Of a DNA stretch of 64,000 nt, positions 1 to 64,000 are shown one piece after another; the first letter of the stretch is position 1, and the number at the start of each line of letters is the position of its first letter. Source of the DNA: Spraguea lophii (Eukaryota > Microsporidia > Spragueidae); the NCBI GenBank assembly GCA_001887945.1, contig LDOQ01000088.1:62001-126000 (forward strand), given 5' to 3'. The notes beneath the pieces are model-generated. The model made no database searches. It was not told the DNA's origin and was given only the letters and a program-made list of their open reading frames with translations. The position numbers and the translations under genes are program-made.

Positions 1-518
1 CAAAATTTTTTAACTTTTTATACGATGAAATACAGTCTGGATAAGATTTATATCTATAACAAACCCAAATAATGAAAGCTATATTTATCTTTAAAAAATT
101 AACAACTTTAAACACGGATATCAATCCTATCAACATTTTGATTATAATTAAATTATTATAACAAAAAAATGACTATCTATTATGTATGTATATTAATAGA
201 TCATGATATCACGATAAAATAAAAGATTTTAAAACATTAAAAGAAGATTAATAACTATCATTGTTTATAACCTTCTTACAACACATTGTATAAAATAATA
301 TAATATTAATTTATATTTATAAAAAAACAACTATTAAATATATATTTATGATTTAAACAACCAATATTTCAGAATATCCCAAAATACGATATATTTAAAA
401 TTTCATTAAGAACCCTGATATTTATATTATAATTGATTTTAATAAACTTTCTTTCCTTTTTCATTTACATTGAATAATAATTTTATTTCCAATCCATTAT
501 TTCTTTGAATAAGATTTT
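1..518. other. AT-rich gene-free left flank
   Basis: No gene is supported. The stretch is low-complexity AT sequence with no CCC-ATG start signal and no conserved peptide. The minus-strand ORF that ends near 439 is the tail of the decayed transposon reading frame to its right running through the inverted repeat, not a host gene. Confidence 0.6.
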
Positions 519-564
519 TCGGTAAAAGTTGCTTTGAGGACCCCCCCTTTTTTGCGTTTATATA
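519..564 (+). repeat. left terminal inverted repeat of ISXO2-like element
   Basis: This is the reverse complement of 1471-1516 except for one base shifted in the C/T homopolymer. Such conservation beside a stop-ridden transposase suggests fairly recent insertion, or ends still usable by a transposase supplied in trans (inference). Confidence 0.85.
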
Positions 565-599
565 GATAAAAAAAGGTTTAATTAGTGTTTGTTTGTTAT

Positions 600-1465
600 A
601 TCTTTCCCTTTTTATCGTGTGAAATTTTCTCAAATGGGCCCATATGAAATTTAAGAAATTTAAATTCCGAAATATGCCATGAAAAATTTTTTTTAACATT
701 AGTTCCTCGTGTTTTAACATATATCTTTAGTTTACACTACAGATTTTCAATGTTTTGAGTGTATATCTCTTTGTTTTCCGGGGACGCAAAATTGATTTTA
801 TGATTTACCCAAAAATGTTTAAATCCTATATTTTTAAGGCTAAGATGTCCTTTCCAACCATCTTTTATTATTGTAGAATCCTCTTTTATATTTTTTAAAA
901 CTATATTTTCAATGGGTTCACGGTTTCTTGTATGTACCATTTCAAAAAACCATCGTTTGGAGGTTCGTGATATTACACCAATGTATTATAATTGTTTAAA
1001 CCATCGGCTAATGTTATACTTCCTTTTATTGAAACAACTTTCATCAACTTCCACTATGTCTTTATACCCACCTATTTTTTCATATTCAGTTTTATTAATA
1101 ACGAGTTTTATAAGATCAATAACTTTGTTAATTAGTTTGTATTAGACTCCCAGTTCGTGTTTAATGTCTTTTATTCGTGTTTCACGAGACCATTCATATA
1201 TTATTAAAATTATATTTTTTAATGATATCCGAATACCTGAAAATACAGAACTGTCTCGTATTGAAATAGATGCTTTATTACATCTTTTAGTTTGACAAAC
1301 CCATATTAATATATCCGATACCTTTTTACTCTTTAAATACATCTCTTTTTTGCATTTTTTACATCTTCTTATTTTATAAATTACTCCTACATTGGAGGAG
1401 AAAGTAAAAATTTTATACGATAAATTAAGTTGTTCGTACAATGCTAATCTTGTAAACATGTGTTC
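600..1465 (-). pseudogene. ISXO2-like transposase pseudogene
   Basis: Read on the minus strand, it opens with a zinc-ribbon (CKKCKKEM, then WVCQTKRCNKA about 20 residues on). The DDE domain follows with VEVDESCF, RKYN, KDGWKGH, GFKHFWVNH and QNIENL, which are standard landmarks of ISXO2-like transposases (role: cut-and-paste of its own element). It is broken by an in-frame TAA at 1142-1144, a second TAA near 1004, and a TAG just after IENL where the family has Trp. Beyond that the frame shifts. The start is unclear; a Met within the inverted repeat is unlikely to be the native one. Confidence 0.8.
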
Positions 1466-1470
1466 TGTTT

Positions 1471-1516
1471 TATATAAACGCAAAAAAAGGGGGGTCCTCA
1501 AAGCAACTTTTACCGA
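1471..1516 (-). repeat. right terminal inverted repeat of ISXO2-like element
   Basis: This is the mirror of 519-564. An open reading frame on the plus strand runs through this repeat into the asparagine-rich gene at 1560, which would give that protein a spurious N-terminal extension if the true start were ignored. Confidence 0.85.
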
Positions 1517-1552
1517 TTTTTCTTACAATTTATATTTTAATAATATCTTTAA

Positions 1553-1556
1553 CCCC
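1553..1556 (+). promoter_or_regulatory. CCCC start motif
   Basis: CCCC ends 3 bases before the ATG at 1560. This is the microsporidian start-proximal motif seen before most conserved genes in this window, and it fixes the start downstream of the transposon repeat. Confidence 0.6.
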
Positions 1557-1559
1557 ACA

Positions 1560-3488
1560 ATGTTACCTATCACAAAAACACTACTCAATGACATATTTAC
1601 ATCAAACATAAAAATTACCACATTTACTATAATAAATAAAAATGTTTATTATCTTATGCAAAATAAAATATACAAATATAACATAGAGAAAAAAGAAACA
1701 ATATTACTTAAAGGTAATTACATAGATTATATGAGTAAATACAATAAAAATAATACATATGATAGTAGTAATAAAAATAATAAAGATAACAATAATGCAT
1801 ATGATAGTAGTAATAAAAATAATAAAGATAACAATAATACATATGACAATAATAATGCTTATGATAGTAATAATAATACATATGACAATAATACTGGTGT
1901 GATAAGATTTTATAATATAAATAATAAATTAATGGTGCTAACAGAAGACAAAATATATTTTTATAATACAGATTACGATTATTTGCATTGTTATAAATTT
2001 ATAAACAATGATTATATCCATAGAAATATAAATTGTATTAAAGAAGATAATAAAAAAAGTAATAAAAATAATATAAATAACAATAATATAGATAATATAC
2101 CGCATAGCAATACAAATAATAGTATATCTATTAATTCTACTACTTATTATACAGAATGTATAGATATATTATTTAATAGCTATTATCCTAATACATTTAA
2201 CAATAATATATTCTCATATCTTTATAATCAGAAGATAATATTACTTGATAAAGAGATAAATATTCAATATAAAAACAAATATAAAGATAATATGATAGTA
2301 GATTATTGTATTACAGATAAATATACATATTTTATATCCAATAGATCTACTATTTATAGAACAACCAATATATTATATACCAATAATATTATATTAGAAG
2401 ATAATATAACAATCCTAGATTACAGATATAATAGTAAGATAGATAATGATAAATATAATAATAGGATAAAATCTGATAACAAATCTATAATTAATAACAA
2501 TGATAATACAAATATACCTATACAGATAGAAGAATATAATAATAAATTATATGTATTATATAATAATTATATTTTAGTATATAATATACATTCTTATAAA
2601 GATAAAATAATATTAGAATTAGAATATAAACACAATTATAAATATATTAGTAGATTATATGTATACAATGGTATATATTTAATAAATAAATATAATATAG
2701 ATAGGATATGTAATAATAACATGGATAATAATAATAACATGGATAATAATAATAACAACATAAATAACAATAATAACACAGATAATAATATAAATAACAA
2801 CATAGGTAATATAATAGATATAAAGGATAATGTAATATTAAAATATAAGAATAATAATTATATATTTTATTCTTTATCTTCTGCTATAGAATATAATAAA
2901 TATAATATAGATAATAAAATATATAAAGAAGATAATAGATATTATGAATATAAGAATATTACATATGATAATTTTAATACTATAGATAATATATTAAACA
3001 ACAATAACAATATAAATAGTTTAAATGATTTAGATATACGTAATAACACTATAAATATAAACAATAAGGATATAAATATAAGTAATAACAATATTAATGA
3101 TGTGTCAGGGATAGAACGCATATTATATTTATTAAGATCTAATATTACTATACTCTCTATATTATCTGATATTAAATATGAATATAATATTCTTATAGAA
3201 AATAATGAGGATATAAAAGAAAGAAGAAGAATATTAGATAATAATAGAAATAAAATAATAGATAAATATAATAAGGTTAGAGAGATAGTATTATTAGATT
3301 CTATAAGAAATTGTAATATCAATAGTAATAGTAATAAATATAATGTTATTAATATTAATAACGGACTAATAAAGAATATCAAAGAATTAAGAAAGTGTAT
3401 AAAAAATAATAAAATAATAAAAGAAAAAGAAAATGTTAAGAAGATATTGTTACAACAGAATAAACTATTAAAGAAATATTATCGATAA
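1560..3488 (+). CDS. asparagine-rich hypothetical protein with C-terminal coiled coil
   Basis: This 642-aa protein is not recognised. The start is set by CCCC before 1560; the frame is open further upstream but that part lies in the transposon repeat. The N-terminal half has short hydrophobic beta-like stretches (MLPITKTLLNDIF, KIYKYNIEKKE, KLMVLTEDKIYFYN, KLYVLYNNYILVYNI) reminiscent of propeller blades, broken by Asn/Asp tracts. The last roughly 130 residues are charged and helical with heptad-like spacing (IERILYLLRSNITILSIL, then KERRRILDNNRNKIIDK). A propeller followed by a coiled coil resembles the Nup82/Nup88 nucleoporin layout, but this is only a shape resemblance. Residues about 66-95 are a tandem 14-residue repeat. 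Codons are extremely A/T-biased (AAT, GAT, ATA). Confidence 0.8.
   Translation: MLPITKTLLNDIFTSNIKITTFTIINKNVYYLMQNKIYKYNIEKKETILLKGNYIDYMSKYNKNNTYDSSNKNNKDNNNAYDSSNKNNKDNNNTYDNNNAYDSNNNTYDNNTGVIRFYNINNKLMVLTEDKIYFYNTDYDYLHCYKFINNDYIHRNINCIKEDNKKSNKNNINNNNIDNIPHSNTNNSISINSTTYYTECIDILFNSYYPNTFNNNIFSYLYNQKIILLDKEINIQYKNKYKDNMIVDYCITDKYTYFISNRSTIYRTTNILYTNNIILEDNITILDYRYNSKIDNDKYNNRIKSDNKSIINNNDNTNIPIQIEEYNNKLYVLYNNYILVYNIHSYKDKIILELEYKHNYKYISRLYVYNGIYLINKYNIDRICNNNMDNNNNMDNNNNNINNNNNTDNNINNNIGNIIDIKDNVILKYKNNNYIFYSLSSAIEYNKYNIDNKIYKEDNRYYEYKNITYDNFNTIDNILNNNNNINSLNDLDIRNNTININNKDINISNNNINDVSGIERILYLLRSNITILSILSDIKYEYNILIENNEDIKERRRILDNNRNKIIDKYNKVREIVLLDSIRNCNINSNSNKYNVININNGLIKNIKELRKCIKNNKIIKEKENVKKILLQQNKLLKKYYR
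1756..1839 (+). repeat. 42-bp in-frame coding tandem repeat
   Basis: Two copies of a 42-bp unit (1756-1797 and 1798-1839) differ by single bases and are followed by decayed partial units to about 1890. Each encodes AYDSSNKNNKDNNN. The unit length is a multiple of three, so copy-number change keeps the frame. Confidence 0.85.
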
Positions 3489-3675
3489 ATAATTAAAATA
3501 AATTATAATTATTTTTTTTATTCATATTCTATTTGTATTATTTTAATATTACATATATTATATCTATCTCCTTTATATTCTATTTGTATTACATCTATGC
3601 TATCTATCTCTACCTCTATCATCATATTATTTTTATATTATTTATTTAAATATTATTTTTTATGCACCCATAATT
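3489..3675. other. short intergenic spacer, pyrimidine-rich
   Basis: A TCTAT/CTC-rich spacer separates two co-oriented asparagine-rich genes. It ends in TGCACCCATAATT just before the next ATG, a CCC start motif. Confidence 0.6.
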
Positions 3676-6600
3676 ATGATAAAAGAACAATTAAAAATTA
3701 TACAAGAAAATAAAAATACAACAGATCTTAGACCTACATCTATTATAACATTGGTAGATATAGATGATAAAGATGAAATAGAAGTATATTATGAATTAAT
3801 AGAATTAATAAACAATTGTAATAATAATAGTAAGATAGATAATAATGATAATGATACCGATATTACTACTAACAATAATAATACCAATACAACTAATATA
3901 ATTAGTAATAACAAGGATAATATTATTACTGATAATAATGTTATTGATATTCTGAATAATCAATATTTTTATAAATATATAAATACTTCTACATTCAATC
4001 GTTCTCTTCTATCTTCTATTGAAGAAATATCATTTAACAAAGAATTTAAAATATTTCTTAAGAGTTTAATAATTTATAATAAATATAAATATTATAATCT
4101 ATTAATACAATATCTTATAAGAAAATATCATATAGATAAATATAATAGAAATGAATTAGAATATTTATTATTAGTAAATAATATAAGTATAAATAATAAT
4201 ACTGGTATAAAAGATAATAATAATATTACATATGGATGGTTAGCATATAAAATAAGAAAGGATAATATGTATATGAATATTATATTAGATTATATAGAAA
4301 TATATTGTAAACATAATATTAACAATACTGATATAGATAATGATAATACTAACATAGATAATAATACTAATATTACTACTACCACCACTACTAATAATAT
4401 TAAGAATATAAATAATATTTTATCTGTTTATGCATACAAACAATCTATAGAGAGTATAAAGATATTATTTAATAATACACTAGAATATATGTTAACAGAC
4501 AATAAACATCTATCAGATACAATTATAGATGGTTTAATAGATAAAATATATATGTTAGTAGAATATAAAGAATATGATATAGCTATAAATATATATAATA
4601 GAATGAATATAGAAATAGAAGACTTAGAGGATATATTACAACAACAAAAGAATAAAGATGATACAGAAAATAATGATAAGAATGATGATACAAAGAGTAG
4701 TAATAGGAATGATAAGAATATTATTGATATTAATATAGATAATACTGATACTAACACTACTACAGATATTATTAATATTAACATAGATAATTATGATTAT
4801 ATAATTAAGAATATGAAATATAATGATATAAACAACAATATAAAAGAATTATGTATAAAAATATTAAGATATAATAATTATAATGGTATATTAAATAAAT
4901 ATATAGATGATAATATTATAAAATATATTCTTAAATATATCAATGATAACAGTAATGATAATACTATAAGAGATAATATTACTCTATCACATAATAATAT
5001 AGAAGATAATAATAGAATAATATTAAAGAATATATTATCTATAGCTATTAATAAAAATATAATAAAAGATTATATAATAAACAGTATAATAGATAATAAA
5101 CTATTCTATTTATTGTTTAATAATAGATTAGAAGATAAAAGATATAATAAGATATTTAATAATCATATAAAAGATATAATAATAGATAATAAAGCAATAG
5201 ATGTAATAAACAGTATTAATAGTAAAATAATATACAATAAGATTATATCCAATATAATAGATTATTATTATAATGATAATATATCTATTCCTAATAATAT
5301 ATTATTGCTATTAAAAGACATAGATATAAAGAGATTAAATAATAAGAATAAAGAAAGAATAAACAATATAATAAAAGAAGATATTAAACATATAGATATA
5401 GAAGAATATATAATAAATAATAATGACAATGAAGATATACTAGTAAAAGTATTATATTCTATATTAGATTATATGATAGACAACAATAATAATGATAATA
5501 GTAATGATAATGTTATAGATACTAATAATCAAACTACTACTAATACTATTACTAATAATATTAATAATAAGGTGTTATTTAAAATAGATAATCATTGTAT
5601 AACTACTAATATTTATAATAATAAATATGTAATAAACATTATAGATAAATATTTATATAAATATCTATTACATACCATAGATAATGAATATTGGAAATAT
5701 TCTATTGTAATTATAAAATATATTATAGATAATAAAGAAGATAGAATAATAGAGAGTATAGATTATTTATTAGAATATAATATAAATAATAATTATAAAG
5801 AATTATTCTTATATATCCATAATAAATATAATAATGCTAAGATAGATAATAATAAGATTGATGATAATGGTAATAACAATGATAATGCTAACAGTGATAC
5901 TATTACTAATGATACTACTACTATTACTACTAATGATAATATTATTACTATCAGTAATGAGATAAAGAATAGAATATGTAATTATAAATATAATATAAAT
6001 ATATTGTTAGATAACTATGATCTATTATATATTCTTATAAAAGATTATAATTATTTTATATTACCTTATATACCTATGATATATAAAGATATTAAAAATA
6101 AATATTATAATGATAATGACATAGATAGTAATATAGATAATAATGTATTATATGATATAATATATATATTGATTATAAAGTATAAAGATATTATGAATGT
6201 TTATATTACAGATATCATAGATATATTACCATTAGAATATCTTATAGATTTAGAATCTTATATAAATGATAGTTCTAAGATATTAGAATATTTAAACAGT
6301 AATAATAAGATAGATGATAACAGTGATAACGATAACAATAATAGTAATACTACTAATACTATCACTATTAATAATTTAAATAATTTATTACATTATTTTA
6401 ATAAAGAATATAAATATAAAAATAAAGAAGAATATTTATTTATATTATTATTATCTAAGAATAATGATAATAAATATTATAATTATATATATAATACTAT
6501 AATAGAATATATAAAAGATAATAGTATATCAATAGATATAATATATATGTTATTAAATAATTATAATAATCATAAAGATAGTAATATGTATATATTAGAG

Positions 6601-7344
6601 TATATATGTAATAACCATAGCAATAATCATAGTAATAATGGTAACGATGAGATAGATATTACTAATAATATTAATGATAAATATAATTATAATTATTATT
6701 ATACTATCATAGGTAAAGGTATAGATAATTATTATTATAATAGAATTAATAAAGATATAGAAAATATATATTATTGTATAGATAATAATAAATATGATAT
6801 AGATATATATTTTAATATTAGAACTATAGCTATATATAATTATTTTAATAACAATAATAAATATAATAGTAATTATGATGGTAATTGTGATAATGGTAAT
6901 GATAACAAGTATGATAATAATATTACTACTGCTAATACTACTAATAATATTATTACTGATAAGATTAACTTTAGAAAGATATTACAATATTATTATAATT
7001 TATATTTAGATAACAAATTAGAATATATAAATATATTCTATGCTATTATTAATTGTTTAGATGATAATAAGATTATGTATGATTTTAATTCTATTTTATT
7101 AAAAGAATTATATAATAATAATAATAAGATGGATAATAAGATAGATGATGGTAATAAAAGAATAAAATATGATAATGGTAGTATGGTAAATGATAAGATA
7201 GTTAGATTATATAAAATATTATTTAAATATTCTATCCCATTTAGATTGTGTATATCACAATGTATACCTTATTTTGATAAAGGAAGTGAATATAAAGAAA
7301 TAAGAGAATTAATTAAGTATACTAAGAAATACAATAAATTATAA
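3676..7344 (+). CDS. large asparagine/aspartate-rich protein, function unknown
   Basis: This 1222-aa protein starts 10 bases after a CCC motif. It is built of predicted helical segments rich in Ile, Leu and Tyr (for example KYKYYNLLIQYLIRKYH, then EYKEYDIAINIYNRM) separated by long Asn/Asp/Thr tracts, and lacks transmembrane runs or a signal peptide. The pattern of helix pairs is that of an alpha-solenoid, as in large nucleoporins, coat or sorting proteins, but no family landmark can be seen. The C-terminus is the least degenerate part (YSIPFRLCISQCIPYFDKG), so it may carry the conserved function. It follows another Asn-rich gene on the same strand by 187 bp. An uninterrupted frame of 1,222 codons in such AT-rich DNA supports real coding. 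Confidence 0.85.
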   Translation: MIKEQLKIIQENKNTTDLRPTSIITLVDIDDKDEIEVYYELIELINNCNNNSKIDNNDNDTDITTNNNNTNTTNIISNNKDNIITDNNVIDILNNQYFYKYINTSTFNRSLLSSIEEISFNKEFKIFLKSLIIYNKYKYYNLLIQYLIRKYHIDKYNRNELEYLLLVNNISINNNTGIKDNNNITYGWLAYKIRKDNMYMNIILDYIEIYCKHNINNTDIDNDNTNIDNNTNITTTTTTNNIKNINNILSVYAYKQSIESIKILFNNTLEYMLTDNKHLSDTIIDGLIDKIYMLVEYKEYDIAINIYNRMNIEIEDLEDILQQQKNKDDTENNDKNDDTKSSNRNDKNIIDINIDNTDTNTTTDIININIDNYDYIIKNMKYNDINNNIKELCIKILRYNNYNGILNKYIDDNIIKYILKYINDNSNDNTIRDNITLSHNNIEDNNRIILKNILSIAINKNIIKDYIINSIIDNKLFYLLFNNRLEDKRYNKIFNNHIKDIIIDNKAIDVINSINSKIIYNKIISNIIDYYYNDNISIPNNILLLLKDIDIKRLNNKNKERINNIIKEDIKHIDIEEYIINNNDNEDILVKVLYSILDYMIDNNNNDNSNDNVIDTNNQTTTNTITNNINNKVLFKIDNHCITTNIYNNKYVINIIDKYLYKYLLHTIDNEYWKYSIVIIKYIIDNKEDRIIESIDYLLEYNINNNYKELFLYIHNKYNNAKIDNNKIDDNGNNNDNANSDTITNDTTTITTNDNIITISNEIKNRICNYKYNINILLDNYDLLYILIKDYNYFILPYIPMIYKDIKNKYYNDNDIDSNIDNNVLYDIIYILIIKYKDIMNVYITDIIDILPLEYLIDLESYINDSSKILEYLNSNNKIDDNSDNDNNNSNTTNTITINNLNNLLHYFNKEYKYKNKEEYLFILLLSKNNDNKYYNYIYNTIIEYIKDNSISIDIIYMLLNNYNNHKDSNMYILEYICNNHSNNHSNNGNDEIDITNNINDKYNYNYYYTIIGKGIDNYYYNRINKDIENIYYCIDNNKYDIDIYFNIRTIAIYNYFNNNNKYNSNYDGNCDNGNDNKYDNNITTANTTNNIITDKINFRKILQYYYNLYLDNKLEYINIFYAIINCLDDNKIMYDFNSILLKELYNNNNKMDNKIDDGNKRIKYDNGSMVNDKIVRLYKILFKYSIPFRLCISQCIPYFDKGSEYKEIRELIKYTKKYNKL

Positions 7345-8066
7345 TTTATTTAATATCTTTAATTTATATTGTTGTATATTGTTGTATGATATATTATTGT
7401 ATGATATTGCTTTTAAATCCAAAAGACTATTTTTTTAACATTCTTCTACTTTTCATATGTTCATATATAAGAATATGTATTGTATGGTTATTTACTTTAT
7501 TCAATTAATTATAGAATATTATTTTTATATGGTTATATTGGTGGTTAAAAGAAGTATATTTATTAAGGAATTGTATTTTAACCATAATTTTATTTTTAAA
7601 ATATAATATTACTTAAAAAACTTAGATTTTTAGAATCCTCATTGATTATATCTATTAACTAGAATCTTTATTAATTATATCTATTGGAAAATAATGAAGA
7701 AGTTATTTATTTTATTTCAATAGTTAATATTTAAAAAATTACCAATTAAATACACATCATTTTTTTATAATAAAATAGACGTGCTCCTTATTTTATATGA
7801 GAGTTATGATGTATTTTTATAAATTTCATAATTATATTTTTTTTATTATTTTATTATTTTTTAATTGTTATCATCACCAAATAATTATATTACAAATATG
7901 ATTTATATTACATATTAAGAATGGTAAGAATAGTAAGTTAGAATATATGATTTATGTTGTATACTAAAAATAGTAAATTATGATATATAAAGGAAATAAT
8001 GACATATTTTGTGATTGTCAAATAAATTTTTTTACTTATAAAGAATGTATAATAGTATAATAATAT
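7345..8066. other. intergenic AT-rich sequence
   Basis: No gene, tRNA or clear transposon peptide is visible. The sequence is simple AT-rich DNA leading into the inverted repeat at 8067. Confidence 0.5.
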
Positions 8067-8117
8067 AAAATAATAATTTTTTATATATTTATCAAACATG
8101 GATAAAATATTATATTT
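8067..8117 (+). repeat. left arm of perfect 51-bp inverted repeat
   Basis: It is the exact reverse complement of 8331-8381, with a 213-bp spacer. It reproduces, inverted, the leader, ATG and first codons of the transporter gene at 8349 (contains ATCAAACATGGATAAAATAT). Confidence 0.85.
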
Positions 8118-8330
8118 TATTATTAGAATATTTTTTTTGTTTTTTTATTAAAGTTGATAAAAAAATCATCATCCATTTATTATTAGAATCTTACAATTAA
8201 AAAATTAAATATTTATTTATTTACATCCACAGAATATAAAAACTTAATATATTATAAAATATAATATTTGTATATTAATAATATTTTTATAAAGATCAAA
8301 AAAATCTTTCAAAAAAAAATACAAATATAA

Positions 8331-8381
8331 AAATATAATATTTTATCCATGTTTGATAAATATATAAAAAATTATTATTTT
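8331..8381 (-). repeat. right arm of perfect 51-bp inverted repeat, covering a start codon
   Basis: It contains the last 18 bases of the 5' leader plus the first 33 coding bases of the transporter (ATG at 8349). It pairs perfectly with 8067-8117. A transcript starting upstream of 8067 would fold with its start codon buried in the stem. Confidence 0.85.
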
Positions 8382-9161
8382 TTCGCACATTACTATTACA
8401 ACCTAATACTTCAAATAATAATAATATATATTCTATATTCCAAGCAAATACAAAAATATTTAACATTTTCTACCATACCTTTAAGTGTATTAAAAATATA
8501 TGGACAATACACTCTTATATACACATCACGAAATTTTTCTGCTATAAACACATGTATTATGGAACAAACGAAATATTTCTTCTTAACTATTGGATGTATA
8601 ATTTTTTTGAAACAGAAATTTAAAATATATCAATATATTGCTATTCTAATTATTATGTTAAGTCCGATAGTAGTAAGTATTACTGGCTTTAAAGGTATAT
8701 CTGTTTTTAATATATTTATAGGCTTTTCTTCGGTTTTTTGTAGATCGTGTTTTGTATTGGGTATATATTATTTTAAAAAAGTTAACAAAAAATATAATAT
8801 TGCTAGATTAGTTTTACATATTAATTATATAGCATTTTTGACCTCTTTTTTAATATTTATTGTTTTATTGATAACTAAAAAAGATAATGTAGTTAATTCA
8901 TATAAAAGTGTTTATCATTTTTTATTTACATTGTTATTTACTATGAAGGATATTTATAGTACTTGTATTATATTTAAAGCATCTGCTATGAATTCATCAT
9001 TTTTTGGATCTTTGGCACAGATTGGAATAGGTATACTTGTTTCTATTGTTATAGATAAAGATGTAAAACTTACAGATATTTTTATAATTATAATGACTAT
9101 TTTGGGAATATTATTGTTTAATTTCAAAAAAATTAAAGAAAAATTTATCAAAAAGAAATAA
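8349..9161 (+). CDS. DMT-superfamily-like multi-membrane transporter, copy 1
   Basis: This 270-aa protein has about nine or ten hydrophobic segments and a lysine-rich tail (KKIKEKFIKKK). The layout, an EQTKYFFLTIG segment and a C-terminal SAMNSSFFGSLAQIGIGI segment resemble drug/metabolite and nucleotide-sugar transporters (SLC35/EamA type), which exchange small metabolites across membranes. The substrate cannot be told. It is a paralogue of the protein at 14186-15022: shared blocks include YGQYTLIY/LGQYIYFI, SAI.xCI.EQTKYF, FIGFSSVFCR/FIGFFSVFCR and SAMN...GSL.QI. An ABCG transporter lies between the two copies. ATCC precedes the ATG. The start codon lies inside a perfect inverted repeat. 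Confidence 0.75.
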   Translation: MFDKYIKNYYFFAHYYYNLILQIIIIYILYSKQIQKYLTFSTIPLSVLKIYGQYTLIYTSRNFSAINTCIMEQTKYFFLTIGCIIFLKQKFKIYQYIAILIIMLSPIVVSITGFKGISVFNIFIGFSSVFCRSCFVLGIYYFKKVNKKYNIARLVLHINYIAFLTSFLIFIVLLITKKDNVVNSYKSVYHFLFTLLFTMKDIYSTCIIFKASAMNSSFFGSLAQIGIGILVSIVIDKDVKLTDIFIIIMTILGILLFNFKKIKEKFIKKK

Positions 9162-9587
9162 AATAAATTATATAATATTATTCCGAGTATTCTTGGTTTA
9201 TGTTACTTGAGGAATACATTGGTTTGTTGGTAACTGTCATTGATGAATTTAAGGAGTAATCGTTTCTTAAGTAGTTTTCAAAACAACTTTGATGTTTTTA
9301 TTTTAAAACATAATATGGTTAGTTCAAGAATATATCTTTTGAACTTTATAAATAAAATTATTATATGGTTTTCGTTGATTTTTTTAATAATTTCTCATTT
9401 ATTTTAATAAAAAAATATTTTTTAATAAAATTTAATTTATTAAAGGTATTCTTTGTTTATAGATGTTAATTATACTCAAAAACCTTCTGTAATAACCACT
9501 TAAGTCTTCTTCTGTAATTTCGCAAAATCCCAATTCAATATAAGCATCCAACTCAGTTTCATTATTTGGTTCTTTGCGTGTTTTTTT
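9162..9587 (-). pseudogene. possible transposase C-terminal relic (weak)
   Basis: At about 9430-9580 the minus strand reads an open peptide containing ELDAYIELGFCEITEEDL then SGYYRRF. It resembles the C-terminal end of Tc1/mariner-type transposases, where an EDL..YYRR-like helix follows the catalytic domain. The SINE at 9588 appears inserted just N-terminal of this piece. No catalytic residues are seen and the match is weak. The rest of the stretch is featureless. Confidence 0.25.
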
Positions 9588-10077
9588 TACGAATGAAACT
9601 TTTATTTATCAAAGCTTCCTGGCCGGTTGCGGCCTACCATGGTCTGTGACCTTCGGTTCCTCAATCGAATTTAAGCTTGTACTAACTGGTTTCGCTACAG
9701 ATATGCATTAATCTCATCTTACCTTATGCTCCAGAATGTTAGGATTTTGCGTCTGGTGCGCGTCGCCGCCCCCACTTCCAGCTCTTAAGGAATTCCCAGC
9801 CTCTTTCGTTGCATAGTATTGGCCGAGTCACAAATCAATACAGGGATTGCAACTACATCAGCTAAACACTACTTTAATCTAGTAGCGGGGCCGTCATACA
9901 AGGCACAGCTATGCTGCACTATCGAAACCTCACCCACTCAACAACCTTTTTCTTCTCTTCTGCGTTTATTATTATTATTTATTTTTTTTTGTTTTGAAAT
10001 TTTTTTCTGGATGAGGGATTCGAACCCGCCAGGCTTGGGGTTTGGTTACCACCCCACGACCACTGGGCCAGGCGGGA
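9588..10077 (-). mobile_element. tRNA-headed SINE, near-full-length copy A
   Basis: About 490 bp and much more GC-rich than its surroundings, it is closely similar to the copies at 48288-48777 and 51315-51805. Read on the minus strand it begins GTCCCGCCTGGCCCAGTGG (an A-box-like element), continues to GGTTCGAATCC (a match to the Pol III B-box consensus GGTTCGANNCC), has a unique body, and ends ATAAATAAAAGTTTCATTCG plus an A run. Single-base differences from the other two place it slightly older. A target-site duplication is not clear. An open plus-strand frame across it is fortuitous: all copies share it without other coding signs. Confidence 0.85.
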
Positions 10078-10628
10078 CTCTCTTCTTTATGGTATTGTAT
10101 AAATTCTTTTTGGAACAAAGGAGAATATTGCCAAATTATGATATATCATGAATTTTTCAACATCAATATTGTAAATGCTATTCGTATAACAGAAAAACTC
10201 TTTTAATGTAATTGTTACAGATTCCCTTACTTTCGATGTTAATTTTTTTTAGATATTTGTATTAATTGTTTATATTATCTGAAAAGCCGGGTTATTACTT
10301 TGAGTATTGGGTAACCATTTAATTTCAAATAAAATGTAATACCACTTTACAAAATATTAATATTTATAAAAATTATGAAACAATAGATGAGGCTAAATCA
10401 AAGAAAATTCTAAATGCAGTGGCATGGTACACTTTTCCTTGAGAAAAATAATTTTGAGGATTTTAAAAGTTTGTTGCAAAAAACAACATAATAAAGATTA
10501 ATATCGTTGATAAAAATTAATAAAAAATCTATATTTTCTAAATAGCGTGCGATATATTTAGTATATTGTTTAAAAACATAAAAAAAAATATTTAAAATAA
10601 AAATATTTCATACGACATCAACTTTTAT
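10078..10628. other. intergenic, no supported gene
   Basis: It separates the SINE from the ABCG stop codon. Weak open peptides occur on the minus strand but none shows a family landmark. It may contain the upstream half of the relic noted at 9162-9587. Confidence 0.4.
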
Positions 10629-12467
10629 TTAACTCATTTTCATCCTGAAATCAGGTTTTAATAGTCTTCCTAATACAAACAAGCCCATAATCACTACCAT
10701 TCCCGTTGTACATATACTTAATATTCCAATCACAGAAAAATGTAAACTTAATTTTGGTATGATATGTCTTAATACGTCTATTAATTTTGGCATAACAATG
10801 TTTCTGTACATTTCTTTAGTTTCTTTGGTTTTCAACAAAGAGACAAAAATATATTTAAAAAATATACTCGCAAAAAATACTACATAATACGTTGGAGACC
10901 AGAATAAAGGACTGCCGAGAACAACATAACAAAGCTTACCAATAGATTTGAAAATATGTTCAGGGAAAAAGAATATTGGAATTACAGGTATGAGAGATAT
11001 TATAAACGTTAAAATTGAGAAAATATATAATATTCTATAATCAGTAGTAATGCTTCCTAGCATAATATAAACCGGTAGAAAGAAAATAACACCAATAATC
11101 ATAAAAATAAAATATATCCAAGATATTCCTCTGTTCACGGTAAAATATAATGTACTAATAAATATCAGATTTATAATTATATGTTCTATTGCTTCATGTA
11201 TAAATACAGATAAATAATAGGACGTAACAGAATATATACACACACCCATTTCTCTTCTTACCAACTGTGATTCTGGAGCTATCGCATAAATAGATTTCGA
11301 TACATTTACCGATAAATACAATGTCGCGTATGACATAAAAACAAGCGTAAAAATGAAAATACTTTCGACATAAATAGTAAGATTAATTTGATCGGTCATA
11401 CCACGATTTTCAACATTGTCGGTTATAGAACTAAAACGATTCCAATACGAACGATTGTATATTATGGGTAATACTAAGAATATTAATTTGATGATAATTT
11501 CTATAATTTTCTTTTGTGTGAATGTAAACATCAAAAATCTTCTTTTAAGGAGCAAAAATAAATGTTTCAAGTTTAAACTGTAATCTACATATGAATCATT
11601 GCTTTTTTTATATTTTACGTCAATTTCATCTTTCCCGTATTTTTTCTTGTTTGCTTCTATCATTTGGTGAAATTGTGCAGATTCTATATCTTTTCTTACG
11701 AGCACTTCTAATACATAATCAGAAAATGGACCTTCTTCATTTTTAAAAAACCCGAAGTTGTTAAAGTATTTTTCGCATTTCTTTGCTTCCCCACAATAAA
11801 TGGTTTTGCCTTTAGCTAGTAACATAAGATCATCAATTGCATTAAACGCTCCTTGTGGTGGTTGATGGATTGTTAGCACGATGGTTTTATTGTTTTTTAC
11901 TGCATATTCTTTTAAAAGTTTAACAAAAGATATTGTCATGAAAGTATCTAAACCGGATGTTGGTTCATCTAAAAAAATAAGATCTGGATCAGATACTAAT
12001 TCCACTGCAATCATAGCTCTTTTTCTTTCACCGCCTGAAATACTGTTCATTTTGTTGTGTGCTATATTATCTATTCTTAGATCTTCTAATATATTTGTTA
12101 CTTTCGATTCAACATTATCTTGCTTAGATCTAAATTTAGCTGCAAAAAGTACAGTTTCATAAACAGACAATTGATCGTAAATACTATCATCTTGATCAAC
12201 ATACGCGCTTCTTTGTATCCAATCAGATATTTTTCTTTCTTTTCCATCGCCTAGTATAGTTCCACTGGTTTTAGATCCTGGTGGTATTCTACCTACCAGC
12301 GCTTTTAAAAATGTTGTTTTACCACTTCCGCTTGGTCCCATAATAGCAAGAAGTTTACCTCTTCTTGCACAACCATTACTATCTTCAAGAATATGAGCAT
12401 ATTTTCCGGGGTTATTTGTATTTCTATTGGGTACGTGTACACTTATTCTATTCCAAGAAATATCCAT
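10629..12467 (-). CDS. ABCG-type half-transporter
   Basis: This 612-aa protein has the ABCG (White/PDR half-size) order: one N-terminal ATPase domain, then one membrane domain. Visible are Walker A GPSGSGKTT (44-52), the signature ISGGERKR (143-150), Walker B LIFLDEPTSGLD (163-174), an H-loop HQPP (201-204), and six or so membrane segments from about residue 320 on. The length matches the family (600-700). Half-transporters work as dimers in the plasma or organelle membrane and export lipids or hydrophobic compounds; the substrate here is unknown. No CCC motif is seen before the ATG. It lies between two paralogous DMT-like transporters, forming a transport cluster. Confidence 0.92.
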   Translation of the reverse strand: MDISWNRISVHVPNRNTNNPGKYAHILEDSNGCARRGKLLAIMGPSGSGKTTFLKALVGRIPPGSKTSGTILGDGKERKISDWIQRSAYVDQDDSIYDQLSVYETVLFAAKFRSKQDNVESKVTNILEDLRIDNIAHNKMNSISGGERKRAMIAVELVSDPDLIFLDEPTSGLDTFMTISFVKLLKEYAVKNNKTIVLTIHQPPQGAFNAIDDLMLLAKGKTIYCGEAKKCEKYFNNFGFFKNEEGPFSDYVLEVLVRKDIESAQFHQMIEANKKKYGKDEIDVKYKKSNDSYVDYSLNLKHLFLLLKRRFLMFTFTQKKIIEIIIKLIFLVLPIIYNRSYWNRFSSITDNVENRGMTDQINLTIYVESIFIFTLVFMSYATLYLSVNVSKSIYAIAPESQLVRREMGVCIYSVTSYYLSVFIHEAIEHIIINLIFISTLYFTVNRGISWIYFIFMIIGVIFFLPVYIMLGSITTDYRILYIFSILTFIISLIPVIPIFFFPEHIFKSIGKLCYVVLGSPLFWSPTYYVVFFASIFFKYIFVSLLKTKETKEMYRNIVMPKLIDVLRHIIPKLSLHFSVIGILSICTTGMVVIMGLFVLGRLLKPDFRMKMS

Positions 12468-13329
12468 TATTTATTGAGAAATCCGTTCCGTTATTTATAA
12501 TTTTAAATTCCATTATGTCAAAAAGTTAAACTATTTTGACAGATTTTTTTTAATTTTTGAAAAAAAAATTATTATAAAACTTAAGTATAAACCAGAACCA
12601 TAAACAAACTTTTAAATTTTATGTAAAAGTTATTTTTCTCTCAAAAATTTAAATGTCAACAAAATAAAAAAACTCCATTTAATGACGTTTTTTTAATAAA
12701 AATTATACAGTCAATAAAATAATAAGAAGTATTAAATTATTATATGAAAAATAAAAAGTTATATAATTGATTATAATATAAATTAGAATGGATTATACAA
12801 TAATAGTCTCAAAATATTGAAAATACACCAGGCAAAGCCTTATAAAAATTTCCTTCATCAAAGATTAATTTCTGAAGGAATCTGGATTAATTAGTTCAAT
12901 TTACCATTAAACCAAGCAATCTTGATTTTATGTAATATTTTACTATGCTCTTATAATGTTATATCGAAAATTATTAGAAATAGGATCAATGCACAGAAGA
13001 TTCTATTATAATAAATGTTCCGGTTTCTTTAAACTGGAATTTGAAGATTTAATTCAAACAGCGAAATAGTCAGTTTTTAATCGACATAAATATAGAAATG
13101 ATATCTAATAGAATACTAACAACTTTACATAGGTAAAACAATAGGTCACCTAAGTTTCGTCGTAAGTTTATGAACTGCGTTTAAACGATCAACTGTAATA
13201 TCTTAACCGATACTATATTTGATAGTACAAAGTTACAATATGGTGAAATCCTTAAAATACTTACCAGTTTAACTGTAGAAGGATAGTAACTGACAGTATA
13301 AAAATTTTTGGTCACCTCAGAAATTATTG
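12468..13329. other. intergenic, probably including the 5' part of an ISXO2 relic
   Basis: The first 400 bases are plain AT-rich sequence. From about 12830 base composition is less skewed (CACCAGGCAAAGCC, GGAATCTGG), which suggests an old insertion whose readable part begins near 13330. I could not align the left part to any peptide. Confidence 0.35.
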
Positions 13330-13830
13330 TGCGTTTTTATAAGTTATTTAAGCCTGGTCTTACATATTTCTTTAAAAACACCTCCGGAAAACCGAGTGAC
13401 GATGGAATAATAATCGATTTTGATAAAATTTCGATGACTACGGCATATAAATACCGAAAGTATTAGTCCCATAAACACTGTTTAATTTCTTTCCGTAGTG
13501 GATATCCATAACACGGAATATTTCCTATCGTTTTCATTACCCATATCAAAAGATGATTTGTTCGATCTTTTAAAAAAACGGATTTTACCAGGAGCTATAA
13601 TACATATTGATCATCATAAACCATATTTAACAATAATTTCTTTGGGATACATCCATCTTATAGTTAATCATTCAAGATAATTAGTAACAAAGATAGGAAT
13701 ATATATTAATTCGACTAAAGGTTTTTTGAGCGTATTTAAAAACTAAGAAGAAAATATGACTCCCGGTGATCTGACGAGATAATTTACATATGTTTTTATC
13801 TAAATTTTGTTTTAAATATATTTATGATGG
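13330..13830 (+). pseudogene. ISXO2-like transposase pseudogene (C-terminal DDE region)
   Basis: On the plus strand, peptides in shifting frames match ISXO2-like transposases: DGIIIDFDKISMTTAYKYRK (counterpart of the IDES..KRKYN block), then an open stretch 13498-13680 containing KKRILPGAIIHIDHHKPYL and LGYIHLIVNHS, then KGFLSVFKN. The catalytic-region positions VEIDES and HSDCW appear as IIDFD and HIDHH, so active-site acidic/Trp positions are altered. There are several frameshifts and stops. No terminal repeats were found. It is inert. Confidence 0.7.
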
Positions 13831-14185
13831 GCGGGATAGAAGAAAAGCAATGTCGAAACTTTCATATGTTCTGAAATATATTAAAACTAAATTAATATAT
13901 TAAAATTTATTTTATCTTTTCTTTTAACTTTTTTCCGAAATCATTATGATATCATTAACCCAAATGTCTAATTAATTTATCATAATGAATAAAAAGAATA
14001 TAAATATTATTATACGATTATTTTTTGATTATAAATTAAAGGATATACTTCATCATACAATCATTTTATATTGATAAATTACATCATACATTTTTATATT
14101 AATATATTTAGTTTATATTAATATATCTTTAAATATCATAATATTTTTATTTAATTATAATAATTTATAAATTCCTAAATATTTT
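13831..14185. other. intergenic, 5' region of transporter copy 2
   Basis: The sequence is AT-rich with no recognisable gene. CCTAAATATTTT precedes the ATG at 14186, at most a weak start motif. Confidence 0.5.
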
Positions 14186-15022
14186 ATGTTAAGGAAATAT
14201 ATCGGTGATTATAATTTTTTCTCGCATTTTTATTATATTGCATTAGCCCAAGTGATAATATTTTATATATTATCTATCAATAAACAAGAATTCTTTTTTT
14301 GTAAATATATTTATATATTGTCAATTATAAAGATATTAGGACAGTATATTTATTTTATATCATTTAAGAATCTATCTGCTATAAGTCTTTGTATTTTTGA
14401 ACAAACAAAATATTTTTATATTACTGCTGGTTCTATATTCTTTCTTGATGAAAAATATAAGAAATATCAATATTTTGCTATACTAGTATTGATATTTGCA
14501 CCACTTATCCAGATATCTGATTTTAAGACATTTTCACTGTATGATATATTTATAGGATTTTTTTCTGTTTTTTGTAGATGTGCCTTTGAAATCTTTTTAT
14601 ATTATTTTAGAAAGAAAAATAGAAACAAAAATGTATGTAAGATATTTTTTATGATATATTTATTAGTATTTTATATTTCTTTCTTTACATTTATAAATAT
14701 GTTTATATATAAATCTACAGATATGTTAATATCCTTAAAACATCCATATCATTATTTAGCTTCCTGTTGTTTACTTCTTAAAGAATTTTATTGTAACTTT
14801 GCATCACTTAAATTATCTGCTATGAATTTAACCATAATAGGATCCTTGGTACAAATAATAGCATCTATTATATTTTCATTGGTTGTAGAAAATACATTGA
14901 AAATAGGAAATATCATTACCATCTCCATAACAATTATCGGTGTATTAATATTTAATTATACTTATATAAAACATTTTATAAATAAAAATATATGTAGAAC
15001 AGAATATATAACAGAAGAATAA
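14186..15022 (+). CDS. DMT-superfamily-like multi-membrane transporter, copy 2
   Basis: This 278-aa protein is a paralogue of the one at 8349-9161, with the same segment order of about ten membrane spans and shared blocks (EQTKYFYITAG, FIGFFSVFCR, LKLSAMNLTIIGSL). It is hydrophobic from residue 10 and ends in a short hydrophilic tail (CRTEYITEE) unlike the lysine-rich tail of copy 1. Fold and segment spacing suggest a nucleotide-sugar or metabolite transporter of the SLC35/EamA class; the substrate is unknown. Microsporidia depend on host metabolites, so expansion of transporters is expected (established knowledge), but the role of this pair is inference. Confidence 0.75.
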   Translation: MLRKYIGDYNFFSHFYYIALAQVIIFYILSINKQEFFFCKYIYILSIIKILGQYIYFISFKNLSAISLCIFEQTKYFYITAGSIFFLDEKYKKYQYFAILVLIFAPLIQISDFKTFSLYDIFIGFFSVFCRCAFEIFLYYFRKKNRNKNVCKIFFMIYLLVFYISFFTFINMFIYKSTDMLISLKHPYHYLASCCLLLKEFYCNFASLKLSAMNLTIIGSLVQIIASIIFSLVVENTLKIGNIITISITIIGVLIFNYTYIKHFINKNICRTEYITEE

Positions 15023-15154
15023 AATATTTAATATAATATCATTACTTGATTATCTTGATAAATAAATTGAGGTTGATGTTATTACTTTCTTAAACAATAA
15101 AGATTGTATATGAATAAAATATTTTTATAATATGTTTATATTAAAATATTATAA

Positions 15155-15385
15155 TTATTTTATATCTATTCGATTGATTACTTCATCCACATCTTCTTTT
15201 CCTATAAATTTTGATTTTCTTTCATTTGCCATACTTTTTGAAGCAACACCTATAAATGATGTTGTTAAAACAACAGCTTTGGAAACAATATCAATACTTT
15301 TATTATTTAAATTTACATGTGGTATTTTATTTTCTATAATCTTCTTAATAATATGTTTGGGTATTTTTAATTCATCAATATTCAT
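15155..15385 (-). CDS. DPB4: histone-fold protein, DNA polymerase epsilon subunit 3/Dpb4-like
   Basis: This 76-aa protein is a single histone fold. IPKHIIKKIIENKIP is the first helix, SIDIVSKAVVLTTSFIGVAS the long central helix, and KSKFIGKEDVDEVIN the last helix, where Dpb4/POLE3 has KRKT...DDV..AL. Dpb4 pairs with a second histone-fold protein in DNA polymerase epsilon and in ISW2/CHRAC chromatin remodellers. The tail found in yeast is absent, which is normal for a reduced genome. The start is supported by ATCCCTAT directly before the ATG. A CBF/NF-Y-type or archaeal-histone-like protein is an alternative. It lies 150 bp downstream of MED6 on the same strand. Confidence 0.6.
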   Translation of the reverse strand: MNIDELKIPKHIIKKIIENKIPHVNLNNKSIDIVSKAVVLTTSFIGVASKSMANERKSKFIGKEDVDEVINRIDIK

Positions 15386-15535
15386 ATAGGGATAAATTAT
15401 TTATTTTAAAAAAATCTTTTTTTGTTTTCTATCAAAGGGGAGAAAATCCTTCATTCGTTCATTAATAAATTATTGTATTACTATATTTATAGGTAAAAAA
15501 TTAAAAATCTTTTTAAATACCTATATTAAAATGAA

Positions 15536-16057
15536 TTATTTATTTTTTAAAATCTTTTTAAATTCCTGTATCGATAATCTATCAATTTCATCTTCTGCAC
15601 AATCTTCTTCTTTTTGAACATCATTTTTTATTTCATATCCAGTGAACAAATTAAATGTTCTTCTTTCAAGATATAAATCCAATGCTTCATTCAAATGGAA
15701 ATAAAAATTAGATAATCTACTTTTGAAAATATCTGCATCTGTTGGTGCTACATAAATAGTACCATGTATAATATAATAAATATTTAAAAGTGTAAAGTCT
15801 GTTATAGAATGCCTATTAATCTTATAAATAATAAAAAGTATATTTTCTTCATCATTATAATTTAACATATATTCTAATCCTACCATATCTTCTAAAAATT
15901 TTGTACCATTTTGATATTGTGTCTGCATTTTCAACATTTCATTGTTACATGAATTATCGTAGAATGGTGAGGTAGAGAAATATTCTAAAATATTAATAGG
16001 TAGTAGTGGACAAGATTGTAAAAAATTATCGTTACGAAAAAATTCAATATTATCCAT
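15536..16057 (-). CDS. MED6: Mediator complex subunit 6
   Basis: This 173-aa protein matches MED6 along its length: LEYFSTSPFYDNSCNNEML is the family's FYD..CNNE block near residue 25-40, then LEDMVGLEYML, FIIYKINRHS, and YYIIHGTIYVAPTDADIFKS, the equivalent of YYII.G.IYQAP. MED6 sits in the Mediator head module and links activators to RNA polymerase II. The acidic C-terminal tail (KEEDCAEDEIDRLS) is short compared with yeast (295 aa). The ATG is preceded by TTACCCTCCT. It is divergent from RPN7, sharing a 463-bp spacer that holds a tandem repeat. Confidence 0.88.
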   Translation of the reverse strand: MDNIEFFRNDNFLQSCPLLPINILEYFSTSPFYDNSCNNEMLKMQTQYQNGTKFLEDMVGLEYMLNYNDEENILFIIYKINRHSITDFTLLNIYYIIHGTIYVAPTDADIFKSRLSNFYFHLNEALDLYLERRTFNLFTGYEIKNDVQKEEDCAEDEIDRLSIQEFKKILKNK

Positions 16058-16520
16058 AGGAGGGTAAAGGATGTATGTTTTACAAATAATATAATCAAAG
16101 GAATAAAATATAATAAAGTATTATATAAAAGTAATAGAATTATAACTGTATGATAGAATAAAAGTAATTAATATAATGATATAATATAATTATGTATATA
16201 TTAAAAAATAATATACCAATAAAACACTAATCATTATAAAATAATATTACAATTGAATAATCATTAGAAAACAATATTACAATTGAATAATCATTAGAAA
16301 ACAATATTACAATTGAATAATCATTAGAAAATAATATTACAATAATTATAATTTCATTCGAGAATAATTTATTATTTCATAAATAAAATCTTTATTTGTT
16401 TTTTCATTACCTCTAAGAAAACGTAGAATATTTTGTGTTGAAATTGACTATATTATAATAGCATTTTTATTAAAGAAATAAAAAATATGTTCAATTTAAT
16501 TAATTATTTTGTTTACCCCA
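16058..16520. promoter_or_regulatory. divergent promoter region MED6/RPN7
   Basis: The spacer between two outward-facing genes has CCC motifs at both ends (CCC just before the MED6 ATG on the minus strand, CCCC at 16516-16519 for RPN7) and a 30-bp tandem repeat in the middle. Confidence 0.5.
16231..16343. repeat. 30-bp minisatellite, about 3.8 units
   Basis: Units start at 16231, 16261, 16291 and 16321 with the period TCATTAGAAAACAATATTAC followed by AATTGAATAA. The two middle units are identical; the outer ones differ by one or two bases and the last is truncated. Confidence 0.9.
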
Positions 16521-17621
16521 ATGGAATTAGATTTTAAACAACCTTCACTTTCTTTAATATCTCTTGTACTGCATTCAAAAAAGAAGAAAGAAGATTTTGA
16601 GCTTGTAAAATATATATCAGACAATGAAATGGCACCATTGTATATGTACCTGGTTCAAAATAAAATTTTACCTTTTGATAATGAGTTTTATGAGAAGTTG
16701 AAAATGAAGAATAAAAAGAAGATAGAAATATTAGAATCTAAAAAGTTGGATAGTATAGAGAGTGAGAAATATTTACAAGATATAGAAAAGGCTATTGCAG
16801 AATATTATGCTTGTATAGGTGATTATACAAATTTTAAAGATGTGGTAACAAACATGGATATATCTAACCTTTCTCTTAAAATGGATATTTTACTTTGTGA
16901 AATACGTATGGGGCTTATTTATAAAAATAAAAGTGCGACAAATAATGCTATTGCTGAAGCAACAAAAATATCAGAAATGTGTGATTGGGATAGAAGAAAT
17001 AAATTTAAGGTTTATGATGGTTTACTTAAAATGATAAAGGGGAGATATAGAGAAGCAGCAGATTTGTTTTTAGAAGTGTTACCTACATTTCAATCACAAG
17101 AATTACTTTCATATCAAGAAGTTGTTGTTTTTGCTTTATTCAGCTCTTTGCTTGCATACGATAGGAATGAACTTTATTCTAAAATATTAAATGGGTCGCA
17201 TATTTTAGAAGCAGGAGAAGATATACAATCAGGATATTTATTAGTAGAATCCTTATATAATTGTGCATACGAACAGATATTTTACAACCTAATCCAATTC
17301 TCCGAATTGTGCCGAAAAAATATTTTTTTAGCCAAAAAGGTTCATAATTTCATTAATCAGATAAAAATTAGAGCTTACCAACAGTTACTCCACTCATATT
17401 CGTCAATTAATTTACAATCAATGGCCGATATATTTCAGATTTCTCTTGGTTATCTTGAAAATGATCTTACACGATTCATTGTAGATCAAAAATTATTCTG
17501 TTCGATTGATAGAACAGAGATGGTGGTATACGTAAAAGATTCAAAAATAGAACTATTTGAGAAGATCGCAGAAAAAGGTGAAAAGTTATTAACCTTCATA
17601 GAAAAAAGTTTAAATGAATAA
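16521..17621 (+). CDS. RPN7: 26S proteasome regulatory subunit Rpn7 (PSMD6)
   Basis: This 366-aa protein is a PCI-domain subunit of the proteasome lid, which with RPN11 partners deubiquitinates and hands substrates to the core. TPR-like helices fill residues 1-230 (AIAEYYACIGDYTNFKDV and RYREAADLFLEVLPTF are typical Rpn7 blocks). The PCI winged helix lies at about 290-350 (SSINLQSMADIFQISLGYLE), and a C-terminal helix follows. Yeast Rpn7 is 429 aa. The start is the ATG at 16521, because CCCC ends one base before it; an upstream TTG in frame at 16509 is not used. It is divergent from MED6. Confidence 0.9.
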   Translation: MELDFKQPSLSLISLVLHSKKKKEDFELVKYISDNEMAPLYMYLVQNKILPFDNEFYEKLKMKNKKKIEILESKKLDSIESEKYLQDIEKAIAEYYACIGDYTNFKDVVTNMDISNLSLKMDILLCEIRMGLIYKNKSATNNAIAEATKISEMCDWDRRNKFKVYDGLLKMIKGRYREAADLFLEVLPTFQSQELLSYQEVVVFALFSSLLAYDRNELYSKILNGSHILEAGEDIQSGYLLVESLYNCAYEQIFYNLIQFSELCRKNIFLAKKVHNFINQIKIRAYQQLLHSYSSINLQSMADIFQISLGYLENDLTRFIVDQKLFCSIDRTEMVVYVKDSKIELFEKIAEKGEKLLTFIEKSLNE

Positions 17622-17672
17622 ATAAAAATTATATCACCTAATATATCATATTTAAAAAATACTTTATTCTTT

Positions 17673-18485
17673 TTAACAAAAATAATAATGTAATAAATTT
17701 AAAAGTCTTAAAGGATTTCCCAGAATACAAAATAGTAGAATGCAAATGCCAATGATACCCATGATAGATAAAATTATAAAAAATGTCATTCCGCCATTGT
17801 CGCTCTTTTTTGTTTCGTCATCAAGTAAATTTTTTTTATTTGGTATTTTTTTAGTTCTAGTTTTTTCGTTTTCTGAATTATCCTTCCAATTTGATTTATT
17901 CATAGCAGAACTATGATTATTATAATTTTTATTATCATTCCATTCCTCTTCACTGTTATTTTCTTTTTTCATACTACTCTCCTGACTAATTGAATTAGAA
18001 CCTATATATTTAGTTTCTGTTTTTGTTATAGATTTATTATTCACATCCATATTTTTTATAGTTTTATATTCAGAGCTTTCGCTGATATTTTTTGAATAAT
18101 CTTTATGTACCGTATTAACAGATTTGACGATTTTCTCACAGGTATTATAACTTTTAACAATTGTATTCCTATTTCTATGTGTTTTATCACATTTATTATC
18201 CTCGCATCTTCCTATTTTTTGGGAAAATCCATTCTTATCTTTATTCATCAATTCTATTATACTTGTAAAACCAATTATCTCTCTTAAATATTTGTTATAA
18301 CTCTTTTCTATTTCATTGAAACTATTATAAATCTTTTTAAGTCTTCCAAAACTACTATTTAATGATATTATATTTATTTCACCAAACATTTCTCTATACT
18401 TATCACGTTCCACATATTTTTCAAGTGTTGTATTTATCTTAAAAATACATATAGACCCAATATATATTATATATAAGAATAGCAT
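17673..18485 (-). CDS. hypothetical single-pass membrane protein with signal peptide
   Basis: This 270-aa protein is not recognised. The N-terminus MLFLYIIYIGSICIFKIN looks like a signal peptide. The middle is a long, charged, Asn/Ser/Lys-rich region with a few cysteines (CEDNKC, NTCEKIV), and residues about 232-253 (MTFFIILSIMGIIGICILLF) form a membrane segment followed by a short tail. The layout suggests a type I surface or endomembrane protein with an ectodomain of about 215 residues. Such lineage-specific exported proteins are common in microsporidia. It ends 51 bp from the RPN7 stop, facing it. Confidence 0.7.
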   Translation of the reverse strand: MLFLYIIYIGSICIFKINTTLEKYVERDKYREMFGEINIISLNSSFGRLKKIYNSFNEIEKSYNKYLREIIGFTSIIELMNKDKNGFSQKIGRCEDNKCDKTHRNRNTIVKSYNTCEKIVKSVNTVHKDYSKNISESSEYKTIKNMDVNNKSITKTETKYIGSNSISQESSMKKENNSEEEWNDNKNYNNHSSAMNKSNWKDNSENEKTRTKKIPNKKNLLDDETKKSDNGGMTFFIILSIMGIIGICILLFCILGNPLRLLNLLHYYFC

Positions 18486-19158
18486 ATTATTTATTCCAGT
18501 TATAAAACTTAATATACCATATTTAATATATCATATAATTTTTACACAATCTAAGAATTATAAACCTTCTTATTTTTGAAACAAGAAGATCAATAACATT
18601 TTAAACAACAATTTATTTAACTTTAAATAAACTTTAAAATAATTAATATATTATATTATATCTTTAAATATCAATAATATTATATATTTATCCATATGAT
18701 ATGATATGATTATAAGATATCATAAATATTTATAAATATAGCAATATTAAAATAATAACGTTTACAATAACTGTAGCATAGAAAACTTTATTTAAAAAAA
18801 TTAAATCTATGAAAATAATTAACTATAGTTTATAACATCTTGTTTAAAAAGGAAATATAAATATACGGAATTATTTAAACGCTGGTAATGAAATTAATAA
18901 CAATTAAAGGCTATTACAAATACGCTTTGATTTAAAAAATAATTATAATAAATATTTAATTTTTATGAAACTATACGTTAATGTATTATTTCTTTATACA
19001 CCATTCTAATATTTTTTTCTAAGAAGATAATATATTATTAATATTACGCTTACTAACTAATAATTCAATATCAAAATGATAAAGTAATAAAAAATAATAT
19101 TAATATTCAATTCATTAATCATAATCCAATTAATTATATGTAAATAAATAAATTATAT
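18486..19158. other. intergenic AT-rich sequence
   Basis: There is no start motif, tRNA or recognisable transposon peptide. Confidence 0.5.
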
Positions 19159-20526
19159 TTAAATATCATTAATCTTTACATATCTTTTTACAGCATATGA
19201 ACAACCTTCTTTATATTTATATCTAAATATCTTCTTTTCTTCTTTCTTTATTTTATATTCTATTTCTTCTTCTATATTTTCTATAGTAATTTTATGTTCA
19301 TAATATTTATTATAATATTTTTCTATTTCTTTTAAATGCATATGGTTATCTTTGTTAACCTTATTTTCTATTTTCTGTAGAAAAGGTAATATTTCTTCAT
19401 TAAACATATTTCTATTTACTATAATATTATAATTTATATCTTTTTTATATTCTTTTATATCATAACCTTTTTTATAATTATCTGCTACACAATCTAATAA
19501 TATAAATTTATAAGAATCCAAATAATTATTTACTGAAGATATTTCTTCTATAACTTTTTTTATATTTCTTATTGATGTATTACTTATATATCTGGAATAT
19601 AAATTTATATTATCTTTGTATATAGAAGATATATAATTGTAATAATCTTTTCTTTTTATATTTATATTATTTTTATTTGTATATTTTAATTTGTTGTTTA
19701 AACATTCTTCTATTATTGTATAATTGGATTTATTTATATTTTTTATTATTTTCATATTTTTATTTGATAGTGTGTTTGTAGTGTTAAAATATAATTGTAA
19801 TGTATTGAATATAAATCTTAGATCTCTACCACTCTCTTCTATTATTCTATTTAATAAATTATTTTCTATAAAATATTTATTATCAGAGTGTATTGGTATA
19901 TTCTTAGTTTTTAAATTATAATTATCTGTAGAAGGTAGATTATGTTTATTTTCTATTCTGTGGTTGTTTTCTTTAGAATAATTTTTTCTTATATTAATAT
20001 ATTTCTTTTCTTTGCTTATAATATCTAAAGATTGTATAATTTTATCTCTTATTATATTAATACCTAGGCGTTGTAAATATATAATATTTTTTATTTCTTT
20101 TAAATATTTTATATTGGGTAAAGTATTTGCCAGTAATACTACCGGTATATTTTTAATATTTAATATTTTATTAATAAAATATTGTTCTGCGGGTATTTTA
20201 TCTATCTCATCTATGAGAAGTAATATTTTATTATTTTGTAGATTCTGTTGTGTTTTGGTTGTAGATGTATAAGTTTTTGTTGTGGATGTATATGAATATG
20301 TTATTTTGTCTATTAATTTATGATCACTAGCATTTATTTCTACAAGATCGTATTTACATAATTTAGAAATTATTGATACTGTGGATGTCTTTCCTATACC
20401 AGGTGGTCCTATGATTAATAATGGTTTGGTATTTGTTTTTATATGTTTAAGTATATCTATATGACGGTTATTAGTTGAGATTATATCAGTAAATTTTTTA
20501 GGGCGGAGATGTTCTGACCAAAGCAT
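19159..20526 (-). CDS. AAA+ clamp-loader large subunit (RFC1/Ctf18-like)
   Basis: This 455-aa protein begins MLWSEHLRPKKFTDI, the RFC box I (LW.EKYRPK). Walker A is GPPGIGKTST (40-49), VEINASD (62-68) is the RFC box, and Walker B is LLLIDEIDK (102-110). VVLLANTLPN (about 129-138) is the sensor-1 block. A C-terminal helical collar follows, rich in Lys/Tyr/Asn. LIDEID and EINASD are typical of Rfc1 and Ctf18 rather than of small subunits. It loads PCNA or acts in sister-chromatid cohesion. It lacks an N-terminal BRCT region, as expected for a reduced form. AACCCTCAA lies before the ATG. RFC1 versus CTF18 cannot be decided by eye. Confidence 0.8.
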   Translation of the reverse strand: MLWSEHLRPKKFTDIISTNNRHIDILKHIKTNTKPLLIIGPPGIGKTSTVSIISKLCKYDLVEINASDHKLIDKITYSYTSTTKTYTSTTKTQQNLQNNKILLLIDEIDKIPAEQYFINKILNIKNIPVVLLANTLPNIKYLKEIKNIIYLQRLGINIIRDKIIQSLDIISKEKKYINIRKNYSKENNHRIENKHNLPSTDNYNLKTKNIPIHSDNKYFIENNLLNRIIEESGRDLRFIFNTLQLYFNTTNTLSNKNMKIIKNINKSNYTIIEECLNNKLKYTNKNNINIKRKDYYNYISSIYKDNINLYSRYISNTSIRNIKKVIEEISSVNNYLDSYKFILLDCVADNYKKGYDIKEYKKDINYNIIVNRNMFNEEILPFLQKIENKVNKDNHMHLKEIEKYYNKYYEHKITIENIEEEIEYKIKKEEKKIFRYKYKEGCSYAVKRYVKINDI

Positions 20527-20850
20527 TTGAGGGTTGAAATAAATAAATTCTTGTTGAAGTTATTCTGGTTTGTTTTTTTTATTGTGTGCTAAAAAATTAT
20601 ATTTTTAGATGGGAAAATAATACTGTAAGTATATTTTATAAATAAATATTTTTTTAAAATGAATTATTCATAAAAATTTCTAAATGTTTGGATTAATGAA
20701 GTTAATGTATATATGTTTAATTAGTATATATTTTGAATAACTAAATATTTTATATAATGGTATATAATACTATTTAAAGAACTTTTAATATAAGTATAAT
20801 ATTGTATTCAAAAAAAATAATATAAATTATGCATAATATTCAAAACCCCT
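20527..20850. promoter_or_regulatory. divergent promoter region, clamp loader/YSH1
   Basis: This is a 324-bp AT-rich spacer with CCC motifs at both ends (CCC at 5 bases before the clamp-loader ATG; ACCCCT directly before the YSH1 ATG at 20851). Nothing else is visible. Confidence 0.5.
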
Positions 20851-22815
20851 ATGTCTATGTCTTCAGATATAAAGATTACACCTTTAGGAGCAGGAAACGA
20901 AGTAGGTAGATCTTGTATACTTCTAGAATATAAGAGTGTAAAGGTATTGCTTGATTGTGGTGTTCATCCTACATATACTGGTACTGCATCTCTTCCATTC
21001 TTGGATTTAATTGATTTATCTACGATAGACGCAGTATTTATCACTCATTTTCATTTGGATCATGCTGGAGCTCTTCCATTTCTTACAGAGAAAACAGGAT
21101 TTAAAGGTAAAGTTTTTATGACATATCCTACTAAGGCAATACTTAGATGGCTATTAAATGATTTTATAAGGATTATAAATAGCAGTAGTGATACTAATTT
21201 TTATACTGAACAGGATTTAGATAATTGTTATAGCAAAATAGAACCATTGGATTATCATCAAGAGGTTAGTATTAAAAATATATTAAAAGTATCCCCTTTA
21301 AATGCAGGGCATGTATTAGGTGCTGCAATGCTTATAATTACATGTGGAAGTTATAAAGTATTATATACAGGTGATTATAGTAGAGAAGAAGATAGACATT
21401 TGAAAGCTGCTGAAACACCCGAGACAACAATAAATGTTCTTATTTCAGAATCTACATATGGGGTACAATGTCATTTACCGAGAGTAGAAAGAGAAAGAAG
21501 GTTTACTGGACAAATTGATAAAATTGTGAGAAGGGGTGGAAAATGTTTATTACCAGTGTTTGCTTTGGGAAGAGCTCAGGAATTGTTATTGATTTTAGAA
21601 GAGCATTGGGAAGCAAATAAAGATCTGCATAAGATACCAATTTATTATGCATCTGCATTAGCAAAAAGGTGTATGGGAGTATATCAAACATACATCAACA
21701 CCATGAATGAACGTATACAAAAAATAAGCAAAATTAAAAATCCTTTTATTTTTAACCATGTTAAAAACTTAAAATCAATAGACAATTACAACCATCAAGG
21801 ACCATGTGTGATGATGGCCAGTCCAGGTATGTTACAAAGTGGATTAAGTAGAGAATTATTTGAATTATGGTGTGAAGATGGTAGAAATGGTATAATTATT
21901 CCAGGATACTCAGTTAATGGAACATTGGCAAAAGAAATTATGAGTGAACCATCTGAAATTGAAGCAATGGATGGAAAGAAATTAAAACTTAACATGAGTG
22001 TAGATTACATATCATTTTCAGCTCATGTGGATTTTATACAAAACAAGGAATTTATAAATATTTGTAATCCTGAAGTTTTAATTCTAGTACACGGTGAATT
22101 TAATGAGATGACGAGATTAAAAAACGTGTTGCAAACAAAACAAGATGTTAGTAAAGATTTGAAAATTTTAACACCAAAAAACGGAGAAACAGAAACAATT
22201 CATGTTGAACAATCAATCAGTGTTAAGATAATAGAAGGTGAAAATAAATTAAAAGAAAATTATGATGAGATAGAAGGTATTTTAATCAGTACTACAGAAG
22301 AAACAAAACTTTATCCAATAGAAAATATTGAATCGTTATCAAAAGATAAAGACATTGAGTTGGAATGTCTTACAGTAGAACAAGATGTAAAAATATTACA
22401 TAATAGTACACCAATCCTCATTAAACAGACTATATTTGATTTCTTTTCAAATATAAAAATAGAAAACGACTATTTCAGTGTAACAGGTGTTAAAGTATCT
22501 ATAAAAGATACATATGTTAATTTGTCTTGGGTAGGTAGTTATGAAAGAGATTTGATAGCTATGACAATTAGAAGATTAATAAAAAATATATGTGATAAGA
22601 CTAGTAGTATAAAGAAATGCAGATACAGTAAAAAAGAAATGTTAATAAAAGCATTTAATGCTTATTTCAGTGTTGTTAAAGAAGAAGGGGATAGAATAGA
22701 AATAATACAAGATGATAAAAGTGTACGTATAGAAAATAAGGTAATTGAAGGAGATGAAGAATTAGTTATAAGAATTTTACCTATCATAGAAAGAATAGAA
22801 TTTATTTATAAATAA
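20851..22815 (+). CDS. YSH1: pre-mRNA 3'-end endonuclease CPSF73/Ysh1
   Basis: This 654-aa protein is the metallo-beta-lactamase/beta-CASP nuclease of the cleavage and polyadenylation factor, which cuts pre-mRNA at the poly(A) site. The zinc motif THFHLDHAG (H66, H68, D70, H71) is intact. Further metal-ligand blocks are NAGHVLGAAM and YTGDYSREEDRH, and beta-CASP blocks are VFALGRAQELL, MASPGMLQSG and SFSAHVDF. The C-terminal domain (about 460-654) is present but shorter than in yeast (779 aa in full). ACCCCT precedes the first ATG; an in-frame ATG two codons on is a less likely start. Confidence 0.95.
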   Translation: MSMSSDIKITPLGAGNEVGRSCILLEYKSVKVLLDCGVHPTYTGTASLPFLDLIDLSTIDAVFITHFHLDHAGALPFLTEKTGFKGKVFMTYPTKAILRWLLNDFIRIINSSSDTNFYTEQDLDNCYSKIEPLDYHQEVSIKNILKVSPLNAGHVLGAAMLIITCGSYKVLYTGDYSREEDRHLKAAETPETTINVLISESTYGVQCHLPRVERERRFTGQIDKIVRRGGKCLLPVFALGRAQELLLILEEHWEANKDLHKIPIYYASALAKRCMGVYQTYINTMNERIQKISKIKNPFIFNHVKNLKSIDNYNHQGPCVMMASPGMLQSGLSRELFELWCEDGRNGIIIPGYSVNGTLAKEIMSEPSEIEAMDGKKLKLNMSVDYISFSAHVDFIQNKEFINICNPEVLILVHGEFNEMTRLKNVLQTKQDVSKDLKILTPKNGETETIHVEQSISVKIIEGENKLKENYDEIEGILISTTEETKLYPIENIESLSKDKDIELECLTVEQDVKILHNSTPILIKQTIFDFFSNIKIENDYFSVTGVKVSIKDTYVNLSWVGSYERDLIAMTIRRLIKNICDKTSSIKKCRYSKKEMLIKAFNAYFSVVKEEGDRIEIIQDDKSVRIENKVIEGDEELVIRILPIIERIEFIYK

Positions 22816-22907
22816 AAATAAATCTTAATTTACATTTTTACTTAAAAAGAACCACATTATGGATAAAACCGAAATAAAAATAAAGGTTACAAAATTTTTT
22901 AATTGTG

Positions 22908-23717
22908 TTAAACATCTATTCCATACCCACTTTCTATAAAATTTTTGATTTTCTCTAAAAATATGGGTTTACGATATGCATCAAAATGCCCTGCATCAGA
23001 AATATAAACAACTTCAATAGCTTTTTTACTTATTTGTTTATATTTTTTAAGATGTTCACTGTTAACATTAGTGTCCTCTTCAGATTTAAAGAATAATATG
23101 TCAACTTCTGTATTTTTTAAAATTTTCCCATTTTGCCATTTGTCGACCAAAAGAAATGTAAACAGGCGCATAAATGGAGTAAGGCCAGTATATACATCAT
23201 ACAAAACATTATCAAGAACAAGTAATGGTGGTATTTTAAAAAGACTTAATAAATAAAGGGCTGGACAACCTCCCATTGAAAAGCTATAAATAACAACTTT
23301 GTTATTCCTTTTTTTTAAAAACTGATATACTGCTTCTGTATCTATTTTTATGTTTAATTCTGAAGGCTTACCATCTCTATCAGAAAATCCCCGATATTGC
23401 ATTATAAATACGTTTACATTTAATTCAGAAAAAGTTGTGAGATATTCTTCTGTATAATATTTATTAATCCAATTACCGGGAAAGATAATTAAATCTATTT
23501 GTGAATTTTTGTCAACGTAATAAATAGGTAAATTTTTGTTATCCAAAGTATTTAAAGTGTATTTTTTAAATTTTGTTATTGTAAATTTTCTCGGAATGTA
23601 TTCTAATGATCGGTGAATTGTGAACATTATAAAAAATATATGTAATATTATTATGATCGTTGTGTATAAATATTTGAATATCTTTTTTTTACATGATATT
23701 ATTTTTCTGTTATTCAT
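22908..23717 (-). CDS. membrane-anchored alpha/beta hydrolase, ABHD13/Bem46-like, copy 1
   Basis: This 269-aa protein has an N-terminal membrane anchor (17-36, YLYTTIIIILHIFFIMFTIH) and then an alpha/beta-hydrolase domain of the Bem46/ABHD13 class: MQYRGFSDRDGKPSE (about 106-120), a nucleophile elbow SFSMGG with Ser147, an acid near SEEDTNVN and His in DAGHFDA. The elbow reads S-x-S-x-G instead of G-x-S-x-G. Substrates in this class are lipids or acyl-proteins but unproven here. A diverged paralogue lies at 26578-27453. TACCC lies 15 bases before the ATG. Confidence 0.85.
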   Translation of the reverse strand: MNNRKIISCKKKIFKYLYTTIIIILHIFFIMFTIHRSLEYIPRKFTITKFKKYTLNTLDNKNLPIYYVDKNSQIDLIIFPGNWINKYYTEEYLTTFSELNVNVFIMQYRGFSDRDGKPSELNIKIDTEAVYQFLKKRNNKVVIYSFSMGGCPALYLLSLFKIPPLLVLDNVLYDVYTGLTPFMRLFTFLLVDKWQNGKILKNTEVDILFFKSEEDTNVNSEHLKKYKQISKKAIEVVYISDAGHFDAYRKPIFLEKIKNFIESGYGIDV

Positions 23718-23899
23718 TATTATGAATTATGGGTATACTCCTTGAAAAAATATTTTAATTTTTTTTGATAAGTTATTCAGTTAGGGGTTTGGTATTTTAT
23801 ATATGACCCTTTTTTTAAATTAATTGATTTTTTATACTTGAAAATAAAAGAATAAACAATAGATAAAAATTTAATTCAGTTATTAAAAAACTTATTTCC
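23718..23899. other. short spacer upstream of hydrolase copy 1
   Basis: No feature apart from the upstream CCC motif of the hydrolase. Confidence 0.4.
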
Positions 23900-24660
23900 A
23901 TCCTTTTCCATAAATGGAATAAGGTTTAAGAAAAATTGCAATTTGTTGGGATTAAATATTTTTTTATGTTGTACTAAAAATTTTCTATTGTATTTGTGTG
24001 TACATCAATTTATGAATCTTTGAAATTTTTACTGTAATTTGCGATATAATGTTTTGTGTTTATATCTTTTATATTGTACCTTTTCTAACAATCTGAATAT
24101 AATATAGATTCATGTTTAATATGATTTTTTATAATGACTGAGCATATTTTCTTATTTATATTTTCAGCGGATTTTAAAAATAGTAATCTATTACTAGTTC
24201 TCTCTATATCATCCATAGCCCATTTTCTCGTAGATTTCCTGTTCTCTGTTATATTTCCTCTTACCAAAATTTTGACTCATCTATTCCCTCAATTATATCT
24301 TTTCCATTTATTTCTATAGGATTTTTAAAGTAATAATTGTTTAATTTTCTTTCTAATTCAATTGTAATTTTTTTTGATGTCAACTTCAACGAAATTATTA
24401 TCTTATTTCTCTTATAACCTGACAATAATAGGAGAACAATCTTTGTTATATCTACCTAATCTTTTCTGCTGTTAAAAAAGATATCGCCAACAAACAAACT
24501 CTCTATTTTCCGCCTATTTTCGAAAATATATGATAATATTTTTTATTGTTTTCATATTACCAAGACAAAAAAATATTTTGGAGTATTTATAAACTCATTC
24601 AATAACGAATTGAATATGTTTCTTACATCTTCTAACTTAATTTGTTTGTTTATCATCAGG
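23900..24660 (-). pseudogene. ISXO2-like transposase pseudogene
   Basis: Minus-strand fragments in order: MINKQIKLEDVRNIF (N-terminal); IEGIDESKF (the DES block); KWAMDDIERTSNRLLFLKSA (counterpart of W.FGGIER); ESILYSDC; NYSKNFKDS; and VHTNTIENF followed by YNIKK. Together they cover the transposase nearly end to end. There are several frameshifts. TAG stands at two positions where ISXO2 transposases have Trp, after SDC and after IENF. No terminal repeats were recognised. It abuts a degraded SINE on its right. Confidence 0.75.
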
Positions 24661-24707
24661 GGTATTTAATTATTTTTAAAAAGACCATACAAGGATATCC
24701 TAACTCT

Positions 24708-25112
24708 ATTTTTTTATCGAAATTCCTTGGCAGTTGCAACCTACCATGGGTTATGGCCCTTACTTCCTAAAGCACGTCCAAATCTGTACCAGCCAGTTTA
24801 ATTATAAATATGCTTCAATCTTATCTTGTCTTAGACTCGAAAACGTTAGGATTTTGAGTATGGTGTACGCCCCGCCCTGACCTTAATTTTAATCTCCTTC
24901 TTGTTATAGTATTGACTGAGTTAAATTATATAGCAATTACAACCACGCCAGTTAAACATTGTTTCAATCTATTAACGGGATATCATGCAATGTATAATCG
25001 AACTATGTTATAAACCCTTCATCCATCCAATTATGTTTTTTTCTTCTTCTTTTTATTTTTTTAATTTTTTTGAAAATTTTTATATGGAAGGTTTTGAATT
25101 CATTAGGTATCT
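24708..25112 (-). mobile_element. degraded SINE copy E
   Basis: This is the same family as 51315-51805, read on the minus strand. Recognisable stretches are the CCTACCATGG region at 24739, GTTAGGATTTTG at 24844, the GC-rich GTACGCCCCGCCCT core at 24867, and the tRNA-like head reduced to TTTTGAATTCATTAGG at the right. The overall base composition has drifted toward AT. The 3' A-tail side is at the left. Confidence 0.75.
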
Positions 25113-25370
25113 TTTATAAGATGTTAATACAAATGGTTAACTTACAAAATATTGGATAATAATTATAAAAACCCCGAAAGTATTATAGAAAAAGAAATGA
25201 TGGCATATAAAAAAGAAAATAGTTAAAAATAAGATTTAAAACAAGAAGCAGGAAAATGTTTGCGTTCAGATATAATTTTTATAAAATATTTTTGAATCTT
25301 AAATATTATGATTTTTAATCGTCTTATATTTCTATTACAGGGTAATTCAGGAAAAAAAGTATAGAATTCA

Positions 25371-26568
25371 AAAAAAGAAAATTTTTTTTAAATAAAACGT
25401 ATTTATATTAATAAATTACGTATGTTTAGAATCTTCTTTTCTATACACGGTTTAACGAACGTATCTTTATTCTAAATACTACATTCTCACTCTAATGGTT
25501 ATACAAAGGAAGGCGATATTACTGTAACAGAAGACCTCTTTGAGCCTATAAAAAGTATACGGACAAATGAGACTCCTGCATTGCTTATGAGAATAACTAA
25601 TCTCGGTCTGAATTCTATTTATAAACTGTTGAGACTTTTTGATGAAAATTCCTCTGCAACAGTTGAGAATTATAGTAACAAAAAAGGCAGGAAACCGAAG
25701 AATAAGAGGCTGAGATTGCTGTTGTCCGAGATATCTTTCCTAAAGATAACTTTTTGACCGAAATTGGGATCCGTGAAGAATATATAGCAAGGATGGGTTA
25801 TGTATCACAGTCTACTTTATATTGAACCGTTAAGGCTGTGGTATAACTAGGAAAAGATTGAAAAAGAGGTTTTCCGTTGTCCTCTCATGATCATAGGAGA
25901 CGAGTTATCAACTATTATTCTACACTTCTTGGGATGTGGTACAAAACAGTTTTGTTCATAGATGAATGTGAATTTAACACTTCCACATGGGTAATTCACA
26001 TAGATATAATTCAATAAATATACTTACTGTTATTTATGTTGCACCAATTAAAAGTCAGAATATTTCCATGTATGCTATTTTTTCACCAGCTGGTATAATA
26101 CACCATAAAATTATAGATGGCGTATATAACGTGGAACGTTTTAAAATATTTATTAAAAAAGCGCATGACAAAAATATATTTCACGTAAAACACAATTTTA
26201 ATATTGTATATCGTTAGGTTTCATAAAACCAATGAAATATTATCCTATTTGACAGGAAAAAATATAAGGTATTTATTTTTATCGACATACTCTCCAGAAT
26301 TTAAGCCAATAACGAACACTTTTAGTTGTCTTAAAAGTTACGTATCAAACAAAAGATCAAAAGCAAATAGAAGGAATACTTTAAAACAATATATCCTAGA
26401 AATTGTAAATAATTTTAATAATACCAACAAAGATTTTTTTAGAAGATTTTATACCAAAATATGGGAGGGTCGAAGTGAGTAATGTTTCCAATGGCACATT
26501 CCCAATGTAATGCGCGTAAATTATTAAAATAAATACATTTTATTTAAAGAAAAAATTTTTTATTTTTT
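25371..26568 (+). mobile_element. Tc1/mariner-type DNA transposon with inverted repeats, decayed
   Basis: Imperfect terminal inverted repeats of about 55 bp lie at 25371-25423 and 26513-26568; the shared core is TTTAAATAAAA.GTATTTAT followed by T.A.AATTACG. They enclose a broken transposase. The total of 1.2 kb is typical for Tc1/mariner. The right end stops about 10 bp before the stop codon of hydrolase copy 2, so the element landed at that gene's 3' end. Confidence 0.75.
25500..26482 (+). pseudogene. Tc1/mariner (DDE_3) transposase pseudogene
   Basis: N-terminal helix-turn-helix remnants (ALLMRITNLGLNSIYKLL, KKGRKPKNKR) are followed by the first catalytic Asp in VLFIDECEFNTSTW, then NISMYAIFSPAGIIHHKIID, VRFHKTNEILSYL, and YSPEFKPITNTFSCLKSY (family form YSPQLNPIEN). 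Thus D, D and D/E regions are traceable but lie in three frames, and the final catalytic block has lost its usual acidic residue. The two longest open pieces are 25987-26217 and 26204-26482. It is inactive. Confidence 0.8.
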
Positions 26569-26577
26569 CTAACTTCT

Positions 26578-27453
26578 TTACTTTTTTTTTAGATTCTCTA
26601 ATTCCTTTTTCTGAATTGTCCCGTATAATTTCTTTCCATAATTTCTTTCTATTACTTCTTTCACTTTTGCTGGAAATACATTATAAAAACATGCATCCCA
26701 GTGTTGAGCAGAGGGAATATAAACAATATCAATAGGGTTTTTACTTATTTTTTTAAATTTCTCTAAATGTTCTCCATTGACTATAGTATCTTCTCCTGAT
26801 TTAAAAAAAGTCACATCAGTTTCTATATTTTTTAACATTTCACCGTTTTTCCATTTATCCACTACAATCAATCGTGAAAGATAGTATATTATTGGTGGAA
26901 GATTAGTTCCTATATCAAATATTGTATTATCAAGAATAATTGGTGGTGGTATATTAAAAAGACTTGATAGATAAATAGCAGGTCCTCCACCAATTGAAAA
27001 TCCATATATAATAACCTTTTTATTTCTTTCTCTCAAAAACTTGTATACAGCCTGTATATCTATTTTAATAGATAATTCTGAAGGATGTCCATCTCGATTA
27101 CAAAACCCTCTATAATACATTGTAAATAGATTTACATCAAATTTAGAAAAAGCATTAAAAAATACTGCTGAATCATCTTTTTCGGCAGCATTTCCTGAAA
27201 ATATAAATATATCTATATCACTGTTGTTGTTTATATAATAAATATCCAAATTTTTATTATCCAAAGTATTTAAAGTATATTTGTTAAATTTTGTAATTTC
27301 AAATTTCGACGGAAAATAAATCAATATTCTATGGAATGTAAATAATAAAAATAACACATTAAATAACAGTAATATTATTGTATATGCACAATTGACAGCA
27401 GCGGGTGTTTTAGAGTTATATTTTGTTGCGTCGTGTTCAGAAGAATAGGGCAT
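26578..27453 (-). CDS. membrane-anchored alpha/beta hydrolase, ABHD13/Bem46-like, copy 2
   Basis: This 291-aa paralogue of 22908-23717 shares, among others, KYTLNTLDNKNL, YRGF..RDG.PSEL.IKID and FKSGEDT.VN. A membrane segment lies at about 25-45. The nucleophile elbow here is the standard G-F-S-I-G (151-155, Ser153), the acid is in SGEDT and the His in AQHWDA, so the triad is complete. It has a 22-residue lysine-rich tail (GTIQKKELENLKKK) absent from copy 1; the tail ends next to the transposon's inverted repeat, so part of it may derive from the insertion. The initiating ATG is followed by CCC (ATGCCC) and no upstream CCC is seen. Confidence 0.85.
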   Translation of the reverse strand: MPYSSEHDATKYNSKTPAAVNCAYTIILLLFNVLFLLFTFHRILIYFPSKFEITKFNKYTLNTLDNKNLDIYYINNNSDIDIFIFSGNAAEKDDSAVFFNAFSKFDVNLFTMYYRGFCNRDGHPSELSIKIDIQAVYKFLRERNKKVIIYGFSIGGGPAIYLSSLFNIPPPIILDNTIFDIGTNLPPIIYYLSRLIVVDKWKNGEMLKNIETDVTFFKSGEDTIVNGEHLEKFKKISKNPIDIVYIPSAQHWDACFYNVFPAKVKEVIERNYGKKLYGTIQKKELENLKKK

Positions 27454-27750
27454 AAAAAATATTATTCTCGGTATTATATAATTGTAATTAACAAAATAAA
27501 TATCAAATATTATGAATGAATTATTTGATTAAATGGATTATAAAGACAAATCAAATTCAGAATAATTTTCGGTAATTATTAGAAGTAAAAAATATAATTA
27601 TAGTAAATGATATAATATTTTTTTTATTTTGAGTAATTTTTCTTTCAATTTTTAAAAAATAAAAAAGTAATAAGCCTTTTAATCTTTTAATGGTATTGGT
27701 TGTCGGCAAATACCAATTATATGTATAATTTTTCTATAATATTTATTTAA
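27454..27750. other. intergenic AT-rich sequence
   Basis: No feature recognised. Confidence 0.4.
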
Positions 27751-27899
27751 ACCATTATTGGTGATTTCAAGAAATCATTTGTTGATATGGTCATATGATT
27801 GATTTTTATTGAAAGGGTGCGGTCGAGCCATATAGTTTTCCATTTAGAGAAACAATTTTCACTTGTATTTAACTAATGAAAATATGCTGAAAAATCCAC

Positions 27900-28310
27900 C
27901 AAATTTATAGTATTTTTTATCAAACTGAATGATGTGTTCTGCCATTATCTAATATAAATATCGGTTCATTTATTATCTTATATGACATACACTTTAAATA
28001 TTTAGTAGGTACTCCAAAAAATTAAGTAGATTCATTGAGTTATAATTAATATGAATATTAAAATTATTCATTATCGCTATACCAAAAATATTTCTAGTTC
28101 TAATATTACCAACCGTGATACTTGCAGGAATTCCTTATCTTTAACCTCGTAAACTTAACCTCATCTATGAATATTAATTTTTAACAGATTTTTCTATTTG
28201 TTTTGTAAAAGAAATATTTATAAATATTCCCCTTTCCTTTTATTGATAATATTTGTATCATTTTTCTTAACTGGTATAATAGTTGTTTGTTTTAATCCAA
28301 AACAAAATAA
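27900..28310 (-). pseudogene. second Tc1/mariner-like transposase relic
   Basis: On the minus strand, frame by frame, there is LIFIDEVKFTRLKIRNS (first catalytic Asp block), then RTRNIFGIAIMNNFNI (counterpart of RGRNISVIAAMN), then PIFILDNGRTHHS (second catalytic Asp block, family form DNARIHHS). The blocks are in the correct order and spacing but separated by frameshifts and many stops. No terminal repeats were found. It is older than the element at 25371. Confidence 0.6.
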
Positions 28311-29297
28311 CACAAAACTCTATTAATGGTTGCCAGGCATACATCTTTTAAAAAAGGTATTACCTGCATATTTTTTCAATTGTTCCAAAATAATCTGTGT
28401 ATAGTTTATAATTAATTATTTTTTGTTAATTTAAAAAATTGGAACTCTTTTTCTACTAATTGCCTTTTAACTTCAATTCTTCTTTCGTTTTTGAAAATTT
28501 AAAGATATTATGTATTGTTCTGTTTTAATATTCATCATATTAAATAGTGGAATAACAGTTCATTTTATTTCTCATTATTAAAATTTTATTTCTTTATTAG
28601 TAACTTTACTTCTGACCTATATAATTTACATAATGCTAAGTCCTGTAACGTTTTTATTGTTTGGTTTGTGTTTTCATTTATAAGTATGTACTTTTTATTC
28701 TTTAAATACTTTATTTTATATTGTAAGATCTAAATTTTAATATTTATAAAATTACAAATGCTTTTATTCTTATTAAACATTGGTTTTTATAATTTTTTTT
28801 ATAAATTAAAATAAAACTCTATAAATTTACTTTGTAATAGGAGTTATTAAAAGAACTCCGTTCAATTTAATATTCTATGTTTTAAAAAAATAATAGTTTT
28901 AAATAATATTAAGAATATTCGAAGATTTTTAAATATGAATAAAATTTTGATTTAAAAGGCTAATCAGTATTTTTTTGTTTCACATCAGATAAGGAAATAT
29001 AGTTTATTTATCTATTTTTTTGTATTTTGAATTATTATTTTCCATTCTGATCGATATTTATTTGAGTCAGTAACCAATAACTGAAACAATGATTAAACGC
29101 TTTTTACATTTAAAAGCAACGAAAATATTTATATTTAAGTGATCATGAGTAGTAATAATGAAATTTTTAATATTTATATTTTAATTATAATACATTGTAT
29201 CAAATTCTAACAGATTTTGAGATGTAATTTTTTTAATTAAACCTTTATTTAAAATTTATTTTATATTAAAATCGAATTTAATTCTTTGTTCTTTTAC
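28311..29297. other. intergenic, no supported gene
   Basis: Long AT-rich stretch. The part just right of the mariner relic probably holds its decayed N-terminus. Nothing else could be read. Confidence 0.4.
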
Positions 29298-29790
29298 CCG
29301 ATCGCTTGATCAAATGACCACTGGATTATAACCAAATATTTAATTTAACATACTCAAACTTCTAGTGCAGAAAAAGTTACAAAATAAAAAAAACATAAAA
29401 GACCATTAGAATAAAAGAAGTTATATTGAATAGATAAATATTTAATATTGTAACTCAGTTATACCCTATAAGATGATTCTACTACTAAATTAAAATAGTG
29501 CCTATCTGATATCGTTATAATATTTATATTGATTAGAAATTCTATCAATATTATCTTATTAAAGGAAATTTGAATATCATTAAAGATAATAGAATTATGA
29601 TTGCTCCATGCGTAAACTTTCAACATTTTGGAGTATAAAATAAAATTATATCAACATAATTATTGTAACAAACTTATTAAATACAAGATATTTGCTTTAA
29701 AGAACCAATAATAACAGATTATAATAGATTACAATATCCCGGAACATTTCTAAAATAGTTAAAGTATTATTTAAAAATATATTTGTTTAA
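29298..29790 (+). mobile_element. strongly degraded SINE copy F
   Basis: It aligns by eye along the whole family consensus: GCTTGATCAAATGACCACTGG near 29305 (head), CTAGTGCAGAAAAAGTT near 29362, CTACTACTAAATTAAAATAGT near 29481, ATATTGATTAGAAATTCTAT near 29527, and TTACAATATCCCGGAACATTT near 29730 (near the 3' end). The GC-rich positions have mostly become A/T. The full length is retained despite heavy substitution, so this is an ancient insertion. Confidence 0.6.
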
Positions 29791-29816
29791 AATTTTAAGT
29801 GATCAATGAAAGTTTA

Positions 29817-32207
29817 TTATGATTTATTTATTGCATGTAATATCTTTGATATTCCTTTACTAAAAATTTCTTGTAATTGAATATTCTCTATTTCTAATTC
29901 TTTTGATATTTCGTTAAATGATTTATTTTGATATCCTTTCATCAACATAACTGCTTCTTGTGAAATACTTAATGATCCTATACCATAATAAAAATATATT
30001 TTACTTATTTCCGGAATTATATCTTGTATTGATATTACTGATAAAGCACCTCTTAGAAAACTATTTAATCTTTTATAATCTAAAGGAGAAAGATCAATAG
30101 ATATCTTATCATTATTATTTTGTTCTTCTTTGTTCAATAACAGTAATATCAAAGAAATAGGAAATGTATTAAAACATGATGGAATCAATCTTAAAAATCG
30201 TTTTCTGAATAAATTGAAATATTCCTTTTCATTCTTAAATTTTAAAACTATGAGACTGTGGCCACCACTCTTACTTTGTGTTTCTTTGATGGATAATGGT
30301 TGATATTTATTCCTTTTCCAAAAATTTAATAATTTCTCAGTCAGTGAAAATGAGGAACCTATCCAATCGAAATTAATTTTTTCTATATTTTCTTCTTTAA
30401 TAAATAGATTATTTGATGATATATTATCAAATGATCCGGTATTTTGTTCATTATTATAAAATAAACGTTCTAATCGCATTAGAATTTCTGTACCGTAACC
30501 CATGGATTGATATGAAGGATGTGTAGCTATTCTAACAATCCTAATACCCTTGTATTTAAATATATCATCAGAACAAAATTGTTCACGAATAACATTGGGT
30601 ATTAAATTACCTTCTTTCTTATTTTCTCCTTCCACAGCTATTTGGACTGCTGCAATAATTTTGGGTATTCTATCTTTTTCTGGTGTAATTAATGTAAAAA
30701 TCTGATGGTTAGATTCATTAGCTAAGAGTTGAAGATCATTAGGACTATTTCTATAATGAGAGTTGACAAATATAGAAACTAAATCTTGTAAAATTTGTTC
30801 AGCGGATGAATGGTAACTAAAAAGCAGTTTTTTGTTTATCATATAAAAATCACAAGAATTTGGGGAAGGACAACCAATTAGTTTAGAAGGTTTAAGATTC
30901 ATTAGTAGAATATAATTAAGAAATTTTTCAACAGGATCGTTTTTGCTGTATCTTATGGATGAATTCATAGATAATTCTAAAAATTCAAAAGGTTTTTTTG
31001 ATTTACTTTGTTTTCTAATAGATGCAAATAATTTTTGGATAAGCGCTCTTCCAGTACCTTCATATCCTTGAACTGTTGAAGACAGAAAAACAAGATTTGA
31101 TGATAAAAGATTTTGAAGCGTAGGTATTGGTATTGCTGCTGCTTCATCAATTACAACCAAATCTGGATATTTATACATAGAATCGTTTGGATTTAAATAT
31201 TCTATAAATTGATTATTAGAGATAATACGTACTCTCCTGACATAGCTTCTTTTCTTAATTCTTTCTTTTTCTACTATAAAATCTGCCCCTTCAACATAAT
31301 TTAATGTTTTTAATCCTTCAATAACAAAAGAGAATAAGATTTTTATATTTTGAATTGTAGGCGCACATACAAAAATTCTTCTAAGACCATTTTTTATTGC
31401 TAAGGCCAATGACAAGCCCAACAACGCAGATTTTCCTCTTCCTCTATCTGCAGTAAGACCAATTACAGCTTTCCTATTATCATAGATTTTAGAATATATT
31501 TTTTCTAAGCATTGTCTTTGATCTTCAGTTATACATTTATTTATAATTTTTTTAAAATTCTCATTTTCTTCAAATTCTGTATATTTTATGTCTTCTATTT
31601 GTTCCATTTCTATTTCTTCTTCACAATGTGCATAGAGTTTTCTTTCTATAGGATTAAATTCACTGTCTAAAAATAATGCTGATGGTGATTCTTTAAGAGC
31701 TCGAATAAATCTGTTATAATACAAATCTTTACATTTTTTATCTTCATATTCATATAATTCATCATCATTTAACATAAAAATTATTATACCACCACCTTCT
31801 ATAGTTTCGACTGCCTTAGCTAACATATTTGGTGAACATTTTGAAAAATCTTGTATAACTAAAATATTATATGTATTTCCCAATATCGTATCTATTTCAT
31901 CATAATTAACATAATTTATATCTGTCGTACTTATAAAAACTTCGAAAGGATCGTCTTTGTTTATTTCTATTTCTGCATTCTGTTTTCTTTTTATTTGCAT
32001 AATTTTTTTATTTAATTTTTTATCAATTATCAATTTTTTATAAATCCAAAGAACATTGGAACTAATCTTATACTTCGATAATAGATAATGCAAAGATGAT
32101 ACGTAATGTGAACAAGTAGATGGTATCACAAATACTGAACGATGGTTTTTCTTAACATTTTTCGATAAAAAATACAAAATTTCATCTGGGACTTTCTTTT
32201 TATGCAT
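29817..32207 (-). CDS. KRE33: RNA cytidine acetyltransferase NAT10/Kre33
   Basis: This 796-aa protein is the enzyme that makes N4-acetylcytidine in 18S rRNA and some tRNAs. In order: an N-terminal DUF1726-type domain, a RecD-like helicase with P-loop GLTADRGRGKSALLGL and DLVVIDEAAAIPIPTL (the DEAA box), a GNAT acetyltransferase domain with RIATHPSYQSMGYGTEIL, and the C-terminal tRNA-binding part. Yeast Kre33 is 1056 aa. The start is the ATG at 32207 (MHKKKVPDEIL) because CCC touches it; an ATG 16 codons upstream has no motif. It is divergent from RPS23, with 136 bp between the start codons. Confidence 0.93.
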   Translation of the reverse strand: MHKKKVPDEILYFLSKNVKKNHRSVFVIPSTCSHYVSSLHYLLSKYKISSNVLWIYKKLIIDKKLNKKIMQIKRKQNAEIEINKDDPFEVFISTTDINYVNYDEIDTILGNTYNILVIQDFSKCSPNMLAKAVETIEGGGIIIFMLNDDELYEYEDKKCKDLYYNRFIRALKESPSALFLDSEFNPIERKLYAHCEEEIEMEQIEDIKYTEFEENENFKKIINKCITEDQRQCLEKIYSKIYDNRKAVIGLTADRGRGKSALLGLSLALAIKNGLRRIFVCAPTIQNIKILFSFVIEGLKTLNYVEGADFIVEKERIKKRSYVRRVRIISNNQFIEYLNPNDSMYKYPDLVVIDEAAAIPIPTLQNLLSSNLVFLSSTVQGYEGTGRALIQKLFASIRKQSKSKKPFEFLELSMNSSIRYSKNDPVEKFLNYILLMNLKPSKLIGCPSPNSCDFYMINKKLLFSYHSSAEQILQDLVSIFVNSHYRNSPNDLQLLANESNHQIFTLITPEKDRIPKIIAAVQIAVEGENKKEGNLIPNVIREQFCSDDIFKYKGIRIVRIATHPSYQSMGYGTEILMRLERLFYNNEQNTGSFDNISSNNLFIKEENIEKINFDWIGSSFSLTEKLLNFWKRNKYQPLSIKETQSKSGGHSLIVLKFKNEKEYFNLFRKRFLRLIPSCFNTFPISLILLLLNKEEQNNNDKISIDLSPLDYKRLNSFLRGALSVISIQDIIPEISKIYFYYGIGSLSISQEAVMLMKGYQNKSFNEISKELEIENIQLQEIFSKGISKILHAINKS

Positions 32208-32343
32208 GGGAATAAATTTTTTGAAAAATTTAAGTTCTTTTAATTTTTTATTCACTGCGAGAAAAACAAAGAAATTCTTTTTTGAAAAAAACTATAAAAA
32301 TATTTTTTTTCAGTATTTTATTTTTAATTTTTTTTCATCCCTA
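32208..32343. promoter_or_regulatory. bidirectional promoter, KRE33/RPS23
   Basis: A 136-bp spacer lies between two outward-facing genes, with a CCC motif touching the KRE33 ATG (32208-32210 on the minus strand) and ATCCCTA before the RPS23 ATG. It is T-rich on the plus strand. Both products act on the small ribosomal subunit. Confidence 0.6.
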
Positions 32344-32836
32344 ATGTATGGATTATTAGCAGCACGTAACTTAAAGAAAAATCGTCACAAAAGAAGATAT
32401 GCAGATAAAGACTTCGCAAAGAAAGCAAGAGGTGATATTTACCAGAATGCCGTCGGATATTCTGCACCTCATGCCAAAGGAATAGTTACAGAAAAACTGT
32501 AAGTGAAATGATGATTGTAGGGACATCTGAAAATGATGAGATAAACGATCTGATACTAATTTTAGTGGTGTAGAAGCCAAACAACCAAACTCTGCTATAA
32601 GAAAATGTGTACGTGTACACATTGTCAGACTTAACAAAAAAGTTATAGCATACGTACCACATGATGGTGGTCTCAACCAAATAGAAATCAACGATGAAGT
32701 AATCGTTGAGGGTCTTGGAAAGAAGGGATGTAGATCTAAGGGAGATATTCCAGGTGTTAGATTTAGAGTATGTAAGGTACAAAAAGTATCTTTGAAAGCA
32801 TTGGTAACAAAAAAGAAAGAAAGACCAGCAAGATAA
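32344..32836 (+). CDS. RPS23: 40S ribosomal protein S23 (uS12), two exons
   Basis: Exons 32344-32498 and 32566-32836 give 141 aa. Exon 1 reads [18 protein letters not shown] and ends ..HAKGIVTEK plus two bases; exon 2 restores the codon and continues [26 protein letters not shown] and GDIPGVRF, the uS12 decoding-centre landmarks. The conserved Pro-Asn loop (KQPNSAIRK) is intact. Without splicing a TAA at 32500 ends the frame, and the second half has no ATG of its own in position. ATCCCTA lies before the ATG. The 3' end faces the RFC gene with 25 bp between stops. Confidence 0.95.
32499..32565 (+). other. spliceosomal intron of RPS23, 67 nt
   Basis: The 5' splice site is GTAAGT and the end is TGATACTAATTTTAG, with the branch-point ACTAAT ending 5 nt before the closing position. 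Microsporidian introns typically place the branch point right against the 3' splice site in this way. Removal joins CT to T (Leu) and yields [12 protein letters not shown], as in other uS12 proteins. It is phase 2, after codon 51. Confidence 0.93.
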
Positions 32837-32861
32837 AATAAATATTTTATTCTGAGTAAAT

Positions 32862-33740
32862 TTAATTTAATATAGATACTGCTGCATAACAGAGATGGTG
32901 TAATAAAACATTTGTAGAACATCCTACCATTAACCTGTATTCTATAAGTGATAGTAACTGATGAAATTTTGCTTTCTTTTCTCCTTCTAATTGATTATTA
33001 TTCAATTGATATACCAATTGCAATAAAGAATAACTATTCTTCTTAAAAGAATTTATATATTCGTCTATATTATCTTTTCCTAAACGATAAAATTCTTCAA
33101 CCGATGGAATTACACCAAAAAATTCTTCTATTGAAAATTCCTTCCCTTCGTTCTGTTTTTGTAAAAAACTTATTCCTTGTAAAAAATTTATAGATCTTCT
33201 TAAATCATACCTACAATACATAAATATTTTTTTATACCACTCGGCCTTTTGGTTTTCATTCATTTGTAAATTTAAATTTTCTTTATCACCGATATCTTTA
33301 AGTTTTGTATAATTTTCTTCTATACATTCAAATTTTATTTTTAAAAGACGACTTTTTATCGGCTGAATAATTTTTGGAAGAGAATTTGCAATGAAAATAA
33401 ATCTTGTACTCGAACTAAAATCTTCGATTATTCTTCTCAGACATTGTTGAGCATCTACAGTCAAATGATCACATTCATCTAAAATTATAGTTTTCTTATC
33501 CATACCTGATGCATATGTTTTTATTTTATTTCTAACAACAGCAATACCTCTTTCATCACTAGCATTCAATTCTAAAAATTTTTTTGAAAGCAAATGAGCA
33601 AATGTTGTTTTTCCTGTTCCTGGAGGACCGTATAATAAAAGATTAGGATAATCTTCATATTCTAATAGTTTTTTAATATGTTCGTTTGAGATAAATGCTT
33701 CTACATTTTTAGGTCTATATTTTTCTGTCCAAAGTTGCAT
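32862..33740 (-). CDS. replication factor C small subunit
   Basis: This 292-aa clamp-loader small subunit (Rfc2/Rfc4 group) begins [16 protein letters not shown] (RFC box). Walker A is GPPGTGKT (38-45), LNASDERGI is box V, Walker B is IILDECDH (85-92, DECD instead of the usual DEAD), and the arginine-finger motif is SRL (130-132) where most small subunits have SRC. The C-terminal collar is present. It opens PCNA rings together with the RFC1-like and other subunits. Which of Rfc2-Rfc5 it is cannot be fixed by eye. CC (TATCCTT) precedes the ATG. Confidence 0.88.
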
Positions 33741-34054
33741 AAGGATAAAATTATTTAGAATATAAGAGAATCTAAAAAAATATTTTTAATTTTAAAATTA
33801 AAATTTAGAATGGTATGAGAAATAAATGGCATACATGCACATAAAAATCATAGTGATTAAACAAATATTCCCAAATATTTATAATAAAACTTATAAGAAT
33901 TAATGTACTATAAAAAGTTACATAATAATGTTGTGGTATTCCATAAAACCAGGAGGATATAATGATTCAATGTTTATGTTATTTTTATTATGAGATTTTA
34001 AAATATTACCATAGAAAAAAAGTTTATATACTTTTTTTAAATTTCTCATTTAAA
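33741..34054. other. intergenic AT-rich sequence
   Basis: Only low-complexity sequence is seen left of a degraded SINE. Confidence 0.4.
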
Positions 34055-34310
34055 AGACTTTCCAAAATAGGAAAATAATATAACAAAAGTAACAATGAGA
34101 ATTGTAATCGAATATCTTATATATGCTATATACGATGGTCCTACTACTAATTTAATGATTAGCTAGCATTGATTTACGACTAAGTCAATGATGTACTAAG
34201 AAATAGGGAACAATGATAATTAAACCATACTCAATCTTTAATATTCTGAAGCATAGGGTAAGATCAATACAAATATATTACAAAGCTAATACAAGTATAT
34301 TACACGTTTT
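34055..34310 (+). mobile_element. strongly degraded partial SINE copy G
   Basis: The middle part of the SINE family is recognisable: TATACGATGGTCCTACTACTA near 34130, TTGATTTACGACTAAGTCAA near 34170, then AAGCATAGGGTAAGATCAAT near 34251 (consensus GGGCATAAGGTAAGATGAGA). The head and the 3' tail are not readable. Confidence 0.55.
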
Positions 34311-34786
34311 AAAAATTAACAGTATTAAACTATTGTTACATGTATCACTTAGTTAAATTGATGTAATTAAAACGTCATTACTAAAAATGTAACAAAATTA
34401 TATACGGTTAATTAATTAATTAAATCAAATTTCATTTTCTTTTTATAATACTTATGTTTAATTCTTTTTTCTCTTTATACTGATGCTCATAAAGAATTTT
34501 ATAAAATAATTTAATACGTATATCATTATATTTTAAATATATTTTATAAACATAATAATTTATTTATTTGTATTATTTTTAAAACAAAATTTTTATTTTC
34601 TAAAACCATATAATTAATTTTTTTTATTTGAATATTTTTAAGTGATTTTTTATTTAAAATTATAAAATAATAAAACTTTTCAATTACCTATTTTAATGTA
34701 TATTTTTATTTTTTATGTAAAAGTTATTTACATGTTTCATTTATATCACATTTGACACTTTTATAAAAAATTTTTTTGTTTATCCC
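34311..34786. other. intergenic, 5' region of pyrophosphatase
   Basis: AT-rich with no further feature; it ends TATCCC against the ATG at 34787. Confidence 0.5.
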
Positions 34787-35596
34787 ATGCTGAAATATTC
34801 AAAGATCAGAGTTGGTAAAAAACATACTGAAGAATTTTGTGTTTATATAACAAAGGATGAAAAGATAATATCACCATTTCATGATGTAGAACTTTATCCT
34901 GAAAACAATCAATACATTAGTGTAATAAATGAAATTCCAAGGTTTGAAAATGGGAAATTTGAAATAAATGTTAAAAGAGATTATAATCCTATTGTTCAAG
35001 ATAAGAAAAACGGAGAATTACGTTATGTTGACAATATATTTCCTTTTAAAGGATATCCATGGAATTATGGTGCAATTCCTCAAACCTGGGAAAATCCAGA
35101 GAAAATTGATGAACATACTGGATTAAAAGGAGATAATGATCCATTGGATGCTATAGACATAAGTAGTGTTTATAAAGGAATAGGTGATGTGTATCAGGCT
35201 AAGATTTTAGGTGTTTTAGGTCTTATTGATGATGGAGAATGTGATTATAAAATTTTAGTAATTGATAAAAATGATCCTAAGATTTCCCTTATAAACAACT
35301 TGGAGGATGTTGAAACATATTTCCCTGGTCTCTTAGAGCATACATGTGATTGGTTTAAGTATTATAAAATACCGGATAATAAGCCTCAGAATTTATTATG
35401 TTTTAATGAGAGATTTCAAAATAAGGAACTTGCTAAGCAAATTATAACAGAATGTCATAAAAGTTGGAAGAGTTTGATGGAAAATGATAATGTTGGTAAA
35501 AAAGTTAATAAAACGAGAGGACCAATGATATTGGATGTCCAGGATAACGGGGAAGATGAGTCAAACATTTATACTGGATACTATCATCGGTTTTGA
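34787..35596 (+). CDS. IPP1: inorganic pyrophosphatase (family I, eukaryotic)
   Basis: This 269-aa enzyme hydrolyses pyrophosphate, pulling biosynthetic reactions forward in the cytosol. Family I landmarks are RDYNPIVQD, FPFKGYPWNYGAIPQTWENP (Lys and Tyr of the active site), the signature GDNDPLDAIDI with its three metal-binding Asp, LGVLGLIDDGECDYKILVID, and WFKYYKIPD with Lys. Yeast Ipp1 is 287 aa, so it is nearly full length. TATCCC directly touches the ATG. It leads a plus-strand run of four genes (pyrophosphatase, ISU1, Pol alpha B, eIF3i). Confidence 0.95.
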   Translation: MLKYSKIRVGKKHTEEFCVYITKDEKIISPFHDVELYPENNQYISVINEIPRFENGKFEINVKRDYNPIVQDKKNGELRYVDNIFPFKGYPWNYGAIPQTWENPEKIDEHTGLKGDNDPLDAIDISSVYKGIGDVYQAKILGVLGLIDDGECDYKILVIDKNDPKISLINNLEDVETYFPGLLEHTCDWFKYYKIPDNKPQNLLCFNERFQNKELAKQIITECHKSWKSLMENDNVGKKVNKTRGPMILDVQDNGEDESNIYTGYYHRF

Positions 35597-35724
35597 TTAA
35601 TTTATTAAAAGGTTTTAAGTTAGTTTTATATTTTATATTTTTAAAAGGGTAATGGGAATGATAAACTTTTTTAAAAAAAATATCGAAAATTTATTATCAG
35701 AAAATTAATATTCCATTTTTACCC

Positions 35725-36147
35725 ATGCTACCAATAAAGAACACAATTTTAAAAATCGCTAGAGGCTATCATGCATCTGTAATTGATCATTTTGAAAATC
35801 CACGTAATGTTGGTTCTTTTTCAACTTCTTCCCAAGACGTTGGAACGGGATTAGTTGGAGCTCCTGCTTGTGGAGACGTAATGAAATTGCAAATAAAAGT
35901 AAAAGATAATGTTATAGAAGATGCGAAATTTAAAACATTTGGATGTGGATCGGCAATAGCATCTTCTAGTTTAGCTACAGAATGGTTAAAGGGAAGGTCG
36001 TTGGATGATGGATTGAAAATAAAAAATACTGATATAGCAAATCAACTATCATTACCACCAGTTAAATTACATTGTTCTATGCTTGCAGAAGATGCAATCA
36101 AAATGGCAATAAATAATTTTAAATCTAAAAATCAAAATGATAAATAA
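35725..36147 (+). CDS. ISU1: mitosomal Fe-S scaffold protein IscU/Isu1
   Basis: In this 140-aa protein the three cluster-ligand Cys are present (C49 in APACGD, C74 in FGCGSA, C117 in KLHCSM), as is D51. LPPVK (110-114), the site bound by the Hsp70/J-protein pair, is intact. The first 16 residues (MLPIKNTILKIARGYH) lack acidic residues and are basic, a plausible short mitosomal targeting sequence. In microsporidia the core mitosome function is building Fe-S clusters with Nfs1/Isd11, frataxin and ferredoxin. TTACCC touches the ATG. The length matches the family without a long presequence. Confidence 0.95.
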   Translation: MLPIKNTILKIARGYHASVIDHFENPRNVGSFSTSSQDVGTGLVGAPACGDVMKLQIKVKDNVIEDAKFKTFGCGSAIASSSLATEWLKGRSLDDGLKIKNTDIANQLSLPPVKLHCSMLAEDAIKMAINNFKSKNQNDK

Positions 36148-36380
36148 AATAATTATATTTGCAATTTAAACGTTGTTGTAAATCAAATACTTAGTATTTA
36201 TTTAAAGTTAAGTGTATTGGTTCATTTGACAATAAATATTTTTTAAAAGAAATTTAATTAAACAATCAAAAAAAAGCATTTACTTTAATTTTTACCGAAG
36301 CATTTTATAAATAAATAAATATTTTATATATTTTTATAACGAGAAAATTATGAATAAAAATCAGACAAATATAAATAGAA
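36148..36380. other. short intergenic spacer
   Basis: AT-rich; ends at the SINE insertion. Confidence 0.4.
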
Positions 36381-36856
36381 GTCCGTTTGGCTGAGAGGTC
36401 GTGAGGGTGATAATCAAACCCCAAGACTGACGGGTTCGAATCCCCCACACAGAAGATTTTTCAAAAAGGATAAAAAATAGGTGAGAAAAGAAAAAGGGTG
36501 TGAAATTCGTGAAGATTCGATAGTGTGGCATTGGTTATACTTTATACGACGGCAATGCTATCAGATTAAAGTAGTAGTTAAATAGTGTAATTGTGATTCC
36601 TATATTGATTGTGATTCAGTTAGTATTATGCTAAGAATGAAATTAGAAATTTCCAAAAAGTTGAGAGAATGTGTCAACGTGCATTATACGTAAAATATTA
36701 ACGTGCTAACACACAAAATAAGATTAATGCATATATGTAGCCAACCCACTTAATACATGTTTAAATATACTTTAGAAACCAAAGTTATAGACCACAGTAG
36801 ACCGTAGTCAGTTAAAAAATTTCAATAAATAAAAGTTTCATTAAAAAATAAAAAAA
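36381..36856 (+). mobile_element. full-length SINE copy D, moderately diverged
   Basis: The head runs from GTCCGTTTGGCTGAGAGG (A-box-like) to GACGGGTTCGAATCC (perfect B box). Body blocks are AGATTAAAGTAGTAGTTAAAT, AAGATTAATGCATATATGTAG and AGACCACAGTAGACCG. The end is ATAAATAAAAGTTTCATT plus an A-rich tail. All parts of the consensus are in order with many substitutions. It ends 31 bp before the ATG of the Pol alpha B gene, with that gene's CCC motif just beyond. Confidence 0.85.
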
Positions 36857-36887
36857 TGTAAATAAAAATACTTATTTTAGCACCCAT

Positions 36888-38036
36888 ATGTCTTTAAACA
36901 CATTAATTTACAGTAAACTTAAAAAGAACTCAAAAAACATATCAATAGAAAAATATATCTCTGATATTCAAGATAAAGTATTTTATATTCAAGAAAACGA
37001 TAAATCTACTTATTACAAGAATAGAATAAAGAGTTTAGAAGAAGGATATAAAGAATTGTTGGAAATTAAAGAATTTAAGCCAATAAATTATGTATCTAAC
37101 CAGTTATTCTACACGATAGGAATGATAATAATAGAAAATAAAATCGTGTATCTTTTGGATGATAACAACCAAACAATTAAATTAAATACATCATACACTA
37201 AATATTCTCTTTTTTCTGGTCAGGTTGTTGCACTTAAAGGAAAAAATTTAGAAGGGTTAGAAATAATAGTAGATGAGTTTTATACCAAACCTGTATTGGA
37301 TACTAATTTTTCTGAAAATAAAATAGATTTTGATATAAAAATAGCAAGTGGACCTTATTATAATAATAATCTAGAGCCTTTAATGAAGGTATTGGAAGAA
37401 AAAAAAGATATCATAATTCTTCTTGGGCCTTTTATTACCGCAAAGGATATGGAAGAAATTTCAGATCCTACAGAAGGTTTTAAAAGAATTTTAGATATGT
37501 TACAAAAATACCAAAGATCGAATATTTCTTCAAAAATTATATTAATACTTAGCACTGAAGATATATTTACAGATTTATTATATCCACAAAATAGTTATGA
37601 TATTAATTCAGATAGAATATATTCATTTTCTAATCCATCTCAGTTTTTTATTTCAGATTTTTTATTTTCTGTAACAACGAAAGATTTACTTTTGAATTTA
37701 TATTCAAAAGAACAGCAAAATATTAACAGTGAGCCAAAGGAAAGAGTTGCAAATAATTTAGTCTTTCAAAATAGTTTTTATCCAACAATAACTGATGATG
37801 TTGTAGATTATAATTTACTTTCTAGTTATTTAACTGATACTGCTCCTAATTTTTATATTATTTCTTCAAAATTTAAACCTTTTTTTAAAAAGATTGGTCC
37901 TACATATTTTTTAAATACTGGATTTCAATCTAAAACAGAATATAAGCAAATGATAAATATAGAAATAAAAGGTACAAATATAAAAGTGGAAATGGAAGCA
38001 TTTTCTGAAGGAACTGAGCTTAGTAGTAAATTATAA
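36888..38036 (+). CDS. POL12: DNA polymerase alpha subunit B (Pol12/POLA2)
   Basis: This 382-aa protein is the regulatory B subunit of polymerase alpha-primase, which starts Okazaki fragments. Landmarks are an OB-fold block YSLFSGQVVALKGKNLEGL (about 105-123), the start of the inactive phosphoesterase domain IASGPYYNNNLEPL, VLEEKKDIIILLGPF, and the C-terminal FKKIGPTYFLNTGF block. Metal-binding residues are not conserved in this family in general. Yeast Pol12 is 705 aa; the N-terminal domain that binds the telomere machinery is missing here, a typical microsporidian shortening. GCACCCAT precedes the ATG. A SINE lies 31 bp upstream. Confidence 0.85.
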   Translation: MSLNTLIYSKLKKNSKNISIEKYISDIQDKVFYIQENDKSTYYKNRIKSLEEGYKELLEIKEFKPINYVSNQLFYTIGMIIIENKIVYLLDDNNQTIKLNTSYTKYSLFSGQVVALKGKNLEGLEIIVDEFYTKPVLDTNFSENKIDFDIKIASGPYYNNNLEPLMKVLEEKKDIIILLGPFITAKDMEEISDPTEGFKRILDMLQKYQRSNISSKIILILSTEDIFTDLLYPQNSYDINSDRIYSFSNPSQFFISDFLFSVTTKDLLLNLYSKEQQNINSEPKERVANNLVFQNSFYPTITDDVVDYNLLSSYLTDTAPNFYIISSKFKPFFKKIGPTYFLNTGFQSKTEYKQMINIEIKGTNIKVEMEAFSEGTELSSKL

Positions 38037-38125
38037 TTATTTAGTTACCAATAAATAAATTTATATTTTAATTTTTAAACTTTGTATCAAAATATTAGTT
38101 TTAAATTTCTAAATTTTTATACCCA

Positions 38126-39103
38126 ATGGAAGATGGAGAGTATAAAACTTTCACATTTCACACAAGACCCCTAACACAAACTTCTTTTAATTTAGATGGT
38201 GATTTGCTCGTAGCTTCATCGTTAGATTCTAAAATTTCCATTTGGAATGTTGATGGAAAATTTCTTGGTAGCTTAGAAGATCATAAAGGAGCAGTTTGGG
38301 GGTTTAGTATATCTGATGATGGAAACAAATTGGTTAGTGGTAGTTCAGATTGTAATGGAATAGTTTGGGATATTCTTTCTGGAAAAATTATTTCTTCAGT
38401 ACAAGGAAATTCATCTGTGAAATCTGTTTATTTTCTAAAAGAAGGATTTTTGTATTTGTGCGATAATTCTTATAATCAAAGACCTTTGATAGGATTTAAT
38501 GATATTAGAAGTAAAGATTCTAAAATATATTATACTGAAAATAATCCAACAAAAGTTATTTCGGAAAATAGTGAAAATTATATAATTTATTCGGATATAG
38601 AAGGAAATATCAATTGTTTAGACAGAAGAAATGAAAAGATTATAACTAAGAAAATACATAATGCAAAAATACAAGATTTGAAAAATAGTTATTGTAAAAC
38701 ATTTTTTATTTCTTCATCTTTGGATTCTCAAGCCAAAATAATAGATCCATTATCCCTTAAAGAAATAAGAACTTTTTATTCAGATGATCCTGTTAATTCA
38801 GCTGCAATATTTACATCAAACGATATTATCATTATGGGCGGTGGAATATCTGCAAGGGATGTAACTCTGACAAAAGGAAAGAAAACCTTTGATGTGAATT
38901 TTTATGATATAATAACACAGAAACACATAGGACATTATTCTCCACATTTTGGAACGATTAATACAGTGGATGTGCATCCAAGCGGGCAATATTTTTGTTC
39001 CGGTGGAGAAGATGGTATTTTAAGTCTTATAAAATTTGATCAAGGATATTACAATGGAATAGAAAATGAAATGGATACGATAAAAAATACAGTAACTTTT
39101 TAA
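38126..39103 (+). CDS. TIF34: translation initiation factor eIF3 subunit i (WD40)
   Basis: This 325-aa seven-bladed WD40 protein matches eIF3i along its length: EDHKGAVWGFSISDDGNKL (blade 2), LVSGSSDCNGIVWDI, then the diagnostic C-terminal part DDPVNSAAIF, IIMGGGISARDVT, HFGTINTVDVHPSGQYF and CSGGEDG. It forms part of the eIF3 scaffold on the 40S subunit with subunits b and g. Yeast Tif34 is 347 aa. ACCCA lies directly before the ATG. Confidence 0.93.
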   Translation: MEDGEYKTFTFHTRPLTQTSFNLDGDLLVASSLDSKISIWNVDGKFLGSLEDHKGAVWGFSISDDGNKLVSGSSDCNGIVWDILSGKIISSVQGNSSVKSVYFLKEGFLYLCDNSYNQRPLIGFNDIRSKDSKIYYTENNPTKVISENSENYIIYSDIEGNINCLDRRNEKIITKKIHNAKIQDLKNSYCKTFFISSSLDSQAKIIDPLSLKEIRTFYSDDPVNSAAIFTSNDIIIMGGGISARDVTLTKGKKTFDVNFYDIITQKHIGHYSPHFGTINTVDVHPSGQYFCSGGEDGILSLIKFDQGYYNGIENEMDTIKNTVTF

Positions 39104-39176
39104 GAAATAAAAAATTTTCAATATTTTTAAAAAATACTTTAACAAATTTTACTTATTGATAATTTTCCAGAAATCA

Positions 39177-39674
39177 TTAAAAGCAATCTTCTTCATCTTC
39201 ATTTTCTTTGTTTTCGTCACATTGTTTGTCATCATCTTTATTTAAATCCAATCGATCCTTTTTCTTATAACCACCCGCTTCGAGAGTTTCGAAAACAATG
39301 ACCTCGTCCTCCTCATCGTCTATTCCTCTTCCAGATTGATTACCACAATTACATAATCTTGATAAACCCGAGATAAATGCCCCTTTTTCGTTTGGCGTTT
39401 CTTTTGATTTAGAATCTTCATCATTATTTTCGGATTCTTTTATACTTTTGTAAACAACTGTTTTTGCAAACGGGTTACAGTCCACACATGGCACTGGTGA
39501 ATATTTGTGTTTAGGTGAACCTACAAATAATACTTCTCTAGTCTGACATTGAATTTTAGAATTAACAGCTGCTTCGTCAAAAGACTCATCCGAATCACTT
39601 AAGAAAAAAAGTGGCAACATAGGATGTGTTGAATATGAGATTTTAAAAATCATAAGAACAGTAAGAAAATACAT
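39177..39674 (-). CDS. secreted acidic cysteine-containing hypothetical protein
   Basis: This 165-aa protein is not recognised. MYFLTVLMIFKISYS is a signal peptide. The mature part has eight or nine Cys (VPCVDCNPF, RLCNCGNQS, KQCDENK, EDCF), a very acidic C-terminus and no membrane segment. CCC lies 10 bases before the ATG, which supports a real gene. A spore-wall, polar-tube-associated or host-exported protein is possible, but no family feature is seen. It faces the eIF3i gene with 73 bp between stops. Confidence 0.7.
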   Translation of the reverse strand: MYFLTVLMIFKISYSTHPMLPLFFLSDSDESFDEAAVNSKIQCQTREVLFVGSPKHKYSPVPCVDCNPFAKTVVYKSIKESENNDEDSKSKETPNEKGAFISGLSRLCNCGNQSGRGIDDEEDEVIVFETLEAGGYKKKDRLDLNKDDDKQCDENKENEDEEDCF

Positions 39675-40783
39675 AATAAACAGGGAAACGATTTTCTTAT
39701 ATCATGGTAAATTTGCTTTTTTTGGCAATATAATTATTTAGGAAAATGTATTAAAGTAATCTACTTTTTTCTAAAATTCAGAAAAATATATCAATGAATC
39801 AACGGTCTCATACCATGATTGTTCACGATCGGTTAGAGTGTTTGTTATAAATAATATAATTTAACAGTGAAGTGTAGCAAATAAGTATCCTAAATAAATT
39901 TTCTTATGTTTAAAAATAAAATTGATTATAAGTAAAGTGTTATTTAAAAAACGAGAAAATATAAAGATTCTTATATCAATTTAAAAATACCATATATGAA
40001 AATATTTATTTTGTCATGAGAAAAAGAAATACCAAATAAAGTAAAAAATACCATAAAAATAAATATTTCCAATTCTTTATACAATCTTATCATAACATAT
40101 AATTATTATTTAATTAATTAATATTACATATTATTTTTTTGTTAAATTTATTAACAGAATGTTGAATAAAATTGAGGCCCCCGTGAAATTAATACGACAA
40201 ATTTATTAACAGAATATATAATAATACCTCTTGAAATAGAAATATCCTATTTATAATAAAACTACACTGTTATTTTAATACAAAAACCAAATAATAATAT
40301 TCTTACATTAATATGTAATTTTAAAATAGAAATAATACCTATACTAAGATGTTTTAATAATTGAAATAGAAAACATATAATTTCTTTTTACTTTTTAGAT
40401 TTTCAAACAACTTATTATCTTTTATTAATTAACATAATGTTCATTTCATAATTAACTTCATAATAAAATAAAAATAAATATAATAAATACATCTAGAATC
40501 AAAAATTTAGATGTATAGTCGTTCTAGTTAGTAATAACTTCTAAAGATAGGTTTTAAAAGGTGGATTATCCTTATCCAAAATCATTAAGTCTTACTTCCT
40601 ATGAAATACAATGGTCATAAAATCTTAATAATAGGTGAATAAAAGTTTCTTTTCTTCTGACAGGAAATAAAAACCCTTAAATTTAATTACATGATACTTT
40701 TTTATTATTTTATTTATTTTTTCATTTATAAAATATTTTATAAATTATGTATATTTTAAAATAATCTTTAATTTAGTAATATA
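39675..40783. other. intergenic AT-rich stretch with a small direct repeat
   Basis: No gene is seen. AAATTTATTAACAGAAT occurs at about 40143 and again at about 40198, with a GC patch (GAGGCCCCCGTG) between. GGTCTCATACCATG near 39804 resembles part of the SINE body, but too little aligns to call a copy. Confidence 0.45.
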
Positions 40784-42838
40784 TCAATTATCAAATATCT
40801 CTTTAACAATATCATCATCATTTATTTTTAAATTAAGTAGTTTTGAATAATGGTTAAATAACTTATTTACTTCTTTTTCAAATTCTTCTGCTAAATCATA
40901 AAGTTTTTTAAAATTATAATTGTATGTCTTACAATTAAATGCTATTTGTAATAAATCATTCTTTAGATCTTCTAATTTATATTCTTTGTTATTCATCTTA
41001 GATTTTATAGTCTTTAAATCTATAGGATTTTTTATAATTGTAAAATATTGTGGTGCTATATTTTCTGTTACAGGATAATAAAATATATAATAATTGTTTT
41101 TATTCACAAAATAATTAAGAATTTCATTCATAATATATCTTTCTCTGTTATAATGTAAATCTATTATATTTTTATTGATATTTAAAATCTCTTTTTTATA
41201 ATACATTATTTTTTTGTATTTTTTAAAAATATTCTTCATAATTGTAAATGGTTTATAGATTTTTTCAATTAAATTTATGTCTACGTCACTTTTTATATTT
41301 CTACATTTAATATGTTCTAAAAAATTTTTGTACACAGAAAGATCTTTTGTTTCAGAGGGAGGATTATCAGCTTTATGAATACATAATTGTTTTCTATCTT
41401 TATACCAGTCCATTCCAATATTATTTCCTATATTTAATTGTAACCTAGGTATCAATGTATCTTTTTTTATTCTTTTCTTTTCCCAATAATACATTACTTT
41501 CTTTAATAATTCAGATTTATTTTCTATTTCTAAATTACATAGATCATTAGAAAGGATTTTATCTATAAAATATGAACATCCTTTGGCCTTATGATTTTTT
41601 ATTTTTACAATTAAAGATTCTTTAGGTTGGCATAATTTTATATTATTTCTTATTTCAGGTTTGAATGAAAGTTTGGGATAATTATTCGTTACATTTTTAT
41701 CTTGTGTTATATTCATTATTATATTGTTACTAAGATTTATGTTTATTCCTTTTTTATTTTTAATTTTGCTTCTCTTTACTTTTTTAACATTGTGAGCTGA
41801 TATTTCGCTTGTTTGTTCTCCATCAATATAATTTACATTATTTTTATCAGAAATATCAACTTCACTTTCACTTTTATTTGTACTGCTAAGACTACCAATA
41901 GTATCATCCGAGTAATTTTCTATATTTCTATCAGATTTAAATGTAATCAATTTATTTCTTACATCATGTTCATTACAATATGCTATAAAATTTTTTTGGT
42001 CTAAATAATATTCATTTTCTATGGCACATGTTATGTGAAATCTATTATTACAAGGAATATATGAACATTTATGAGTTAATCCTTTATTTTGGTCACAAAT
42101 GTAACATTGATATTTGTTAAAGAAATGATAAATATTATTAATTTCAATTGGCTCTAGAAAAACAGGATTTCCAAAAGTTAATGTATTATCCCAGATGGTA
42201 CAAATTATATGTCCCCATTTCTTATCAGATGTAGGTTTATATGCACTTCCAACCATAGTACAAAACTTACACTTAGGCGGTCTTCGTTTTGCAAATAAAC
42301 ATGGTTTGCAAAACCAAGCCTCATCTGGTACAAATGGAATTCCATAACATTCTTGATGTACACATAAATCACATCCATCACAATATATAAGATTATTTTC
42401 AACAGAAGATTCGCCTAATGCACATACATTACAATATTGATCCTGTGATAACATCGGTCTACTGATCTTATTTACTATATTTTGTTGAAAACAATACCAT
42501 TCTTTTTCTAATCTATCTATTATTAATTCAAATGTTAAAATTTCTATTTCTGTTGGTTTTCTATTATATATTATATTTGATAAAAAATTATAATCCATGG
42601 TATCAATGTTATATTCTATATTTTGAAAATCATCTCTATTTAATTTATTTGGTTTTATTGTTGCTTCTTCATTGGTTCCTTCAAGAATAAGTTCTTCTTC
42701 AACATCTAGATCGGGATAAATATCTTGATATTTTTGTTCTTCTCTTGGTTTCGAATTAGATTCATTTATATCTTTTTCTATTATTGTATTCTCTTCTGGT
42801 GAATGGTTGTGTTTTCTTTTAACATGCTCTGCTTGCAT
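40784..42838 (-). CDS. PHD - extended PHD - bromodomain protein, BRPF/Nto1-like
   Basis: This 684-aa chromatin reader begins with a low-complexity region (about 1-130). A PHD finger follows (CNVCALGE, IYCDGCDLCVHQECYG, WFCKPC), then a zinc knuckle (PPKCKFC) and an extended PHD (WGHIICTIWDN, CYICDQNKG, CNNRFHITCAIE). A charged linker leads to a bromodomain at about 575-670 (YYPVTENIAPQYFTIIKNP, then DLKTIKSKM). This order defines BRPF1-3/Nto1, scaffolds of MYST histone acetyltransferase complexes. The conserved bromodomain Asn is probably in FNCKTYNYN. The start is the ATG at 42838, since GCGCCCAAAA precedes it; another ATG lies 12 bases upstream. Confidence 0.88.
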   Translation of the reverse strand: MQAEHVKRKHNHSPEENTIIEKDINESNSKPREEQKYQDIYPDLDVEEELILEGTNEEATIKPNKLNRDDFQNIEYNIDTMDYNFLSNIIYNRKPTEIEILTFELIIDRLEKEWYCFQQNIVNKISRPMLSQDQYCNVCALGESSVENNLIYCDGCDLCVHQECYGIPFVPDEAWFCKPCLFAKRRPPKCKFCTMVGSAYKPTSDKKWGHIICTIWDNTLTFGNPVFLEPIEINNIYHFFNKYQCYICDQNKGLTHKCSYIPCNNRFHITCAIENEYYLDQKNFIAYCNEHDVRNKLITFKSDRNIENYSDDTIGSLSSTNKSESEVDISDKNNVNYIDGEQTSEISAHNVKKVKRSKIKNKKGININLSNNIIMNITQDKNVTNNYPKLSFKPEIRNNIKLCQPKESLIVKIKNHKAKGCSYFIDKILSNDLCNLEIENKSELLKKVMYYWEKKRIKKDTLIPRLQLNIGNNIGMDWYKDRKQLCIHKADNPPSETKDLSVYKNFLEHIKCRNIKSDVDINLIEKIYKPFTIMKNIFKKYKKIMYYKKEILNINKNIIDLHYNRERYIMNEILNYFVNKNNYYIFYYPVTENIAPQYFTIIKNPIDLKTIKSKMNNKEYKLEDLKNDLLQIAFNCKTYNYNFKKLYDLAEEFEKEVNKLFNHYSKLLNLKINDDDIVKEIFDN

Positions 42839-42842
42839 TTTT

Positions 42843-42845
42843 GGG
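42843..42845 (-). promoter_or_regulatory. CCC start motif of the PHD-bromodomain gene
   Basis: CCC with a 4-base gap to the ATG at 42838. The motif falls inside the coding frame of an alternative ATG at 42850, so the downstream ATG is preferred. Confidence 0.5.
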
Positions 42846-43051
42846 CGCATAAAATATTTTTAATTTTTATTTTGCTTAAATATTTGAAAATGTTTCATTT
42901 ATGTTATATTTTCAAACATCATTTATGTAAAGAAATTTTAAATAATCGTTTAAAAGAAAAAGAATAAATAATATTTTCAAAATTCATATTTATTTTAAAA
43001 TAATTTTATGCAACCAAGTAAACAAAATGAAAAAGATTTTTAGACCCTAAA

Positions 43052-44389
43052 ATGATTGAAAAAATAATAAGATTAGAATATCGTAATTATGAAGAAATAG
43101 TACGTATAATTAATGATACTCAAGAAGATATACATACTATTTTGGTAGATTTAATAATATATTATCCTGCAAAAATAGTATTGGTAAATAATCTCTTAAA
43201 AGAAATTAAAGAAGATATAAAATATAAAGTGTTTAGTGAAGTTACTATAAGATTTTTAAATTTAATAAAAAATGATGGATACCAATATAATAGTAAAAAT
43301 AGCAGAGTAAACGATTTTATATCGATCATAAGAGCTTTATATGTATTTAGCTTAAGATTATTCAACGTCAAGGTTCAATTGAAGAATAAAGAATTAAATT
43401 ACATAATAAAAAATTGTGAAAGGATAAATAAAGAATTAAATACACAAATGGAAGAATTAGAAGAATGCTCGGAATTTATTCAAATAATAAATAAGGATGA
43501 AAAAATAGATAATGAAATAAATACAATAAATGCGGCGTTAATGGACATGGATATAAAATTTATAGAAGAATTATGCAAGACAATAGAATTATCTGTTAAG
43601 TATAGCACGAACGGTGATGTATTCATAGGAAAACAAACAATAGATAACTTTGGCTTTGATAGAAATGAGTGTGTAAATCAATTGATAAAATATTATGATG
43701 TACAAAATTATAATTATCTTTGTAAAGGAATATTTTTAGCTGAAGAACAAAATCGAGGCGATTTTTTTTATGTTGCATTAGTAATTGTTCTTGCTAAATC
43801 CGAAGGATTTCTTAAAGTATTGTATTCTATGTTGGATGAAACTAATAATTCTTTTAAAAATAAGTTATTAGCATTTATATTTGAACAATATTATTCGCCA
43901 GCATTTAACATAAAATTAGAATATGTTTCTGAGTTATATAATCCAGAAACCCACGAAGAAGAAATAAAAATTTTTAGAACCATAGTTGATGATAGTACGA
44001 TAAAAGAAATGGAGAAATATTCTTCTATAGATGCATTAAATCAGTTTTTTAATCTAAATTTGGAAGAAACTATAATACCAGGTGATGGATGTATAGATAT
44101 ACGGGATAAAGATGTTAAAGAGCTAATGGATATGGACAAAATTATGTTTTTTACATCTTTTTGTTTTTATTGCTCTGATTCGATTACACATTTTTTAACA
44201 TACTTAGAACTCTATAGAAAATGTTTTATTTTAAATGACGATGAACAAAGAATCTTTTTAGAAGTTTTTAGGAAATTCTTTATTAACAGAAAATCTTTTA
44301 GAAAGTTTGTGTTACAGAAAATATTGAAATTTAAAATGATAAAAAAAGAAATAGCAATGGAATATAATGATCTATTTTTAGGATATTAA
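43052..44389 (+). CDS. CBC1: probable nuclear cap-binding protein subunit 1 (CBP80)
   Basis: This 445-aa all-helical protein lacks membrane segments. The C-terminal part fits CBP80: SSIDALNQFFNLN, then FFTSFCFYCSDSITHFLTYL and ELYRKCFILNDDEQRIFLEV, corresponding to the MIF4G-like domain where CBP80 has FGS.SFSH....L.KF. CBP80 holds CBP20 on the 5' cap of nuclear RNA. The length is about half of yeast Cbc1 (861 aa), so one MIF4G domain may be gone. CCCTAA precedes the ATG. Another MIF4G/HEAT protein is possible. Confidence 0.5.
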   Translation: MIEKIIRLEYRNYEEIVRIINDTQEDIHTILVDLIIYYPAKIVLVNNLLKEIKEDIKYKVFSEVTIRFLNLIKNDGYQYNSKNSRVNDFISIIRALYVFSLRLFNVKVQLKNKELNYIIKNCERINKELNTQMEELEECSEFIQIINKDEKIDNEINTINAALMDMDIKFIEELCKTIELSVKYSTNGDVFIGKQTIDNFGFDRNECVNQLIKYYDVQNYNYLCKGIFLAEEQNRGDFFYVALVIVLAKSEGFLKVLYSMLDETNNSFKNKLLAFIFEQYYSPAFNIKLEYVSELYNPETHEEEIKIFRTIVDDSTIKEMEKYSSIDALNQFFNLNLEETIIPGDGCIDIRDKDVKELMDMDKIMFFTSFCFYCSDSITHFLTYLELYRKCFILNDDEQRIFLEVFRKFFINRKSFRKFVLQKILKFKMIKKEIAMEYNDLFLGY

Positions 44390-44423
44390 AAATTATTACC
44401 TCAATTACACCTTTTTATTTAAA

Positions 44424-45920
44424 TTATATTATTCTTTCAAGGTTTTGTGTTGAAGGTCCTATTATGCAGTTTTTAGCTATCTGTCCAAATTTAAGAGAGC
44501 ATAAAGTTTCATTAAGATCTTCGTGGTTCGATGATACGTTTACAATCATTGCCACTCTTGATTTATTAAGAAGATAGTTTTTTAATAGATATGTTAATTT
44601 AGAATCTCTAAATGGAATATATTTTTCATTATTGACTATATTGGTAATTACATTTCTAAGAGATAACAAACTTTTGTTAATATATTGTGTTTCTTTAAGT
44701 CTTACACCTTCTGCTTGTGATTCTTTTAATCTTTCTGATCCTGCCAAATCAATGAATGAAATTGTACCGTTGATTATTTCTTCTCCATATATTTCAATTT
44801 TTACTGTGAACAGAGAATGGCTTCTGCTAGAGTTCAAATTACATTTTGTTTCTCCTACGGATCGTTTTTCATTTGCTTTTTTGAGAATTTCTAATAATTG
44901 TGCTTCATTTGTTATTTCTATCTTCTCAGAATTCAATTTTAGTTCGTCATTTTCATATCTAATTTCTACATTTTTATTACCGATTAAATCTTTCACTTGA
45001 TCATTGTATATCTCTATTTGTGTTATTGTAATTTTCTTTTTCTCGTATTTTTTTAACTGCATAAAAATACTTTTAATTGCTCTTGGAATAATTCCTAAAT
45101 TTTCATTTTCGCCTTCCATCGTATAAGTTTTACCGCTACCTGTTTGTCCGTATGCAAATATACAAATATTATAACCATCTAATACTGATAATATAATAGG
45201 TTTAAGTTCCCTAAATATATTTTCTTGAGTACTTTTTGCCTCAAATATATGATCAAATTGAAATTTATCTCTTTTGTTTTCTATCAACAATGATTTTGTT
45301 CCTAAGATTTTAAAAGGTCCTCTATTGTTATTTTTCTTATTTCTGATTCTTAATAACACCCTTAAACTCCCTTTGATATTAAGTAATTCTTCTCTTGTTA
45401 TTTTTTCTTCTTGCTCAATATAAATATTTTTTTCTTTTAATTCTGAAATTTGTTTTTCATATTCTCTTAGCTTTGCATTCATCACAACATATTTCTGCGT
45501 TATAAATTTAAAATGATTAATTAATTTATCAACATTATCATTACATACAGATAAATCATCTTTAATTTCTTGTATTTTCTCGTCTTTACCATTATTTGTT
45601 TTCAATTTGTATTTTAGCTTTTCAATAAGTTTTAAATTATTAAGATTACGTTTCTTTAAAATAGTAACTTCCTCTTCTTTTTTAGTTTTTTGAATATTGT
45701 CTTCTATATTCATAGATTTTTTTATTTCTCTAAATTTATTTATTTCATTGTTTATATTTTCATTCTCCTGAAAATATTGTAATAATTCTTTATCAGAATT
45801 TTGTATAAGAGTTTTCTTCTTTATAGGTGAATAGTTCTTGTTTTCCAATTTATAATGTATCTCATCGAAAATGGATTGCATTTCTTGTATACGTTTCTTT
45901 AGATCTGGATTGTATGCCAT
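44424..45920 (-). CDS. KAR3: C-terminal motor kinesin (kinesin-14, Kar3-like)
   Basis: In this 498-aa protein residues about 5-180 are predicted coiled coil. The motor is at the C-terminus: SLRVLLRIRNKK, the neck-to-motor junction typical of kinesin-14, then P-loop GQTGSGKT (258-265), switch I NLNSSRSHSLF, switch II DLAGSER, and PFRDSKLTYLL. The stalk is short compared with Kar3 (729 aa). It is a minus-end-directed spindle motor. The ATG touches CCC (TACCCATG). The class is judged from motor position and the GSLRV neck. Confidence 0.93.
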   Translation of the reverse strand: MAYNPDLKKRIQEMQSIFDEIHYKLENKNYSPIKKKTLIQNSDKELLQYFQENENINNEINKFREIKKSMNIEDNIQKTKKEEEVTILKKRNLNNLKLIEKLKYKLKTNNGKDEKIQEIKDDLSVCNDNVDKLINHFKFITQKYVVMNAKLREYEKQISELKEKNIYIEQEEKITREELLNIKGSLRVLLRIRNKKNNNRGPFKILGTKSLLIENKRDKFQFDHIFEAKSTQENIFRELKPIILSVLDGYNICIFAYGQTGSGKTYTMEGENENLGIIPRAIKSIFMQLKKYEKKKITITQIEIYNDQVKDLIGNKNVEIRYENDELKLNSEKIEITNEAQLLEILKKANEKRSVGETKCNLNSSRSHSLFTVKIEIYGEEIINGTISFIDLAGSERLKESQAEGVRLKETQYINKSLLSLRNVITNIVNNEKYIPFRDSKLTYLLKNYLLNKSRVAMIVNVSSNHEDLNETLCSLKFGQIAKNCIIGPSTQNLERII

Positions 45921-46097
45921 GGGTATTTATGCATAAAATTATTTTTAAATAGTTCGTATAACATAAATATATGAAAAAAGTATTTTTTATTTCGAGAAAG
46001 ATATAAACTATTTAATTTATACATAAACCTCTGATATCAGTATTCTGATTTTATATTTATCAAAAAACAAATAAATTTTACGCTGACCTAACCCTTT

Positions 46098-47480
46098 ATG
46101 GAAGAATATGATTATATAATTTTAGGAACAGGAATTATAGAATGTATGCTTAGTGAATTATTATCCAGAAACAAGAAAAAAGTGTTACAAATTGACAAAC
46201 ATAAGAATTATGGCTCATCTCTTAGATCATTATCCTATTCAGAAATTGTTTCAGAATTTAATAAACAACCAGTAGAGGAGCTTTTAAAGTTGGATAGAAA
46301 ATTTTCTATTGATTTAGTCCCCAAAACCATATTATCAAATGGGAATTTTGAGAAGTATCTTGAAGGTAAAGATTTAACAGAGATTATAAGCTTTAAACTT
46401 ATTCCAACTTCTTATGTATATAAAGACAAACTCTATGTAATTCCAACGAACGAGAAAAAATCTTTGGAAACGAAAATATTAGGATTATGGCAGAAAACAT
46501 TAATGGTAAAATTTTTTTGGGATATCAGGAAGGTTGTTAAAAAAAGTAAAAAAATGGAGAAAACAATGAGAGAAGAGTTTAAAAGTTATGGATTATCTAA
46601 AGACGCTATCGTGCTTGTGGGGCATGCAATAGCTTTAAATCTAGATGATGATTATTTAGAAAAAAGTCCTATGGAAACATATGAAAATATTATTTTATAT
46701 TTAAATTCTATAATAACACACAACAAAGAATCTTCTCCGTATATTTATCCTTTGTATGGTCTATCGGAAATTTCTCAGGCATTTTCTAGAAGATCTGCAG
46801 TTTATGGATCTGAATTTAGATTAAACACGCAAATTTTAGAAATAGAAAGGATTAATGCAGAAAAAGAATATGAAGATATTTTTGAAAAAGAAATAATTAA
46901 TACTGTGGAAAAAATACAAATCAAAGAACACCAAACGAAAATTTTAAAAACAAAACCATCAAAAGGTTTTAAAATAAAATTAAAAGGAATAGATGGCGAA
47001 AGTGAAATATTAGCTAAAAAAATAATATCAGAGCCATCATATTTCCCAAATAACATAAATATTAAACAAAAAGTGATAAGATGCATTTGTATTGTAAAAG
47101 GAAACATAAGTTTTTTGCCCACATGTAAATCTTCACAGGTTTTATTTTTAAAAGATAGTTTAAATAGAGAAAATGATATATTTTTACTTACATTGGGAGA
47201 ACCAGAGAGTACAACCCCATCTGGATATAATCTAGTCATTATAAGCACAATACAAGAAACCGAAGATCCAGAAAGAGAAATATCATGGATTATAGATAAA
47301 TTAGGTGATGTGGTAGATATATTTTTTAAAGTAGAAGAAATATATGAAGTAGAAAAAGAAGAAAATAACATATTTATTTCTAATTCAATTGATCAATCAA
47401 CACATTTGGAGGGTGCTTTTAAGGAATTTGTTAGTATTTTCCATAAACTTAAAGAAAAGGATTCAAGCATAGAATTTTAA
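46098..47480 (+). CDS. GDI1: Rab GDP-dissociation inhibitor
   Basis: This 460-aa protein extracts prenylated Rab GTPases from membranes and recycles them. The N-terminal dinucleotide-like fold starts DYIILGTGIIECMLSELLS (GDI/REP box 1), followed by VLQIDKHKNYGSSLRSL and FSIDLVPKTILSNG. SYVYKDKLYVIPTNEKK is the Rab-binding platform. The length equals yeast Gdi1 (451 aa) and lacks the REP-specific insert, so GDI is preferred over the Rab escort protein. AACCCTTT precedes the ATG. Confidence 0.9.
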   Translation: MEEYDYIILGTGIIECMLSELLSRNKKKVLQIDKHKNYGSSLRSLSYSEIVSEFNKQPVEELLKLDRKFSIDLVPKTILSNGNFEKYLEGKDLTEIISFKLIPTSYVYKDKLYVIPTNEKKSLETKILGLWQKTLMVKFFWDIRKVVKKSKKMEKTMREEFKSYGLSKDAIVLVGHAIALNLDDDYLEKSPMETYENIILYLNSIITHNKESSPYIYPLYGLSEISQAFSRRSAVYGSEFRLNTQILEIERINAEKEYEDIFEKEIINTVEKIQIKEHQTKILKTKPSKGFKIKLKGIDGESEILAKKIISEPSYFPNNINIKQKVIRCICIVKGNISFLPTCKSSQVLFLKDSLNRENDIFLLTLGEPESTTPSGYNLVIISTIQETEDPEREISWIIDKLGDVVDIFFKVEEIYEVEKEENNIFISNSIDQSTHLEGAFKEFVSIFHKLKEKDSSIEF

Positions 47481-48272
47481 AATAAAAAATCATATTAAAT
47501 AATTTAAATTATTCTTTTAACAACGATGCTATGGCTGCTATTTTAAATTCTCTTAATTTCACATTTTAAAAAAATTGAAATACAAAAATAATCAATTGTT
47601 TTAAAAATAAATGTTATTATTTAAGTAAATATGAAAACTGTTAGATGGTTTAATTATCAAATAAAAATATTCATTAAAAAATTTATTAAGGAATATTTTT
47701 AATACATGAAACTTTTATTTATAGAAATATCGTTACCTATTACATTCTATTGTTAATTTTAACATTCGGCTCTTGGATATTTTTCAAAATATATTTATTG
47801 ATTTTTATGATATTAACATTAACATCATCTTATCTTTTGTTTCAAAGGATGGAAATTTTATTTGATATACGTTCTCACCAGTTTGTTTTTATGAAATTAT
47901 CAATTTCTCAGGTAAATATATATTGCTCAAATCAACTGTAAATACACAGGCGTCTTTGAGTATTCTTTTATATAACACGATAAGACCTATATAAGCACAT
48001 AATGTTATATTGTTGTAATCCTGTTAGTTTTGTATTCAAAAAGATTGAAACTTGTGGTTTTTTTTCAAATATTTTTTAAATCTGATAATCACTGTATACC
48101 ATCCTGAAGGTTTTTTTAAAATTAATAATTTTATGTATAATCCAGAAAGTAAATACAAAATATTTACTTTATATGAAAATATAAATTTATTCAATGACAC
48201 ATATAACATGAAATAAAATTAAGAACTGAATATGTATTATAACTCTGATAAAAAAAAGGTTTACAAAAAAAA
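47481..48272. other. intergenic, no supported gene
   Basis: A 63-codon open frame at 47750-47941 has no start motif or family landmark. The region is more mixed in composition than plain AT spacer and may hold old transposon sequence that I could not place. Confidence 0.4.
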
Positions 48273-48287
48273 TTATTCTTAATGCTT
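48273..48287 (+). repeat. target-site duplication of SINE copy B (left)
   Basis: TTATTCTTAATGCTT, identical to 48778-48792 on the other side of the element. Confidence 0.88.
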
Positions 48288-48777
48288 TTTTTTTACGAAT
48301 GAAACTTTTATTTATCAAAGTTTCCTGGCCGGTTGCGGCCTACCATGGTCTGAGACCTTCGGTTCCTCGAGCGAAATTAAACTTGTACTAACTGGTTTCG
48401 CTACAGATATGCATTAATCTCATCTTACCTTATGCTCCAGAGTGTTAGGATTTTGCGTCTGGTGCGCGTCGCCGCCCCCACTTCCAGCTCTTAAGGAATT
48501 CCCAGCCTCTTTCGTTGCATAGTATTGGCCGAGTCACAAATCAATACAGGGATTGCAACTACATCAGCTGAACACTACTTTAATCTAGTAGCGGGGCCGT
48601 CATACAAGGCACAGCTATGCTGCGCTATCGAAACCTCACCCACTCAACATCCTTTTTCTTCTCTTCTCCGTTTATTATTATTCTTTTTTTGTTTTGAAAA
48701 TTTTTCTGGATGAGGGATTCGAACCCGCCAGGCTTGGGGTTTGGTTACCACCCCACGACCACTGGGCCAGACGGGAC
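48288..48777 (-). mobile_element. tRNA-headed SINE, young copy B
   Basis: This 490-bp insertion has a perfect 15-bp duplication on both sides, the mark of target-primed reverse transcription. It reads on the minus strand from GTCCCGTCTGGCCCAGTGG through B box GGTTCGAATCC to ATAAATAAAAGTTTCATTCG and an A tail. It is nearly identical to copy C at 51315-51805. It is far more GC-rich than its neighbourhood, and it has no protein of its own, so the enzymes must come from elsewhere (inference). Confidence 0.93.
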
Positions 48778-48792
48778 TTATTCTTAATGCTT
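48778..48792 (+). repeat. target-site duplication of SINE copy B (right)
   Basis: Identical to 48273-48287 (15 bp). Confidence 0.88.
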
Positions 48793-50021
48793 GAAACAAA
48801 AAAGATGTAGATGAAAAATCTATTTGTTTTAAGCAAATTTTATTTAAAAAATTTTGTTGTTAGTATCGGATTTCATGTCCTAAAAAATATCATGTAATTT
48901 ATTCTAATAAACATTGTAAAAAACTTTCTTTATTTTTAAAAAATATATACTTTGGGGAATAATAATATATCTCCTGTGATTTTACTTGTAAAATAATGGT
49001 TTAAAATTTCAGTACAAAAATAAAATTTTCTATAATTAATGTTACAAAAAAAACCTTTAAAACATTATTATAAAGTTGTAGGTTACAATAAAAAAAAATA
49101 TGCACTGAATCAATATGGAAAATAGGTAGGCACATAATAATAATTGAAGTATATGAAATAAATATTCACAAAAAATATAATAGGTATTGTGAATGATACC
49201 TAATTTCAAGACATGGTTAAAAAAATAAGGAAAGAAATACTATTTTTACTGCAAATAAAAATAATGAGACATTAATTCCATTAATAAAAAAATATATAGA
49301 AGAAGGATTTATTATTTATTTGATAAATAATAAATAGTCATTCTAAATTATTATATGGAAATTACGTTTATTATATAGTAAACCTTTTAAAAAAAACTTT
49401 GTAATCCAATAAGTAGAATACATACAAATAAAATTGAAAAATCATAATTTGTCTTGAAAAAAATATCCAATAAAATGTTGAAATTAAAAAAAGTATCAAA
49501 ATATATCCAATAAAATTCATTATAAAAAGAAACAATACAAAATTTTTTGAAAAATTAATTAAAGGGATATACGGCTGTATTTATGAAAAGAGATATTGTG
49601 TGGTAAATTGTTTTGATAGAATAAGGAGAATAGTTACCAATCAAATATTGTTAAATAAATATTTATGTGATCATTGGATGAATATTCATTATTTAAATGA
49701 ATAATTTAATAAATTAAATTTTTGAAGTAAAAGTAATTATATTTCTTTCCATTACAATAAACATATATAGTATGTCTTTAATGAAATTAATATTATAATT
49801 CTTTTTGTCGAACAAATATTAGGGGTAAAAAATATGTTTTATAGGTGTCTTTATCGGAATTAAAATATTTTTCAATCAAAATTAATTTAATAAATAATGT
49901 AAATTATAATAATTGAAACATATGGTAAATATTTCTCGTGATTTTCCCATTTAGAATGAACTTTTGATTTACAGGCAATTTTCCTTTTTAAGTTTTATGT
50001 TTATATGGATAGAAATGAATT
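48793..50021. other. intergenic, no supported gene
   Basis: 1.2 kb of AT-rich sequence with no start motif and no readable transposon peptide. The sequence before the protease ATG (CATTTAGAATGAACTTT) shows no CCC touching that ATG. Confidence 0.45.
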
Positions 50022-50987
50022 ATGGGTTATATGGATTTAATAAGATTGATAAATACTGGTGTATTTTGTTATTTTAATGTAATCGCTCAGCTCTTGTTTA
50101 GCATAGAAAATTTTAGAGATTTGGTTCTTGAAGCTGAGCAGGATGCTGACTGTATAAATTTCTTGCAGAACATATTTTTTGAAATGGAGACGAAAAAGTA
50201 TCGAAAAGGAGGAATAGATTTATCTAGAGATTATAGAGAACTTTGTGAATTTGCAGATTATAATCCAGAACAACAACAGGATTTAGGAGAGATATTTATT
50301 TTTATTGCGAATAAACTTGTTGAAGAAGGTATAGGAGATGTTACAGTGGATGAAAATAATTATGAAAATCTACCTGATAGTGTAATCCTTTGGTCGACAC
50401 TTACAAGAGATTTTTATAATTGTGCATTGTGTGAGAAAAAAGACTATTATGATTCTGATTTTTCGCATATCATACATTTAGATATAAAAAGCAGTATAAA
50501 AAAATCGATTGAATTTTATTTAGAAAGTCCTTCTATGAAAAAAGTCCCTCATGAATGTAATATTATGAAACATTATGGTATAGAAAATAATGAAAATTAT
50601 ATAATAAGAGCTAAAATGTTTGTATACGTATCCGAATTTATTATATTTTCACTAAAAAGATATCATTCCGGTGCTTCTACAAGCCACTCTGCTAAATTTA
50701 TAGATGAACAAACTAAGATGAAAAACGATCCATTGAATATCTCTAAAGACCACTCTGTTATATTTATCGACGAACAAATCAATATAGAAAATGACCCATT
50801 TGACATTTACGCTATTATAACACATCAAGGAAGTATGACATGTGGTCATTATATTATTTATATCAGAAATAAAGCTGGAAAGTATTGGGTTAAGTATAAT
50901 GATACAGAGATTACTAAAGGAAATATATGTCTTAATTCTGAAGAAATATCACGAACTGCTTCTATATTGGTGTATAAGAGAATGTAA
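50022..50987 (+). CDS. ubiquitin carboxyl-terminal hydrolase (USP family)
   Basis: This 321-aa cysteine protease removes ubiquitin. The Cys box is LINTGVFCYFNVIAQLLF (Cys16; family form L.N.G.TCYMNS.LQ.L) and the His box is THQGSMTCGHYIIYI, then YWVKYNDTEITK, which supplies the Asp. The zinc-finger-like CxxC pair typical of USPs is reduced to NCALCEKKD. Met replaces nothing critical: Cys, His and Asp/Asn are all visible. It is small for the family (about 350 aa minimum). No CCC motif lies at its start, unlike neighbours, and it sits in a SINE-rich island. Start could also be the ATG three codons on. Confidence 0.8.
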   Translation: MGYMDLIRLINTGVFCYFNVIAQLLFSIENFRDLVLEAEQDADCINFLQNIFFEMETKKYRKGGIDLSRDYRELCEFADYNPEQQQDLGEIFIFIANKLVEEGIGDVTVDENNYENLPDSVILWSTLTRDFYNCALCEKKDYYDSDFSHIIHLDIKSSIKKSIEFYLESPSMKKVPHECNIMKHYGIENNENYIIRAKMFVYVSEFIIFSLKRYHSGASTSHSAKFIDEQTKMKNDPLNISKDHSVIFIDEQINIENDPFDIYAIITHQGSMTCGHYIIYIRNKAGKYWVKYNDTEITKGNICLNSEEISRTASILVYKRM

Positions 50988-51303
50988 AGTAATTTTGTGG
51001 TATGAAATATGTAACAACATTCGATGAAATTAAATATTTATTTATAAAATCAATCAATTAAATTTTAGACGTTATTTTCCCAATGTATGTCATATAAATA
51101 AATAGTTTAAAAATTAAAAAATTTTTACTTGAATTAGAAGTTTTGGTAAAAGGTCGTTTTATCATTCAAAAAAAGGTATATAAAAGAGTGGTTTTAAAAA
51201 AATAAATATTAACTAATTTCTAATAAGTTCAATAATGCGGAAAATGAGTCTTTTCTATCATATAAATAAAAATATTATCTTGTATGATTTTTTATATTTT
51301 TAT
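50988..51303. other. intergenic AT-rich sequence
   Basis: Spacer between the protease stop and SINE copy C; nothing recognised. Confidence 0.4.
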
Positions 51304-51314
51304 TCCTATTAGAT
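51304..51314 (+). repeat. target-site duplication of SINE copy C (left)
   Basis: TCCTATTAGAT, repeated at 51806-51816. Confidence 0.85.
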
Positions 51315-51805
51315 GTCCCGCTTGGCCTAGTGGTCGTGGGGTGGTAACCAAACCCCAAGCCTGGCTGGTTCGAATCCCTCATCCAGAAAAATTTTCAAAA
51401 CAAAAAAAGAATAATAATAAACGGAGAAGAGAAGAAAAAGGATGTTGAGTGGGTGAGGTTTCGATAGCGCAGCATAGCTGTGCCTTGTATGACGGCCCCG
51501 CTACTAGATTAAAGTAGTGTTCAGCTGATGTAGTTGCAATCCCTGTATTGATTTGTGACTCGGCCAATACTATGCAACGAAAGAGGCTGGGAATTCCTTA
51601 AGAGCTGGAAGTGGGGGCGGCGACGCGCACCAGACGCAAAATCCTAACACTCTGGGCATAAGGTAAGATGAGATTAATGCATATCTGTAACGAAACCAGT
51701 TAGTACAAGTTTAACTTCGCTCGAGGAACCGAAAGTCACAGACCATGGTAGGCCGCAACCGGCCAGAAAACTTTGATAAATAAAAGTTTCATTCGTAAAA
51801 AATAC
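51315..51805 (+). mobile_element. tRNA-headed SINE, young copy C
   Basis: This is the reference copy of the family in plus orientation. It runs from GTCCCGCTTGGCCTAGTGG (A-box-like), through a hairpin GGGGTGGTAACCAAACCCC in the anticodon-arm position, B box GGTTCGAATCC at 51366-51376, and a body with GC-rich core GGGGGCGGCGACGCGCACC, to ATAAATAAAAGTTTCATTCG and A6. An 11-bp duplication flanks it. The tRNA-like acceptor ends do not pair, so it is not a functional tRNA gene. Confidence 0.93.
51366..51376 (+). promoter_or_regulatory. RNA polymerase III B box of SINE copy C
   Basis: GGTTCGAATCC matches the B-box consensus GGTTCGANNCC. With the A-box-like TGGCCTAGTGG about 42 bp upstream it forms a type 2 internal Pol III promoter. 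Confidence 0.75.
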
Positions 51806-51816
51806 TCCTATTAGAT
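51806..51816 (+). repeat. target-site duplication of SINE copy C (right)
   Basis: Identical to 51304-51314 (11 bp). Confidence 0.85.
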
Positions 51817-52044
51817 CCTCCTGTTTTTTAAAATGTTCATATGTTTCCACTTATTCTTTATGTTTTGTGTGTGGATTGCAGGATTATTTGGATCCACAAA
51901 ATTCTTGGAGTGATTTACGCATAATGAGTATAATTCATTACGTTAATGGATTATCCCATTTCTGCGAATCAGAAATAATGGTTCTTCCTTTTTTATACTG
52001 CGAACTACGATTTTTTACGTTTTGATGCATTTCTTTTAGTAGTT

Positions 52045-52057
52045 ATTTCAAAAAACA
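52045..52057 (+). repeat. target-site duplication of short retroelement (left)
   Basis: ATTTCAAAAAACA, identical to 52203-52215. In the host pseudogene it encodes the duplicated VFFEI stretch. Confidence 0.85.
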
Positions 52058-52202
52058 GGGGAGTTTTTAGAGGGTGCAAGGCCCTCAGTATCCGGACCCC
52101 GGGATCCCTGACCCTTATTACCATGGAGTGTAATAGTCGCAAGACCCTAGTAATAAGTGGGTGAAAGGTTTTCTCCTCCTCTGGTGGAAAACAAAAAAAA
52201 AT
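52058..52202 (+). mobile_element. short (145-bp) SINE-like retroelement nested in ISXO2 pseudogene
   Basis: GC-rich; starts GGGGAGTTTTTAGAGGGTGC and ends in CAAAAAAAAAT. The perfect 13-bp duplications and terminal A run indicate insertion of a reverse-transcribed RNA. It can fold: GAGGGTGCAAGGCCCTC forms a hairpin, and CTTATTAC pairs with GTAATAAG around AGTCGCAAGAC. It is unrelated to the 490-bp SINE by eye. The parental RNA is not recognised; no clear A or B box is seen. A worn relative lies at about 58575-58670. Confidence 0.8.
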
Positions 52203-52215
52203 ATTTCAAAAAACA
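52203..52215 (+). repeat. target-site duplication of short retroelement (right)
   Basis: Identical to 52045-52057 (13 bp). Confidence 0.85.
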
Positions 52216-52683
52216 CTCTTTTGTCTCTCTATATACTCCACCAACACACCATTGTTTTTTTTGTTATTCTACTGCTATTATACTTTCTTTTTCTAGGGTA
52301 AGTTTCCTCGCCCTCGGCTGTTAATCCTTTTCTTCTTATTCTTTTTTTTTGGGTAGATATTTTATTTTATTCCATAATATATTCCTAATATTTACATAGG
52401 TAGTATTAAAAATACCGTTTTCTCTTAATTTTTTTTTGAAATGTCATAAATTATTAATAAAATTTTTGATAAAGTTGTCTTCAAACCATATAATAATGAT
52501 TTTTTTTCTGTTAGAAAATGGAGTATTTGTGCATCTTGAATTAGCACATTTCAATAATCTTTTGTCTGCGTCTTCATTAGCTATTAATTTTAATACTTTT
52601 TTACATTTATAACATTTTTCGAATTTTTTTAAGATACCAAAACCCACCAAATAATCAAAAAAGTCTTGTGTTTCTCTCATCAA

Positions 52684-53214
52684 TGAGATTAATCCAAACT
52701 ATTAAAAACATTAATTTTCACCATAAGGGTCTCTTTTATATACCTTTTTTTGAAAATTAAAACGATTGTTACCAATTTATTAAATTAAAATATATATAAT
52801 ATAACCATGACACAAAAACTCATGGTATAAATTTATCATTAAGATATTTTTTTCAAAAAATAATATTAAAGGTTGTGAAATATAAGGATGATGTGTTCAA
52901 CAAATTGATTTGGGTATTTGTTGGATGCAGCAATCATATATTGGATTCCAAATAATAATTAATGAATTTATTATAATTTTGTTAATATTTGAGCTATAAT
53001 AAAGTTATAATACAATGATATTAATATAAGTAAAACCTATGTCCATATAAATAATTATATAATATGATATAAATAGTCTTTTACCACAAATATTATAGAA
53101 AAGGAAAATGTATTTAATATTCAAGAACTTATTTAGATTGAAATGAGCAAAAGAGATTTGATAAATAATATTTATTTTATAAAATAATAATAATTATATT
53201 TTATAATTTATTTA
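52684..53214. other. intergenic AT-rich sequence
   Basis: The left edge may include the end of the ISXO2 element; no inverted repeats were found. Nothing else recognised. Confidence 0.4.
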
Positions 53215-54024
53215 TTATTTCGCTACCTTTGATGCTATAACTACAATTATAATAATTACAACAACGATGAGAATTATTCCACCAACAATCACTAATATTC
53301 TTTTCATTCTTGTTGCTGCTATCTGAAACCCTAAAGCTTCTGTTAAATCTTTTTTCGCTTTTTTTGTTCTTTCTTTTGATTTTTCTACATTTACATCTAT
53401 TTTCTCTATAACCTCTCCATGCTCATGAACCATTTCTTTTAGTTCGTTCATCATATCGCATAGGTCTTGTATCGTTTTTACTATCTTTTTAATACTTTGA
53501 TTTCTTTTAGTAGCTTTTTCAAGGATATTTTTAGAAGAGTGGGATCCTACTACAAATACGGATTTTATTACATCATCGCATTTATCTGTATTTAAAATAT
53601 CGGCTAATTCTTCATCTGTCGCTTCTGGGTGTGCTATAAGAAATTGTTTTTTCATTTTTTCTTGTTCTTCTCTATTATATTCTACGTGTATTGTTCTATA
53701 TTCGTTAATTACATCACTCAGCTTTTTTGTAAGAACTTTCCAGTGGTTTATTCTAATTTCAATGTAGAATCCATTGGGGGTTTCACTGTGTTCTTCTGCG
53801 ATAGTTCCTTCGCCGATATTTTGTAAATCACCTTTTACCTCTTTAGATAATTCTTTGAATACCACATTAATAGCTTCAATTTTCCGATCAAGTTTTTCTT
53901 CCTTGTCTTCATCCATTACAGAATTATATTTAATATTCGAAATATATTCTAATTTTTGTAAATATTCTTTTAATTTCCCAATTTTCCTATTTATTTCTAA
54001 GACCGTAGAAAGAAATATGTCCAT
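53215..54024 (-). CDS. syntaxin-type Qa-SNARE, tandem copy 1 (His at zero layer)
   Basis: This 269-aa protein has the syntaxin order: an N-terminal Habc-like helical bundle (1-150), a SNARE motif (about 180-235; IKKIVKTIQDLCDMMNELKE, then MVHEHGEVIEKIDVNV) and a C-terminal membrane anchor (about 245-267). The zero-layer residue, Gln in nearly all syntaxins (QGEMIDRIE), is His here (HGEVIEKID). It is a target-membrane fusion protein. Start: ATG at 54024, with TCTCCCTTGAA before it; a TTG eight codons upstream is not used. It is one of three tandem paralogues on this strand. Confidence 0.88.
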   Translation of the reverse strand: MDIFLSTVLEINRKIGKLKEYLQKLEYISNIKYNSVMDEDKEEKLDRKIEAINVVFKELSKEVKGDLQNIGEGTIAEEHSETPNGFYIEIRINHWKVLTKKLSDVINEYRTIHVEYNREEQEKMKKQFLIAHPEATDEELADILNTDKCDDVIKSVFVVGSHSSKNILEKATKRNQSIKKIVKTIQDLCDMMNELKEMVHEHGEVIEKIDVNVEKSKERTKKAKKDLTEALGFQIAATRMKRILVIVGGIILIVVVIIIIVVIASKVAK

Positions 54025-54133
54025 TTCAAGGGAGACACACAAACGCAAACCAATTTTGTTTTATTAAATTAAACGTCATATATCATCTTAAAAGAAAGAA
54101 ATTATTATATTTTCATTATAATATTAAAATATT

Positions 54134-54934
54134 TCAAAAGATTACAGAAAGTGCGATCAACAATGAAATTATTATCCCAATAACAACAATAGATAATATG
54201 GTATAAATGATCCTTTTAAATGTCATAGCTGATCTCTGATAATAAAGAGCATCAGATAAATCTTCTATTGCTGCCGCAGTAGAAAATTTAGCTTTACTGA
54301 CATTTATTTCTATTTTATCTATTATTTCACCATGGCTTTGTATCATTTCTTTCAATTCGTTCATCATTTCACATATCTCCTGTATTCTTTTTACTATTTG
54401 TTTGATATTTTGATTTCTTTGCTTAGCTTTATTCAAAATATTTTTAGAAGAATGAGAACCGCATACAAAAGCTGATTTAATAACATTATCAGATTTTTCA
54501 GTATTCAATAAATCATCCAATTGTTCTTTTGTAGCATCTGGATGCGCAATAAGATATTGACTTTTTAATCTTTCTTGTTCTTCCCTATTGTAATCCAATT
54601 GTGATAATCTATATTCATCGACAACATGATTGAATTTTTTAGTAAGCGATTGCCAATGCGCATTTCTTGTTACAATTAAAAATTTATCTTTACTGTTTTC
54701 TTTCAAATGTGTATTTTTATCGCCCATTTCCTTAAGCTCAAATTTTATCTGTGTTATTTGTTGTTTGAATAAATCATTTATTATTTCTATCCTTTTTTCT
54801 GTTTGCTTTTCTTCATCTTCATCTAAAATAGAATGTAATTTCCTATTACATGTTATAATTAGTTTATTTAAGTATCTTTCCGACTTTTTTATGTCCAAGG
54901 ATATTTTACGAGTATCATTTAAAAACTCATTCAT
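54134..54934 (-). CDS. syntaxin-type Qa-SNARE, tandem copy 2 (His at zero layer)
   Basis: This 266-aa protein has the same order as its neighbours: Habc-like region with a conserved YNREEQERLKSQYLIAHPDA block shared with copy 1, SNARE motif IKQIVKRIQEICEMMNELKE then MIQSHGEIIDKIEINV, and a membrane anchor at 243-264. The zero-layer Gln is again His. It is closer to copy 1 than to copy 3 (shared CGSHSSKNIL/VGSHSSKNIL and IAHP.AT). No CCC motif is evident before the ATG; ATATAACG precedes it. It is 109 bp from copy 1. Confidence 0.88.
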   Translation of the reverse strand: MNEFLNDTRKISLDIKKSERYLNKLIITCNRKLHSILDEDEEKQTEKRIEIINDLFKQQITQIKFELKEMGDKNTHLKENSKDKFLIVTRNAHWQSLTKKFNHVVDEYRLSQLDYNREEQERLKSQYLIAHPDATKEQLDDLLNTEKSDNVIKSAFVCGSHSSKNILNKAKQRNQNIKQIVKRIQEICEMMNELKEMIQSHGEIIDKIEINVSKAKFSTAAAIEDLSDALYYQRSAMTFKRIIYTILSIVVIGIIISLLIALSVIF

Positions 54935-55220
54935 CGTTATATAATCTTAATAAATAGATTCTGAATTACAAAAGAACATTTATTCATTTTTGATAAATTA
55001 AAAGCTTAAAATCAAAACATTTTTACACAAATCAAAGTAGATATATTTTTACTTTTGAAATGGAGAATTTAAATATAACAAATTTAACTCACCGAATAAA
55101 TACATAAAATATAATATTTATATGATTATAAAAATTTTAAAATATGATTATCAAATGTTTAAAATTTATTTAAAAATATATAAGAAAACGAACCATGTAT
55201 TTTCATTGATTATTTATAAA

Positions 55221-56036
55221 TTATTTTCTTCTTTTTAATAAAGGTGCCAGAGATGCAATTCCCCATATAGAAAACCCAAGGATCACGATGATAATTAATA
55301 CCAAGAAAATTCTTTTCCAGAATCTTCTTCGTTTAGCCGCAGCCAAGCCGCTAGTCAACTCTTCTTTAGTTTTCTCTGATTTATTTTTTGTTGCAGATAT
55401 TTGTACCTCAATTCTATCTATCATTTCTCCTTGTCCTTTTGTCATTTCAGATATTTCATTAATCATATGACAAAGCTCATTTATTGTTTTAACAATACTT
55501 TTGATACTTTCATTTCTACATTTTGCCCTTTCTATTATATGCTTTTTATTTTTTACAGATTGTAGCGAAAATGCTGATTTCAATATATCTTCATTTTTTT
55601 CAGTGTTAACAACATCTTCAAGTTGTTTTCGTGTAGCATATGGATTTGCTATAAGATATTGACCTTTTAATTTTTCTTTCTCTTCATTATTGTATTCTAT
55701 CTGAACACTTCTATATTCATTAATGACATTACTAAGATTACGTGTTAAAGCTTGCCAATGTTTCATTCTAGCATCCAAATAAAACTTATCTGTATTGGTT
55801 TCCTTTTCAATTTCTGTTTCTTCCAACATATTCTTTAAATCTAGTTTTATTTCTGCAGATAATTTTTTGAATAGGTCATTTATGGCTGTAAGTTGATTAT
55901 CCATCATTTTTTCTTCGTTTTCTGTTGAAACAGATTGAGATTTGAGTTTGTATGTATATTTGAATTTTTCTAAGTATTCACCAAGTCTTTCTATTTTTTG
56001 TTTTGTATTTCTTGTTGACGATAAGAAATTGTTCAT
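55221..56036 (-). CDS. syntaxin-type Qa-SNARE, tandem copy 3 (canonical Gln)
   Basis: This 271-aa protein has a Habc-like region with YNNEEKEKLKGQYLIANPYA, SNARE motif IKSIVKTINELCHMINEISE then MTKGQGEMIDRIEVQI with the canonical zero-layer Gln, a basic junction AAAKRRRFWKR, the membrane anchor IFLVLIIIVILGFSIWGIA, and a short KRRK tail. QGEMIDRIE equals animal and yeast plasma-membrane syntaxins exactly, so this copy most likely carries the ancestral function (Sso-like). TTTCCCCTTA precedes the ATG. Confidence 0.9.
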   Translation of the reverse strand: MNNFLSSTRNTKQKIERLGEYLEKFKYTYKLKSQSVSTENEEKMMDNQLTAINDLFKKLSAEIKLDLKNMLEETEIEKETNTDKFYLDARMKHWQALTRNLSNVINEYRSVQIEYNNEEKEKLKGQYLIANPYATRKQLEDVVNTEKNEDILKSAFSLQSVKNKKHIIERAKCRNESIKSIVKTINELCHMINEISEMTKGQGEMIDRIEVQISATKNKSEKTKEELTSGLAAAKRRRFWKRIFLVLIIIVILGFSIWGIASLAPLLKRRK

Positions 56037-56248
56037 TAAGGGGAAATTTCTTCAAGGAATAAAAAGTAATTATCAAATTAACTTATTTGTTTTTTGAAAT
56101 TTTGATAAAGGAGAAACAAAACAAGGGAGAACTTCATTAAAATTAATATCGTTTAAAGATTGTTGTTATGTAATCACAATAATTAAAATGAAGTCTTTAA
56201 ATATAAAATATAAAATTTCGTTCACGAACTTTTACTTATTAATCTCTT

Positions 56249-58174
56249 TTATTTTTTTTCTTCCAACCATTTTTCAACTTTCTCTGCGATCTTTTCTGGT
56301 GTAAATCCAAAATAATCATATAAATCTTCACATTTTCCACTGAGTCCAAACCTGTCAATACCGATTGATTTATGAGCATATCTACTCCATCCGAAAGTAG
56401 ATGCTGCTTCAACACTTATTCTTAAGCAATCTAACATTATGCTGTTTTTATAATCATCCGATTGCATTTCAAAGATTTCAAAAGACATAAAAGATACCAC
56501 ATTACCTTCTATACCTTTTTTACTTAGTATTTCTTTAGCTGCAATTGATATAACAACTTCAGATCCCGAAGCTAACAAAATATAGGATGGTGTTTTTACC
56601 TGGGATATAGCATATGCTCCAAATTTAGCATCTATTGTTGAATCCACGAGTGGAACTTCTTGACGAGAGAGACAGATACATGATGGCATAGGATTGTTTA
56701 TAGCCCACCAAAGAGCAACCCTGGTTTCTAATCCATCACAAGGACGCATACATACCAAATTAGGTGTTGCTCTAATAAGAGGTAATGCTTCTATAGGCTG
56801 ATGTGTGGGCCCATCTTCTCCGAGTCCGATAGAATCATGGGTGAAAATATAAAATAGATGTAGATTACCAAGTGCTGCTAACCTTGTTGATGGGAAACCA
56901 TAAGTAATAAAATTTAAGAATGTTCCTGTAAAGGGTAAATGTACTCCATATGATGCAATTCCATTCATTACAGCAAACATCCCATGTTCTCTAATTCCAA
57001 ATCTCAAAAAAGAACCATTCCTGTTGAATTTTGTGTATTCTTCTACGTTCTTTGCTTTTGTATTTGTTGATGGTGTTAAATCAGCCGAACCACCAATAAA
57101 TTCTGCATAATCTATCATCTCATTTATCGCATCTCCGAAATGTTTTCTTGTTGATTTAGCGGTAAGATGTAAATTAGTAATTATTTTTTCTAAATCTACT
57201 TTTTTTACTTTTGGTTTAATTTCGAGGTTTCTACTTAGATCATTCCATTCTTTTCTTTTTATTCTCATTTTTTCTCTGGTATTTTCATAATATTTAGCAG
57301 TTTCATTAGAAAATTCAAATTCCTTAAGATTATATTTTCTTTTCATATTTTCAATATTTTCTTTTCCTATTGGCTCACCATGAACTCGATTTTCTCCTGC
57401 CCATCCACATCCCATTCCTATTGTGGTGTTAAGAATAATCATTTTTGTTTTATCGGTTTTTTTATTAAGAGCCTCCCTCATTCCATTTATATTTGTATTA
57501 CCATCCTTAATATTAATTACTTCAAATCCCAAAGCTTCAAATCTCATTTCTACATTCTCATCCATTGAAATCTCAGTAGAACCATCAATAGTCATTTTAT
57601 TATAATCATAAATAAATGTTAGATTATTTAGTTTGTACAATGCTGCTAAGGAAAAAGCCTCTTGGGTAATTCCTTCTTGATAACATCCATCACCAAAGAT
57701 ACAATATACCTGGTTATTAAAGATTTCTGCCTCTTTATTATATTCTTTCATTTTTGTCAGTGCAATAGCAAATCCTACAGCTGTTGCCACACCTTGTCCC
57801 AAAGGTTCTGATGTTGCATCTACACCAGGCATTCCATACTCAGGATGTCCTGGTGTAAGACTATGTATTTTTCTAAACTCCTTAAGATCATTCATTGTAA
57901 TATATCCTCTGAGGATATTCATAACATATTGTATTGGACATACATGGCCATTTGAAAGTATGAATATATCTCTATTCAACCATTTTGAATCATCTGGATC
58001 AAATTGTAAAAATTCGGAAAAAAGTAAGTGACAAAATGGAGATAATCCTAACGCAGAACCTGGATGTCCAGATTGTGCTATTTCTACTGCTAAAGCACAT
58101 TGTAAACGAATATCTGCTACTATTTTATCAATATCTTTACATTTCGTATCTAATATTTTCTTTTCACTATGCAT
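56249..58174 (-). CDS. TKL1: transketolase
   Basis: This 641-aa thiamine-diphosphate enzyme of the non-oxidative pentose phosphate pathway moves two-carbon units between sugar phosphates. Landmarks are AQSGHPGSALG (His for the cofactor), SNGHVCPIQY, IFGDGCYQEGITQEA (GDG..E..N thiamine motif), LNTTIGMGCGWAGENRVHG, FGIREHGMFAVMNGIA (catalytic Glu), and THDSIGLGEDGPTHQPIE. The length is normal for the family (about 680). The start is the ATG at 58174 (MHSEKKIL), preceded by ATCCTT; an upstream ATG adds a hydrophobic 23-residue extension without a motif. Confidence 0.96.
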   Translation of the reverse strand: MHSEKKILDTKCKDIDKIVADIRLQCALAVEIAQSGHPGSALGLSPFCHLLFSEFLQFDPDDSKWLNRDIFILSNGHVCPIQYVMNILRGYITMNDLKEFRKIHSLTPGHPEYGMPGVDATSEPLGQGVATAVGFAIALTKMKEYNKEAEIFNNQVYCIFGDGCYQEGITQEAFSLAALYKLNNLTFIYDYNKMTIDGSTEISMDENVEMRFEALGFEVINIKDGNTNINGMREALNKKTDKTKMIILNTTIGMGCGWAGENRVHGEPIGKENIENMKRKYNLKEFEFSNETAKYYENTREKMRIKRKEWNDLSRNLEIKPKVKKVDLEKIITNLHLTAKSTRKHFGDAINEMIDYAEFIGGSADLTPSTNTKAKNVEEYTKFNRNGSFLRFGIREHGMFAVMNGIASYGVHLPFTGTFLNFITYGFPSTRLAALGNLHLFYIFTHDSIGLGEDGPTHQPIEALPLIRATPNLVCMRPCDGLETRVALWWAINNPMPSCICLSRQEVPLVDSTIDAKFGAYAISQVKTPSYILLASGSEVVISIAAKEILSKKGIEGNVVSFMSFEIFEMQSDDYKNSIMLDCLRISVEAASTFGWSRYAHKSIGIDRFGLSGKCEDLYDYFGFTPEKIAEKVEKWLEEKK

Positions 58175-58243
58175 AAGGATGTTTGTTTTTTTGTTTTTAA
58201 TAAAATTGAAAAAGTAAAAATTGCCTGAAAATAAAATACTCAA

Positions 58244-59268
58244 ATAAATAAAGATATAATATAAAATAATAGTTAATTTAATATTAATAATTTATTACCT
58301 TTTTTAATTCAAACAAAATTTTAATAAGTGATTAATTGATAGGATGTCTTATAAAATTATTATCAATACTTTATTTCTAACAAAGAATAAATCATTATAT
58401 AGAAAATACTTCATATATTATATAGGATTAATACATACATGAAGCAAAATCTCATAATACAAATATATTATGTATTTAAAAAAACTAATAATCTTGGATC
58501 ATCTATGGATTGTAAAGTAAATAATACTTTAGCTATGATTAAAGTGTTATTAAAAAATAATTTGTATTACAAATGTTCTATTGTTCGAGTTGTTGTAAAG
58601 CTATAGGCCGTAATGCCCTGGTAATAAATTAACGAGAGGTTTGCTCATCATCACATATAAAATTAAAGCATATAATGTTACTATTTATTAAAAGCTAATT
58701 AATAAATATTTTTAAAAATATATTAAATTCTTTTTTTAAAAACTAAAATATCTATAAACCTATTAATTATAAATTTTTAATAATCAATAACGATACCATA
58801 TCAATATTTCTTTTTTTCTTTTAATCCATGTACTTAAACCAATAAAATATACACATATGTTTCTTTTAAGTATTTTAATTTTATAAATCATACTATTTTT
58901 TCTATTATGTTAAAATACATTTCTTCTTTTTTAATTGAAAGAACATTTCATAAGCAATTAAATACGGTGATAAAAAATAATCTTTAGATGTTTTTATAAC
59001 AAAAAAATGATAAAATGATTTTTGATTAATAATTTATGACCAATAAATTTTATTGAGAACGAAATATATTTGTACGATCTTTTTAATAAAATATTTTTTT
59101 AGATTTATTAATTATCAGTTACAATTAAATGTTAAATTGGAACTCAAAAAAGGAAAAATCATATAAAAATAATCTAGATTTACATTAAAAGATTCTCCTT
59201 TTATATCTTAATTATGATTGGTCTCCTTCTCCGTAGAACTATATTTGAAATCTTGCTAAAGGATTATC
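58244..59268. other. intergenic AT-rich stretch
   Basis: No gene is seen. It contains the worn short-retroelement copy at 58575-58670; the rest is low-complexity. Confidence 0.45.
58575..58670 (+). mobile_element. worn partial copy of the 145-bp retroelement
   Basis: GTAATGCCCTGGTAATAAAT, then GAGAGGTTTGCTCATCATC, aligns with GCAAGACCCTAGTAATAAGT, then GAAAGGTTTTCTCCTCCTC in the element at 52058-52202. It is in the same orientation. Duplications were not found. Confidence 0.55.
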
Positions 59269-59877
59269 ATGTATGAAGCGAAATCAGTATCAGGAAAAGT
59301 CGTTGTTGTAGGCGATGGTGCGTGTGGAAAAACATGTCTATTGGAAGTTTTTAAAAGAAATAAATTTCCCGAAGAATATATTCCTACAGTAGTTGACAAT
59401 TTTGTAAAGGAAGTAAAGATAGATAATAACACAATAGCAGTATCATTAACTCTATGGGATACTGCAGGTCAAGAAGATTATGATTCAGTAAGACCATTAT
59501 CATATAGAGATACAGATCTTGTTTTATTGTGTTACACCGTAGAAAATTCAGATCTTTTAGATAATATTGCAAAAAAATGGGTTTTAGAAATAAAGAATTA
59601 CTGTCCAACCGCAGGATATTTTTTAATTGGACTCAAAAAAGATTTAAGAGAGGAAGAAAATAATGAAGTCAACAAAGAAAAGTTAGTATCAGAAGAAATA
59701 GGTAGAAATATCGCGGAGGAAATAAACGCAGTAGATTTTATCGAATGTTCAGCAAGAACTGGAGAAAATGTGGATTTAATTTTTGAAAAAGTAGCAGCCC
59801 ATATATATGATAAGAAGAAGGAAGAAACGCAGCAAACAAAATCATGTCTTTCTACATTATTTTGCTGTGGAGGTTAA
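59269..59877 (+). CDS. Rho-family-like small GTPase with CCGG terminus
   Basis: In this 202-aa protein the P-loop is GDGACGKT (15-22), effector loop FPEEYIPTVVDNFV, switch II WDTAGQEDYDSVRPLSYRDT as in Rho/Cdc42, GLKKDLRE in the place of the nucleotide-specificity motif, and ECSARTG the last nucleotide loop. The helical insert that defines Rho proteins is shortened. The C-terminus STLFCCGG lacks an aliphatic CaaX box; CCxx ends are a Rab-type geranylgeranylation signal. It regulates actin, polarity or membrane traffic. No CCC motif lies before the ATG. Rho1 is the best overall match by eye. Confidence 0.88.
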   Translation: MYEAKSVSGKVVVVGDGACGKTCLLEVFKRNKFPEEYIPTVVDNFVKEVKIDNNTIAVSLTLWDTAGQEDYDSVRPLSYRDTDLVLLCYTVENSDLLDNIAKKWVLEIKNYCPTAGYFLIGLKKDLREEENNEVNKEKLVSEEIGRNIAEEINAVDFIECSARTGENVDLIFEKVAAHIYDKKKEETQQTKSCLSTLFCCGG

Positions 59878-59919
59878 ATAAAAATTCCATTATAAAATAT
59901 TTTTTCTCTTTTTTCCCCA

Positions 59920-60174
59920 ATGAATAATAAATATTTTTCTATTAAAGACAAAGTCGTTGATGATACTCTTATAAAAATAGAAAAAGAAATACATGAAAGA
60001 TTAACATGTAATAAAATAGAAAATAAAAAAATTAAGGATGTTGAAAGATATTCAGATAAATATCAAAATCAACACACCGACAAAGAATCTTTAATTTCAA
60101 AGATAATAAAATATAATTTGGTTAGTGATGAAATAAAAAATAAAATAATAGATGAACATAACGAATGTAAATAA
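59920..60174 (+). CDS. small hypothetical protein
   Basis: This 84-aa protein is not recognised. It is entirely hydrophilic, rich in Lys, Glu, Asp and Asn, and predicted helical (LIKIEKEIHERLTC, SLISKIIKYNLVSDEIKNKI). There is no signal or membrane segment. CCCCA lies directly before the ATG, the same start motif as the conserved genes, which is the main reason to accept it. It follows the GTPase stop by 42 bp. Confidence 0.65.
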   Translation: MNNKYFSIKDKVVDDTLIKIEKEIHERLTCNKIENKKIKDVERYSDKYQNQHTDKESLISKIIKYNLVSDEIKNKIIDEHNECK

Positions 60175-60493
60175 AAGAGATAAAATATATTTTTTAAACC
60201 TTTTTATTTTTAGTTTAATACCATTTTATTATTGATTTCATTTAACCATGAACAATATTAATAGATATTTCAGTTATAAAATAATATTATATTCAGTAAA
60301 CATAAAAATACTTTAATCTAATAAAAATAAAATATAATAATAAATTAAATACAATACTTCTTCATATTTTAATATTTTTATCTTATTATTTTTAATAACA
60401 TTTTAGATCCAATTATTAATATTTTACGTATTATTTTTGGATTTCTTTTTTATTTTTTTATGATATTTTTTATTCTGTAGAATTTACCCTCGT
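60175..60493. other. intergenic, 5' region of eIF2B-epsilon gene
   Basis: AT-rich, no other feature; ends TTTACCCTCGT before the ATG at 60494. Confidence 0.5.
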
Positions 60494-62194
60494 ATGAATT
60501 ATTCAAGATATTATCATGAAAAAGTTTTATTGGTATGTGACCATTATGAAATAGAAAATATACCGGAATCTATATTTGATATTAAAAATAACATAGCTTT
60601 GTTTCCAGTTTTGAATATTCCATTGATAGAATATATATTAGAATCTTTGTATGTCTCAGATCTTTTGGATATTATTATTGTTGGTGGTGAGAGGATAAGA
60701 TCTGTCTTGGAATATATTAAAAATACAAAATATAGTACTTTGTTGAATATAGAACATCTTAATATAGAAGTAAGATCATTCGGTGATATTATAAGAGAAA
60801 TGGATTGTTTAAATTTTGAGATAGAGAATTTTATTGTTATCTTTGCTAATAATTTTACTACTTTCGATTTGAGAAAAATTCTGAAAAAACATAAGGAATA
60901 TAGGAAAAAAATGAAAAATGTTATAATGACAACATATTTATTTAGAAGACAGAAAAGTAAATTGTATAGGCTTTATGGGATGAAGGATAAAGAAATTGTG
61001 TATTATAAGTATACATCGGATAAAGAAGGATTTGATGATACGCTTTTAGATGTAGTAAATAAATATGGAGAAATAGAAATGAATGCTGATCTTTCTGCTC
61101 ATGGATTTATAGTAATTACAAAAGAAGTATTTTCTTTGTTTAGAGATAATTTTGATTATCAAACATTGGATGATATGATCGAAGGATTATTACTTTTTAA
61201 TCCTTATTCTTATAAAATAATGGCTTTTGTGCCGGAAGAAAAGAGAAAGGCTGACAAATTAGAAGAACAATTGAAAAGAATTAAATTGAACAATGATAAA
61301 AATAACATTCATGAAGAATCAGAAGATATTGAGGAAGAATCAGAAGACTTCTTTTTCGCTACATCTCTTACTTCTTTAAAAGATTATTTCTTTATAAATG
61401 ATGAATTTAAACGTAGATATGCTGTACCTCATAGTCCTTCTACATTTAAAATTGAACTGGGAATAGGAAACGATATACAAAGGTTTGTGTATGGTTATTA
61501 TTTTGCGGATGAACTTGAAGGAATTTCAGAATCTATTGTTGGTAGAAATTCTAAAATTGAAGAAGATATACCAGTGAGATCGTCTTTTATATCAGATGGA
61601 TGTGAAGTAAAAGCAAGTCTAAATGATTGTATTATTTGGGATGGTGTTTCTGTAACTGAAAATCTTACTGATTGTCTTGTTATTAGCAATAATGCAGACG
61701 GTATAATTCAAATCTCATTATGCGATGAAGAACCAACAGATTCTGAAAGCCAAGACGAACCCAAAAATAAAGAATCTTTTTATTCAGATGTTCTCGATTA
61801 TTTAATCTCAACCATAGAACCTCTGCTTAATAACAATTTACCTATAGAAACTATTGTACAACAAGTTAATTTATTTAGAATAATGTGGAATGCTTCCAAT
61901 TATGACTTATTGGAGGTTTTTGCCATATTCCTTGTAGAAATATTAGATCATTTAGATTTCGATAATTCTACTATTACCGGATCTTTATTTTTTCCGGTTA
62001 TTTCAGGTACAACAAAAGAAATAGAATCACAAGAATTCCTGTTGGAAAACATAAATGAAAATTTAGCAGGAAAGAGCAAAGAATTTAGAGAAAATATTGT
62101 AGGCATGTATGGATTTTTATTATTAGAGGATGGTTATATTTCTAGAAGAACGTTAAGAAAATGTTTGAGGTTAATTAAAGAAGATGAGATGTAA
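60494..62194 (+). CDS. GCD6: translation initiation factor eIF2B subunit epsilon
   Basis: This 566-aa protein is the catalytic subunit of the exchange factor that reloads eIF2 with GTP. It has a nucleotidyl-transferase-like domain (1-240; FPVLNIPLIEYILESLYVSD is the block around NIPLI.Y.LE), an acidic spacer (about 270-290), left-handed beta-helix repeats (about 340-400; ISESIVGRNSKIEEDIPVRS, VKASLNDCIIWDGVSVTENL), and a C-terminal W2/HEAT domain (about 430-566). Yeast Gcd6 is 712 aa. TTACCCTCGT precedes the ATG. Its 3' end faces the reductase gene with 27 bp between stops. Confidence 0.9.
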   Translation: MNYSRYYHEKVLLVCDHYEIENIPESIFDIKNNIALFPVLNIPLIEYILESLYVSDLLDIIIVGGERIRSVLEYIKNTKYSTLLNIEHLNIEVRSFGDIIREMDCLNFEIENFIVIFANNFTTFDLRKILKKHKEYRKKMKNVIMTTYLFRRQKSKLYRLYGMKDKEIVYYKYTSDKEGFDDTLLDVVNKYGEIEMNADLSAHGFIVITKEVFSLFRDNFDYQTLDDMIEGLLLFNPYSYKIMAFVPEEKRKADKLEEQLKRIKLNNDKNNIHEESEDIEEESEDFFFATSLTSLKDYFFINDEFKRRYAVPHSPSTFKIELGIGNDIQRFVYGYYFADELEGISESIVGRNSKIEEDIPVRSSFISDGCEVKASLNDCIIWDGVSVTENLTDCLVISNNADGIIQISLCDEEPTDSESQDEPKNKESFYSDVLDYLISTIEPLLNNNLPIETIVQQVNLFRIMWNASNYDLLEVFAIFLVEILDHLDFDNSTITGSLFFPVISGTTKEIESQEFLLENINENLAGKSKEFRENIVGMYGFLLLEDGYISRRTLRKCLRLIKEDEM

Positions 62195-62221
62195 AAAATA
62201 AATTTTTAATATTGCTTCTTT

Positions 62222-63382
62222 TTATAACCAACTGTCAAAAAAGACTCTTTTTTCGTTTAGTACGAAGTTATAAAACTCTTTAATGGTGTTATAAACTTTT
62301 TTCTGCATTTCGATAGGACCACAAATATATAATAAGCAATTTTCTTTTATAAAATCACCAACCAATTCATTTTTAATAAAATTTTCAATTCTTTCATGTT
62401 TGGATATTATCGTTGTTATCTCACCTTTTTTTCTTAAATGTGTGGTAAGATCATCTTGTTTACTTCTTGTGCCATGTATTACCCAATAATTATCAATATG
62501 ATTAGAAAACGAAATAAAAGGTGTTATTCCTATGCCACAACTAATAAATAAATATTTTTTTGATTTTCTTAAATTAAAAAATTCATTCTTTTTAACACCG
62601 AGAACATAAACATGTTTTTCTTTGTGTGTTTTAGAGTTAAAATATATATTATCAAAGAAAGAAGAACAATGTCCTTTGATGTGTTCTGTGTTTTCCACGC
62701 CGATATAAAATTCTAGGTTTTTATCTTCATTTGTTAAAGAATAATATCTTGGTTTTATATTATTGGCAAAATAAACCAAATGCTCCAATGTTGGCTTTGC
62801 TTTAAGAAAGGTTAAAATTTCTATTAAATTATATTTTAGCAATTCAAAATATTTTTTAGATCCTTCTTTGCTAACTAAAAATTTTATTATTTCTTTTTCT
62901 TCAGAACATTCTATAATTGCCTTTAAAAAAGACTTCTTGGGAATTTCAGTAAAAGAAAAAACATTTCGAAAATAATCACTTATCAATCCTCTATACACAA
63001 TTTTAAATTCTTTACTCTTTTTATCTTTGATTTTTATTTCAATTGACCTATCTTTAATATTTAATATTTTAAAAATTTCATTTACATATATTTCTCTATT
63101 GGAAACTATAATACCAACACTATCTCCTGGGTTATAAGAAAGTGTACTATCAAGTTCCACTTTATATACTTTTTTCCACGTGGTTGATAATTTTTCAATT
63201 TTATTGATATTCGTTTTAGAAATATTATTGTAGAAAATATTTTTAAAAGTTAGAAAATTATCTAAAATTTTTACTGGTTGAAAAAGATCATTTCCAATGC
63301 TTGATATTATTAAATTTTCTTTCCAGCTATCGTCTGACGGTTTGAAAGTAAATATTGGTAACGGATGTGGTAAATTTAACAT
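62222..63382 (-). CDS. diflavin-reductase-like FAD/NADPH module without FMN domain
   Basis: This 386-aa protein has YNPGDSVGII (FAD domain entry), IKPRYYSLTNE (FAD-binding RxYS motif), GHCSSFFDN (GxCSSF), ISCGIGITPFISF (NADPH-binding GxGxTPF block), IHGTRSKQDD, LYICGPIEMQKKV, and RVFFDSWL at the C-terminus. This is the reductase half of cytochrome P450 reductase, methionine synthase reductase or Tah18/NDOR1. The flavodoxin-like FMN domain of those proteins is absent. It may feed electrons to Fe-S assembly, as Tah18 does with Dre2, or partner a separate flavodoxin (inference). Start: ATG at 63382 because GCGGCCC touches it. Confidence 0.75.
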   Translation of the reverse strand: MLNLPHPLPIFTFKPSDDSWKENLIISSIGNDLFQPVKILDNFLTFKNIFYNNISKTNINKIEKLSTTWKKVYKVELDSTLSYNPGDSVGIIVSNREIYVNEIFKILNIKDRSIEIKIKDKKSKEFKIVYRGLISDYFRNVFSFTEIPKKSFLKAIIECSEEKEIIKFLVSKEGSKKYFELLKYNLIEILTFLKAKPTLEHLVYFANNIKPRYYSLTNEDKNLEFYIGVENTEHIKGHCSSFFDNIYFNSKTHKEKHVYVLGVKKNEFFNLRKSKKYLFISCGIGITPFISFSNHIDNYWVIHGTRSKQDDLTTHLRKKGEITTIISKHERIENFIKNELVGDFIKENCLLYICGPIEMQKKVYNTIKEFYNFVLNEKRVFFDSWL

Positions 63383-63385
63383 GGG
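63383..63385 (-). promoter_or_regulatory. CCC start motif of the reductase gene
   Basis: CCC (GCGGCCC on the minus strand) adjoins the ATG at 63382 and selects it over an ATG eight codons upstream. Confidence 0.6.
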
Positions 63386-63406
63386 CCGCGTAAAAATAGT
63401 ATTCAA

Positions 63407-63657
63407 GTAAATTTAAAATAAAATATATATTGATAACAAGGTGAAAAATATAATTGGATATATTTATGAGATAAGGTTGTTTTAAAAGTATATAAACACC
63501 AATAAAATTATTTTTACAAAATATTTATATTTAAGTTATTTATATGTTAAAAAATATATATTATTCTAAATAATTTTCTAAAAATATACAATACCATAAT
63601 CGATAGATAATAAATATTATCCAGTTATTAATAATAATGGTATAATATCGCTGAGTA
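63407..63657. other. intergenic AT-rich sequence
   Basis: Nothing recognised. Confidence 0.4.
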
Positions 63658-64000
63658 TAGAGGAATTTAACCTAGTAATCATATTCCGATAATCAAATTC
63701 TAAATTTATTCAATTCGGAAATTGTTTACAAAAAAATGAAGTAGAAGAGTTAAATATATGAAGGCTCGTTGGTATACCTTAATTATGTATTATATACCTC
63801 ACTGTTATATTAAAGTAATGTTTGGTTGGTGTGTGTATACTCCCTGTATTAAATCGTAATTTAGCAATATTATACTAAAAAAAATTAGAATTTTATCAAG
63901 ATGGAGAAATAACCAGTAAACCATTAATAAATTTCTAACGATCTGGAGCATACGACAGAGAAACATCAATCATCTATAATACATGATAAAACCGCGTAAT
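63658..64000 (+). mobile_element. degraded SINE copy H, cut by the window end
   Basis: ACCTAGTAATCATATTCCGA (head), then AATTCGGAAATTGTTTACAA (B box and following). The TTATATTAAAGTAATGTTTG region corresponds to AGATTAAAGTAGTGTTCAGC, and TACTCCCTGTATTAAATCGT to CAATCCCTGTATTGATTTGT. It continues past the end of the window. Highly A/T-converted, as in copies F and G. Confidence 0.65.

Follow-up and report, generated by a model that had tools for sequence, protein, structure and literature searches.

A recently active SINE family and its likely LINE partner in a microsporidian genome, with old copies directly behind tRNA genes

We describe a family of short noncoding elements of about 489 nt in a microsporidian genome (5.27 Mb, 73 contigs), which is very probably a recently active SINE family mobilised by a LINE, here called LINE-B, whose reverse transcriptase would recognise a 3' segment that the two elements share. 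The analysis started from one element, copy C, in a 64-kb stretch of DNA (hereafter the window, C34:62001-126000; names beginning with C and a number are contigs). An earlier note made from the letters of the window alone had described copy C as a tRNA-headed SINE. Young copies of the family carry target-site duplications, A tails and 5' truncations, and several old copies stand immediately behind tRNA genes.

Results

Structure and promoter of the element

Copy C is an element of approximately 490 nt lying between perfect 11-bp duplications, as read in the window sequence, and its 3' end is an A-rich stretch (Table 1). The earlier note had reported this duplication, an A-box-like start, a perfect Pol III B box, the absence of coding capacity, a terminal A run and a length of about 490 bp, and all of these were confirmed. 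The A-box consensus is TRGYNNARNNG, which TGGCCTAGTGG in copy C matches. The longest ATG ORF overlapping the element has 54 aa, with its start codon in the flank. The A-rich 3' end recurs in the listed young copies, and the 40 best-scoring copies across the genome are full-length relative to copy C. In the majority sequence of the family, a perfect A box at position 9 and a perfect B box at position 53 have tRNA-like spacing.

The description as tRNA-headed held for these boxes and their spacing; no tRNA parent was found. In the comparison with the tRNAs of the genome that the note had suggested, the head was, beyond the boxes, no closer to the 57 genome tRNAs than shuffled heads were, the best global score (17.0) being equalled by 90 of 200 shuffled heads that kept the boxes. 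Neither ARAGORN nor Rfam called a tRNA in the head. What had been called a tRNA head amounts to promoter boxes at the spacing of a tRNA, for which no tRNA parent could be identified.

Table 1. Features of the window and tRNA genes followed by an old SINE copy. Numbers without a contig name are window positions.
Feature	Location	Strand	Remarks
SINE copy C	51315..51805	+	young; differs by 1.84% from the majority sequence of 22 copies
5' target-site duplication TCCTATTAGAT	51304..51314	+	
3' target-site duplication TCCTATTAGAT	51806..51816	+	
Pol III A box TGGCCTAGTGG	51323..51333	+	element position 9
Pol III B box GGTTCGAATCC	51367..51377	+	element position 53
Segment common to copy C and LINE-B 3' UTR	51720..51770	+	two-hairpin fold predicted in both elements
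3' tail of copy C, ending in ...GATAAATAAAAGTTTCATTCGTAAAAAATAC	51771..51805	+	not clearly shared with LINE-B
SINE copy	48289..48777	-	99% to majority sequence; 15-bp duplication AAGCATTAAGAATAA
SINE copy	9583..10078	-	97%; no duplication found
Old SINE copy	36383..36848	+	69%
Old SINE copy	24709..25098	-	65%
Old SINE copy	29368..29777	+	60%
Old SINE 3' piece	47696..47847	-	61%
Old SINE internal piece	63797..63882	+	67%
Marginal SINE match	34224..34309		E 0.009
LINE-A 5'-truncated 3' end	52057..52201	+	13-bp duplication TATTTCAAAAAAC at 52044-52056 and 52202-52214
SINE-linked tRNA	C45		Ala, read from anticodon
SINE-linked tRNA	C52		Tyr, read from anticodon
SINE-linked tRNA	C43		Leu, read from anticodon
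SINE-linked tRNA	C47		Lys, read from anticodon
SINE-linked tRNA	C40		Asn, read from anticodon
SINE-linked tRNA with intron	C56:81625		Ile, read from anticodon
SINE-linked tRNA	C33		Ile, read from anticodon

Family size, age and host

When copy C (51315-51805) was compared with the assembly, as the earlier note had proposed, the best 40 of 454 first-look candidates, those that were scored, were full-length and 96-100% identical to it (copy C counted), and five smaller pieces stood beside them at 75-88% identity. With the copy at 48289-48777 as the query, the best genome matches reached 99%. A 24-mer from the 3' part of the SINE, allowing up to three mismatches, occurred at 141 genome sites (65 plus 76), some of which will be LINE-B 3' ends that differ from the pattern by three mismatches; the reversed 24-mer had none. 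Similarly, the reversed SINE consensus gave no match at E 0.01 over the retrieved DNA of the genome. Divergence from the majority sequence ranged from 0.4 to 2.3% among 22 full young copies, and older copies span approximately 60-90% identity. The window holds three young copies including copy C, five old ones and one marginal match, in agreement with the at least seven relatives counted in the earlier note. Copy counts for the family are lower bounds because repeats end contigs in the assembly. Seven contigs (C15, C25, C54, C56, C58, C63 and C11) start at the same position within the SINE or LINE-B.

The host, which had been called microsporidian-like, is a microsporidian, since the relatives of its transketolase are microsporidian: the named hits among the best were Hamiltosporidium (53%), Astathelohania (51%) and Spraguea (49%), and the closest listed transketolase apart from the genome's own was 53% identical. 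A transketolase named as that of the ant Nylanderia fulva (50% identical) ranks among the microsporidian ones and is possibly a microsporidian contaminant of that assembly. A microsporidian SSU rRNA model found no match in the assembly. Nine 5S rRNA genes are dispersed in the genome, two of them, on C18, no more than about 1.1 kb from young SINE copies. In the window, two long ORFs (676 and 1222 aa, window positions 1458-7344) are rich in AAT/GAT-type low-complexity repeats.

Retroposition signature

Duplications were scored at 30 young copies, a non-random set composed of the eight best genome matches, one more window copy and further copies including those at tRNA and LINE loci. Under a strict test (duplication of at least 9 bp), 18 of the 30 were positive compared with 4 of 870 mismatched-flank pairs, with lengths varying from 11 to 16 bp; none of 12 old copies was positive. 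A relaxed test found duplications at 25 of the 30 young copies, against 39 of the 870 mismatched pairs. The absence of duplications at other copies, which the earlier note had named as evidence against a SINE, was hence not what we observed. In the listed young copies an A run stands before the 3' duplication, and 8 of the 30 are truncated at the 5' side with the 3' end kept. Taken together, the duplications, the A run and the 5' truncation point to LINE machinery and not to a DNA transposon or an LTR element, and they support the SINE nature of the family.

That the element is instead a MITE, a solo LTR or a structural-RNA gene family is barely conceivable. Its short length and lack of coding capacity would suit such an origin, but duplications of variable length, an A tail and 5'-truncated copies that still carry duplications all argue against it. 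Homology to a structural RNA, another outcome that the earlier note would have taken as contrary, was not seen either: no Rfam family reached its gathering score in the 64-kb window. A small-RNA search of 20 SINE loci returned two tRNA matches at gathering score and nothing else.

The relaxed test found no duplication at five of the 30 young copies, two of which have swapped ones. These two, L066 and L067, are opposed copies approximately 0.6 kb apart (C1:142551-144528), each carrying the duplication of the other. For the swapped pairs, none of 1,000 shuffles was as good in either case, compared with 990 and 950 of 1,000 for the unswapped pairs. The pattern fits an inversion of about 0.6 kb through SINE-SINE recombination. 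SINE copies appear to have produced at least one inversion, and they also end contigs in the assembly.

A likely LINE partner

The earlier note had predicted that an active or recently active non-LTR retrotransposon must exist or have existed in this lineage, and the genome does contain a LINE that shows the motifs of an endonuclease and a reverse transcriptase. LINE-B is a composite of separate contigs and two old copies, and no single complete copy was seen. The end of one contig (C72:1-1646) encodes an endonuclease-like stretch, which looks APE-type from its sequence, and behind it the first part of a reverse transcriptase; C61 carries the reverse-transcriptase C-terminus, a CCHC-like zinc knuckle identified by reading and the 3' UTR. 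The order of the parts comes from old copies, one on C48 that joins the C72 part to the reverse-transcriptase C-terminus and one on C1 that joins it with the C-terminal and 3' parts. The C-terminal zinc-knuckle frame is open in C61, C11 and C63 (209, 209 and 208 codons, no stop), and these frames are 90-95% identical pairwise. Pfam matches of the endonuclease and reverse-transcriptase pieces fell below the curated cut-offs, except for the reverse transcriptase of the old C48 copy, and no Pfam family matched the C-terminal part. Protein relatives of the endonuclease part are remote (20 proteins, the best 31% identical over 95%), and none was found for the C-terminus among 323 candidates at E 0.001. 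At least 17 LINE-B 3'-end matches were counted at 16 loci, and 13 of these matches begin at or before query position 1330. The 3' ends finish in A runs, and for some of them duplications could be made out by eye.

The 3' part of LINE-B matched SINE copies with 84% identity over 55 bp in the genome search (E 7e-9) and copy C itself with 83% over 47 bp (E 7e-6), and the similarity is colinear for about 100 nt from near the LINE-B stop codon. The same hairpins are predicted around the shared segment in the RNAs of both elements (z -3.2 and -2.4), with covariation not above control (86 of 500 shuffles as high). The comparison with LINE 3' ends that the earlier note had called for thus gave a divided answer: a 55-bp segment of the 3' UTR is shared, but the last 100 nt or so of LINE-B differ and have no counterpart in the SINE. 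Over their terminal 26-28 nt the two are weakly alike (161 of 5,000 shuffles as good), and the terminal 28-nt similarity, convincing by eye, was rejected because it failed this shuffle control. A search of the retrieved DNA of the genome for a LINE that has the SINE's own tail at its end found none. An exact 28-mer from the shared segment had no occurrence in viral or prokaryote contigs, which has no bearing on other microsporidia.

The partner of the SINE is likely LINE-B or a close relative of it. We think it unlikely that the true partner is another LINE and that LINE-B merely shares an ancestral 3' UTR motif. The different tails of the SINE and LINE-B speak for another LINE, as does the presence of further LINE-like sequences in the genome, namely LINE-A and C5, the latter a below-cut-off reverse-transcriptase match with stops. 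Nevertheless, two LINEs were compared with the SINE and sequence in common was seen for LINE-B only; LINE-A was rejected as the partner as its 3' UTR matched the SINE at shuffle level.

With LINE-B or a close relative as the partner, Pol III would transcribe the SINE from its internal A and B boxes, and the LINE-B reverse transcriptase would recognise the 3' segment of the RNA, as the shared sequence and fold suggest. The LINE would presumably nick the target, prime on the A tail and copy the SINE RNA, sometimes stopping early and leaving 5'-truncated copies. Duplications, mostly of 11-16 bp, are the signature observed at the insertions that this enzymology would produce.

Other retroelements were seen along the way. 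A LINE-A remnant with a perfect 13-bp duplication stands about 240 bp downstream of copy C. Near the start of C21, LINE-A and LINE-B 3' parts form a nest (C21:509-2008), which reflects either an insertion of LINE-A into LINE-B or a truncation of LINE-B, and where the A run of LINE-B adjoins a piece of a further LINE copy. Reverse-transcriptase frames at C73:40003 (515 aa, open), C44:27834 (395 aa, open) and C48:16630 (with stops) look by eye like Ty3/gypsy LTR elements.

Old SINE copies behind tRNA genes

We searched the flanks of 57 tRNA genes for SINE sequence, covering 700 nt downstream of each (379-392 nt for six genes). The upstream stretch covered was about 700 nt at 30 genes, 175 nt at one gene, 100 nt at 20 genes and 20 nt at six. 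Sixteen SINE pieces were counted by hand, one of them weak (C31, E 2e-4). Behind seven of the 57 genes, an old SINE copy begins at +9 to +23, in the orientation of the tRNA and behind the terminator T-run (Table 1), where 0.11 starts would be expected if the 16 pieces were evenly spread. Among T5+ runs in the window, 1 of 900 has a SINE start within 23 nt. In five of the seven loci the SINE starts 1-2 nt past the end of the T-run (at C52, the second of two runs); the linked copies at C56 and C33 are 5'-truncated and start within about 8 nt of the T-run, at a position that cannot be placed exactly. All seven linked copies are old (62-90% to copy C), and no copy of at least 91% identity lies in the +9 to +23 zone behind the 57 genes. 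The young copies near tRNAs (on C9, twice on C16, and upstream of the C45 gene) lie outside the zone in the opposite orientation.

Six of the seven linked tRNAs belong to multi-copy sets, which hold 24 of the 57 genes by our grouping rule (hypergeometric P 0.02). For the linked Tyr gene the rule overlooked a nearly identical sister at C50; with that pair counted, the figures become seven of seven against 26 of 57 (P 0.002). LINE-A and the LINE 5' part had no match in the searched flanks, and LINE-B was represented there by no more than its SINE-like segment plus three matches that were short and weak. A TATA-like upstream element is rarer before linked tRNAs (1 of 7 compared with 32 of 44), a difference that deserves little weight, the motif having been chosen post hoc; of two further motif tests neither reached significance (P 0.13 and P 0.32), and with a position matrix P was 0.09.

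Repeats around the joined units were scored as well. At C56, a 13-nt repeat with one mismatch brackets the whole unit, reading TACAAAACTTCTT ahead of the tRNA and TACAGAACTTCTT past the SINE (1 of 1,000 shuffles as good), the best of 51 tRNA flanks by a narrow margin (10.5 compared with 10.0 for two others). Nothing clear surrounded the five other tRNA-SINE units scored, and at C40 no repeat was visible by eye. At C45, an 8-nt repeat, ATATTTTT, fits a duplication of the SINE only (43 of 1,000 shuffles as good), one weak case among six units. On C29, a degenerate tRNA-Lys followed by AACTTTT is joined to a SINE. The trailers of two intact Lys genes begin with these same letters, and no clear duplication surrounds the joined unit (163 of 1,000 shuffles as good). 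The SINE behind the tRNA-Asn on C40 is split by an element of approximately 1.28 kb (L024, 1684-2965). Read by eye, this element has TA and long inverted repeats at its termini, and by those features alone it looks Tc1/mariner-like.

Discussion

Two explanations of the tRNA-linked copies were weighed, and we favour a template-switch fusion of tRNA and SINE over targeted insertion. We give an even chance to the proposal that the seven linked copies and the C29 unit are single retropositions in which the LINE reverse transcriptase ran from SINE RNA onto pre-tRNA, the tRNA part being mostly kept by selection. Having copied all or part of the SINE RNA, the enzyme would jump onto an unprocessed pre-tRNA ending in a U-run, intron included if present. 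Such a switch would explain why tRNA and SINE share an orientation and meet at the T-run, and it would also account for truncated copies, retained introns and extra gene copies. Direct but slender support comes from the repeat around the C56 unit and from the fused tRNA-Lys on C29. Early studies are credited with proposing that new SINEs arise by template switching (PMC4476161), and human pre-tRNA retropseudogenes are reported as products of the L1 machinery (PMC4476161, citing earlier work). Cellular RNA fused ahead of a retroposon is also reported for U6/L1 (PMC4476161), WEIRD-MGL and WEIRD-MgSINE (PMC2104539), in the same orientation, and for tRNA/LINE-1 chimeras (PMC13174262). The human tRNA/LINE-1 chimeras (n=21) are described as mostly antisense tRNA halves, whereas here full tRNA genes with their trailer T-run precede the SINE.

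The linked copies may instead be targeted insertions by LINE machinery behind existing tRNA genes, in analogy with TRE3 and Skipper-2 of Dictyostelium, a possibility that we regard as rather doubtful. Each of those elements sits behind tRNA genes, and TRE3 does so in the orientation of the tRNA (PMC5911963); the same-orientation starts at +9 to +23 behind seven of 57 genes recall the zone of Skipper-2 (8-23 bp) and the orientation of TRE3. They are autonomous elements with targeted insertion, while for the SINE targeting is one of two readings; a 2018 review states that insertion downstream of tRNA genes is found only in dictyostelid genomes (PMC5911963). The 8-nt repeat at C45 would fit targeting, and selection against insertions at single-copy tRNA genes would also yield the excess of multi-copy sets. 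Against it stand the absence of any copy of at least 91% identity in the zone, the starts 1-2 nt behind the T-run in five of seven loci, the membership of most linked tRNAs in multi-copy sets, the C56 repeat that surrounds the whole tRNA-SINE unit and the degenerate tRNA-Lys fused with its trailer to a SINE on C29.

Fungal SINEs offer the closest parallels to the element itself. AfuSINE2 of Aspergillus fumigatus likewise has Pol III boxes, direct-repeat duplications of 4-14 bp and a length of up to 493 bp, but a low copy number, whereas the SINE described here has many more copies (PMC5063351). Mg-SINE of Magnaporthe has a 3' end similar to that of its LINE, MGL (PMC2104539). Both occur in fungi, while our SINE belongs to a microsporidian lineage and lacks an identified tRNA parent. 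In microsporidia, a SINE class of 28,669 bp (0.18%) is tabulated for Nosema bombycis (Table 2, PMC3614468), likewise a microsporidian SINE category. This is a total only, and the main text of that paper uses "SINE" once, without a family, structure or partner. Parisot 2014 (PMC4202319), de Albuquerque 2020 (PMC7313128), PMC12558613 and PMC13174016 contain no word beginning with "sine" in their main text. The earlier note had been aware of no described tRNA-SINE like this one. Given the Nosema bombycis table, microsporidian SINEs are not wholly new; as far as the literature was searched, this is the first detailed description of a microsporidian SINE family.

A young SINE together with its likely LINE partner indicates that a very reduced genome recently ran LINE-driven copying, and the insertions are markers for populations of such parasites. 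If the tRNA-SINE junctions are fusions, they open two old questions to testing in one small genome: by what route SINEs come to have a tRNA head, and whether functional tRNA genes can be gained through retroposition. A reduced genome would then owe new tRNA genes to SINE activity, and every joining of a tRNA to a truncated SINE would amount to the birth of a SINE.
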